DNA of 47,244 nt, taken from positions 1 through 47,244 of the forward strand of contig REEW01000137.1 of the NCBI GenBank assembly GCA_007694885.1, written 5' to 3'. This DNA comes from Wenzhouxiangella sp. (lineage in GTDB: Bacteria; Pseudomonadota; Gammaproteobacteria; Xanthomonadales; Wenzhouxiangellaceae). The notes under the pieces were generated by a model that saw only the letters and a list, made by a program, of their open reading frames with translations, was not told where the DNA came from and ran no database searches. Below are positions 1-47,244 of this stretch, in pieces. The first letter of the stretch is position 1. The number at the start of each line of letters is the position of its first letter. Position numbers and translations under genes: made by a program.

Positions 1-61
1 TAATGGCGGGCTGATCAGCACCAAAGCCACGAGTAACCGGAGAGGTGGCAGAGTGGTTGAA

Positions 62-137
62 CCGAGCCGTTAGGCGAGCTCGATGCGGCCGGAAGGCCGC
101 ACCCGAAGGGCAAGCCCGCTTTGGCGGGCGCAGTCAA
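62..137 (+). repeat. Multi-hairpin element type A, copy 1 (76 bp)
   Basis: The element is a chain of short hairpins joined by fixed linkers: GCC-GTTA-GGC, linker GAGCTCG, GCGGCC-GGAA-GGCCGC, CCC-GAA-GGG, linker CAA, GCCCGC-TTTG-GCGGGC, and the tail GCAGTCAA. It follows a GAA from tRNA D-loop sequence. The next copy begins immediately at 138. No open frame of interest is present. Confidence 0.75.
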
Positions 138-213
138 CCGAGCCGCCAGGCGAGCTCGATGCGGCCGGAAGGCCGCACCCGTAGGGCAAGCCCGCTTTGG
201 CGGGCGCAGTCAA
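138..213 (+). repeat. Multi-hairpin element type A, copy 2 (76 bp)
   Basis: This is the same length and architecture as the copy at 62-137. It differs at three bases only: GTTA to GCCA in the first loop and GAA to GTA in the third loop. All three changes fall in predicted loops, so every stem is kept. The tail CAA is followed by TCCCCCC, as in a tRNA T-stem. Confidence 0.75.
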
Positions 214-247
214 TCCCCCCGCCACAGGGGATGACCAAGTCGAATCA

Positions 248-340
248 GGAGAGGTGGCAGAGTGGTTGAATGCGGCGGTCTCGAAAACCGTTAAGGGCTT
301 TATAGGCCCTTCGGGGGTTCGAATCCCCCCCTCTCCGCCA
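248..340 (+). tRNA. tRNA-Ser (anticodon CGA)
   Basis: Acceptor arms GGAGAGG (248-254) and CCTCTCC (330-336) pair perfectly, followed by G and an encoded CCA. The anticodon loop CTCGAAA gives anticodon CGA at 282-284. The long variable arm (AAGGGCTTTATAGGCCCTT region) is typical of serine tRNAs, and the T-loop is GGTTCGAATCC. No clear promoter lies directly upstream because hairpin elements occupy that space, so transcription may start before the broken copy at 39. Confidence 0.95.
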
Positions 341-350
341 TCATTGAAGA

Positions 351-375
351 AGCCCGCCTCGCGCGGGCTTTTTTT
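351..375 (+). terminator. Intrinsic terminator after tRNA-Ser(CGA)
   Basis: Stem AGCCCGC (351-357), loop CTCGC, stem GCGGGCT (363-369), with a run of seven T from 369 to 375. It lies 10 bp after the tRNA 3' end. Confidence 0.85.
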
Positions 376-380
376 AATGA

Positions 381-410
381 GCGCCGCGAGGCGCGCAGTC
401 TATCCCCCCC
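381..410 (+). repeat. Truncated multi-hairpin element (3' end only)
   Basis: Hairpin GCGCC-GCGA-GGCGC (381-394) is followed by GCAGTCTATCCCCCCC. This has the layout of the last hairpin, the GCAGTCAA tail and the TCCCCCC flank of the type A element, but with a different stem sequence. The upstream hairpins are missing. It lies between the first terminator and the second tRNA gene. Confidence 0.5.
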
Positions 411-453
411 CTCACTGAACGCCAGGTCTGATAACATTCCAGCTCGGCTTTGC

Positions 454-543
454 GGAGGGGTGGCAGAGTGGTCGAATGCACCGGTCTTGAAAACCGGCAA
501 GGGTTAGCGCCCTTCGTGGGTTCGAATCCCACCCCCTCCGCCA
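454..543 (+). tRNA. tRNA-Ser (anticodon TGA)
   Basis: Acceptor arms GGAGGGG (454-460) and CCCCTCC (533-539) pair, then G and CCA. The anticodon stem CCGGT/ACCGG encloses CTTGAAA with anticodon TGA at 488-490. The variable arm is long, as in serine tRNAs, and the T-arm is GTGGG-TTCGAAT-CCCAC. Its 3' end and terminator were copied into the 175-bp tandem repeat that follows. Confidence 0.95.
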
Positions 544-553
544 TCATCAAAAC

Positions 554-577
554 AGCCCGCCTCGCGCGGGCTTTTTT
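554..577 (+). terminator. Intrinsic terminator after tRNA-Ser(TGA)
   Basis: AGCCCGC (554-560), loop CTCGC, GCGGGCT (566-572), then T-run 572-577. Flanking ATCATCAAAA and TTTTGATGAT extend the pairing, so the hairpin could work on both strands. The same core occurs after the first tRNA. Confidence 0.85.
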
Positions 578-620
578 GATGATCGTGGCGGGGATTGCGG
601 ATGAGAATCCTGGGTTCGAA

Positions 621-701
621 CCGTAGGCCGCGCAGCGGCCGGAGCTCGCTGACGCGGAACGCGTCAGCCCGAAGGGCAAGCCGCCTTCGGCGGCGCAGCA
701 A
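621..701 (+). repeat. Multi-hairpin element type B, copy 1 (81 bp)
   Basis: The hairpin order matches type A with unrelated stems: GGCCGC-GCA-GCGGCC, linker GGAGCTCG, CTGACGCG-GAA-CGCGTCAG, CCC-GAA-GGG, linker CAA, GCCGCC-TTC-GGCGGC, tail GCAGCAA. It separates TTCGAA from TCCCAC, that is, it sits within T-loop sequence. Linkers and loops are conserved against type A while the stems change on both arms. Confidence 0.75.
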
Positions 702-728
702 TCCCACCCCCTCCGCCATCATCAAAAC

Positions 729-752
729 AGCCCGCCTCGCGCGGGCTTTTTT
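729..752 (+). terminator. Duplicated tRNA terminator in second repeat unit
   Basis: This is a copy of the terminator at 554-577 displaced by 175 bp. It no longer follows an intact tRNA, but would still stop readthrough toward icd. Confidence 0.7.
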
Positions 753-795
753 GATGATCGTGGCGGGGATTGCGGATGAGAATCCTGGGTTCGAA

Positions 796-876
796 CCGTA
801 GGCCGCGCAGCGGCCGGAGCTCGCTGACGCGGAACGCGTCAGCCCGAAGGGCAAGCCGCCTTCGGCGGCGCAGCAA
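796..876 (+). repeat. Multi-hairpin element type B, copy 2 (81 bp)
   Basis: This is the second copy of the element at 621-701, carried along by the 175-bp duplication. It again lies between TTCGAA and TCCCAC. Confidence 0.75.
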
Positions 877-976
877 TCCCACCCCCTCCGCCATCATCAA
901 AACAGCCCGCCTCCCCAGCCCGTCCCCAATGGCCGCGATGCTAAACTAGCGGTTTGCCAACAACAAGGATCATTCC

Positions 977-2210
<1,234 letters not shown>

Positions 2211-2230
<20 letters not shown>

Positions 2231-3050
2231 TCTGCTGAGCCCCTGGCATCAGGCTCGCGCCGCCCTGGCCGAGCCCGACCCGGCGACCAAATGTCGACGG
2301 GTCACGGCGCTGTGGGAACGGGTGAGCAACGGCCGCTGGCAGCCCTCGGATCCCGGAGAGCCCGGTCTGCTGCCCTGCGGGCGACCGGGACGCCCGCACA
2401 TGGTGCCGCCTTCGCGCCTGCCGCGGCGCGGCCTGGGCACTGTCGAGGGCCGCCGGGCCCTGATCCATGCGGTGGCCCACATCGAGTTCAATGCGATCAA
2501 CCTCGGTCTGGACGCGGCGCTCCGTTTTCCCGGCATGCCGGATGATTACTACCGCGACTGGCTCAGCGTGGCGGCCGACGAGGCCCGCCATTTCAGCATG
2601 CTCAGCGATCGCCTCGAAGAGCTTGGGGTGCGCTACGGTGACCTGCCGGCCCACAACGGCTTGTGGGACATGGCCGAGAAAACGGCCCACGATCCGCTGA
2701 TTCGCATGGCCCTGGTGCCGCGCGTGCTCGAAGCGCGTGGGCTCGACGTCACGCCCGGCATGATCGAAAAGCTGGCCGCTGTCGGGGATGACCGAACCGT
2801 GGAGCTGCTGGAGGTCATTCTGGAAGAAGAAGAGGGCCATGTCGCGATCGGCAGTCGCTGGTTCCGTCACTTGTGCCGGCAGCGCGATGTCCCGCCCGAG
2901 GACACCTTCCGGCAGTTGCTCGATGACTATTTCAACGCGCCGCTGCGCGGTCCCTTCAACCGGCCGGCGCGGCGCCGGGCCGGTTTCAGCGAGGTCGAGA
3001 TTGATCGCCTGGTCGCACTTGACGCAGCCCCGCAGGGCGCCCGCTCGTAG
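2211..3050 (+). CDS. DUF455 ferritin-like protein
   Basis: This 279-residue protein matches the DUF455 family, a ferritin-like four-helix group of unproven function. Carboxylate and histidine residues in the order expected for a di-metal site can be seen: E92 in [10 protein letters not shown]124 and H127 in DEARHF, E174 in RVLEARGL, and E205-E208 with H210 in EEEEGH. I chose the ATG at 2211 because family similarity begins shortly after it and because it overlaps the icd stop by 20 bp, a coupling arrangement. A longer open frame upstream lies inside icd. Metal binding is inferred from the family fold. No signal peptide is visible. Confidence 0.85.
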
Positions 3051-3062
3051 GTTGGTGGCTCG

Positions 3063-3851
3063 ATGTCCGATTCCACCAACGTGCTTCGCACCGCACTGGT
3101 CCAGGCCGAACTGCGCTGGCAGGACCCGGAGGCCAACCGGACCCACCTGAGCCGCCTGATGGATCGCGCGCCGGGTGCGGATCTGTACGTTCTTCCGGAA
3201 ACCTTTACCACCGGTTTCCTCGGCGACGTCGAGGGCGAAACCGAGCCATTCGATGGGCCGACTCTGCGCTGGCTGCGCGAGCAGGCGACAGCCCGGTCAG
3301 CGGCGATTGCCGGCAGCATTGCGCTCATCGATGAACAGGGCTTGCGGCGCAATCGCATGGTCTTTGTTCGTCCCGATGGTGCAGCCACCTGCTATGACAA
3401 GCGCCACCTGTTCGCCTACGGTGGAGAGGGCGAGCGCTACAGCGCCGGAACAAAGCCGGTGGTCGCCGAGTGGCGCGGCTGGCGAATTGATCTGCAGATC
3501 TGCTATGACCTGCGTTTTCCGGCCTGGTGCCGGAATACGCGCGACTATGACCTGCAGTTGTTTGTGGCGAACTGGCCGAGCCCGCGCGTCGAGGCGTGGC
3601 GCTTGTTGCTCAGAGCCCGGGCGGTCGAGAACCAGGCTTTCGTGGTCGGCGTCAACTGTACCGGCGTGGATGGCAACGCGGTCACCTATCCGGGACGGTC
3701 ATCGGCCTGGGACGGCGTCGGCGATTGCCTGGCCGAGTTGGACGACCAGGAAGCGGTGCACATGGTCGAACTGGATCGGGACGCCTTGCGGGCACTGCGC
3801 GAGAAATTGCCGTTCCTGGGCGACGCGGATCGCTTCGAAATCGACCTCTGA
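3063..3851 (+). CDS. Carbon-nitrogen hydrolase, YafV-like omega-amidase
   Basis: This 262-residue protein is a nitrilase-superfamily amidohydrolase. The catalytic triad is visible as E46 (LPETF), K113 (CYDKRHLF) and C147 (QICYDLRFP). The sequence resembles E. coli YafV, an omega-amidase that hydrolyses 2-oxoglutaramate or 2-oxosuccinamate to the dicarboxylate and ammonia. Such enzymes clean up products of glutamine transamination in the cytoplasm. It begins 12 bp after the DUF455 gene, probably in the same transcript. Its stop codon abuts the lexA stop on the other strand, so the two genes meet tail to tail with no spacer. The exact substrate is inferred. Confidence 0.85.
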   Translation: MSDSTNVLRTALVQAELRWQDPEANRTHLSRLMDRAPGADLYVLPETFTTGFLGDVEGETEPFDGPTLRWLREQATARSAAIAGSIALIDEQGLRRNRMVFVRPDGAATCYDKRHLFAYGGEGERYSAGTKPVVAEWRGWRIDLQICYDLRFPAWCRNTRDYDLQLFVANWPSPRVEAWRLLLRARAVENQAFVVGVNCTGVDGNAVTYPGRSSAWDGVGDCLAELDDQEAVHMVELDRDALRALREKLPFLGDADRFEIDL

Positions 3852-4469
3852 TCAGCCCAGCCGGTTTCGGATCACCCCCACCCCCAGGCCCTCGATCGCG
3901 AAATCGTCTGCGGCGGTCACGGCGATGGCCTCGTAGCGCTGGTTGGCCGGCTCAAGCCACGTGGCCCGGCCGCGACGGCGCAGCCGCTTGACCGTCACTT
4001 CCTCGCCCAGCCTGGCGACCACGACCTGGCCCGAACGGGCTTCGGGCGTGCTGTGGACCAGCAGCAGGTCGCGATCGAGAATGCCCGCCTCGATCATGGA
4101 ATCGCCCTCCACGCGCAGGGCGAAATCCGGGCTGGGCCGGAACCGGCTGCGGTCCAGGCGAATTTCATCTTCGTGGTTTTCCACCGCAAGCACCGGGGTG
4201 CCGGCCGTTACCCGACCGATCAGGGGCAAGGAGTCGAGACTGCCACGGGCAGACGGCTTTGACGATCGCGCAATGATGCCGCGGGCCTGGTTGGGGCGCA
4301 ATTCAATGGCGCCTTGACGTGCCAGGGCTTGGAGGTGACATTGGGCGGCGTTGGGCGAGGCGAATCCGAAGTGATGAACGATCTCGGCCCGCGTTGGCGG
4401 CAGGCCGTGCTCGCGGACCTGTCGTTCTATGAAGTCCAGGATTTCGCGCTGGCGGGCAGTCAGCTTCAT
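3852..4469 (-). CDS. lexA: LexA, SOS repressor
   Basis: LexA represses DNA-repair genes and cleaves itself when RecA filaments form. The 205-residue protein starts with the N-terminal winged helix (MKLTARQREILDFI, then PPTRAEI and SPNAAQCHLQAL). The cleavage site is A89-G90 in GRVTAGTP. The catalytic dyad is S124 (EGDSMIEAG) and K161 (EVTVKRL), and the C-terminus GLGVGVIRN is typical. An SOS box at 4475-4494 lies directly before the ATG and indicates autoregulation. The box occupies the ribosome-binding area. The gene is convergent with the nitrilase gene. Confidence 0.96.
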   Translation of the reverse strand: MKLTARQREILDFIERQVREHGLPPTRAEIVHHFGFASPNAAQCHLQALARQGAIELRPNQARGIIARSSKPSARGSLDSLPLIGRVTAGTPVLAVENHEDEIRLDRSRFRPSPDFALRVEGDSMIEAGILDRDLLLVHSTPEARSGQVVVARLGEEVTVKRLRRRGRATWLEPANQRYEAIAVTAADDFAIEGLGVGVIRNRLG

Positions 4470-4474
4470 GCGCC

Positions 4475-4494
4475 TACTGTATCAAAAAACAGTG
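4475..4494 (-). promoter_or_regulatory. SOS box (LexA operator) of lexA
   Basis: On the plus strand it reads TACTGTATCAAAAAACAGTG, close to the consensus TACTGTATATATATACAGTA and with intact CTGT and ACAG half-sites. It ends 5 bp before the lexA start codon on the minus strand, so bound LexA would cover the transcription or translation start. Confidence 0.88.
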
Positions 4495-4534
4495 CAGATC
4501 GGGACCGGCAGCGACTCGCCGGCCGCGGGCCCAG

Positions 4535-5098
4535 CTAGCGAACGATGATGATCGACCCGGAAACCCGACTGCGCGGGTAGCGATGATGTCGCCAGGGATC
4601 ATGCCAACCCCACCAGGGATCGTAGAAGTGGCGCCCGTCGACCCACATCAGGTCCGGCTGGATCGGCCACAGATACATCACCTCGGCCGACATCCGCGGG
4701 TAGCGATAAACGAATTCTCCGATCTTGCCCTCTTCGAAACCGTCGATCCTGCCGACAACCGTGATGTCGCGGCCTTCAGTGAAGATGGCCGGATCCTGGA
4801 ATCCCTCCCGGCAGGCGAGGAAGCGGCCGTGGCTCACATCGCCGCCGGTGGGCCGCAAGTCCCGGTCCAGATCCCGGGCCAGTATCTCGACGCAGGTCTG
4901 TTCGCGCCCCGGACGGGTCGAGACAATCGATCCGCCCCAGCGCACCTTTGCATCGACCGATCGATCGGTGGCCTGGTCGGGCTGGAAATCCGGAAAATCG
5001 CCGGCCAGCGGCGCGGGGATGCTGGCGCAGCCGACCATCAGCACAGCGGCAATGGCGGCCATGGTCAGGCGATACAAGACGCGTCGATTCATGATCAT
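4535..5098 (-). CDS. Slp-family outer-membrane lipoprotein
   Basis: The 187-residue precursor starts with a basic stretch and a hydrophobic segment ending in a lipobox, MVGC, with the lipidated Cys at residue 24. The mature part resembles the Slp / YeaY lipoprotein family (GDFPDFQPDQ near the start, KVRWGGSIVS, VVGRIDGFEEGKIGEFVYRYP). These are starvation- or stationary-phase-associated outer-membrane lipoproteins with no established biochemical activity. The C-terminal tail is rich in Trp, His and Arg (DPWWGWHDPWRHHR), common in relatives from this group. A second in-frame ATG two codons later is possible. It lies 64 bp downstream of the transglutaminase gene and may be cotranscribed. Confidence 0.85.
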   Translation of the reverse strand: MIMNRRVLYRLTMAAIAAVLMVGCASIPAPLAGDFPDFQPDQATDRSVDAKVRWGGSIVSTRPGREQTCVEILARDLDRDLRPTGGDVSHGRFLACREGFQDPAIFTEGRDITVVGRIDGFEEGKIGEFVYRYPRMSAEVMYLWPIQPDLMWVDGRHFYDPWWGWHDPWRHHRYPRSRVSGSIIIVR

Positions 5099-5162
5099 GC
5101 GGGTATTCCCTGTGCAGCAGGTTTCTTCATCACCGGATTAGACCGACTGGTCGAGCGACGGT

Positions 5163-7121
5163 TCAGGTCCTGGCCGGGCGGAAGGCCCGGGCCTGGTCGA
5201 TGAAGGGTCTGGAGCCCGCCTTGTTGTCACCGTAATGTATCCGGCAGTACATCAAGGCCAGCTCAACGACCCGTTCGCCCTCTTGCGGACGAGTTTGCAG
5301 GACGCGCATCGCGAACTCCAGCGGCGTTTCGCTGGCCTGCTTGGTCAGCCCGCGGCGCTTCAGGCGTCGCAGCATGAGTTGCCAGGCCCGATCGACCTCG
5401 TCGGCGGCGCGCGCCCGGGGTTGGCGCAACAGGGCATAGCTCAGCGGGCCCATCACCAGCCCGAGAACGAGCAACATCAGCAGCGCAATTCGTTCCGTGG
5501 TCAGCTCCGGCAGCCCCAGCCCGCGCAGAAAATCACGCTGGCGTTCGTGATCAAAGCCGAGCACCCAGCGATTCCAGAGGTGCTGAATGCGGTCGTACTG
5601 GTTGCGCATGTTCTGAACCCAGTTCAGATCGAACAGATGGCGGGGGCCGTCGATGACGCTGCGCGAGCCCTGCTCGATGCGCGCCGGCGACACCGCCCCG
5701 GTGGGATCGACCCGGGTCCAGCCGCCATCTTCCAGCCAGACCTCGGTCCAGGCATGGGCATCGGACTGGCGCACCAGCAGGTATTCGCTGGCCGCCTGCC
5801 AGAAACCGCCCTGGTAGCCGGTCACGACCCGGGTCGGGATTCCGGCCGCGCGCATCAGGATGGCGAACGCCGAGGCGTAGTACTCGCAGTAGCCCGAGCG
5901 CAGGTCGAACAGGAACTCATCGGCACCGTGGCGACCGAGCGGGGCGGCACTCAGGGTGTAATGGAACTCCTCTTCGCGAAACCAGCCGAGCACGGCGTTG
6001 ATCAAGTCACGGTCGTCGGGATGCTGTTGGCGAAGCTCCGCCGCCAGGGCCAGGGTGCGCGGATTGCGGTCTTCGGGCAGGCGCAGCGCCACCGCGCGCG
6101 CGCCGCTGGACAACTCCGGCATGTCGGTGAATTCGGGATTGGAGACCACGTCGTAGCGGGTCAGGGTGGTGACCGGGTGACGATTGAGCATCTGGTGGTC
6201 TACCGTGATCAATGCCTGGTCCGGCCCGCGCACGGGATAGTCCAGAACGAACAACCAGCGCCGCTCGTGCGGCTCGAGCTGGACCTGGTACGACACGGTG
6301 CCCGGGCCTTCAGGTACGAACTGGCGCGAGGGCGCATCGCCGAAGAACGGTCGCGTCCAGGTCGTACCGTCGAAATTCCACAGCACCGGCCCGCGCCAGT
6401 AGCGCTCGCCGGGCGACGGCGGCGGCCCGTCGAACTCGACCCGGAACGCCGGCGAATCATCCAGAAACAGGTTGCTGATGCTGCCGGGCGACATGTCGTC
6501 CGACAGGCCGGTGCGTCCGTCCATGACCTGGTCGGGCAAGCCCCATAATGGCTGGGCCAGGCGCGGAAACAGGACAAACAGGGTCAGCGCCACCGGTGCC
6601 GCCAGAAGCAGCAGTACAGCGGCCTGGCGCACCGCCGGAAGCTCACTGCCGCCCTCGACTTTCGCCGTGCCGGCGTGGACCGACTGGATGCGGGTCAGCG
6701 CGATCGTGGCCACCAGCGAACCGCTGACCAGGTAGACCAGGTACATCAGGCGCTCGCTGAACAGGAACTGGGTGGCGATCAGGAAAAAGCAAACCGAGGC
6801 GACCAGGCGCAGATCGCGAACGGTAAACATTTCCATCATCTTGGCACCCAGCATGACGCACAGCAGCACGGTGGCGGTTCGCCTTCCCCACAAGCCGCCG
6901 AACGCGACCAGTACGAACAGCAAGGCCAGGCCGGTCAGGACGATGCGCAGAAACGCCGGCGGCGGGCGCCAACGATAACGGGCCGCGGCCAGGCGCCAGG
7001 CGCAGGCGCCGAGAATGCCGGCCGCCAGCCACGGCGGCATCGCGGCCAGATGGGGCAGGGCGGCAAGGACGAAGGCAGCGATCGTCCAGGCCACGGCGCT
7101 GAAGGGCGGCAGCTGCTTCAT
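5163..7121 (-). CDS. Membrane-bound transglutaminase-like protein (TgpA/DUF3488 family)
   Basis: This 652-residue protein has the three-part layout of the TgpA family. It has an N-terminal block of about six hydrophobic segments (residues 1-200), a periplasmic transglutaminase-like domain, and a further membrane segment near 550-575 followed by a short cytoplasmic DUF4129-like tail. The catalytic triad is visible: C412 (SGYCEYYASAF), H456 (SDAHAWTEVW) and D472 (RVDPTG). In Pseudomonas aeruginosa TgpA is essential and transglutaminase-active, but its physiological substrate is unclear. It abuts the DUF58 gene (stop and start one base apart) and completes a MoxR-DUF58-TGase module. Confidence 0.9.
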   Translation of the reverse strand: MKQLPPFSAVAWTIAAFVLAALPHLAAMPPWLAAGILGACAWRLAAARYRWRPPPAFLRIVLTGLALLFVLVAFGGLWGRRTATVLLCVMLGAKMMEMFTVRDLRLVASVCFFLIATQFLFSERLMYLVYLVSGSLVATIALTRIQSVHAGTAKVEGGSELPAVRQAAVLLLLAAPVALTLFVLFPRLAQPLWGLPDQVMDGRTGLSDDMSPGSISNLFLDDSPAFRVEFDGPPPSPGERYWRGPVLWNFDGTTWTRPFFGDAPSRQFVPEGPGTVSYQVQLEPHERRWLFVLDYPVRGPDQALITVDHQMLNRHPVTTLTRYDVVSNPEFTDMPELSSGARAVALRLPEDRNPRTLALAAELRQQHPDDRDLINAVLGWFREEEFHYTLSAAPLGRHGADEFLFDLRSGYCEYYASAFAILMRAAGIPTRVVTGYQGGFWQAASEYLLVRQSDAHAWTEVWLEDGGWTRVDPTGAVSPARIEQGSRSVIDGPRHLFDLNWVQNMRNQYDRIQHLWNRWVLGFDHERQRDFLRGLGLPELTTERIALLMLLVLGLVMGPLSYALLRQPRARAADEVDRAWQLMLRRLKRRGLTKQASETPLEFAMRVLQTRPQEGERVVELALMYCRIHYGDNKAGSRPFIDQARAFRPART

Positions 7122-8051
7122 CTACTGTTCGGCCAGTGCCTTCAGGCAGGCATGCAAGTGGGCCTGGGTGCGGTCCGGCCCGATCCGTTCGCCACCCAGC
7201 TTCAGGGTCCAGGACCGGTCTTGCCGGCTGGCCTGGAGCAGCCAGGCGGTCAGAATGCTGATCCGCTCTTCGAGATCGCGTCCCGGTGCCTGGGCCAGGT
7301 CCAGGACCAGATCGCGCGACCGGGGCTGGCGCAGGTCGCGCGCCAGCAGGGTGTTGTGGCGCTGACTCGCCTTCCAGGCAACGCGATGCAGCGGGTCACC
7401 CTCGCGCCAGGCACGCAGGCTGTAGAACTCGTCGCCCTCCGGGTTTCGGCGCTGCTCACTTCCCTCGCGGTCGGCTTGGCCTTCCGGCAGTGGTGGCGGG
7501 TGCGCGGCCGGGCGCGGCCAGACCAGGATCGCCCGTTCCGGCCAGAACCAGGACCAGGCTTCGAACAAGCCGATGGGATGGCCGGTTTGCAGCACCAGCC
7601 GATCGAGTTCCAGCCAGCCGCGATGCCGGGTCGAAACGGGCAGGGTGGCTTCGGTGATCCCGCGTGCCGGCAGGTTGAACACTTGCGACGCGGCCCCATG
7701 CCTGAGCTCCAGACCCGGCCGGTCGCGTCCGGCGTCGCTGGCAATGGTGATCAAAAACTGGGCCGGCTGGCCGGCGAACACCGGTGCCGCACCGGTCTTG
7801 AGAATCCGGAGACCTTCCAGGTTGCGATAGGCCAGCAGCATCGAATTGGCGCCAAGGCCGGCGACGATGAAGGTGGTCAGAAGACCCAGGTTGTTGTTGA
7901 AGTTCAGACTGCCCATCAGCATGGCGAACATCAGCAGGCCGAGCAGCCAGCCGAAACGGGTCGGCAGGATGAAGATCTGGCGGTATCCCAGCGACAAGGG
8001 CGGTCGGGTCGGACCCCGCCGCGCAACCCAGCCGTCGAGCCAGGATTTCAT
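7122..8051 (-). CDS. DUF58 domain protein
   Basis: The 309-residue protein starts MKSWLDGW and has two hydrophobic segments (about residues 30-75, containing LLGLLMFAMLMGSLNFNNN). A DUF58 domain with the characteristic YSLRAWREGDPLHRVAWKAS block follows. DUF58 proteins are linked with MoxR ATPases and often carry a von Willebrand-like fold used in complex assembly. I chose the ATG at 8051 because related proteins begin just before an ARR...RRIFI segment. An in-frame GTG at 8099, one base after the moxR stop, would add 16 residues and is an alternative start. The role is inferred from the gene neighbourhood. Confidence 0.85.
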   Translation of the reverse strand: MKSWLDGWVARRGPTRPPLSLGYRQIFILPTRFGWLLGLLMFAMLMGSLNFNNNLGLLTTFIVAGLGANSMLLAYRNLEGLRILKTGAAPVFAGQPAQFLITIASDAGRDRPGLELRHGAASQVFNLPARGITEATLPVSTRHRGWLELDRLVLQTGHPIGLFEAWSWFWPERAILVWPRPAAHPPPLPEGQADREGSEQRRNPEGDEFYSLRAWREGDPLHRVAWKASQRHNTLLARDLRQPRSRDLVLDLAQAPGRDLEERISILTAWLLQASRQDRSWTLKLGGERIGPDRTQAHLHACLKALAEQ

Positions 8052-8100
8052 CACCCGCCCCGGCCGCGACCGGCCCAGCCGACGTATGGCCGTGGTCACT

Positions 8101-9054
8101 TCAGGGGACCGGGGTGACGTCGATGATGTCGTCGACCACCTCGGCACTGCTCAGTCCGGACTCCGGCAGCGGCTGAAGACGGTGGCCGGCCAGCGCCGGA
8201 AAAACAAGCTTGACGTTTTCGGGCAGGCAGAAATCCTGCCCGCGGACCAGCGCGTTGGCCCTGGCGGTGCGGATCAGGGCCAGGGCGGCGCGCGGCGACA
8301 GGCCGGCGCGCAGCCCGGCGTGGGCACGGGTGGCCTGGATCAGGGCCTGGATGTAGTCGATCACCGGCTCGGCCACGTGCAGGCTGGTCGCGCGCCTGAT
8401 CAGGGCCATGACCTGGTCGCCGTCCAGTTCGGCGTTCAGCTTGCCCAGCAGCTCGCGGCGGTCCGGCTCGATCAGCAGCCGACGTTCCTCGGCCGGTGCG
8501 GGATAGCCGATGGCCGTTCTGAGCAGGAAACGGTCCAGCTGCGAATCCGGCAGCGGATACGTGCCGGCCATGTCCAGCGGGTTCTGGGTGGCGATGACGA
8601 AGAACGGCTGCGGCAACCGGTGGGTCTGACCGTCGACGGTGACCTGGCCCTCGGCCATGGCCTCGAGCAGCGCCGACTGTGTTCTCGGCGTGGCCCGGTT
8701 GATCTCGTCGGCCAGGACCACGTTGGCAAACACCGGCCCCGGCCGGAACTCGAACTGCTCGTCTTCGCGCCGGAACACCGAAACGCCGAGGATGTCGGCC
8801 GGCAACATGTCGTTGGTGAACTGGACCCGCTGCCAGCTGCCGCCGAGGATCAGCGACAAGGCCTGGGCGAGCGTGGTCTTGCCGACGCCCGGCAGGTCTT
8901 CGATGAGCAGGTGGCCGCCGGCGAGCAGCGCCGAGAAGGCCAGTTCGACCACCGCGCTTTTGTCGACGATGACGCGGTTGACCGCGGCCACGGCCCGGTC
9001 CAGGTCGGCTTGCGCGCCGCCCGCATGGGCCACCTGCCCGGGCGGACTACTCAT
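8101..9054 (-). CDS. MoxR-family AAA+ ATPase
   Basis: This 317-residue protein has the MoxR-family P-loop GVGKT at 56-60, Walker B LADEIN at 114-119, and RATPRTQSALLEAM. The sensor region is VIATQNPLDMAGTYPLPDSQLDRF, given here in short form as ATQNP and LDRF. MoxR ATPases act as chaperones that assemble or activate partner complexes, generally with a DUF58 partner encoded next to them, as here. The ATG overlaps the end of phhB by 8 bp, implying translational coupling to the phenylalanine-degradation genes. A functional link between the two is not known to me. Confidence 0.92.
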   Translation of the reverse strand: MSSPPGQVAHAGGAQADLDRAVAAVNRVIVDKSAVVELAFSALLAGGHLLIEDLPGVGKTTLAQALSLILGGSWQRVQFTNDMLPADILGVSVFRREDEQFEFRPGPVFANVVLADEINRATPRTQSALLEAMAEGQVTVDGQTHRLPQPFFVIATQNPLDMAGTYPLPDSQLDRFLLRTAIGYPAPAEERRLLIEPDRRELLGKLNAELDGDQVMALIRRATSLHVAEPVIDYIQALIQATRAHAGLRAGLSPRAALALIRTARANALVRGQDFCLPENVKLVFPALAGHRLQPLPESGLSSAEVVDDIIDVTPVP

Positions 9055-9391
9055 CCAGCAGCGCGTTGAGCTTGGCGGCGCAGATGAAATCGTTCTCGCT
9101 CAAGCCGTCGATGGCATGGGTGGTGAAGTTGACCACGCAGAAGTTGTAGCCGGCCTCGAAGTCGGGGTGATGGTTGTCCTGGTTGGCGACCCAGGCCATG
9201 GCATTGATGAAGGCCATGGTCTTGTAAAAACCCTTGAACTCGAAGCGGCGGAAGATGCGCTTGTTGTCCGCGTCGACCTGCCAGCCCGGAACCTGGGGCA
9301 GCAGTTGTTCGACGCGTTCGCGTCCCAGCGGATCCATGCCACCTTCGCAGGGCACGCATTTCTTTTCGGTCAAACGATCATCCTGGCTCAT
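9047..9391 (-). CDS. phhB: Pterin-4a-carbinolamine dehydratase
   Basis: The 114-residue enzyme dehydrates 4a-hydroxytetrahydrobiopterin, which phenylalanine hydroxylase forms, so the pterin cofactor can be recycled. The family motif NHHPDF is at 73-78, and a further conserved His at 92 lies in FTTHAIDGLSENDF. The N-terminus carries a Cys-containing KKCVPCEGG segment seen in many bacterial homologues. Its start lies one base after the phhA stop, so both proteins are likely made from one message. The assignment is strong because of both motif and neighbour. Confidence 0.95.
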   Translation of the reverse strand: MSQDDRLTEKKCVPCEGGMDPLGRERVEQLLPQVPGWQVDADNKRIFRRFEFKGFYKTMAFINAMAWVANQDNHHPDFEAGYNFCVVNFTTHAIDGLSENDFICAAKLNALLDE

Positions 9392-9392
9392 G

Positions 9393-10193
9393 TCAGGCAG
9401 CCTCCTTGGTTTTGGGGGGAAAGGTCGGGGTGAACTCGCCCAGCGCCCGCGCCTGTCGAATCAGCGCGAGCAGGTCTTCGCGGGCGAGCTTGAACAGGTC
9501 GTCCATGCGGTCGAGCACGTAGTAGACGGGTTGGTAGATGTCGATCCGGTACGGAGTGCGCAGTGCATCGTGTGGATCGAACGGTCGGCGCAGAGGCTCC
9601 GGGCTTTCCAGGGCGTAGCGCATTTCGCCGGGTGAAGAGGCGATGCCGCCGCCGCAAACCCTAAGGCCCTCAGCGGTCTGCAGCAGGCCGAATTCCACGG
9701 TAAACCAGTACAGGCGGGCCAGGAACACCCGGTCGGCCTTGCTCGCTCTCATCCCGGCCTTGCCATAGGCTTCGGTAAAGTCGGCAAAGGCAGGGTTGGT
9801 CAGCATGGTGGTGTGGCCGAAAATCTCGTGGAAGATGTCGGGTTCTTGCAGGTAGTCCATGTCCTCGCGCGAGCGGATGAAGGATGCGGCCGGAAATTTC
9901 TTTTCCGCGAGCAGCTTGAAGAAGCGATCGAAATTGATCAGCGCGGGCACCGGGGCGACTTCCCAGCCGGTGGTCTCACGCAACACCTTCGTAACCTCCA
10001 GCGGTTGGGGGATCCGGTCCGGGGGCAGCGACAGGATTTCGAGGCCGTCAAGGAACTCCTGACAGACTCGACCCTCGATGACGTCGAGCTGGCGCGCGTA
10101 CAGGTCGGCCCACACGCCGTGTTCTTCGTCGCTGTAGGGAATGATGCCGTGCTCGTCGGGCACCTTGGCTGCGTATCGGGAAGATTTGGCCAT
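9393..10193 (-). CDS. phhA: Phenylalanine-4-hydroxylase
   Basis: The enzyme converts phenylalanine to tyrosine using O2 and tetrahydropterin. Iron ligands are visible as H122 and H127 (DIFHEIFGHTTM) and E167 (WFTVEFGLL). The 266-residue length fits the compact bacterial single-domain form without a regulatory ACT domain. I chose the ATG at 10193 because AAGGA lies about 8 bp upstream and the protein begins MAKSSRYAAKVP; an upstream in-frame ATG at 10277 lacks such a site. It heads the run phhA-phhB-moxR-DUF58-TGase. A short inverted repeat at 10296-10314 lies upstream and could be an operator. Confidence 0.95.
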   Translation of the reverse strand: MAKSSRYAAKVPDEHGIIPYSDEEHGVWADLYARQLDVIEGRVCQEFLDGLEILSLPPDRIPQPLEVTKVLRETTGWEVAPVPALINFDRFFKLLAEKKFPAASFIRSREDMDYLQEPDIFHEIFGHTTMLTNPAFADFTEAYGKAGMRASKADRVFLARLYWFTVEFGLLQTAEGLRVCGGGIASSPGEMRYALESPEPLRRPFDPHDALRTPYRIDIYQPVYYVLDRMDDLFKLAREDLLALIRQARALGEFTPTFPPKTKEAA

Positions 10194-10295
10194 GACTGCA
10201 TTCCTTGGATGGCAACTGCCTGAAATCTTATCATCGCCGGGTTGTCGGGCCATGACCGCCCGGGCGAAATCGACCATCCGCGATGTCGCACAGAC

Positions 10296-10314
10296 CCAGT
10301 TTTTTCTATACTGG
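10296..10314. promoter_or_regulatory. Inverted repeat upstream of phhA
   Basis: CCAGTTTTTTCTATACTGG has 5-bp arms around a 9-bp AT-rich centre, about 100 bp before the phhA start. The centre contains TATACT on the plus strand, which could be a -10 element. It does not match the TyrR/PhhR box TGTAAA-N6-TTTACA. The assignment as an operator is speculative. Confidence 0.3.
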
Positions 10315-10410
10315 CAGCGGGGAATTACTGTTGGAGGTGGTTGTGTGACGTTATCGGTTCGACCCTTGTCTGGCGGCGCGCGGTGTGGCTGAGGCCTGCC
10401 GACGCGGCCG

Positions 10411-10448
10411 GGGAAATTTCCTACAAGGTAGTGGGAAATTTCCTACAA
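10411..10448 (+). promoter_or_regulatory. Tandem operator candidate: two GGGAAATTTCCTACAA repeats
   Basis: GGGAAATTTCCTACAA occurs at 10411-10426 and again, identically, at 10433-10448. The spacing is 22 bp, about two helical turns. The core GGAAATTTCC is palindromic. The right half CCTACA resembles half of the TGTAAG-N6-CTTACA sites used by GacA/LetA-type regulators, but the left halves are poor. The pair lies 60-70 bp before the structured region that ends in a terminator. Confidence 0.5.
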
Positions 10449-10504
10449 CTCCTGCCGTCAAATTGCCACATACAAACAGCGCGCACTCGGGCAGTCTATG
10501 GGCG

Positions 10505-10621
10505 AATGTTGCTGGTAGGGGCTCTTACGTTGGTAAGAGTCGAACGATTCCCCTCATCTTCAGGGTTGCTGGTCCCTTTGAGGGGATTTCAAGGCGGTGC
10601 CTCGCGCACCGCCTTTTTTTT
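10505..10621 (+). ncRNA. Candidate small RNA with three hairpins
   Basis: No protein homology is recognisable here. Three hairpins follow one another: CTCTTAC-GTTG-GTAAGAG (10522-10539); CCCCTCA...TGAGGGG (10550-10585), with an inner AGGG/CCCT pair; and a terminator GGCGGTGC/GCACCGCC (10593-10613) with eight T. The tandem repeats at 10411-10448 upstream look like activator sites, and TATGGG near 10497 could be a weak -10. The 5' end is estimated only. The alternative is a leader or trailer RNA for the downstream NmrA-like gene, but the terminator lies about 100 bp before that start codon. No Rfam family was recognised by eye. Confidence 0.5.
10591..10621 (+). terminator. Intrinsic terminator
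   Basis: AAGGCGGTGC (10591-10600), loop CTCGC, GCACCGCC (10606-10613), then T from 10614 to 10621. The stem is perfect. No coding gene precedes it on this strand within 300 bp, which supports a non-coding transcript. Confidence 0.85.
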
Positions 10622-10719
10622 CGGGCCTGCCACGGAGATCCGGCGGCCGCCGAACAGACTCGCGTCGGCCAGGAATCGGTTACTCTCGCTGTTCGGACCT
10701 AACGGAAAGCACAGCCCAA

Positions 10720-11631
10720 ATGAGTCAGATTCGTCGCCTGGTCGTGTTCGGCGCGACCGGAACCCAGGGTCATCCGGTCGTTGATGCCGCGCTCGAGGCG
10801 GGGTATTCCGTGCGCGCCGTCAGTCGTGATCTCGCTGCCGCCGAGGAGCGTCTGTCGCAGCGCGTCGAGTTGTTCGAGGCGGATCTGCTGGAAGCCGATA
10901 CGGTGGCCGCGTCCCTGGAGGGCATGGATGCGGTGTTTTTCCACCTGCCGATCATGCCGCAAAGCGAGGAGGCCGCAATCGCGGTTGATCATTTGCTGAC
11001 CGCCATTCGCGCCAGCTCGGTGCAAAGGCTGGTGTTCACGACCTCGGCCTGGAGCAATGATGCAATGCCGGCCGGTGATTTCGTGCTCGGCTTGCGCGGC
11101 GTTACCGAAGCCATGCTGGCCAGCGGCGTCGATACCGTGGTGCTGCGGCCGACCCTGTACCTGGCCAACCTGGTCTGGCCCAACATCATCCGCGAAATTC
11201 GCGAGTTCGGCCGCCTGAGCTATCCGCCGCTGGATTCAACGCGCCGCCTGAACTGGACTGCGACCGAGGATCAGGCGACGCTGGTGGTGGCCGCGCTGAG
11301 TGCCGACGTGGCCGGTGAAATCATCGACATCGCCAGTCCTCAAGCAGTCACCGGGCCGGAGCTGTGCCAGATGCTGTCGGGTGTCTATGGCCGGGAAGTG
11401 CACTACGCTCCGCAGAGCGTCGATGAGTTTGCCGACACCTTGAGCCACATGGCCGGAAGCGCCGATGTGGGCCGCTCGGTGGCCGCCCTGTACGCCGGTA
11501 TCGATCAACTTGACGGCGATGGGCCGCTGGTCGACACGGACGAACTGCAGCGCCGTTTCGACGTGCGCCTGACCCCGGTCAGCGAGTGGGTCGAAGACCG
11601 CCTGGGTGCCTTGCTGTCGCTGTACGGGTAA
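10720..11631 (+). CDS. NmrA-like NAD(P)-binding protein
   Basis: The 303-residue protein has a Rossmann fold with the GATGTQG nucleotide motif at residues 11-17, as in NmrA/HscARG atypical short-chain dehydrogenases. The family includes redox sensors and quinone oxidoreductases (QOR2-like); the substrate cannot be told from the sequence. The conserved catalytic YxxxK of classical short-chain dehydrogenases is not apparent, as is usual for NmrA-like proteins. I chose the ATG at 10720 because the motif-bearing first strand (MSQIRRLVVFGATG) starts there; an upstream frame runs back through the terminator and is not coding. It is a single gene, convergent with the stress protein gene. Confidence 0.85.
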   Translation: MSQIRRLVVFGATGTQGHPVVDAALEAGYSVRAVSRDLAAAEERLSQRVELFEADLLEADTVAASLEGMDAVFFHLPIMPQSEEAAIAVDHLLTAIRASSVQRLVFTTSAWSNDAMPAGDFVLGLRGVTEAMLASGVDTVVLRPTLYLANLVWPNIIREIREFGRLSYPPLDSTRRLNWTATEDQATLVVAALSADVAGEIIDIASPQAVTGPELCQMLSGVYGREVHYAPQSVDEFADTLSHMAGSADVGRSVAALYAGIDQLDGDGPLVDTDELQRRFDVRLTPVSEWVEDRLGALLSLYG

Positions 11632-11641
11632 GCGCGCTGGA

Positions 11642-12094
11642 TCAGTTGATCACGATGACCGGGCACTTGGCCAGGCGCACGGTCTTGTCGCTGACGCTGC
11701 CCATCAGCAAACCCTGCAGTCGGCCACGGCCGCGTCGACCGATGACCAGGATGGGGCGGTCGCACTCGGCGGCGTAGCGCAGCAGGGCTTCGGCGGGATC
11801 ACCGCCCAGCAGAACCGGCTCGACCGAGACCTGGCGTTGGCCGGCACGCTCGAGCGCGCGATCGAGCAGCGCGGCGCCGAGTTCGTATTCGGGTACGCTT
11901 TCGGCCGCTTCCTGGAGTTTTTCAAGATTGATCGTGCGCACTTCGCCGGAGCGGCGAGCGGCCGGGCGGGTGGCGTAAATGATACGGACCGGCAAGCGCA
12001 GCGTCTCGGCCAGGCCCAGGCCGAAATCCAGCGCCCGACCGGCGCTTTCCGAGTCATCGAACGCGATCAGCAACGAGGTATGTTTGAACGACAT
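11642..12094 (-). CDS. Universal stress protein (UspA family)
   Basis: The 150-residue single-domain Usp has the ATP-binding motif G-2x-G-9x-G-S at G119, G122, G132 and S133 (VIGRRGRG ... MGSVS). Its N-terminal strand ILIAFDD-type sequence appears as SLLIAFDDSESAG. It is therefore likely of the ATP-binding kind. Such proteins help cells survive stress, with no single defined reaction. A GGAG site lies 8-9 bp before the ATG, and a TACAAT hexamer on the minus strand (12134-12139) may be its -10 element. It is convergent with the NmrA-like gene, with 10 bp between the stops. Confidence 0.92.
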   Translation of the reverse strand: MSFKHTSLLIAFDDSESAGRALDFGLGLAETLRLPVRIIYATRPAARRSGEVRTINLEKLQEAAESVPEYELGAALLDRALERAGQRQVSVEPVLLGGDPAEALLRYAAECDRPILVIGRRGRGRLQGLLMGSVSDKTVRLAKCPVIVIN

Positions 12095-12133
12095 CGGCGG
12101 CTCTCCGTAGGGAATGTTTCCCGTTCAATCCGA

Positions 12134-12162
12134 ATTGTACCGTGTTGCTGAACAGCTGGAAG
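12134..12162 (-). promoter_or_regulatory. Candidate sigma-70 promoter of the stress protein gene
   Basis: On the minus strand TACAAT (12139-12134) is a 5/6 match to the -10 consensus. CTTCCA (12162-12157) with 17 bp spacing is a weak -35. The predicted start would give a leader of roughly 30 nt before the GGAG site. Confidence 0.3.
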
Positions 12163-12228
12163 ACGGCAAGGAGGGTTTTTTCAAAGCGGCGGTGTCTTTG
12201 CTGGCGACGATCGAAAGAAGGCTGCAGG

Positions 12229-12789
12229 TCAGCCGATGGCTCCGTTGCTCAAGGCTTCGTCGAGCAGGCGGTCGCGCATACGCCGATGGAAGGGTTTGTC
12301 GCCGAACCAGATCATGAAGTATTTCTCTGCATCGTCGCCGTCGTCGCACTGCCGAAGCAGGTCGTTGTTCAAAAACAAGCGCAGGCCATCGCCGGGACGA
12401 TAGACGACGTCGTAGCGGTCGCCCGATTCGGCGTCGACGTAGCCATCGGCCATGCAGCGCAGCGCCGACGGCAGATCATCCGACGACGCCAGGGCAAGGT
12501 TCTGCATGAGCGTGGAGCGAGCGGATTCAATCAGATCCTTGCCCTTGAACGAGCGCGCCAGTTCCAGGGAAAACTGTTTCGGCACCGACTCGAGAATTCG
12601 ATCGGCGTCGGCGCATCGATCCAGGTACAGGGTGGCGGTGCCCACTCGAAACAGGCCGGCCACGCGCAGCTCCAGCTCGGCGCAGCGAGTCAGGTTCTCG
12701 TCCGGCCCGGTCGCCGCGTCTGCCGAAAAGGCGATCGTGGCGAGGAAGAGAACCGGCACAGCGCGCATGGAGGACAGCGGGATTTTCAC
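12229..12789 (-). CDS. Chalcone-isomerase-like secreted protein
   Basis: The 186-residue protein has an N-terminal signal peptide ending near FSADAA. A domain matching the bacterial chalcone-isomerase-like family follows, with the typical YRPGDGLRLFLN block and the C-terminal IWFGDKPFHRRMRDRLL block. Bacterial members are not chalcone isomerases in the plant sense; several bind fatty acids, but their roles are unknown. Its start overlaps the stop of the NTF2-like gene by 4 bp (ATGA), so they form one unit. In other gammaproteobacteria, proteins of this family occur beside the desaturase/CFA-type lipid genes that diverge here, which suggests a shared process. Confidence 0.75.
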   Translation of the reverse strand: MKIPLSSMRAVPVLFLATIAFSADAATGPDENLTRCAELELRVAGLFRVGTATLYLDRCADADRILESVPKQFSLELARSFKGKDLIESARSTLMQNLALASSDDLPSALRCMADGYVDAESGDRYDVVYRPGDGLRLFLNNDLLRQCDDGDDAEKYFMIWFGDKPFHRRMRDRLLDEALSNGAIG

Positions 12790-13364
12790 AAGGCGCTGCG
12801 CGCACGGCGCACGAAGAAGCCGACGATGGGCAGGTGCGCGTACAAGGCGTGGCCGCTGTCCCAGAAATCCTGGTGCAGCACCACCCGCCCTTCCTCGTCG
12901 AAGCGCAGATGGCTCACGCCGATGGAGCGCGAGTGAATATTGCGCCCGACGGCCCGGCTTTTGAATTCCATCGTCCAGCGAACGTAGACATCGGCGCCGT
13001 CCCGAATGACCTGGTGAACGTCGACCGAACTCTCGCTCAGGGCCGAGCCTGTCTGTTTCATGTAGGCTGCCAGATCTTCCAGCTTCGAAAAGGTGTGCAA
13101 GGTGTCGTTGAAGTAGAGCGTCGAAGCGTAGGTGGCCGAAATGTCGTCTGCCAGGGTCGGTGAGGTGAGGTCGGCGTAGCTTGCCTTGAAGCGCGCCAGC
13201 CCCTCGTCGATCGCCCGGGTTGATCCGGGAAAGTCGGTCATGGCTTGTTCGTAGCCGTCAATGATATCCAGATCCGCCATGCCACCGCGTCCTCCGCAAG
13301 CGCTGATCGCCACCAGTGCGGTGACAAGGAGCGCTGTTACCATCAGTTTGAAAGAAGTTGCCAT
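12786..13364 (-). CDS. NTF2/SnoaL-like lipoprotein
   Basis: The 192-residue protein has a hydrophobic N-terminus with a lipobox-like ISAC-G (Cys at about residue 23), then an NTF2-like fold. The pattern is YFNDTLHTFSKLEDLAAYM, VYVRWTMEF and LRFDEEGRVVLHQDFWD. This pattern is common in the SnoaL-like proteins found next to lipid-modification genes. No catalytic residues can be assigned with confidence. It is followed by the chalcone-isomerase-like gene with an ATGA overlap and is divergent from the desaturase. It could act as a periplasmic or membrane-attached partner in fatty-acid modification (inference). Confidence 0.75.
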   Translation of the reverse strand: MATSFKLMVTALLVTALVAISACGGRGGMADLDIIDGYEQAMTDFPGSTRAIDEGLARFKASYADLTSPTLADDISATYASTLYFNDTLHTFSKLEDLAAYMKQTGSALSESSVDVHQVIRDGADVYVRWTMEFKSRAVGRNIHSRSIGVSHLRFDEEGRVVLHQDFWDSGHALYAHLPIVGFFVRRARSAL

Positions 13365-13491
13365 TGCCGAAGTCTGCGCCTGCCTGAATCAAGTGTGGGT
13401 GAAGAAGACAGCGATACGGGATCGGGCTTCACGGCCTGTTCATCACCAGGCTAGCTACCATTGCGCCCGGTTCCCGTGGATTTCGACAAGA

Positions 13492-14415
13492 TTGAAACAG
13501 TCCATCCTCGCCTGGTTTGACTCAGCGCGCTACCAACCCGCGCCGGCTTCCGCCGGGTCTGGCGGCATCGACTGGGTTCGTATCCTGCCCTTCATCGGCC
13601 TGCATCTGGCCTGTTTGCTGGTGTTCTGGGTCGGCGTCTCGCCGGTCGCCGTTCTAGCCTTCCTGGTCAGTTACCTGATTCGCATGTTTGCGATCACCGC
13701 GTTCTACCACCGCTATTTTTCCCACCGCTCGTTCAGAACGGGTCGCGTGACCCAGTTCGTTTTCGCGCTCATCGGTGCGGCCTCGACCCAGCGGGGCCCG
13801 CTTTGGTGGGCTGCCCATCATCGCCAGCATCATCGCTGTGCCGATCAGGAAGAAGATCCGCACGCCCCCCGGCATGGTTTTCTGTGGAGCCACATGGGCT
13901 GGTTCCTCAGCCGCGAGCACTTCTCTACCGATCAGGACCGGATTCCGGACCTGGTCCAGTATCCGGAGCTGCGCCTGCTCGACCGGTTCGCGCTGCTGGT
14001 TCCGGTGGCCTATGCTGCCGCCTGGTTCGGCCTCGGCGCGGTCCTGGCCGCGGTCGCTCCCGGGCTGGAAACCAGCGGCGCGCAGCTGCTGGTCTGGGGT
14101 TACTTCCTGTCCACCGTAGCCCTTATCCATGCCACCTTGACGATCAATTCGCTGGCCCACGTGTGGGGCAAGCGCCGTTATGCCACCCGGGACGACAGCC
14201 GCAACAATTTCTGGCTGGCCTTGCTGACCCTGGGCGAGGGCTGGCACAACAACCACCACCACTATCCCGGTTCCGCCCGCCAGGGCTTTTTCTGGTGGGA
14301 GATCGATCTCAGCTACTACATCCTCAAGGCAATGAGCTGGGTCGGCCTGGTCTGGGACCTGAAATCGGTTCCGGAGCCGATGTTGCGGGCGCGATTGATC
14401 AAGGCCGAGTCTTGA
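13492..14415 (+). CDS. Acyl-CoA/acyl-lipid desaturase
   Basis: This membrane di-iron fatty-acid desaturase has three histidine boxes: HRYFSH (73-78), HHRQHH (109-114) and WHNNHHH (251-257). It has four hydrophobic segments (about 32-70, 87-100, 165-190, 198-220). It resembles the stearoyl-CoA delta-9 desaturase class that introduces a cis double bond. The start is uncertain. The TTG at 13492 gives a 307-residue protein starting LKQSILAWFD, which fits the family. The frame stays open to 13261, but that would run over the divergent NTF2-like gene. It is followed by the FAD oxidoreductase with a TTGA overlap. The desaturase probably makes the double bond that later enzymes modify (inference). 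Confidence 0.85.
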   Translation: MKQSILAWFDSARYQPAPASAGSGGIDWVRILPFIGLHLACLLVFWVGVSPVAVLAFLVSYLIRMFAITAFYHRYFSHRSFRTGRVTQFVFALIGAASTQRGPLWWAAHHRQHHRCADQEEDPHAPRHGFLWSHMGWFLSREHFSTDQDRIPDLVQYPELRLLDRFALLVPVAYAAAWFGLGAVLAAVAPGLETSGAQLLVWGYFLSTVALIHATLTINSLAHVWGKRRYATRDDSRNNFWLALLTLGEGWHNNHHHYPGSARQGFFWWEIDLSYYILKAMSWVGLVWDLKSVPEPMLRARLIKAES

Positions 14416-15653
14416 AGATTGTCATCGTCGGGGCCGGGGTGGCCGGCCTGTATGCCGCCTGGCATCTGTCGGGGCGCCATGAAGTCGTTGTGCTCGAGGC
14501 CGATGACCGACTCGGCGGGCATGCCGACACGCACCGGGTCGAAGAAGACGGCCGCGAACTCTGGATTGACTCCGGCTTCATTGTTTTCAACGAGACCCAC
14601 TACCCGCTGTTGAGCCGCTGGTTCGAGGACATGGGTGTGGCCTGGCGGGACTCCAACATGAGCTTTGCGGTCTCCGATCAGGCCAGCGGTCTCGAATACA
14701 ACGCCACCGACCTGAACCGCTTGTTCTGCCAGCGCAAAAACCTGATCAGCCCCGCCTTCTGGGGCATGTTTCGGGATATTGTCCGCTTTTATCGGGATGC
14801 GCCCGGGCTTCTTTCCACCCTCGATGACAAGATCACGCTCGGCCGCTGGCTGGACGAAAGCGCGCACGGCTCCATGTTCGGCGAGCAGCATCTGTTGCCA
14901 ATGGCCTCGGCCCTGTGGTCGGCGCCCATGGGTCGAATCGTCGATTTCCCCATGCTGCATTTGTTGAAATTCATGGACAACCACAACATGCTGCAGCTGT
15001 CGGGGCGGCCGACCTGGCGCACCGTGAGTGGCGGCAGCCGCAGCTACGTCGAAAAAGCGGCCCGGTGCGGGGCCCGGTTCGAGACCGCCAGCCCGGTCCG
15101 TTCGATCCGGCGAGAGCCGGACCGGGTGGTCGTTTGCACCGACCGCGACCAGGTCGAGGCCGACGAAGTCGTCCTGGCCTGCCATGCCGACCAGGCGCTG
15201 GCGCTGCTGCAGGATGCCGGCGCGATCGAACAGCAGGTACTCGGGGCGGTCGACTTCCAGCCAAACGAGACCGTTTTGCACACCGACAGCAGGGTCTTGC
15301 CCCGCTTGCCCGCCGCCCGGGCAGCCTGGAACGTGCGCCGCGATCCGACTGACCGGGATCAGTGCCGGGTCTCGTACTACATGAACCTGCTGCAGGGCAT
15401 CGACAGTCGACAAGACTACGTGGTCTCGCTCAACCAGTCGGACCGGATTGATCCGGACCATGTGCTGGTGAAGCGCAAATACAGCCATCCGGTGTTTACC
15501 CAGGAAACGGTTGCCGCCCAGCAGCGCTGGGATGAGGTCAACGGCACCCGGCGCACCTGGTTTTGTGGTGCCTGGTGGGGCTGGGGCTTTCACGAGGACG
15601 GAGCGCGCAGCGCGCGCCGGGTGGTCGACCACATCGAGCGACGTCATGGATAA
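14412..15653 (+). CDS. FAD-dependent oxidoreductase (amine-oxidase fold)
   Basis: The 413-residue flavoprotein has an N-terminal dinucleotide-binding motif GAGVAG (residues 7-12), an acidic end of strand 2 (VLEADDRLGGHADT), and the FAD family block DSGFIVFNETHYP. The C-terminal block is TWFCGAWWGWGFHEDG. Homologues lie next to DUF1365 and cyclopropane-synthase-like genes in many proteobacteria. Based on studies of related clusters they probably dehydrogenate or desaturate a modified acyl chain. The start is the TTG at 14412, overlapping the desaturase TGA. The 3' end overlaps the DUF1365 start by 8 bp. The substrate is unknown. Confidence 0.88.
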   Translation: MKIVIVGAGVAGLYAAWHLSGRHEVVVLEADDRLGGHADTHRVEEDGRELWIDSGFIVFNETHYPLLSRWFEDMGVAWRDSNMSFAVSDQASGLEYNATDLNRLFCQRKNLISPAFWGMFRDIVRFYRDAPGLLSTLDDKITLGRWLDESAHGSMFGEQHLLPMASALWSAPMGRIVDFPMLHLLKFMDNHNMLQLSGRPTWRTVSGGSRSYVEKAARCGARFETASPVRSIRREPDRVVVCTDRDQVEADEVVLACHADQALALLQDAGAIEQQVLGAVDFQPNETVLHTDSRVLPRLPAARAAWNVRRDPTDRDQCRVSYYMNLLQGIDSRQDYVVSLNQSDRIDPDHVLVKRKYSHPVFTQETVAAQQRWDEVNGTRRTWFCGAWWGWGFHEDGARSARRVVDHIERRHG

Positions 15654-16401
15654 CGCGTTTGCGCCGGGTCGGGTCTGGCACCGGCGGCGAACTCCGCGCA
15701 GCCATCGTTTTTCCTACCGCCTGTACTACAGCCTGTTCGACGTTGCCGGAATCGAGGACTTGTGTCGCCAATCGCGCTGGTGGTCGCTGGAACGCCCGAA
15801 CCTGGTCAGTTTTCGACGCCGCGATTACTTCGGTGATCCGGCCGTTGCTCTGGATACGGCGATACGAGACCGGGTCGAGGCGTCGGTTGGAGTACGCCCG
15901 CAGGGCAGGGTCATGCTTTTGACCCATCTTCGCCAATGGGGAACTTGCTTCAACCCGGTCAGCTTTTATTTCTGTCTGGATGACGACAACGAGCTGAGTT
16001 TCATCGTCGCCGACATCCACAACACGCCCTGGAACCAGCGCCACGCCTACGTGCTGGATTGTCGCGATCAGGCCGGCCCGGAATACCGTTTCGCTTTTGC
16101 CAAGGAGTTCCACGTTTCTCCGTTCCTGCCCATGGGGCTGGACTATGACTGGCGTTTTCGGCTCGCGGAGGACTCGATCGATGTTCACATGCTGGTGATG
16201 GAAGGGCGCTCAGAATCCTTCGCAGCCGGAATGCGGTTGGGTCTGCGTCCATTGAACCGTGCTGCGATGCGGCAGATGCCGTTTTCGTACCCGCTGCTGA
16301 CCGCTCGGGTCGTGGTCGCCATTTACTGGCAGGCGCTGCGACTCTGGCTGAAACGCATTCCGTTTTTCACCCATCCCGACAAGAAGACTTCGAACGCATG
16401 A
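15646..16401 (+). CDS. DUF1365 protein
   Basis: The 251-residue protein matches DUF1365, with the blocks RTPRSHRFSYRLYY at the start, RVMLLTHLRQWGTCFNPVSF and EFHVSPFLPM in the middle. A hydrophobic helix lies near the C-terminus (LLTARVVVAIYWQAL). The function is not established, but the family is nearly always found beside the FAD oxidoreductase and a cyclopropane-synthase-like methyltransferase, as here. The ATG at 15646 overlaps the upstream stop, and its stop overlaps the next ATG by 4 bp. This tight overlap supports stoichiometric expression of a pathway. Confidence 0.9.
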   Translation: MDNAFAPGRVWHRRRTPRSHRFSYRLYYSLFDVAGIEDLCRQSRWWSLERPNLVSFRRRDYFGDPAVALDTAIRDRVEASVGVRPQGRVMLLTHLRQWGTCFNPVSFYFCLDDDNELSFIVADIHNTPWNQRHAYVLDCRDQAGPEYRFAFAKEFHVSPFLPMGLDYDWRFRLAEDSIDVHMLVMEGRSESFAAGMRLGLRPLNRAAMRQMPFSYPLLTARVVVAIYWQALRLWLKRIPFFTHPDKKTSNA

Positions 16402-17681
16402 GCTCCAGCGAAGAATCGGTCAAACTGAGTACGGATGCGCAGGCCGCTCAGGCAGGCGGTGTGGATCGCTGGCTGCGACGGCGGGTGCTGGAGCGGTTCT
16501 CGGGTCTTGGCGAGGGCCGTTTACGGATTGAGGACGCCTGCGGCGAGACCTGGATCGGCAACCACGGTGACTTGAGCGCGCACGTGGTGGTGCACGACAT
16601 GCGTTTCTGGCGCCTGCTGGCCACGGGCGGCGGCCTGGGGGCGGCCGAGGCGTACATGGCCGGGTTCTGGGACAGCCCTGACCTGGTCGCCGTGATTCGC
16701 CTTCTGGCGCGCAACCGTGAAACGCTGGCGGCGATCGACCGCGGGGGCGCCCGCTTGAGCGGGGCGGTCATGAAACTGTGGCACGCCTTCAACCGCAACA
16801 GTCTGTCCGGGTCACGCCGCAACATCGCCGCCCACTATGACCTGGGCAACGATTTTTTCGCCGCCTGGCTGGACGAGACCATGATGTATTCCAGCGGCCT
16901 GTTTCGGTCCGACCATGACAGCCTGGAACAGGCCCAGTTGAACAAGCTCGACCGCATCTGCACCAGGCTCGGCCTGGGCCCGGAAACCCACCTGCTGGAA
17001 ATCGGTACCGGCTGGGGCGGCCTGGCCGTGCACGCCGCGCAAACCACCGGCTGTCGGGTGACCACGACAACCATCTCGAAAGAACAGTACGACCATGCCC
17101 GGGCGCGCGTGGCCCAGTGCAAGCTCGACGACCGGGTCGAGGTTTTGCTGCGTGACTACCGGGACCTCGACGGCCGTTACGACCGGGTGGTTTCGGTCGA
17201 GATGATCGAAGCGGTCGGCCATCAGTACCTTGACCAGTACCTGGCGAAAATCGAAACGCTGTTGCTGCCGAACGGCCTGGCCCTGCTGCAGGCCATTACC
17301 ATCGAGGATTACCGTTACGCCAACGCCTTGCGCACGGTCGACTACATCAAGCGCTACGTGTTTCCCGGCAGTTTCATACCCTCGATCGACGCGATCACTT
17401 CGTCGATGGCCCGCTCGACCCATCTCGGACTGATCGAACTGGCCGATTTCGGCGCCAGCTATGCCCTGACCCTGAAGGCCTGGCGCGAGCGCTTCGAGGC
17501 GGCCTGGGATCGAATTGCGGCAATGGGCTTCGATGAGACCTTTCGTCGCCGATGGCGCTATTACCTGGCCTATTGCGAGGGCGGCTTCGCCGAGCGCGCC
17601 ATCAGTGACGTGCACCTGCTTCTGGCCGCCCCCGGATACCGCCCCGAGCGCATGACCGGCCTGACGGCCGGCTCGCCGTGA
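16398..17681 (+). CDS. Cyclopropane-fatty-acid-synthase-like methyltransferase 1
   Basis: The 427-residue SAM-dependent methyltransferase belongs to the CFA synthase / mycolic-acid methyltransferase family. Family blocks are NIAAHYDLGNDFFAAWLD and MMYSSGLF (about 140-170), SAM motif I LLEIGTGWGGLAVHAA (about 199-214), and EMIEAVGHQYLDQY. The end matches YRF-less CFA homologues (LAYCEGGFAERAISDVHLLLA). It transfers a methylene or methyl group to an unsaturated acyl chain of a phospholipid. Its cluster partners suggest a product beyond plain cyclopropane, for example a methylated or furan-type fatty acid, but the sequence cannot decide this. It overlaps both neighbours by 4 bp. Confidence 0.9.
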   Translation: MSSSEESVKLSTDAQAAQAGGVDRWLRRRVLERFSGLGEGRLRIEDACGETWIGNHGDLSAHVVVHDMRFWRLLATGGGLGAAEAYMAGFWDSPDLVAVIRLLARNRETLAAIDRGGARLSGAVMKLWHAFNRNSLSGSRRNIAAHYDLGNDFFAAWLDETMMYSSGLFRSDHDSLEQAQLNKLDRICTRLGLGPETHLLEIGTGWGGLAVHAAQTTGCRVTTTTISKEQYDHARARVAQCKLDDRVEVLLRDYRDLDGRYDRVVSVEMIEAVGHQYLDQYLAKIETLLLPNGLALLQAITIEDYRYANALRTVDYIKRYVFPGSFIPSIDAITSSMARSTHLGLIELADFGASYALTLKAWRERFEAAWDRIAAMGFDETFRRRWRYYLAYCEGGFAERAISDVHLLLAAPGYRPERMTGLTAGSP

Positions 17682-18226
17682 CCCGCGCTTTCCTGATCAA
17701 CCAGGGCCTGTTTCAGCTGGCCTGGCCGGCCTGCGTGATCGGCGCGGCATACGGTATTTTCTGGACCGGTCTCGTGGTCGTTGGCTTGTTGCTGTTGTGG
17801 CAACTCAATCGCCGCAATCGTCATCCCCTGGACATGCGCATGATTGCTGTCTGTCTGGGACTGGGATTTGTCCTCGACACCGCCTGGATTCAACTCGGTC
17901 TGCTGGACTACGCGATGGCCTGGCCGGCGAGCGGCTTTGCCCCGCTATGGATCATGCTGCTGTGGGTGGCGGTGGCCCTGGTGATCAACCATTCCATGGC
18001 CGCCTTCAAGCGCCGCCTGGTATTGCTGGCCGTTGCCGGCGCCATCGGGTCCCCGCTGTCGTACTATGCCGGCTCGCGCTTCGGCGCCGTCGAATGGCTG
18101 GCGCCGGCCTGGCAGGTCATCCTGGCCACGGGCTTGAGCTGGGCAATCGTCCTGCCGCTGTTGTTCTGGATGGCCCGGGATCGAGCAGCCAGTTCTTCCT
18201 CTCCCAAGCAGGTGCAACCGACTTGA
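17678..18226 (+). CDS. DUF2878 integral membrane protein
   Basis: The 182-residue membrane protein has about five to six hydrophobic helices covering most of its length and matches DUF2878. Indicative segments are NQGLFQLAWPACVIGAA, GFVLDTAWIQLGLL and the basic loop MAAFKRRL. Function is unknown; family members are repeatedly encoded with DUF1365 and CFA-like genes. It starts with GTG at 17678, overlapping the methyltransferase stop (GTGA). A transport, scaffold or membrane-anchoring role for the lipid-modification enzymes would fit but is not shown. Confidence 0.85.
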   Translation: MTRAFLINQGLFQLAWPACVIGAAYGIFWTGLVVVGLLLLWQLNRRNRHPLDMRMIAVCLGLGFVLDTAWIQLGLLDYAMAWPASGFAPLWIMLLWVAVALVINHSMAAFKRRLVLLAVAGAIGSPLSYYAGSRFGAVEWLAPAWQVILATGLSWAIVLPLLFWMARDRAASSSSPKQVQPT

Positions 18227-18242
18227 AGATGTTCTCTGACAC

Positions 18243-19268
18243 ATGAAGCCGATTGATCTGGCAGAAAAGGGACTCATCCCCGATTTCGCGATTCGTGCCG
18301 GAATCCGCCAGCTGCTGCGACGCCGCTTGCGCCAGGAGTTCGATCACGACGTCGAACGCGCCTCCGCGCGCGGCCACGAGCTGATCGAGCAACTGGCCGC
18401 TTCGGCCATTGCCATCGAGACCGACGCGGCCAACGAGCAACATTACGAAGTGCCTGCGGCGTTCTACCAGCTTGCCCTGGGCCAACGACTGAAGTACTCC
18501 AGCGGCTACTGGCCCGACGGTGTCAGCGATCTTGACGCCGCCGAAGAGGCCATGCTTCGGACCAGTTGCGAGCACGCCGAGCTGGCCGACGGGCAGCGCA
18601 TTCTGGAGCTGGGCTGCGGTTGGGGCTCGCTGACCTTGTGGATGGGCCAGCATTATCCGAATGCGCGCATTGTCGGCGTTTCCAATTCCGCCTCGCAGAG
18701 GAAGTTCATCGAGGCCCGCGCCCGCGATCTGGGTCTGGAGAATGTCGAAATCCTGACCCGTGACGTCAACCAGCTCGAGCTCGACGAGCGCTTCGACCGC
18801 GTGGTCTCGGTCGAGATGTTCGAGCACGTCCGCAATTATCGGGTTCTGATGCGCCGCATTGCTCAGTGGCTGAAACCGGGCGGCAAGCTGTTCGTGCACA
18901 TTTTCTGCCACCGCTACCTGGTTTACCCGTTCGAAACCGAGGGCGAAGGCAACTGGATGGGGCGCTATTTCTTTACCGGCGGCCTGATGCCGGCCGCCGA
19001 CACATTGCTTCATTTCCAGGACGACCTGGCGCTGGAGCAGCGCAGGCTCTATTCGGGAAGCCACTATGCGAAAACCGCGCGGGCGTGGCTGGACAACATG
19101 GATGCCCGTCGGGCCGAGGTTGCCGAGGTCATGGCCGGTGCCTATGGTGAGCAGGGGCAGCGCTGGCAGCAGCGCTGGCGAATGTTCTTCATGGCCTGCG
19201 AGGAGCTGTTCGCGTACCATGCCGGCAATGAATGGCTGGTTGCTCACTATCGTTTCAAGCGGCGCTGA
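18243..19268 (+). CDS. Cyclopropane-fatty-acid-synthase-like methyltransferase 2
   Basis: The second SAM methyltransferase (341 residues) is distinct from the one at 16398. It has an N-terminal helical region with RRRLRQEFDHDVE, then EQHYEVPAAFYQLALGQRLK, SAM motif ILELGCGWGSLTLWM (about 120-134), and VSVEMFEHVRNY. This pattern is that of the CFA-like subgroup that includes coclaurine N-methyltransferase homologues. In bacteria it is mostly annotated as cyclopropane-fatty-acyl synthase. It begins 16 bp after the DUF2878 gene. Two methyltransferases in one cluster may act on successive positions or substrates (inference). It is 30 bp upstream of the histidine kinase gene. Confidence 0.85.
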   Translation: MKPIDLAEKGLIPDFAIRAGIRQLLRRRLRQEFDHDVERASARGHELIEQLAASAIAIETDAANEQHYEVPAAFYQLALGQRLKYSSGYWPDGVSDLDAAEEAMLRTSCEHAELADGQRILELGCGWGSLTLWMGQHYPNARIVGVSNSASQRKFIEARARDLGLENVEILTRDVNQLELDERFDRVVSVEMFEHVRNYRVLMRRIAQWLKPGGKLFVHIFCHRYLVYPFETEGEGNWMGRYFFTGGLMPAADTLLHFQDDLALEQRRLYSGSHYAKTARAWLDNMDARRAEVAEVMAGAYGEQGQRWQQRWRMFFMACEELFAYHAGNEWLVAHYRFKRR

Positions 19269-19298
19269 TCCGGTGCGCGTGAGCCAGCGGAGTTCGCC

Positions 19299-20642
19299 TT
19301 GAACGCGCTCAATCGACTGCTGAAGGGCAATCTTGATACCAAGCTGGTTCGCGTTTTCATTCTCCAGATTCTGGCCATCAGTCTGGCGACCGTGATGGGC
19401 GTGTACGCTGCGGCCCTGGTCGTGGAGCGGGTACTGGTCCAGGAAGCACTCAACGGCGAAGCCGAGCATTTCTGGAGCAATTACGAGCAGGACCGAAGTT
19501 TCCCCCTGCCCAACACCAATAACCTGCGCGGCTATCTCTCTCGGGGTTCCGATTTCAGCGCTGTGCCGGTGTGGTTGCATGGTGAGCCGCCCGGTTTCCG
19601 GCGGGCCTGGGAGGGCCCGGGTTCGCAGCCGGTGATTCATGTCAGCGAGCGCGGAGCCGATCGGCTCTACCTGGTGTTCGATGAAGTGCAGGTTTCCTCG
19701 CTGGCGTTTTATTTCGGCATTGCTCCGCTGACCGGGGTGCTGCTGTTGATTTATGTCCTGACCTGGGTCGGTTACGTGATGTCACGACGGGCCGTGTCGA
19801 CGGTGGTCAAGCTGGCCGATGCCGTGCGCAATTACGACTTCCGCTCCGGGCGCTTCGAGAAATTCAGTCCCCGGGACTTTGGCGATGCCGGCGACAGCGA
19901 AACCGTGGCCCTGGTCAACGCCATCAACCAGTTCATTACCCGGCTGGAGTCCTTTATCCAGCGTGAACGAAACTTCACCCGCAACGCCAGCCACGAATTG
20001 CGCACGCCGCTGGCCGTGATCAAGGCAAACCTGAATCTGCTGGCGAAGTTCGATGACCCCGACCGGCGCCAGGCGGTGCTTGACCGGATGGCAAGAACCG
20101 TGGTCGATATGGAGTCGCTGGTCGAGACGCTTTTGCTGCTGGCCCGCGAAAGTGAATCCAAACTGACCACCTCGTCGCTGGTGCTCAACGATCTGCTGCG
20201 CGAGCTTCTGGAGCAGACATCGACCGCGGTCGGCAAGGACTCGGTCGAGTCCGGCATTCACGCCCGGGGCCTGCTCGAAGTGGATGCCCCGGAACGGGTC
20301 CTGGCCATCGTGTTCACCAACCTGCTGCGCAACGCCATGACCTACACCGAGCAGGGGCGGGTCGACGTCATTATCGACCAGCGCGGGGTAGTCATCCGCG
20401 ATACCGGCTGCGGCATGTGCGAGGAGGATCTGGAGCACATGTTCGAGCCTTTCTATCGCGGTCACGATCGCAGCAACGAGGGCTATGGCCTCGGCCTGGC
20501 CATCGTAAGGCGCCTGTGCAACCGTTTCGGCTGGGACTTGTCGGCCGAAAGCGAGCTCGGCGTGGGGACCGAAATCCGGATCGATTTCCCGCGCGCGCGG
20601 TTCCGGCCGTTCGCCGAAGCGGGCACCCGGCCCTCCAGCTGA
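19299..20642 (+). CDS. Sensor histidine kinase
   Basis: The 447-residue two-component sensor has a first membrane helix at about 18-40 and a short periplasmic domain (about 40-130, containing EAEHFWSNYEQD). The second membrane helix is at about 135-160, followed by a linker, a HisKA domain with phospho-accepting H232 (NASHELRTPLAV) and a HATPase domain (DTGCGM, GYGLGLAIV). The start is the TTG at 19299 with GGAG 7 bp upstream. No regulator gene adjoins it. The nearest OmpR-type regulator, at 25628-26329, lies beyond the mevalonate operon on the other strand and is the obvious candidate partner. The signal is unknown. Confidence 0.92.
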   Translation: MNALNRLLKGNLDTKLVRVFILQILAISLATVMGVYAAALVVERVLVQEALNGEAEHFWSNYEQDRSFPLPNTNNLRGYLSRGSDFSAVPVWLHGEPPGFRRAWEGPGSQPVIHVSERGADRLYLVFDEVQVSSLAFYFGIAPLTGVLLLIYVLTWVGYVMSRRAVSTVVKLADAVRNYDFRSGRFEKFSPRDFGDAGDSETVALVNAINQFITRLESFIQRERNFTRNASHELRTPLAVIKANLNLLAKFDDPDRRQAVLDRMARTVVDMESLVETLLLLARESESKLTTSSLVLNDLLRELLEQTSTAVGKDSVESGIHARGLLEVDAPERVLAIVFTNLLRNAMTYTEQGRVDVIIDQRGVVIRDTGCGMCEEDLEHMFEPFYRGHDRSNEGYGLGLAIVRRLCNRFGWDLSAESELGVGTEIRIDFPRARFRPFAEAGTRPSS

Positions 20643-20686
20643 CTTATCATCAACGGCTGGCCTTTACCCCGGACGCTCATCCGTTC

Positions 20687-21652
20687 ATGGCGACCAAACT
20701 CACCGCGCGCGCAGGGGCCAATATCGCCCTGGTCAAGTACTGGGGCAAACGAGACCCGGTGCTGAATCTGCCGGCAGCCGGATCGCTGTCGATCACGCTG
20801 GCCGGTCTGGAAACCGTCACAACGATCGAGCTGGCTTCCGCGCTGGAGGCCGACGAGTTCCGCCTGGACGGCCAGCTGCAGGACGCCGCGTCGGTCGGCC
20901 GGATCCTCGACCTGGTCGGGTCGCAAGATCGTCCGCGCTGCCGTGTGGACAGCCGCAACAACTTTCCCACCGGTGCCGGCCTGGCCTCTTCGGCTTCGGG
21001 CTATGCGGCGCTGGTCGTGGCCGCTGACGCCTTGTTCGGGACTGCTTTCGACCGCCGCGAACTGTCGAAGATCGCGCGGCGCGGATCGGGCTCGGCGGCC
21101 CGCTCGCTGTACGGCGGTTTCTGCCGCATGCACGCCGGACGGGCTGATCATGGCGAGGATTGCTACGCCGAGGGACTGTTCGATGAAGATCACTGGCCGC
21201 TGGAGGTGGTGGTCGCGATTACCGACAGCGGCCCGAAAGCGATTTCCTCGCGCGACGGCATGAACCGGACCATGGCAACCTCACCGTACTACCCGGCCTG
21301 GGTGAAATCGGTGGACGCGGACCTGGCCGAGGCCGGTGCTGCCTTGGCCCGGCGCGACTTCGACGCCCTGGCCGACGTGGCCGAGTCCAGCGCCCTGAAA
21401 ATGCATGCCTCGGCCCTGGCAGCGCGACCGGGGTTGCTGTACTGGAACCCGGCGACGGTGGCCTGTATCCAGACCATTGGTCGACTGCGCGGGCAGGGCA
21501 CGGGCGTGTTTTTCACCATCGATGCAGGCCCCCAGGTCAAGGCCGTCTGCCTGCCCGGCCAGGCCGAGGGGGTGGCCGCCCACCTGGCCCGGGTACCGGG
21601 CGTCACCCGCCTCATCCGCACCGGCCTGGGTCCGGCTGCAGGCCTTGCCTGA
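20687..21652 (+). CDS. mvaD: Diphosphomevalonate decarboxylase
   Basis: The 321-residue GHMP-superfamily enzyme carries out the ATP-dependent decarboxylation of mevalonate 5-diphosphate to isopentenyl diphosphate. Typical family blocks are ANIALVKYWGKRD near the N-terminus, NNFPTGAGLASSASGYAAL (phosphate-binding loop), GSAARSLYGGF and FTIDAGPQVKAV, whose Asp is the catalytic residue position. The chosen ATG at 20687 is the family start; upstream open frame belongs to the kinase gene. The next gene starts at the base after its stop, so the two are coupled. The pathway variant using phosphomevalonate decarboxylase is less likely because a phosphomevalonate-kinase-like gene follows. Confidence 0.92.
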   Translation: MATKLTARAGANIALVKYWGKRDPVLNLPAAGSLSITLAGLETVTTIELASALEADEFRLDGQLQDAASVGRILDLVGSQDRPRCRVDSRNNFPTGAGLASSASGYAALVVAADALFGTAFDRRELSKIARRGSGSAARSLYGGFCRMHAGRADHGEDCYAEGLFDEDHWPLEVVVAITDSGPKAISSRDGMNRTMATSPYYPAWVKSVDADLAEAGAALARRDFDALADVAESSALKMHASALAARPGLLYWNPATVACIQTIGRLRGQGTGVFFTIDAGPQVKAVCLPGQAEGVAAHLARVPGVTRLIRTGLGPAAGLA

Positions 21653-22714
21653 ATGCGCTGCGTCGAAGCCTCGGCACCGGGCAAGGCCGTCCTGATCGGG
21701 GAATACGCCGTGCTCCAGGGCACGCCGGCGGTGGTCACGGCGGTGAATCGGCGCGCGCGCGTCCGTTTGCGCAGTTGCAGTGCCGAGACGAGCGAGGTGG
21801 CGGTGCCGCAGCTGGGTATGCCGCCGGTCCCGTTCAGGCTGCCCGGCGCTGGCCGGGTCGAGTGGTTGAGCGATGATGCCGAACGGCCCGAGTTCGGTCT
21901 TTGCCGGCGCCTGCTGGAACAGGGGCTGGCGTCCGGCATCGGTGCCCCGCCCGCGCCCGGTGGATTGAGCCTTTCGATCGACACGTCCGAACTGCACGAT
22001 GTCGCAAGCGGGAACGCGATCAAGCTGGGCCTGGGCTCCAGTGCCGCCGTGACGGTCGCGCTGACGGCGGCCTTGCGCGCCTTTCTGGACGGCACTGGAA
22101 CTCAGCCCAACCCGGAGGATTTGCTCGCCGCTCACCGCGCAGGCCAGGGCGGCAGAGGCAGTGGAATCGACCTGGCTGCCAGTATTCACGGCGGGGTCTT
22201 GGCGTACCGGCTGACGGCCTCGGGTCCCGAGGTCGAAACCCTGTCGTGGCCGTCGGACTGGCCGCTGGGGTTCGTCTGGTCCGGGGTGGCCGCGTCCACG
22301 GGCAGCTTCCTGCAGCGCTACAGCCGCTGGCAGGCCGCAAACCCGGCCGCGGCGGAGTCACTGGGGCGGGAACTGGATGCGTGCGCCCGAGCCGCGCTGG
22401 CGGCCCTGAGGGCGGCAGATCTGGAAGTGCTCATGATCTGCGTCAATTGCTATCGGCGCCTGATGGGTAGAATTGGCGATCAGATTCAAGCCGCCGTGAT
22501 GGATTCGCGTCATCGCGAGCTCGCCGGGCTCGTCGGAGAAGCCGGGAGCGCGTACAAGCCGTGCGGGGCCGGAGGCGGAGACGTCGGCGTGATGCTGGCG
22601 CTCGACGCCGGCCGTCTCGCGCAGGCCAGGGCCCGGGTCTTGCAGGCCGGTTACCGCGTGCTGGATCTGGAGCCGGCCGTCACCGGACTTGAACTGAGCA
22701 TGGCCGATCATTGA
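21653..22714 (+). CDS. GHMP kinase, probable phosphomevalonate kinase
   Basis: The 353-residue GHMP kinase has an N-terminal SAPGKAVLIGEYAVLQGTPA block, the ATP-binding KLGLGSSAAVTVAL, and a C-terminal KPCGAGGGDVGVMLA block. The YAVL form of the first motif (EYAVL) and the C-terminal GAGGGD are typical of phosphomevalonate kinase, which makes mevalonate 5-diphosphate. The fused mevalonate kinase downstream covers the first phosphorylation, so this assignment completes the pathway. It starts directly after mvaD. A mevalonate kinase role cannot be excluded from sequence alone. Confidence 0.82.
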   Translation: MRCVEASAPGKAVLIGEYAVLQGTPAVVTAVNRRARVRLRSCSAETSEVAVPQLGMPPVPFRLPGAGRVEWLSDDAERPEFGLCRRLLEQGLASGIGAPPAPGGLSLSIDTSELHDVASGNAIKLGLGSSAAVTVALTAALRAFLDGTGTQPNPEDLLAAHRAGQGGRGSGIDLAASIHGGVLAYRLTASGPEVETLSWPSDWPLGFVWSGVAASTGSFLQRYSRWQAANPAAAESLGRELDACARAALAALRAADLEVLMICVNCYRRLMGRIGDQIQAAVMDSRHRELAGLVGEAGSAYKPCGAGGGDVGVMLALDAGRLAQARARVLQAGYRVLDLEPAVTGLELSMADH

Positions 22715-22758
22715 CATCTGGTCGGCCCGACAGACCGATTCGCCAAGAGAAATCAGAC

Positions 22759-25017
22759 ATGGAAAGATCGCGGATTCCGCAGTTCTACAAAATGACGGTG
22801 CCCGAGCGCGTTCGCACGGTGCGTGACCGTGGCCTGATCGGCATCGAGGACTACCAGAGCCTGCAGTCGGGGCGTCACACCCTGTCGGTGCAGCTGGCCG
22901 ACAAGATGATCGAGAACGTGATCGGAGTCATGGGGCTGCCGGTCGGGCTGGGCCTGAATTTTCTCATCAACGGCAAGGAGTACGTGGTTCCGCTGGTGGT
23001 CGAGGAACCTTCGATCGTCGCCGCCCTGAGCTCGGCCGCCAAGTTGGCCCGGGACGGGGGCGGGTTCGAGGTCGACAGCGACCAACCCCTGCTGATTGGC
23101 CAGGTCCAGATCGTGGACGTGGCAAACCCGGCCCGGGCGAAGTCCGCGCTGATTCAGCGCAAGCACGAGATTCTCAATCTTGCCAACAGTCTGCATCCGA
23201 AAATGATTGCCCGCGGCGGCGGCGCGCGCGACCTGGAGGTCTTCGTCCACCCGTCGGAAGGGCCGGGCGGCGACATGGTCGTAGTCCATTTGCTGGTCGA
23301 TACCTGCGATGCGATGGGGGCCAACCTGGTCAACACCATGTGCGAGGGGGTGTCGTCCCTGATCGAGACCATCAGCGAAGGCCGGGTGTTCCTGCGCATA
23401 CTTTCCAATCTCGCCGATCGGGCACTGGTTCGAGCGCGGGTCCGGATTCCGGTCGCCTCCCTGACCGGCAAAGGCTTCGACGGCGAACAGGTGCGCGACG
23501 GCATCATCGTGGCCAACGATTTCGCCCGTATCGACCCGTACCGGGCGGCCACGCACAACAAGGGCATCATGAACGGCATCGATGCCGTGGCCCTGGCCAC
23601 CGGCAACGACTGGCGCGCGATCGAGGCCGGCGCCCATGCCTACGCGGCCCGCGGCGGACGCTATACCGCCCTGACCCAGTGGCACAAGGCCGACAACGGC
23701 GACCTGGTCGGGCAACTCGACATTCCAATCAAGGTCGGTATCGTTGGCGGTCCGCTGCAGACCAACCCGACGGTTGCCCTGAACCTGCGCCTGCTCAGCG
23801 TCGACAGCGCCCGCGAGCTGGCCGAAGTGATGGGCGCGGTTGGACTGGCCCAGACCTTCTCTGCGCTGCGCGCCCTGGTGACCGAGGGTATCCAGCAAGG
23901 ACACATGACCTTGCACGCCCGCAGCGTGGCTACCGCTGCAGGCACCCCGGCCGAGTTGTTCGACACGGTCGTCGAGCGCCTGATCGCATCCGGAGAAATC
24001 AAGATCTGGAAAGCCGAGGAACTCATCCAGACCGTTCGCGAGCAGACCGCACCGGCGCCCAGGGCGTCGGCCTCGGAGGTGATGGAAGGCGAAACCCTGG
24101 GTGCGGGTCACGGCAAGATCATTCTGCTCGGCGAGCACTCGGTGGTCTACGGCCGCCGGGCGATCGCGGCCCCGATTCCGCTGGCGATTCAGGCCCGGAT
24201 CGAGGATACCGCCGGGGGAATCGACTTGATCATCCCGCGCTGGAGCATCGAGCAGCGCCTGGACTTCAACGCCAAGCGCCCGCCGTCTTTCACGCGCTCG
24301 CTGGCCCGGGTTCTGGAGGCTCTGGGCCTGAGCGGCAGAGGAATGCGCATCGAGGTCTTCCCCAGCGTGCCCAGGGCGATGGGGCTGGGCGGCTCGGCCG
24401 CCCTGGCCGTGGCGGTCCTGCGCGCGCTTGATGCCCACTTCGGGCTGAACCTGTCCGACGAGCGGATCAACGAGTTGGCCTTCGAGTGTGAAAAGGTAGC
24501 GCACGGAACGCCGTCGGGGCTGGACAACACGTTGGCGACCTATGGCCAGTTCATGCTTTTCCGTTCGGGCCAGACTCAGCAACGGCAACTCATCGAAGTG
24601 ACCGAACCCCTGCCCATGGTCATCGGCATGAGCGGCGTGGAAAGTCTGACCGCGCGCACCGTGGCGCGCGTGCGCGACGCCTGGCAGCGCAACCCGGAAC
24701 TCTACGAGCGGATCTTCGACGAAATCGACAGCCTGGTCGGGGCCGGGCTCGATGCCCTGGGCAAGCGCGACTACGAAACGCTGGGCGAGACCATGAACAT
24801 CAACCAGGGCCTGCTCAACGCCATGCAGGTCTCGAGCTGGGAGCTCGAGGAGTTGATCCAGATCGCCCGCAATCACGGCGCCGTGGGGGCAAAGCTGACC
24901 GGCGGCGGCGGCGGCGGTTCGATCATCGCCCTGTGCCCCGATTCCAGCCCCCGGGTGGCCCGGGCCATCCGTGAAGCGGGTTATCACGCGCTGGAGGTCC
25001 TGGTCGGTGGTTCCTGA
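22759..25017 (+). CDS. Fused HMG-CoA reductase (class II) / mevalonate kinase
   Basis: The 752-residue bifunctional protein has two domains. Residues 1 to about 435 match class II HMG-CoA reductase: E52 in ENVIGVMGLPVGLG, K268 in NKGIMNGIDAV, DTCDAMGANLVNTM, and H386 in TLHARS. Residues about 450-752 match mevalonate kinase: HGKIILLGEHSVVYG, the ATP loop GLGGSAA (542-548), GTPSGLDNTLATYG and KLTGGGGGGS. The protein could therefore turn HMG-CoA into mevalonate 5-phosphate on one chain. The linker at 435-450 is Ala/Pro-rich. The ATG at 22759 begins MERSRIPQFYKM, the normal reductase start; a TTG at 22711 overlapping the upstream stop is a less likely alternative. No frameshift separates the domains. 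Confidence 0.92.
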   Translation: MERSRIPQFYKMTVPERVRTVRDRGLIGIEDYQSLQSGRHTLSVQLADKMIENVIGVMGLPVGLGLNFLINGKEYVVPLVVEEPSIVAALSSAAKLARDGGGFEVDSDQPLLIGQVQIVDVANPARAKSALIQRKHEILNLANSLHPKMIARGGGARDLEVFVHPSEGPGGDMVVVHLLVDTCDAMGANLVNTMCEGVSSLIETISEGRVFLRILSNLADRALVRARVRIPVASLTGKGFDGEQVRDGIIVANDFARIDPYRAATHNKGIMNGIDAVALATGNDWRAIEAGAHAYAARGGRYTALTQWHKADNGDLVGQLDIPIKVGIVGGPLQTNPTVALNLRLLSVDSARELAEVMGAVGLAQTFSALRALVTEGIQQGHMTLHARSVATAAGTPAELFDTVVERLIASGEIKIWKAEELIQTVREQTAPAPRASASEVMEGETLGAGHGKIILLGEHSVVYGRRAIAAPIPLAIQARIEDTAGGIDLIIPRWSIEQRLDFNAKRPPSFTRSLARVLEALGLSGRGMRIEVFPSVPRAMGLGGSAALAVAVLRALDAHFGLNLSDERINELAFECEKVAHGTPSGLDNTLATYGQFMLFRSGQTQQRQLIEVTEPLPMVIGMSGVESLTARTVARVRDAWQRNPELYERIFDEIDSLVGAGLDALGKRDYETLGETMNINQGLLNAMQVSSWELEELIQIARNHGAVGAKLTGGGGGGSIIALCPDSSPRVARAIREAGYHALEVLVGGS

Positions 25018-25591
25018 TTCGGCCGGACCGGCTCGAGTGGTTTCGTCGGATTCGGAATCGCTCATCGTCGTCGATGCCCAGGACAATGAACTGGGCGTAC
25101 TGAGCAAGGGCGAGTGTCACGACGGACAGGGCATCCTGCACCGCGCATTTTCGTTGTTCCTGTTCGATCGGCAGGGGCGGCTTCTGGTTCAGCAGCGGGC
25201 CGCGGAAAAGCGTTTGTGGCCGCTGTACTGGGCCAACAGCTGCTGTTCTCATCCCCGGGCCGGAGAGACCATGGCCGAGGCCACCGAGCGGCGCATGCTC
25301 GAAGAACTCGGCGTGCGCGCGCCGGTTCACTTTGTCTACAAGTTTCGCTACCAGGCCGGCTACGAGGATCTCGGGTCCGAGCACGAGCTGTGCTGGGTCT
25401 ACGTGGGCCGGGCTGAGCCGTTTCAGCTTCAGCCCAATCCGGCCGAACTGGCGGATTGGCGATACCTTGCCCCGGCCGAAGTCGATGCCCTCATGGCCGA
25501 TCCGGACGCGCCCGTCGCGCCGTGGTTCCGGATGGAGTGGCGCACGCTCAACGAGCGTTACCGGGAGGTAATGGAAGACGCCCTGGCCTGA
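25007..25591 (+). CDS. idi: Isopentenyl-diphosphate delta-isomerase (type I)
   Basis: The 194-residue Nudix-fold isomerase interconverts IPP and DMAPP. The catalytic Cys is in NSCCSHP (C80, aligned with NSVCGHP of E. coli Idi). Metal-binding His residues are H38 (ECHDG), H45 (ILHRAF) and H82, and the Nudix-like helix is GETMAEATERRMLEELGV (87-104). The start is the GTG at 25007, 8 bp after a perfect GGAGGT and overlapping the upstream stop; this fixes the start better than an ATG at 24971. It is the last gene of the mevalonate operon. The tail of the gene is convergent with the response regulator gene, 36 bp apart. Confidence 0.93.
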   Translation: MVPDSAGPARVVSSDSESLIVVDAQDNELGVLSKGECHDGQGILHRAFSLFLFDRQGRLLVQQRAAEKRLWPLYWANSCCSHPRAGETMAEATERRMLEELGVRAPVHFVYKFRYQAGYEDLGSEHELCWVYVGRAEPFQLQPNPAELADWRYLAPAEVDALMADPDAPVAPWFRMEWRTLNERYREVMEDALA

Positions 25592-25627
25592 CGGGGATGG
25601 CCAGGGCGCCGTGTGCCACGGGCCAGC

Positions 25628-26329
25628 TCAGGCGTCTTCGGGAGCCGCCAGTTTGAAGCCCATGCCCTGCACGGTGTGCAAAAGCTTGTTTTTGTACGGT
25701 CGATCAATGCCCTTGCGCAGGTTGTACATGTGCGAGCGCAGGGTGTCGGAATCGGGCAGCATGTCGCCCCAGAGCTCGTTTTCCAGCTGTTCGCGGCTGA
25801 CCAGGCGCGGCGACTCCCGCATCAGGACTTTCAGGATGCGAATCGAGGTGGGCGACAGGTTGACCCGCTCGCCTTCGCGCTCGACGCGCATCGTACGCGG
25901 GTCAAACACCAGGTCGCCGACGCGCATGGCGCCGTCGGACATTTCCCCGCGCGCCCGGCGAATCAGGGCCCGAATCCGGACTTCCAGTTCTTCCATCTCG
26001 AACGGCTTGACCAGGTAATCGTCCGCCCCGGCGTTGAAACCGGCGACCTTGTCGTCGAGCTCGTCGCGCGCGGTCAGCATGAGGATCGGGGTGCCGTCGC
26101 CGCGCTCGCGCAGGCGCTCGCAGACGCGAATGCCGTCGATCTTGGGCAGCATCAGGTCCAGAACGATGATGTCGTACGGGTTTTCGTCGAGCAGATTCAG
26201 CGCGATGGCGCCGTCTGCGGCGTAGTCCATGGCAAAGCCGCTGCTTTCCAGATAATCGCCGATGCTGGCCGCCAGATCGTTGTGATCCTCGACCAGCAAA
26301 ACGGTGGCATTGCCCTCTGATTCAGTCAC
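25628..26329 (-). CDS. OmpR-family response regulator
   Basis: The 233-residue regulator has a receiver domain (acidic VEDHND, phospho-acceptor D58 in IIVLDLMLPK, K108 in YLVKPFE) and a winged-helix DNA-binding domain (SREQLENELWGD, SHMYNLRKGID). The chosen start is the GTG at 26329, 6 bp after AAGGAG; an upstream GTG at 26357-26359 lies inside the palindrome described at 26355-26368. No kinase gene adjoins it. The sensor kinase at 19299, on the other side of the mevalonate operon, is a probable partner (inference). The two are separated by the five kilobases of mevalonate genes and have opposite orientation. Confidence 0.92.
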   Translation of the reverse strand: MTESEGNATVLLVEDHNDLAASIGDYLESSGFAMDYAADGAIALNLLDENPYDIIVLDLMLPKIDGIRVCERLRERGDGTPILMLTARDELDDKVAGFNAGADDYLVKPFEMEELEVRIRALIRRARGEMSDGAMRVGDLVFDPRTMRVEREGERVNLSPTSIRILKVLMRESPRLVSREQLENELWGDMLPDSDTLRSHMYNLRKGIDRPYKNKLLHTVQGMGFKLAAPEDA

Positions 26330-26354
26330 TTGAAGCTCCTTCACATTTGTCGAA

Positions 26355-26368
26355 TTCACAATTGTGAA
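26355..26368. promoter_or_regulatory. 14-bp palindrome upstream of the response regulator
   Basis: TTCACAATTGTGAA is a perfect palindrome about 26 bp before the regulator start. TGTGAA recurs 15 bp away on the minus strand (in ATGTGAAGGAG, overlapping the ribosome site). This suggests repeated operator half-sites and possible autoregulation. Confidence 0.4.
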
Positions 26369-26401
26369 GGAGTGGCGTGAAGTGGAAATGAAGGGGCCAG
26401 C

Positions 26402-26426
26402 CGTAGGTCGGCCCTACGTGGCCGAC
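26402..26426. repeat. REP-like element with two mutually exclusive hairpins
   Basis: CGTAGG-TCGGC-CCTACG (26402-26418) and GTCGGCC-CTACGT-GGCCGAC (26407-26426) share bases and cannot form together. It lies downstream of rho on the minus strand, without a T-run. It resembles short palindromic intergenic repeats; only one copy is in the window. Confidence 0.4.
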
Positions 26427-26492
26427 GGGCAGAGCCGGAATCTTCCCGATGATTTCGACGGGTGCCGTGTCAGGACCAGGGACCAGGGGCCA

Positions 26493-27749
26493 TTAGCGTT
26501 TCATGTAATTGAAGAATTCTTCGTTGGTCTTGGTTACTCGCAGCTTGTCGAGCATGAACTCGATCGCCTGGGCTTCGTCCATGGGTTGCAGAATGCGGCG
26601 CAGGATCCAGGCTTTCTGGAGTTGATCGTTGCCGACCATGAGTTCTTCGCGGCGGGTGCCGGAGCGGTTGATGTCGATGGCCGGAAAGGTGCGTTTTTCG
26701 GAGATGCGTCGGCTCAGGTGGATTTCCATGTTGCCGGTGCCCTTGAACTCCTCGTAGATCACCTCGTCCATTTTCGAACCGGTATCGACCAGCGCGGTTG
26801 CGATAATGGTCAGACTGGCGCCGCCTTCGAGGTTGCGTGCGGCGCCGAAAAAGCGCTTCGGCCGCTGCAGGGCGTTGGCGTCGACGCCGCCGGTCAGTAC
26901 CTTGCCCGAAGAAGGCACCACGGTGTTGTAGGCGCGCGCCAGGCGAGTGATGGAGTCGAGCAGGATGATCACGTCCTTCTTGTGTTCGACCAGGCGCTTG
27001 GCCCGCTCGATGACCATGTCGGCGACCTGGACGTGGCGGCTGGCCGGTTCATCGAAGGTCGAAGAAATGACCTCGGCGTCCACGCCGCGCTGCATCTCGG
27101 TGACTTCCTCGGGCCGCTCGTCGATCAACAGGATGATCATGTGTGTTTCGGGGTTGTTGGCCCGGATCGCCGTGGCGATGGACTGCAGCATCATGGTCTT
27201 GCCGGCCTTGGGCGGGCTGACGACCAGACCGCGCTGACCTTTCCCGATCGGCGCGATCAGGTCGATGATGCGGCCGGTGATGTCTTCGGTCGACCCGTTG
27301 CCGCGCTCGAGTTTCAGCTGTTCGCGCGGAAACTCGGGGGTCAGGTTCTCGAACAGGATCTTGTTCTTGGCCGCTTCCGGGCGATCGTAATTGAGTTCTT
27401 CGACCTTGAGCAGGGCGAAGTATCGCTCGGACTGCTTGGGCGGCCGGATCTTGCCGGAGATGTAGTCGCCGGTTCTCAGGTTGAAGCGACGAATCTGGGA
27501 CGGCGAGACGTAGATATCGTCCGGCCCGGCCATGTAGGACGCTTCGGCGGCCCGAAGAAATCCGAATCCGTCCTGGAGGATTTCGAGGACGCCGTCGCCG
27601 TAGATGGATTCCTTCTTGCCGGCCTTGGCCTTGAGAATGGCGAAGATGACGTCCTGCTTGCGCGAACGCCCCATGTTTTCAACGCCGTATTCTTCGGCCA
27701 TGTCCACGAGTTCTTTCGCGGTTTTTCTTTTCAGTTCGGTCAGGTTCAT
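26493..27749 (-). CDS. rho: Transcription termination factor Rho
   Basis: This hexameric RNA-dependent ATPase ends transcription at Rho-dependent sites. Its 418 residues match the E. coli length of 419. It has an N-terminal helical domain ([22 protein letters not shown]), an RNA-binding cold-shock-like domain with DGFGFLR (60-66), Walker A PPKAGKT (179-185), and the secondary RNA site near KGQRGLVV and GGVDANAL. The ATG at 27749 is the family start; an ATG ten codons upstream is in frame but not conserved. The 276-bp region before it, up to trxA, holds a strong hairpin (27987-28006). Rho is usually autoregulated through its leader. Confidence 0.97.
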
Positions 27750-27986
27750 GGGAAATGGTTGGCAGTGATGGATCGGCACGCATTGGACGAACAGGGCCGT
27801 TCGTCACCGGTCACGCCCGGATTTGAAATTCAAATGGTCAAGATTCTTGGTAACGACATGCCCGCTGAGCAGGCGGTGGGCCAGTCAATCGTTCTTGGGG
27901 AACGTCAGGCCGGAAAAGCCCTCAAGCCGTAAGGTAGCACTATTGGCCCCGTGAGTCCAGCCATTCGCCGAATGCCAACGTGCGCT

Positions 27987-28006
27987 GCCCGGCCTGCGGG
28001 CCGGGC
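27987..28006. other. GC-rich hairpin between trxA and rho
   Basis: GCCCGGCC-TGCG-GGCCGGGC forms an 8-bp stem with a 4-base loop. No T-run follows on either strand, so it is not a standard terminator. It lies in the rho leader, about 240 bp before the start codon. Confidence 0.5.
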
Positions 28007-28025
28007 GACCCGGGGGACGAGTCTC

Positions 28026-28352
28026 TCAGATGGTTTCGTCGACAAAGGCTTTCAGCGCCGATTTGGTCAAGGCGCCGACCTTGGTGCCCTGGTGTTCGCC
28101 GTCTTCGAAGATCATCAGGGTGGGGATGCCGCGGATCTTGAATCGACTGGTCACCTGCTGGTTCTGGTCGATATTGACCTTGGCAATCCGCAGTTTGCCA
28201 TCGTACTCGTCGGCCAGCTCGTGCAGGATGGGGTCGATCATCTTGCAGGGCCCGCACCATTCTGCCCAGTAATCGACCAGCACGGGTCCATCGGCCTTGA
28301 GAACGACTTCGTCGAAGTCGCTGTCGGATACGTGAATGATGTTGTCGCTCAC
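28026..28352 (-). CDS. trxA: Thioredoxin 1
   Basis: The 108-residue thioredoxin has active site WCGPC (C33 and C36) and cis-proline block GIPTLMIF, collinear with E. coli TrxA along its whole length. It is a cytoplasmic protein-disulfide reductase. The GTG at 28352 is preferred, 9 bp after AAGGAG, because it gives SDNIIHVSD, matching the family start. A TTG two codons upstream lies too close to that site. It is divergent from rhlB and upstream of rho, an order conserved in many gammaproteobacteria. Confidence 0.96.
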
Positions 28353-28556
28353 AGTCAAAAGCTCCTTGGAATACGGAATTCGCAGTGTCAGTGGGGCAAG
28401 CCCGCCGTGCGCCTGGCCGGGGACGACGCGCTGGGGACGGCAGTGGCTAACTCAGTGCGCATATACTACCCGATTGGCATCAGCGGTATGTCCCAGGCTC
28501 GAACTTCCGGCGACGACGCCGGCCTCGGGCGCCTTTTCAAACGACAGGAATTCTTA

Positions 28557-29837
28557 GTGAGCGAAAAGCCCAGCACTGAAGTAGTATTGACCGACATCCG
28601 GTTCGATACGTTCGATCTTGACGAGCGCATCGCGCGCGGCGTAGCAGACGCCGGTTTCGAGCGATGTACCCCGATTCAGGCAAAAACCCTGCCGCTGGCC
28701 CTGAGCGGCCGCGACGTGGCCGGCCAGGCGCGAACCGGCACCGGCAAGACGGCCGCCTTTCTGCTGGCGATTTTCCGCCGCCTGCTGAGCGCTGAAAGCA
28801 GCCGGCCGGGCACCAACCCGCGGGCGATCTGCGTGGCACCGACGCGGGAACTGGCGATCCAGATTCACCGCGACGCCGAGCTTCTCGGCCAGCATACGGG
28901 CCTGCGTTCGCTGCTGGCCTACGGCGGCGTGGACTACGCCAAGCAGCGCGACCGGATCGCCGAAGGGGTCGATATCCTGGTCGGGACGCCCGGTCGCCTG
29001 ATCGACTACCTCAAGCAGGACATCTACAGCCTCAAGCACATCGAAGTGGCCGTGCTTGACGAGGCCGACCGGATGTTCGACCTGGGCTTCATCACCGACA
29101 TCCGCTTCCTGTTTCGGCGCATGCCGCCGGTCGATCAACGCCAGACCCTGATGTTTTCGGCCACGTTCCCGCTCAAGGTCACCGAGCTGGCCTACGAACA
29201 CATGAACGATGCCGAGACGATTCGCATCGAAGAAGAGCAGATGACCACTGACCGGGTAACCCAGGTTGTCTACTACCCGGCCAACCGGGAGAAATTGCCC
29301 CTGCTGGTCAAGCTGTTGCGCGACATGCAAGACGAGCACGTCATGGTCTTCATCAATACCCGGCACGCGGCCGACCGGGTCGCCCGCACCCTTACCGCCA
29401 ACGGCTTCAACGCCGCAATGCTGGCCGGCAATGTGCCCCAGGACAAGCGCCAGAAACTGCTCAAGCGCTTCCACGACGGCGAAATCGACGTCATGGTCGC
29501 GACCGATGTGGCCGCGCGCGGTCTCCACATCCCGGACGTCAGCCACGTCATCAATTACGACCTGCCGCAGGACGCGGCCGACTACGTTCATCGGATTGGC
29601 CGGACCGCCCGTCTGGGCGCCACCGGGGATGCGATCAGCTTCGCCTGCGAAGACTACGCGTTCTACCTGCCCGACATCGAAAAGTACATCGACATCGAGT
29701 TGCCGGTGCTGCCGCACGACCCGGACGAGCTTCCGGTCCTGAAAAGGCCGCCGCCGCGCAAGAAAAGTGCCGGTGATCGTCCGCGCGGAGGCGGCGGCGG
29801 TGGTGGTGGCCGCGGCCGTCGCCGGCGGTCGGGTTGA
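28557..29837 (+). CDS. rhlB: DEAD-box RNA helicase RhlB
   Basis: The 426-residue DEAD-box helicase has a Q motif (CTPIQAKTLP), motif I ARTGTGKT (58-65), DEAD at 168-171, SAT (FSATFP) and motif VI HRIGRTAR. RhlB works with RNase E in the RNA degradosome. The C-terminus is a short Arg/Gly-rich tail with a run of glycines and basic residues, as in RhlB rather than the longer-tailed helicases. The GTG at 28557 is preceded by AGGAA at 6 bp. A TATACT hexamer at 28462-28467 could be a -10 element, but no -35 is clear. Neighbours trxA and rho are those seen around rhlB in E. coli. Confidence 0.93.
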   Translation: MSEKPSTEVVLTDIRFDTFDLDERIARGVADAGFERCTPIQAKTLPLALSGRDVAGQARTGTGKTAAFLLAIFRRLLSAESSRPGTNPRAICVAPTRELAIQIHRDAELLGQHTGLRSLLAYGGVDYAKQRDRIAEGVDILVGTPGRLIDYLKQDIYSLKHIEVAVLDEADRMFDLGFITDIRFLFRRMPPVDQRQTLMFSATFPLKVTELAYEHMNDAETIRIEEEQMTTDRVTQVVYYPANREKLPLLVKLLRDMQDEHVMVFINTRHAADRVARTLTANGFNAAMLAGNVPQDKRQKLLKRFHDGEIDVMVATDVAARGLHIPDVSHVINYDLPQDAADYVHRIGRTARLGATGDAISFACEDYAFYLPDIEKYIDIELPVLPHDPDELPVLKRPPPRKKSAGDRPRGGGGGGGGRGRRRRSG

Positions 29838-29935
29838 CGGATAACCGCCGGTCTGTCCCAGCAGGTGTTTCTGCCAGGTCGTTCGATCCCCGGTGATCCC
29901 GCTCTGTGGGCCCTCCGGGACGGGCTCGCCTTGTG

Positions 29936-29950
29936 CTAACCTCCGGTTAG
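29936..29950. promoter_or_regulatory. Inverted repeat upstream of gspC
   Basis: CTAACC-TCC-GGTTAG is a perfect 6-bp inverted repeat 28 bp before the gspC start. There is no T-run, so a small operator is more likely than a terminator. Function not known. Confidence 0.3.
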
Positions 29951-29977
29951 TCGGATTGATTCGCGAGTAACCAGCCG

Positions 29978-30835
29978 TTGTATTCCAGCTTGACCGCCCA
30001 CTGGCCTGGCCGCCTGGCTCGACTGACCAACGTCGTGCTGGTGCTGGTGCTGGCCTGGCTTGCCGTCCAGTTGCTGTGGCTGGTTTTGATCGGACCGGAA
30101 GTCGAGCCGGCCGCGGTCCCCTCGGTTCCCCAGGTCCAGCCGGCCGCGACTGCGCGTGACGGGTTCCGCTGGGATCTGTTCGGCGAGGCTGCTCCGGCTG
30201 CCCCGGTCGTGGCCCGGCCCGTGCCCACGTCCTCGACCCGCCTGCGCCTGCTCGGCTTGATGTCCGGCGGTCCGGAGGCGTTTGCCATCATCGCCGACGA
30301 CGAAGGGCGCGAGCGGGTGTACAGAAGCGGCGACGAATTGCCCGACGGCAGTACGCTGGACTCGATCGAGCCCTTCCAGGTCGTGATCCTGCGCAACGGC
30401 GAGCTCGAAGCCTTGCCGATCCCGCGCGAGCGCGCCGAGAGATCCGAACGAGCGCAAGCGCGCGCCGGGACTTCCAGCCGGGCGCAGCTGCCCGGCGTTC
30501 GCGGTTTCGAGGCCCCGGCCGGAATCAGCGCGGCCGCGCTGCAGACGCCCGGGCAGACATCCGGCGGTCTGGACGAGCGGGTGTCGGTCATGCCGGTCGC
30601 CGGAGGCGGCTTCCGGGTGCGGCCGGGGCGGGATGCTACGCTGTTTGCTGAACTTGGCCTGCAGGTCAACGACATCGTCACCGCGGTCAACGGCCAGCCG
30701 CTGACCTCCGAGGAAGATGCCAGGGCCTTGTTCGCCGAGGTCATGCGCCGCGGCGAAGTCTCCATTACCATCACCCGGGAGGGTCGGGAAATGACCCTCA
30801 GGCCGGACCTGGAACGAATTTTGTCCAGGCTGTGA
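29978..30835 (+). CDS. gspC: Type II secretion system protein C
   Basis: The 285-residue inner-membrane protein has one membrane helix at about 15-37 (NVVLVLVLAWLAVQLLWLV). The periplasmic homology region that contacts the secretin follows (RLRLLGLMSGGPEAFAIIAD). A Pro/Ala-rich stretch and a C-terminal PDZ-like domain (about 200-280, LGLQVNDIVTAVNGQPL) come next. GspC links the outer-membrane secretin to the inner-membrane platform and helps select substrates. The predicted start is a TTG with no strong ribosome site, so it is uncertain. It heads the run gspC-gspD-gspE-gspF. Confidence 0.88.
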   Translation: MYSSLTAHWPGRLARLTNVVLVLVLAWLAVQLLWLVLIGPEVEPAAVPSVPQVQPAATARDGFRWDLFGEAAPAAPVVARPVPTSSTRLRLLGLMSGGPEAFAIIADDEGRERVYRSGDELPDGSTLDSIEPFQVVILRNGELEALPIPRERAERSERAQARAGTSSRAQLPGVRGFEAPAGISAAALQTPGQTSGGLDERVSVMPVAGGGFRVRPGRDATLFAELGLQVNDIVTAVNGQPLTSEEDARALFAEVMRRGEVSITITREGREMTLRPDLERILSRL

Positions 30836-30866
30836 GTTCTACCCTTCCGCGGAGTCGGATCATCCC

Positions 30867-32766
30867 ATGCTGCATCGTCTGACCTGTCTACTGTTCGCGC
30901 TTTGCCTGGTGCTCCCGGCTCTGGCCGAAGTTGCCGACCAGGACGGTCACGTCCTGAACTTCAAGGATGCCGACATCCGCTCGCTGATCACGGCGGTTGC
31001 GGAAATGACCGGGCGCAACATCATCATCGACCCCCAGGTTTCGGGCCGGGTGACCGTGATTTCGTCCCAGCCGCTGAGCGGCGAAGAGGTCTACGCGGTG
31101 TTTCTGTCCATCCTGCGCGTCCATGGCTACACCGCCGTCGCCGACGAGCACGTCGTGCGCATCCTGCCCGACGTCAACGCGCGCCAGGACGGCCGCGTTC
31201 CGGTCGACGACATGCGCGCCGGCGGCGACGACCCGGTCACCCGGATCCTTGCCCTGGAACACGTGCGCGCCGCCGAGGCCTCGCAGCTGCTGCGCTCTCT
31301 GTTGCCGCAGTCGGCCTACATGGCCCATCACGACCCGTCCAACGTGCTGATCATTTCCGATCGGTCGGCCAACGTACGCCGGATCGAAACCATTGTGCGG
31401 CGCCTGGATGCGGCCAGCGATCAGGACATCGAGGTCATCGCTCTCAGCCACGCCGATGCCGCCGAGATCGTGCGCCTGCTCAACCGCCTCTATCCGGACG
31501 CCGGTGCCGAAAGTGCCCTGGCCGACGAGCGCACCAACACCATCATCCTGGCCGGCGAGCCCAACCGTCGCCTTCGTCTGCGCACGCTGATCAGCCACCT
31601 CGACACCCCGCTGGAAGCCGAGGGTTCGACCCAGGTGATCTACCTGCGCTATGCCACCGCCGAAAGCCTGGTCCCGGTGCTGGAGGGCATGCTGGACCTG
31701 GATCGCGAGGACGGCCAGCGGGTTCGCATCCAGGCCCATCAGGACACCAATTCGCTGGTCGTCAGCGCGCCTCCGTCTGTTTTCCGGTCGATCCAGTCGG
31801 TGGTCAACCAACTCGACATTCGCCGCGCCCAGGTGCTGGTCGAGGCCATCATCGCCGAAGTGGCCGTGGACACCTCGCGCGAGTTGGGCATTCAGTGGCA
31901 GGCTTTTGCCTCGGGCGATCGCGGGCTGTTCGGCGGCACCAACTTCCAGACCGGCGGGCGCAACATCCTCAACCTGAGTGCCGCCGCCGGCGAGCTTGGC
32001 CAGGAAGGCAACCTGCTGCTGCCGGGTCGCGGCCTGAACGTTGGCTACGTGCGCGGCCGCTCCAGTCTGCTGGGGGTGGAGATTCTCGAGATCGGTGCCC
32101 TGGCCCGGGCCCTGAGCCAGGACGCCAACACCAACGTGCTGTCCACGCCTTCGATCGTGACCATGGACAACCACGAGGCCAGCATCAACGTCGGCCAGGA
32201 AGTTCCGTTCTTGTCGGGCAGCTTCGCCACCCAGGGGTTCACCGGCGGCGACGGCCAGGTCAATCCCTTCCAGACCATCAACCGCGAGGAAATCGGCATC
32301 AAGCTCAACGTCACCCCGCTGATCAACGAGGGCGACACCATCCTGCTGCAGATCGCCCAGGAAGTCTCCAGCCTGGCCCCGTCCGGCGGTGCGGTCGACC
32401 TGATCACCAACAAGCGCACCATTTCCACCCGGGTCATGGTGCCCGACGGCGCCATCCTGGTGCTGGGTGGTCTGACCACCGACGACCTTCAGGAGCAGAT
32501 GGAAAGCGTGCCCGGGCTGGGCCGGATTCCGGTACTCGGCGAGCTGTTTCGCTACCGTTCAACCACTAGCGTCAAGCGCAACCTGATGATCTTCATTCGT
32601 CCGCAGATCCTCCATGACGATCAGCTGCTCGACGACATCACCCGGTCCAAGTACTCGCGCATTCGCACCGAGCAGCTCAACCAGCGCGATCGCCCGCGCG
32701 GCATGACCCGGCCCGAAGACATGCCGCTGCTGCCCGAACTGCGCGATTTCCTGCACTCGCCGCCGG

Positions 32767-32777
<11 letters not shown>
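30867..32777 (+). CDS. gspD: Type II secretion secretin
   Basis: The 636-residue secretin has a signal peptide ending near PALA, an N0 domain (LNFKDADIRSLITAVAEMTG) and three KH-like N1-N3 domains. The C-terminal beta-barrel (VLSTPSIVTMDNHEASINVGQEVPF and LGGLTTDD) forms the outer-membrane gate. It ends with a short Asp/Arg-rich tail that may be an S-domain or pilotin-binding region, but a pilotin gene is not in the window. It is 31 bp downstream of gspC and overlaps gspE by 11 bp. Confidence 0.95.
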
Positions 32778-34242
<1,465 letters not shown>

Positions 34243-34246
34243 GGGC

Positions 34247-35443
34247 ATGGGCGCGTTCGAATATCAGGCCCTGCAGGGCAGCAAGACCCTCCGCGGTCTT
34301 GTCCAGGCCGATACGGCCCGGTCGGCTCGCGCCCAGCTGCGCGAACGCGGCCTGCTGCCGCTGGAGGTCCGCGCCGTCCGGGCCGAGCAAGCCCGGGGCC
34401 TGTCGCTGGGCGGGCAGGGCGGAGAGCGGGCCCTGCTCATGCGCCAGCTTTCCAGCCTGCTCAAGGCCGGGCTGACCCTGGAGGAGGTCTTGAGCGTGCT
34501 CGTCGAACAGGCCGATTCGGCTCCGCTGCGGCGCCAGCTCGGGGCCATCCGGGCGCGGGTCATGGAGGGTCAGAGCCTGTCGGCGGCGATGGCCGAGCAT
34601 CCGCGCCTGTTTCCGGGCATGTACACCGCCGCCATCGCCGCCGGCGAGCGCGCCGGTCGGCTGGAAAACGTGCTCGGGCGCCTGGCCGATCACGCCGAGC
34701 AGCGCGACGCCATGAACCGTGGACTGAGCCTGGCCCTGGTTTACCCGCTGCTGCTGGCGCTGATCGCCCTGGGCGTGGTCTGGGGCCTGATCGGGTTCGT
34801 GGTCCCGCGCGTGGTCGGTGTGTTCGAGCACGCGGCCCAGGAACTGCCGCTGTTGACCCGAAGCCTGCTGGCGCTGTCGGATTTCATCGCCTCGTACGGT
34901 TTGCTGGTCTTGGCCGGACTGATGGCCGGACTGATCGCGGCCGCACTCGCCCTGCGCCGGCCCGGCCCGCGCCGCTGGGCGGATCAGCGCCTGCTCCGGC
35001 TGCCGGTGCTGGGGCGACTGGTGCGGGCGCGCCAGACGGCCTCGTTTACCCGCACCCTGGCCATCCTGGTGTCCAGCGCGGTGCCGCTGGTCGAGGCCTT
35101 GAGCGTGTCGGCCGGCGTGGTCGGCAACCGGGTCGTGCAGGCCGATATCCAGCGCGCCGCGGCCCAGGTCCGCGAGGGTGTGTCGCTGTCCAAATCACTG
35201 GGCTCGGCGTTCTGGCTACCGCCGGTTGCGCGCCGCCTGATCAGCGGCGGTGAGAAGAGCGGTGAACTTTCGCCGATGCTCGAGCACGCCGCAGCGATCC
35301 AGGAACGCGAGCTGAACTCGGCAACCAGCGTACTGCTGGCCGTGCTTCAGCCGGTGCTGATTCTGCTGGTCGGCCTGATGGTGCTCTACATCGTCCTGGC
35401 CATCATGCTGCCGATCCTGAGCATGAGCCAGCTGCTGGCATGA
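34247..35443 (+). CDS. gspF: Type II secretion inner-membrane platform protein
   Basis: The 398-residue polytopic protein has two repeated GspF domains: residues about 60-190 (LLMRQLSSLLKAGLTLEEVL) and 265-390 (RTLAILVSSAVPLVEAL). Each is followed by hydrophobic helices, with the last at LLVGLMVLYIVLAIMLPIL. It is the platform protein that converts ATPase motion into pseudopilin extraction. The ATG at 34247 begins 4 bp after gspE and opens with MGAFEYQALQ, the family start. Its stop overlaps the ftsE start (ATGA), so the secretion genes run into cell-division genes without the pseudopilin genes gspG onward. Confidence 0.93.
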   Translation: MGAFEYQALQGSKTLRGLVQADTARSARAQLRERGLLPLEVRAVRAEQARGLSLGGQGGERALLMRQLSSLLKAGLTLEEVLSVLVEQADSAPLRRQLGAIRARVMEGQSLSAAMAEHPRLFPGMYTAAIAAGERAGRLENVLGRLADHAEQRDAMNRGLSLALVYPLLLALIALGVVWGLIGFVVPRVVGVFEHAAQELPLLTRSLLALSDFIASYGLLVLAGLMAGLIAAALALRRPGPRRWADQRLLRLPVLGRLVRARQTASFTRTLAILVSSAVPLVEALSVSAGVVGNRVVQADIQRAAAQVREGVSLSKSLGSAFWLPPVARRLISGGEKSGELSPMLEHAAAIQERELNSATSVLLAVLQPVLILLVGLMVLYIVLAIMLPILSMSQLLA

Positions 35444-36138
35444 TCACCTTCGAGCACGTCGGCAAGCGCTACCCCGGCGGGATCCAGGCCGTCAGCGACG
35501 TCAATTTCCACCTCGAGCGCGGCGAGCTCGCCTTCCTCACCGGCCATTCCGGGGCAGGCAAGTCGACCCTGCTGCGACTGATCGCGCTGCTCGAGCGTCC
35601 CAGTCGCGGCCAGGTCCTGTTCGACGGGCGCAACGTGAGCAAGCTGGCCCGGCGCCACATCCCGTACCTGAGACGGCGAATCGGGGTGATCTTCCAGGAT
35701 CACCGTTTGCTGACCGACAAGCGCGTGTTCGACAACGTCGCCCTGCCGCTGTTGATCGCCGGCGTCTCCTTCGGTGAAATCCAGCGCCGGGTGCGCGCCG
35801 CCCTGGACAAGGTCGGCCTGCTCGACAAGGAAGCGATGTACCCGCCCATGTTGTCGGGCGGCGAACAGCAGCGCGTCGGCATTGCCCGGGCGATCATCGG
35901 GCGTCCTCCGGTGCTGCTGGCCGACGAGCCCACCGGCAATCTCGATCCGGTGCTGTCGGAGCAATTGATGAACACCTTCCTGCAGCTCAACGAGACCGGG
36001 GTGACGGTCCTGATCGCCAGTCATGACCTGGACCTGGTCCGGCGCCTGCGTCGTCGTGTCCTGGTCCTGGCCAACGGTGAAATCATCGACGACGTCGCGG
36101 CCGGGCCAGGGTCGACGAGTGGTGCCCGGGATGGCTAG
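35440..36138 (+). CDS. ftsE: Cell-division ATPase FtsE
   Basis: The 232-residue ABC ATPase has Walker A GHSGAGKST (35-43), signature LSGGEQQRVGIARAI, Walker B LLADEPTGNLD and a switch His in IASHD. FtsEX regulates peptidoglycan hydrolysis at the septum through amidase activators. Its ATG overlaps the gspF stop by 4 bp and its end overlaps ftsX by 8 bp. Neither ftsY nor rpoH, its common gammaproteobacterial neighbours, is present. It could be driven partly by the secretion operon promoter. Confidence 0.95.
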   Translation: MITFEHVGKRYPGGIQAVSDVNFHLERGELAFLTGHSGAGKSTLLRLIALLERPSRGQVLFDGRNVSKLARRHIPYLRRRIGVIFQDHRLLTDKRVFDNVALPLLIAGVSFGEIQRRVRAALDKVGLLDKEAMYPPMLSGGEQQRVGIARAIIGRPPVLLADEPTGNLDPVLSEQLMNTFLQLNETGVTVLIASHDLDLVRRLRRRVLVLANGEIIDDVAAGPGSTSGARDG

Positions 36139-37081
36139 GGTGCGGCGTTCGGGGCGCGAGGTCCAGGCCTCGAGCGCGGGCCTTCGCGCCTGGGCGCGGC
36201 GCCATGCATTCAGCCTGTTTTCTTCGCTGGGCAACCTGTCCCGGCATCCGCTGGGCTCGCTGATGACCGTGGGCGTGCTCGCCTTTGCCCTGGCCCTGCC
36301 GCTGGCCCTGCAGGTTGCGCTGGTCAACCTGGAGCGAATCGGTCAGCAGTGGGAACGGCTGGATACGCTGTCGGTGTTCCTGGACACGGGCCTGGTCGCC
36401 GCCGACGTCGACCGGCTGGTTTCGCGGGTCAGCAGCTGGCCGGAAGTCTCGACCGTCGACCCGATCAGTCCGGAGCAGGGGATGGCCGAACTGTCGCAGC
36501 AACTTGGTCTCACCGAGGTTGCCGATCTGGTCGCCGACAATCCCCTGCCCTGGGTGCTGGAGGTCTCGCCCCGTTCCACGGCCGGCCGCGGCGCCTTGCT
36601 CATGCGGCTGGATCAGGAAGCCGGCGTTGCCAACGTGATCGTCGATCTGCAGTGGCTGGAACGCCTGGACGCCATGACCGAGCTGCTGGCCCAGTTCGTC
36701 TGGCTGCTGGGCGCACTGCTGGCCCTGGGCGTGGCGGTCATCGTCGGCAACACCATCCGCCTGGACATCCAGAACCGGCGCGAGGAGATCGAGGTGATGG
36801 CCCTGGTCGGGGCGACGGCCGCGTTCATCCGGCGGCCGTTTCTCTACACCGGGCTGTGGTACGGCTTGCTCGGCGGCTTGCTGGCCTGGGCGATGGTTCA
36901 GGGCGGCCTGCTGATCCTGACCGGGCCCGTGGAGGAGTTGAGCCGAACCTACGCCGAGCGCTTCGATCTGGTCGGTCCCGTGCCCGAAGTGATCTTCGTG
37001 CTGGTGGCCGGCAGCGGCCTGCTCGGCGTGATCGGATCCTGGCTGGTGGTCGGGCGATCGCTGGCAGCCATGGATTCCTGA
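36131..37081 (+). CDS. ftsX: Cell-division permease FtsX
   Basis: The 316-residue FtsX has an Arg-rich cytoplasmic N-terminus, a first membrane helix (PLGSLMTVGVLAFALALPLAL) and a periplasmic domain at about 75-170 (LSVFLDTGLVAADVDRL). Three more helices follow: LLGALLALGVAVIVGN, GLLGGLLAWAMVQGGL, and VIFVLVAGSGLLGVIGSWLVV. The topology matches the four-helix FtsX. The ATG at 36131 lies inside the end of ftsE, giving coupled translation. It is convergent with the DUF6351 gene 4 bp away. Confidence 0.92.
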   Translation: MARVRRSGREVQASSAGLRAWARRHAFSLFSSLGNLSRHPLGSLMTVGVLAFALALPLALQVALVNLERIGQQWERLDTLSVFLDTGLVAADVDRLVSRVSSWPEVSTVDPISPEQGMAELSQQLGLTEVADLVADNPLPWVLEVSPRSTAGRGALLMRLDQEAGVANVIVDLQWLERLDAMTELLAQFVWLLGALLALGVAVIVGNTIRLDIQNRREEIEVMALVGATAAFIRRPFLYTGLWYGLLGGLLAWAMVQGGLLILTGPVEELSRTYAERFDLVGPVPEVIFVLVAGSGLLGVIGSWLVVGRSLAAMDS

Positions 37082-37084
37082 CCC

Positions 37085-39247
37085 TCAGTAGTCGCAGACA
37101 CCCCTCGGGAAGATCGCCTCCAGCCGCGCTCGCTGGTCTTCATCGGGTACCCAGTCACCGTACAGACCGCGCTCGATGGCTGCATCCAGCGACTGCAGTT
37201 CGCACTGGAAGACGTCGTCGGTGAACGGGGCGCCGGCTTCCAGGCGGGAATTGCTGAACAGCTCGAAGCGCTCGCTGCAGGAACCGGGCGGCTGATCGTC
37301 GAGGATGCCCGCCCAGACCTCGGGTCCGGCCGCGATCAGGCTGCCGTCGGGCTCGAAACAGGCGTCATCGGCATCCGCCGGCGGGGCCTGGCCTGGCTCG
37401 CCGCTGTCCGGGTCCAGCCACTGCCCGATCGCATCCAGCGCCCGGTGGCTCACTTCCTCGATCGCCGGAGCGACGCCGTCGGAATTGCTGTCCACGAACC
37501 AGATGCGGTGCATCTCGGCCTGGCCCTGGCCGGCCAGCAGCCGGGCGCGGGCGACGAACGACTGGCGTGCGTGGTGCATGTCCAGCACCGGTTCGAGGTA
37601 GTCGCGTACGTCGATGATCGGAATCTGGCGCGGCAGGTGACCGGAAAAGACCATGCCGGACTCGGTGATCGCGGCCACGGCGTCCGGGTCGGCCCGGGTG
37701 CGCGCTGCCGGCCGGTCCGGCCCTTCGGCCTGCCAGGCGTTGCGGCCGGAGTAGGGGTCGAAGACTTCCTCGAAGCGCAAACCACCGGCGAACAGGGCCA
37801 GTAGCGTTCGCCACAGCGGCCAGTCGCGGTCCTCGGCCAGAGTGCGCAGCAGGTCGTTCGGATAGGTGAACGGCAGGACCTCGGGGCGCATGAGTTCGGG
37901 CGGTTTCCAGCCGCCGACGTGGTGGTTGATGTCGAGAAACTGCTCCGGGCTGATGCGTCCGTCGCGCAGCGCGCGCAGGCCGTACTGGACGCCGACGTTG
38001 TCCCAGGGCACGCGCGCATAGCCGGTCTCCGGGTCGGTGCCGTAGGCCTCGCGTGCATCACTGAAGTGCGTGCGCTCTATCGCATCCTGCTGCCTGCCCA
38101 GCAATTCCCAGTTGGCCTCGTTGCCGAAGTGGGGATTGAAGGCCAGCGGCAGCAGGCCCAGCCAGCTTTCCATGCATTCACTGGAACCGGTCGGGGCCGG
38201 GTAGTCGATCCCGAGCAGGCGAACGATGCGGCTGATGCGGGTCATTCTCTCGGCATTGCGGCCCAGATAGCCGTCGATGGCGTTGAGTCCCTGCAGCCAC
38301 TGGCGCCGATCCCAGCTTCGCCAGAACGCCGGATCGTCGACGTCCCGGTTCATGGTCCGGTCCAGCAGCGCGCAGTCGGAAATGTGGATGACCTGGGTCG
38401 CCATGTCCGGGTAGCTGCGCTGGGGCACCGCGGCATCGAGCAGGCCGGGATGATTCTGGGCGATCAGGTACTGCTGCACCGCGCCGCCCGACCCGCCCAG
38501 GCCGACGGTGTAGAGCGGCTCGCCGTGGCGCTCGACGAAGCGCGCCTTGACCCGTTCGGCGACCCGTCCGGCCCGCAGCATGTTGTAGTGATCGCCGGTG
38601 CGATTGCCGCTGGAATGAACCACCGCGTAGCCGCGCGCCAGGCGGTCCGGCCGGCCGGTGATGGCGCGGCTGGAATAGCGCCCCTGGGTGTGGCCGATGC
38701 CGACCCCGCCCTGGAACTGGTAGAGCAGGCGGCCGTTCCAGTGCGCGTGGTCCGGCGCTTCGGGGTCGCCGTGCAGGACTTCATCGGCCGGAACCAGCAT
38801 CGAGATCGAGTAGATGAAACGCTTGATCACTCCGCGCTCGTGGCGGATCAGGTAGGGCACCTCGCGCCCGTCGGTCAGCGTGAGCATGGCGATCGGGGTC
38901 CCGCCGACCAGCGCCTGAACATCGGCCAGGCCCTCGCCGCCCGGTGCCGCCTGGTCGTGATCGCGCACGCGGTGGCGATGTCCCTGTTCGTCGACCGCGT
39001 AGTACCAGAAGCGGGTCTCGGCTTCGCAGTCGCGGCTGTAGCCGATGTTCCTGCCCTCCGCATCGCGCACCGCCACGCCGTCCCCGGCGTGGTTGTCGAC
39101 GATCAGGGCCAGGCCGTAATCCTGGGCGGTGCAGGCGAACGGATACTGCGGCGCAGGAGCGGCTTCCGCGCCTGCCTGGGGGGCGACCAGGGCCAGCGAG
39201 CAGGCGGCCAGGAGTCCGGAAAAAAGCGATGCGGGGCGAGAGAACAT
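37085..39247 (-). CDS. DUF6351 secreted protein, alpha/beta-hydrolase-like
   Basis: The 720-residue protein has a signal peptide (LFSGLLAACSLALVAPQAGA) and matches the DUF6351 family, which is distantly tannase/esterase-like. The nucleophile elbow GGSGG with S253 lies in VGLGGSGGAVQQY. Later Asp and His candidates, for example in RDYLEPVLDMHHARQSF, are near residues 540-570. Eight to ten cysteines occur, suggesting disulfides after export. It could be a secreted esterase or depolymerase; the substrate is unknown. The chosen ATG at 39247 is 10 bp from AGTAGG; an ATG three codons upstream is possible. It is a monocistronic gene between ftsX and the oxoprolinase. Confidence 0.7.
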   Translation of the reverse strand: MFSRPASLFSGLLAACSLALVAPQAGAEAAPAPQYPFACTAQDYGLALIVDNHAGDGVAVRDAEGRNIGYSRDCEAETRFWYYAVDEQGHRHRVRDHDQAAPGGEGLADVQALVGGTPIAMLTLTDGREVPYLIRHERGVIKRFIYSISMLVPADEVLHGDPEAPDHAHWNGRLLYQFQGGVGIGHTQGRYSSRAITGRPDRLARGYAVVHSSGNRTGDHYNMLRAGRVAERVKARFVERHGEPLYTVGLGGSGGAVQQYLIAQNHPGLLDAAVPQRSYPDMATQVIHISDCALLDRTMNRDVDDPAFWRSWDRRQWLQGLNAIDGYLGRNAERMTRISRIVRLLGIDYPAPTGSSECMESWLGLLPLAFNPHFGNEANWELLGRQQDAIERTHFSDAREAYGTDPETGYARVPWDNVGVQYGLRALRDGRISPEQFLDINHHVGGWKPPELMRPEVLPFTYPNDLLRTLAEDRDWPLWRTLLALFAGGLRFEEVFDPYSGRNAWQAEGPDRPAARTRADPDAVAAITESGMVFSGHLPRQIPIIDVRDYLEPVLDMHHARQSFVARARLLAGQGQAEMHRIWFVDSNSDGVAPAIEEVSHRALDAIGQWLDPDSGEPGQAPPADADDACFEPDGSLIAAGPEVWAGILDDQPPGSCSERFELFSNSRLEAGAPFTDDVFQCELQSLDAAIERGLYGDWVPDEDQRARLEAIFPRGVCDY

Positions 39248-39382
39248 TGAACACATGCCTACTCAGAACCGGCCGCATCGGCTCGAGTTCCAACTCTGTT
39301 CGACCCCATCGACCGACAGACCGGGTCCGGCCCGGCCTGGCGCGCGGCAGTGACGACAGCAAGTGGATGCAAGAGCATTGCT

Positions 39383-43012
<3,630 letters not shown>

Positions 43013-43085
43013 CGCTTGATACCGTAGTGTATCTCGCTGGCGCCTGCCCACCGGTTCGGGCCGTGACCGTGCTATAAGACTGCCG

Positions 43086-43775
43086 ATGAGTGATCAATCT
43101 TCGTTTCCGCCGGGCGGTCGAAAGCGCGTCTGGGTGCTGCCGGTGCTTGTCATTGTCGGTTTGGTGATCGGCGTGCTCCAGCCCCTGGGGGTCGAGGAGT
43201 TGCTGCAGATCGGCCGCGAGTTGGCCGGCAACCCGCTGTTTCTCGTGCTGGTTCTGGTGGGCATGGTCATCCTGTTCACGTTCGGCTTGCCGGGCAGTAT
43301 CGGAGTATGGCTGATCGCGCCGTTCCAGCCGCCGCTGATCGCGACCTTGCTTCTGGTCGCCGGCAGCGTCAGCGGCGCATTTGGGGCCTACCAGTTCAGT
43401 GCGCGCCTGCGCGGCGATTGGGAGCCGGAGGGGTTCAGCAGCCGTATCGTCGGACTGCTGTCGCGCCAGGGCGGCGTGATGACCCAGACCGCGCTGCGCA
43501 TCCTCCCCGGGTTCCCGCATTCGGTGGTCAATTTTGCCGGCGGCGTGCTGGGGCTGGGCCTGACCGGGTTTCTGGCCGCCGCGACCGTGGGCCTGGCGAT
43601 CAAGTGGGGCGTGTATGCCAGCGCCATCCATGGCCTGGTCGAGGCGGTTGAATCCGAGGAAGTGATGGATCCGACCACCCTGCTGCCGTTGATTGTCCTC
43701 AGCGGCTTGTTGTTGCTGGGCGCACTGGCCAGGCGCTGGGTGGCCGGAAAAGTTCCGGCCGACAACAACGACTGA
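43086..43775 (+). CDS. VTT-domain (TVP38/TMEM64 family) membrane protein
   Basis: The 229-residue membrane protein has about five to six hydrophobic helices (first [16 protein letters not shown], last [17 protein letters not shown]) and the VTT-family core. The core is seen in [15 protein letters not shown] and [23 protein letters not shown]. DedA/VTT proteins are lipid scramblases or transporters. The exact cargo is unknown. A possible -10 hexamer TATAAG lies at 43073-43078, only 7 bp before the ATG, so the message may be leaderless. It is convergent with the abhydrolase gene at its 3' end, 22 bp apart. Confidence 0.85.
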
Positions 43776-43797
43776 CCGGTCTTTCGGGGCCAGGCGC

Positions 43798-45450
43798 TCA
43801 GTCGCCCAGGTCACCGATCGTGCGTTTGAGCGCTTCGATGCGCTGCTCGTCCCAGCCCGGCGGCTCGATCAGGGCCTGCCAGCTGTCGATGTAATGTTCG
43901 GTGGCGTAGGAGTGCCCGTATCCGATCGGAGCGGTCTCGGCGGCGGCGATGTCGACGGCCAGCTGCAGAAAAGTCACCACCGGGTACCAGCGCAGGAATG
44001 GTGACACGTCCGGGCCGCGCTCACCGCGCATCCAGGCCGGCTCGCGGTACAGCGCGGAGGGCTCGAAAAAGCTGATTGGATCGCTGGCGTATTGCAGGTA
44101 GGCGATCCGGAACGGTCCCCACGGTGCGGCGAAATCTTCCAACCCGCCGTCCTGGTTGGCAAAGCGGATCACCGAACCGTCGCGGAAACGCGGCCGCCAG
44201 GCCGGGGTCCCGGGCCTGCGCTGGGCCGTGGCCCATTGCCAGCTTTGGCTGCGGAACGGCGGGCCGCTCCACAGGGCCCCGTCGATCGGATCCCCGACCA
44301 GGTCCCACATGTCGGCCGAGCGGTCGGAGTTGAGTGCGCCCAGGCTCAATCCGTGCAGGTACAGGCGTGGCCGGTGTTCGGTCGGCAGTTCACGCCAGTG
44401 CCGATAGACCCGATCGAACAGGGCGCGCGCGGTCTCCTGACCGTAGTCGGGCTGGGCCAACAGCGACAGCCAACTCGGCAGATACGAATACTGCACCGCC
44501 ACGCTGGCAACCCGGCCGCCGACCAGGTATTCGATGCTTTGAATACCGCCCGGATCGACCCAGCCGGTGCCGGTGGGCGTGATCACGACCAGGTAGTCGC
44601 GTTCGAATCCGCCGATGCGCTGCAGTTCGGCCAGGGCCAGTTCGGCCCGTTCCTCGATGGTTTCGGCGGAATTCAGGCCGACATAGACCCTCAGCGGCTC
44701 ATCGATCGGGCCGGGCGCCAGCCGCGCCAGTTCGTCGGCGGCGGGCACCCGGGCCACGAAGCGGCGGCCCTGTCGACCCAGTTCCTCCCAGCCCAGCAGC
44801 GATGCGGCAGAACCGGAGTGGAGGGGATTGGTCGGCACGTCGAGCTCGTCTTCGATCAGCAGGTCGAGCTGGCGGAACGAGGCGTCGAAGCTGTTGAGCG
44901 CCACGCGCGCGAGCACCCCGGAAAACAGACCCCAGAACAGGGCAACGGTGATCACGACGCTGATGACCAGGGAGATGCGTCCCGGGACGACGCGATTCGC
45001 GGTGCGCGATACGGTGCGCTTGATCAGGCGAAACAGCCGGGCCAGTCCGAGCAGGGCGAGAAACACCAGCAGGGCGATCAGCCCCAGCGAGAACGGCCGG
45101 GTGGTGTCGACCGGGTCCAGGTCCATGAGCTCGCGGATGCTGTTCTGCCAGGCCGAGGCCCGCACCAGAAAGCCGATCACGATGGCCGCGCACAAGACCC
45201 AGGCGATGATCTTGCCGATCAACAGAACGCGTCCGCGAAACTCCGGCAACTCCATGAAATTCCACAGCCAGTGCAGAAACACGCCGATCGCGTAGCCGGC
45301 CGAGAAGGCCACGCCGGACAGCAGTGCCTGCATCAGGAACGGGCGCGGCACCAGGCTGGGCGAGAGCGAGGTAGCGAACAGCAGGGCGCCGACCAGCAGC
45401 CCGGTCGTCGACAGGGATCGGCGCAGCAGGTGCAGGTGTTTGATTTTCAT
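43798..45450 (-). CDS. Membrane-anchored alpha/beta hydrolase (Abhydrolase_9 family)
   Basis: The 550-residue protein starts with four to five hydrophobic helices (residues 15-200, for example LLVGALLFATSLSPSL and RVLLIGKIIAWVLCAAIVIGF). An extracytoplasmic alpha/beta hydrolase domain follows. The nucleophile elbow is GLSLG with S369 (LYLHGLSLGALNS). This matches the alpha/beta-hydrolase family with an N-terminal membrane domain (PF15420 and PF10081) known mostly from actinobacteria. The substrate is unknown. It is an isolated gene, minus strand, preceded by 152 bp without other features. Confidence 0.85.
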   Translation of the reverse strand: MKIKHLHLLRRSLSTTGLLVGALLFATSLSPSLVPRPFLMQALLSGVAFSAGYAIGVFLHWLWNFMELPEFRGRVLLIGKIIAWVLCAAIVIGFLVRASAWQNSIRELMDLDPVDTTRPFSLGLIALLVFLALLGLARLFRLIKRTVSRTANRVVPGRISLVISVVITVALFWGLFSGVLARVALNSFDASFRQLDLLIEDELDVPTNPLHSGSAASLLGWEELGRQGRRFVARVPAADELARLAPGPIDEPLRVYVGLNSAETIEERAELALAELQRIGGFERDYLVVITPTGTGWVDPGGIQSIEYLVGGRVASVAVQYSYLPSWLSLLAQPDYGQETARALFDRVYRHWRELPTEHRPRLYLHGLSLGALNSDRSADMWDLVGDPIDGALWSGPPFRSQSWQWATAQRRPGTPAWRPRFRDGSVIRFANQDGGLEDFAAPWGPFRIAYLQYASDPISFFEPSALYREPAWMRGERGPDVSPFLRWYPVVTFLQLAVDIAAAETAPIGYGHSYATEHYIDSWQALIEPPGWDEQRIEALKRTIGDLGD

Positions 45451-45602
45451 CGCTTGAGTGTCTCATGGGCGCATCAGGCACGACTGCATTTGAGCACAAA
45501 TCACGCGGCCCGGCGCCGCGGATCGGCAGGAGCAGATTCCCGGCTGCACGGGCGGCGTGCGATGAGGTGGCCATGGCCGGCGCGCCTGGCGCCGGCGGCT
45601 TG

Positions 45603-46919
45603 TCACGGCTGGAAAGAATCGGGTGCCGGCACGCCGAACAGCTTGAGCAGCGGCAGAGCGTCGATGGGGGTATGTCCCCAGGCTTCGGCAGTGAATTCCG
45701 AGGGCGTGTAGCTGAAGGTGGCGTTTTCACGGTCCTCGAACTCGAACACGCCGGTTCCGCCGCTTTCTTCCACGACGCTGGCGGGATCGAATTCCCCGTA
45801 GACCATGCCCACCGGCGAGACAAAATCGATGGTCACGCGGTTGGCCTCGGGCACGCCGGTTCCGATCATGAAAATGGGGTTGCCGGTGTCGTCGTAGGTG
45901 TACCAGTAGGCAACGGCCAGCGGCGTACCGTCTGGCTGCAGGCCGAATTCCAGCGAAAAGCCGTGGCCGTCCTGCAGTGGCTGATACCAGGACCCCGAGT
46001 GGGCCGGACCGATGTCGGGTGGACCGCTTTGCAGACCGCTGCCGCTGAGCTGGGTATGCCCGTTGTCGTAGATGCGCACGTAGTCGACTTTCATTTCGGC
46101 CGGCAGCGGCGCGGTGACCTGGCTCTGGTGCTGGATGCCGGGGTAGGTGCCACCGACGGCCACGTTGAGAATGATGAAGTGCGGTTGATGAAGCTCCTGG
46201 CAGTCGGTACAGCTGGCCGGATGGATGTCCATGGTCCAGATCTGCTTGCCGTCGAGGTAGGTGGTGACCCGGTCCGGAGTCCAGTCCATGCTGAACAGGT
46301 GGTACTCGCCGTTGAGGTCGGCCGGCTCGGTCAGCCCGGGGCTGTAGGTGCGCCCGAACACGGCATGGTTGCCCTGGTGTTGCCAGTGTGCGGCCGAGCT
46401 CACCCAGCGGTTGACCAGACCATCCCGGATCGCATCGCGCCAACCCATCTCGAGGATGTCGAGTTCACCACAGGCCGGCCAGCCCACCTCCGAGAAATTG
46501 TTGCCCAGGGTCCAGAACGCCGGCCACAGCCCGTCGCTCAGATCCGGCATCTTGATGCGCGCCTCGATGTAGCCGTACTGGAACATCAGCTTGTCCTGGG
46601 TGCGCAGCCTGGCCGAGGTAAAACCGGTGCGGTTGGCGCCGACTCGTCGCTCGCGCACCGTGATGACCAGGTTGTCATCCTCGATCCGCGCGTTGTCGAT
46701 GCTGTCGGTGTATTCCTGCAGCTCCCAGTTGCCCCAGCCGTTGTTGCCGGTGCCGATGTCATAGGACCAGATCGTGCTGTCGGGTCTGGTGCCGGAATCG
46801 AATTCGTCGCTCCACAGCAACTGGCCCTGGGCGCCGGCGGTCTGGGCAAGCAGCAGGGCCAGGGCAGCGAGTGCGGAATGGAATGTGGAGGGGGTGCTTG
46901 CAGACAACAGCCGTTTCAT
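45603..46919 (-). CDS. GH16 beta-glucanase-like enzyme with C-terminal accessory domain
   Basis: The 438-residue secreted glycoside hydrolase has signal peptide LAALALLLAQTAGAQ. The GH16 jelly-roll domain covers about residues 34-285, with catalytic motif ELDILE and acid/base pair E152, D154, E157. Such enzymes hydrolyse beta-1,3 or beta-1,4 glucans, or agar/carrageenan in some subfamilies; the substrate is not decided by sequence. Residues 300-438 form a separate domain with GSWYQPLQDGHGF and AVAYWYTYDDTGNPIFM. It is likely a carbohydrate-binding or stability module. The ATG at 46919 begins MKRLLSAST; an upstream ATG at 46985 is in frame but not needed. Confidence 0.88.
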   Translation of the reverse strand: MKRLLSASTPSTFHSALAALALLLAQTAGAQGQLLWSDEFDSGTRPDSTIWSYDIGTGNNGWGNWELQEYTDSIDNARIEDDNLVITVRERRVGANRTGFTSARLRTQDKLMFQYGYIEARIKMPDLSDGLWPAFWTLGNNFSEVGWPACGELDILEMGWRDAIRDGLVNRWVSSAAHWQHQGNHAVFGRTYSPGLTEPADLNGEYHLFSMDWTPDRVTTYLDGKQIWTMDIHPASCTDCQELHQPHFIILNVAVGGTYPGIQHQSQVTAPLPAEMKVDYVRIYDNGHTQLSGSGLQSGPPDIGPAHSGSWYQPLQDGHGFSLEFGLQPDGTPLAVAYWYTYDDTGNPIFMIGTGVPEANRVTIDFVSPVGMVYGEFDPASVVEESGGTGVFEFEDRENATFSYTPSEFTAEAWGHTPIDALPLLKLFGVPAPDSFQP

Positions 46920-47035
46920 CGACAGTCCCGTTCGTTGAGCCAGATGACAGCGCTTACCATAGCATCGGGTATGGTGCTGGATCAATCAGTGCAGGGCCCC
47001 TCAGAGGTCGGCTCGATTCGGCATTGACCGGGCTT

Positions 47036-47244
47036 TCAGCAGAAATCGCGCGAGCCGGCGCTCAAGTTTGCCAGGCGGTGATCCTCGCTGTGCAGGCTCT
47101 CGGCGATCAGGTGCTGGCTGCCCTGGGTGTTCTGCAGGGTGCCGACTACGCGCAGGATTTGCCCCTGCAGCACTTCCTTGCGGTAGCGTTCGATCAGCTT
47201 GGGCCAGACGATGACGTTGATGATGCCGGTCTCGTCTTCCAGCG
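47036..47244 (-). CDS. dnaE2: C-terminal end of error-prone DNA polymerase DnaE2 (partial)
   Basis: The last 69 codons of a minus-strand gene run off the end of the window. The translation reads LEDETGIINVIVW, then LIERYRKEVLQGQIL, VVGTLQNTQGSQHLIAE and a terminal SRDFC. This matches the C-terminal OB-fold of DnaE2, whose family ends with a similar SRDF sequence. DnaE2 belongs to the SOS mutagenesis cassette with ImuA/ImuB, which would lie outside the window. A DnaE1 C-terminus is less likely because of the SRDF end. Confidence 0.8.
   Translation of the reverse strand, partial: LEDETGIINVIVWPKLIERYRKEVLQGQILRVVGTLQNTQGSQHLIAESLHSEDHRLANLSAGSRDFC

Follow-up and report, generated by a model that had tools for sequence, protein, structure and literature searches.

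A family of short, gene-less hairpin elements is found at tRNA genes of Wenzhouxiangella and its relatives. We read it, with a probability of about 0.5, as a non-autonomous mobile DNA family that folds as single-stranded DNA, inserts directly 5' of AAT and has been amplified beside intact tRNA genes. The elements were first seen near one end of the window, by which we mean the whole stretch of DNA analyzed (47,244 nt of contig REEW01000137.1 from Wenzhouxiangella sp.; source genome 2.6 Mb, 215 contigs). The original prediction of multi-hairpin elements beside tRNA sequence was borne out, and the elements are more extensive than first described.

The prediction listed four full copies in two types and one truncated copy, and all five are present (Table 1). 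Type A is a tandem pair of 76 bp each and type B is 81 bp long. Because both type B copies lie within an exact 175-bp tandem duplication, type B counts as an independent case only once. As had been claimed, exactly three positions (70, 71 and 106) distinguish the two type A copies; all of them lie in loops, and the changes keep the loop form (GTTA to GCCA, GAA to GTA). Folding reproduced the hairpins that had been described, at moderate z-scores relative to shuffled sequences (−2.0 to −2.7). Both types had been placed at the junction between T-loop and T-stem. This held for type B, but for type A only on the right flank, where T-arm-like sequence is found (AATCCCCCC); the left flank is a 5' piece of tRNA-Ser ending in the D-loop (GGTTG^AA), making the type A site a chimera. 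Sequence comparison showed positions 39–61 to be identical to 248–270 of the intact tRNA-Ser. When the window was searched with Rfam, tRNA alone reached the gathering score, and relaxed thresholds gave only sub-gathering matches beyond tRNA.

Table 1. Elements, tRNA genes and tRNA fragments in the window.
Feature	Position	Strand	Basis
tRNA-Ser 5' fragment (acceptor, D stem, D-loop GGTTG), left of type A	39–59	+	repeat family D4
Type A element, copy 1 (AACCGAG...GCAGTC, then AA)	60–135	+	repeat family D5, fold
Type A element, copy 2 (differs from copy 1 at three loop bases)	136–211	+	repeat comparison
Right flank of type A pair, AATCCCCCCGCCA, T-arm/acceptor-like piece	212–224	+	sequence
Intact tRNA-Ser (CGA)	248–340	+	ARAGORN, Rfam RF00005
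Truncated element: final hairpin GCGCC-GCGA-GGCGC and GCAGTC, then TATCCCCCCC	381–400	+	sequence
Intact tRNA-Ser (TGA)	454–543	+	ARAGORN, Rfam RF00005
175-bp unit, copy 1: tRNA 3' end, terminator-like hairpin, spacer, type B element	525–699	+	repeat family D1
Type B element, copy 1 (GGGTTCG^AACCGTAGG...GCAGC^AATCCC)	619–699	+	sequence, fold
175-bp unit, copy 2 (exact duplicate)	700–874	+	repeat comparison
tRNA-Ser 3' fragment (AATCCCACCCCCTCCGCCA), right of type B copy 1	700–718	+	repeat family D3
Type B element, copy 2 (identical to copy 1)	794–874	+	repeat comparison; R1 74.6 bits
tRNA-Ser 3' fragment, right of type B copy 2	875–893	+	repeat family D3

A covariance model, R1, was built from an alignment (A1) of 30 hand-picked copies among 51–53 distinct elements. 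It was afterwards searched in the genomes of its source copies, where those copies match by construction. In the window, R1 matched type A copy 1 at 55–139 (59.3 bits) and type B copy 1 (74.6 bits), both of which are part of the alignment, as well as type A copy 2 at 140–216 (45.3 bits). The covariance search of relatives that had been proposed gave matches in 42 of 91 genomes at E ≤ 0.01, which is beyond chance. The matches fell in 25 of 30 genomes within the genus, in 8 of 13 other Wenzhouxiangellaceae genomes and in 9 of 48 genomes from the rest of the order, the last with a single match each. The single-contig genomes G018, G026 and G027 had 18, 14 and 6 matches, respectively. The core pattern was also present in 31 public stretches, including 17 from Wenzhouxiangella and 2 from Wenzhouxiangellaceae; three Rhodococcus stretches were dropped as coding-like by eye. 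In ten genomes picked for holding a copy, a short exact pattern matched 40 times, compared to none for the reversed control. Plasmid searches gave E values of at least 0.4 among the matches listed (15 of 35 and 15 of 128 records), and no match to the Wenzhouxiangella pattern was detected in viral contigs.

The elements are short DNA lacking genes, with at least two hairpins and many dispersed copies. They are mostly 60–95 nt long and consist of mini-hairpins in a row, in the order H1, GAGCTCG or a variant, H2, CCC-GAA-GGG (or TCC-GAA-GGA), CAAG, H4 and CGCAGC. At the Glu and Arg-ACG loci of G026, the ends were kept while internal hairpins were lost.

The junction with the flanking DNA is clean and lies directly 5' of AAT, which in tRNAs gives G^AATCC. 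Among 69 copies, the right flank was AATCC in 49, CATCC in 11 and AACCG, which is the start of a next element, in 5. The target GTTCG^AATCC was found in tRNA-Ser, -Arg, -Thr, -Gln and, weakly, -Glu; whether copies occur in other tRNA genes had been asked in the original prediction, which gave the site as GAA^TCCC. For two genomes, same-strand R1 matches at E 0.01 or better were assigned by hand to the nearest tRNA, some of them lying up to about 500 bp away. In G018, with 42 intact tRNAs called, strong matches accompanied 8 of 17 tRNAs with the T-loop TTCGAAT (10 of 17 with two weak ones) and none of the 25 with other T-loops. In G026, the numbers were 8 of 16, three of these weak (<30 bits), and 1 of 26, the exception being a degenerate element at Arg-CCT, which has the T-loop TTCGACT. 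Pooled, an element was present at 18 of 33 TTCGAAT tRNAs versus 1 of 51 others (Fisher p = 1.6e-8), or at 13 of 33 versus 1 of 51 when only matches of at least 40 bits were counted (p = 9e-6). A 21-bit match on the opposite strand, 436 bp from Val-GAC in G018, was left out of the count; including it gave p = 1.3e-7. Since the T-arms of the Ser tRNAs are identical or almost so, there are fewer insertion events than loci.

Intact tRNA genes were present in all six G018 clusters that were fetched, beside interrupted or partial copies. At Ser-GCT and Arg-CCG of G018, interrupted but otherwise near-complete tRNA copies lie 5' of the intact genes. Partial tRNA 3' copies lie downstream of intact tRNAs, in many cases separated from them by a terminator and a T-arm in inverted orientation. 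These downstream units have a direct-inverted-direct order: tRNA 3' end, terminator, inverted T-arm, then a direct T-arm with the element. At four loci (L210, L212, L215 and L221), the direct T-arm is preceded by a repeated series of terminator, inverted T-arm (from the same tRNA) and a spacer resembling CAATAACAATC. Another locus, L220 of G026, holds two strong copies with tRNA-Thr-like fragments, and no tRNA was called in this 1.5-kb stretch.

The alignment was then examined for paired changes in H2, H3 and H4. Pairing was present in 96.6% of 324 cells, compared to 80.8% after shuffling, and the covariation score was 0.338, compared to 0.090 for shuffled alignments; none of 500 shuffles reached it, and slid controls gave at most 0.077. 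The number of further pair types was not above that of the shuffles, 138 of 500 of which reached the same count. Changes in these three stems were two-sided in 39 cells and one-sided in 1, in agreement with the original prediction that both arms change together. A G.U pair was seen in one cell among about 313 paired cells, and covariation with G.U intermediates, as expected of a structured RNA, was not found in H2, H3 and H4.

The loops have a pronounced pattern. Counting perfect hairpins only (stem of at least 5 bp, loop of 3–4 nt), C(GNA)G or C(GNNA)G loops occurred in 78 of 110 element hairpins versus 26 of 784 and 38 of 784 hairpins elsewhere on the two strands of the same contigs, bearing in mind that the outside set is redundant and that the element copies are related. 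The third position of the GNNA loops was a pyrimidine in 16 of 29 cases, and there was thus no purine preference as in GNRA loops of RNA. DNA mini-hairpins that conform to a wider cGNAg/cGNNAg rule are extra-stable. One such hairpin, d(GCGAAGC), is described as extraordinarily stable in PMC10527192. With DNA folding parameters, the tRNA-sense strand was the better folder for 26 of the 30 elements, and with RNA parameters for 11 of 30; the mean DNA strand difference of −1.07 kcal/mol was smaller than the spread among random windows (sd 2.35), and the parameters used give no bonus to GNA triloops. The pairing and loop pattern fits selection on the folded, single-stranded DNA of the tRNA-sense strand. 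Arm-to-arm copying of changes by template switching inside the hairpins could be an alternative source of the covariation.

Look-alike elements were found in metagenome-assembled genomes (MAGs) of Muribaculaceae and Lentisphaerae. One Muribaculaceae MAG (G061) had nine copies that share the core and the 3' end, and none with the reversed control; a search of Muribaculaceae MAGs with the 5' end gave many further copies. These elements start with ACCACGAAGTG, end with CGCAGCAA and range from 40 to 141 nt. Several of them split a REP-like palindrome at GGACGGCATAGG^AATGCCGTCC (GG^AATGCC), the empty form of which, GGACGGCATAGGAATGCCGTCC, occurs in G062 and G064. Muribaculaceae genomes are rich in this palindrome, the pattern of which matched 113 times in G061, 33 in G062 and 21 in G064, but not at all in G063. 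At L179, the empty form of a different kind of site, AAGATTTGGATAATCTT, lies less than 100 nt from a filled one. The longest element, about 141 nt (L162), has extra nested mini-hairpins, as if it had grown by hairpin insertion. A Muribaculaceae-type element in the same palindrome as L162 was seen near position 2753 of a putatively viral 76-kb IMG/VR contig (L271); it was the only element among three viral-contig matches to the Muribaculaceae 5' end, and none of eight viral-contig matches to an end pattern was an element by eye.

The Muribaculaceae sites were collected into lists of 18 and 19 distinct sites, excluding flanks with N or at contig ends. When the two flanks were joined, a hairpin with a stem of at least 5 bp formed at 9 of 18 sites, compared to 101 of 1885 AAW sites chosen at random and to 36 of 306 flanks that had been mispaired. 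With the coarser list, a hairpin formed at 7 of 19 sites, and after related sites (REP-like, TGGAT) had been merged by eye, at 5 of 15 (p = 9e-4 versus random sites). Direct repeats of 7–10 nt were present instead at 4 of 19 sites versus 7 of 342 mispaired pairs, which counts against the reading preferred here. Apart from a possible AA of 2 nt, the REP-like, palindrome and CRISPR sites showed no target duplication of fixed length.

A copy of about 85 nt in the Lentisphaerae MAG splits a CRISPR repeat at GTTTC^AATCCACGC (GTTTC^AATCC; L049, 1077–1193). The interrupted repeat is the one farthest from the cas-like ORFs, which were named by eye. A scan of Bacteroidota found the pattern in 4 of 395 genomes, with G061 alone looking real, and a scan of the phylum of the Lentisphaerae MAG matched 15 of 288, three of which look real: the starting genome (G065), G626 and G667. 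Most single matches in these scans are chance matches, since the reversed control matched in more genomes than the pattern did (11 and 29). Judged by their sequences, the Wenzhouxiangella and Muribaculaceae elements could be one family, as they share the core and end words; they may also have converged. The same kind of site is struck in tRNA genes, in a REP-like palindrome and in a CRISPR repeat.

Several other explanations were weighed against a mobile hairpin DNA. The elements might be REP-like and be moved by a Y1/HUH transposase (RAYT or TnpA of IS200/IS605) that reads hairpins on one strand, with cleavage at the AA to the left of the element and at the element end, GCAA or TCAA. Y1/HUH enzymes act on strand-specific single-stranded hairpins at a short fixed target word and leave no obligatory target duplication, a mode that the strand-specific hairpins and fixed target word match. 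Y1 proteins were also found in 12 of 14 genomes, comprising that of the window and element-bearing ones. However, among 27 genomes of the genus searched, Y1 was present in 7, and 15 of the 22 that bear elements had none, including G003, G012, G019 (99% complete) and G024 (97%). Around 30 Y1 loci, the pattern found no complete element, no repeat copies flanked a RAYT gene in the manner of GTAG REPs, and R1 gave one weak match (L111, 16.9 bits, E 0.033). In the Lentisphaerae genome (L102, about 1821–1833), a bare CCCGCAGGGCAAG motif directly follows the stop of a Y1-transposase-like open frame; it speaks for such an enzyme, although the motif is not a complete element. A Y1 transposase was not supported as a neighboring or co-occurring gene, no autonomous copy of the element was found, and we consider this explanation possible but doubtful. 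Alternatively, there may be no transposition at all, and the elements would have spread by template switching and by recombination through the shared T-arm (GGTTCGAATCC), the paired changes being due to quasi-palindrome copying. The direct-inverted-direct units are a signature of template switching, tandem units of about 175–190 bp recur among the element loci, and the arms change jointly with almost no one-sided state. Against this, Muribaculaceae copies with identical ends occupy unrelated sites, and homology of the T-stem alone leaves the preference for TTCGAAT over TTCGAGT unexplained, the GG/CC stems being similar. We regard this course as unlikely.

A functional structured RNA in tRNA precursors, such as a processing signal, a small RNA or an intron, appears far less probable, even though the covariation is strong and co-transcription is possible at L211 and L215, where an apparent −10 box, judged by eye, accompanies interrupted tRNA copies situated 5' of intact ones. 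The near absence of G.U pairs, loops that are not of the GNRA kind, the weak preference of RNA parameters for the sense strand, an intact tRNA in each of the six G018 clusters fetched and Rfam's silence on anything other than tRNA in the window all argue against it. Together with the similar elements outside tRNA genes, these observations leave the originally suggested structured RNA added to tRNA transcripts without support. Tyrosine recombinase islands that target tRNAs could have left attachment sites behind; at attR sites, an intact tRNA is typically followed by a partial tRNA 3' end, as is seen here. This, too, is highly improbable in our view, as similar rows of hairpins are also present in a REP-like palindrome and in a CRISPR repeat, and interrupted tRNA genes that are nearly complete precede intact ones. 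Readings as integron attC sites, group II introns, IS110 or casposons were set aside on the general descriptions of those systems.

The other half of the original prediction, a site-preferring mobile element too small to code for anything, agrees with the copies in relatives, the GTTCG^AATCC target, the paired stem changes and the empty sites in Muribaculaceae. In the mobile hairpin DNA reading that we prefer, the tRNA-sense strand, when exposed as single-stranded DNA, would fold into extra-stable mini-hairpins and be cut out or copied in this form. The single-stranded element would then be joined into single-stranded DNA 5' of AAT, presumably most readily where the target itself loops out, as in a T-arm or a REP-like palindrome. 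The joining enzyme might act in trans, a HUH/Y1-like single-strand transposase being the best guess, or might belong to host repair. At tRNA loci, insertions would persist since one gene stays intact after tandem duplication. A bolder version, which we think improbable, is a selfish replicator with no transposase at all: a row of extra-stable single-stranded mini-hairpins, copied or set free at replication forks and joined by host enzymes 5' of AAT in other hairpin loops, those of tRNA T-arms, REPs and CRISPR repeats among them, in several phyla. Bacteria would then have their own equivalent of the mobile hairpins of organelles, which are unexplained.

The elements appear to be a new family, similar in kind to REPs and to organellar hairpin elements, as far as a comparison of descriptions can tell. 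No report of such elements at tRNA T-loops was found in the open-access literature searched, although several of the searches were aimed elsewhere. Non-autonomous relatives of IS200/IS605 (PATEs) have single-strand hairpin ends, make no target duplication and insert beside a short fixed word; here, in contrast, no transposase partner was found, no guide sequences were identified, and hairpins fill the whole element. Rickettsia palindromic elements are short palindromic mobile elements in bacterial genes; they differ in structure and are not known to occupy one fixed T-loop position. REPs of the GTAG and CGTC classes are likewise short palindromic repeats, and PMC3733652 describes RAYT as acting on single-stranded REP DNA and the CGTC class as having no known transposase. 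Unlike REPs, the present elements have several hairpins each, no conserved GTAG or CGTC tag and no complete copy beside Y1, and the Muribaculaceae copies insert into a REP-like palindrome. GTAG at the hairpin foot was not conserved by eye in the 30 elements of A1; it is present in type B of the window and absent from most other elements.

Along with REPs, the mobile hairpins of organelles come closest in kind; they, too, are short hairpin DNA lacking genes and located in intergenic and structural-RNA regions. Double-hairpin elements and yeast mitochondrial GC clusters are short, gene-less organellar hairpin DNAs of scattered distribution. The sponge RHE is described in similar terms, as gene-less hairpin DNA scattered in intergenic and structural-RNA regions (PMC2800124), and neither the end structure nor the target seen here appears in the descriptions of RHE and REPs given in the parts of PMC2800124 and PMC3733652 that deal with them. 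The present elements differ from the organellar ones in being bacterial, in usually having four mini-hairpins with GNA or GNNA loops, and in their fixed insertion 5' of AAT with a preference for T-loops. They also carry a warning that covariation of paired arms need not imply RNA function. Present in bacteria in many copies, and with their target (G^AAT) and ends defined and their loops of the DNA type, they allow experiments on the long-standing problem of how hairpin DNA without genes moves.
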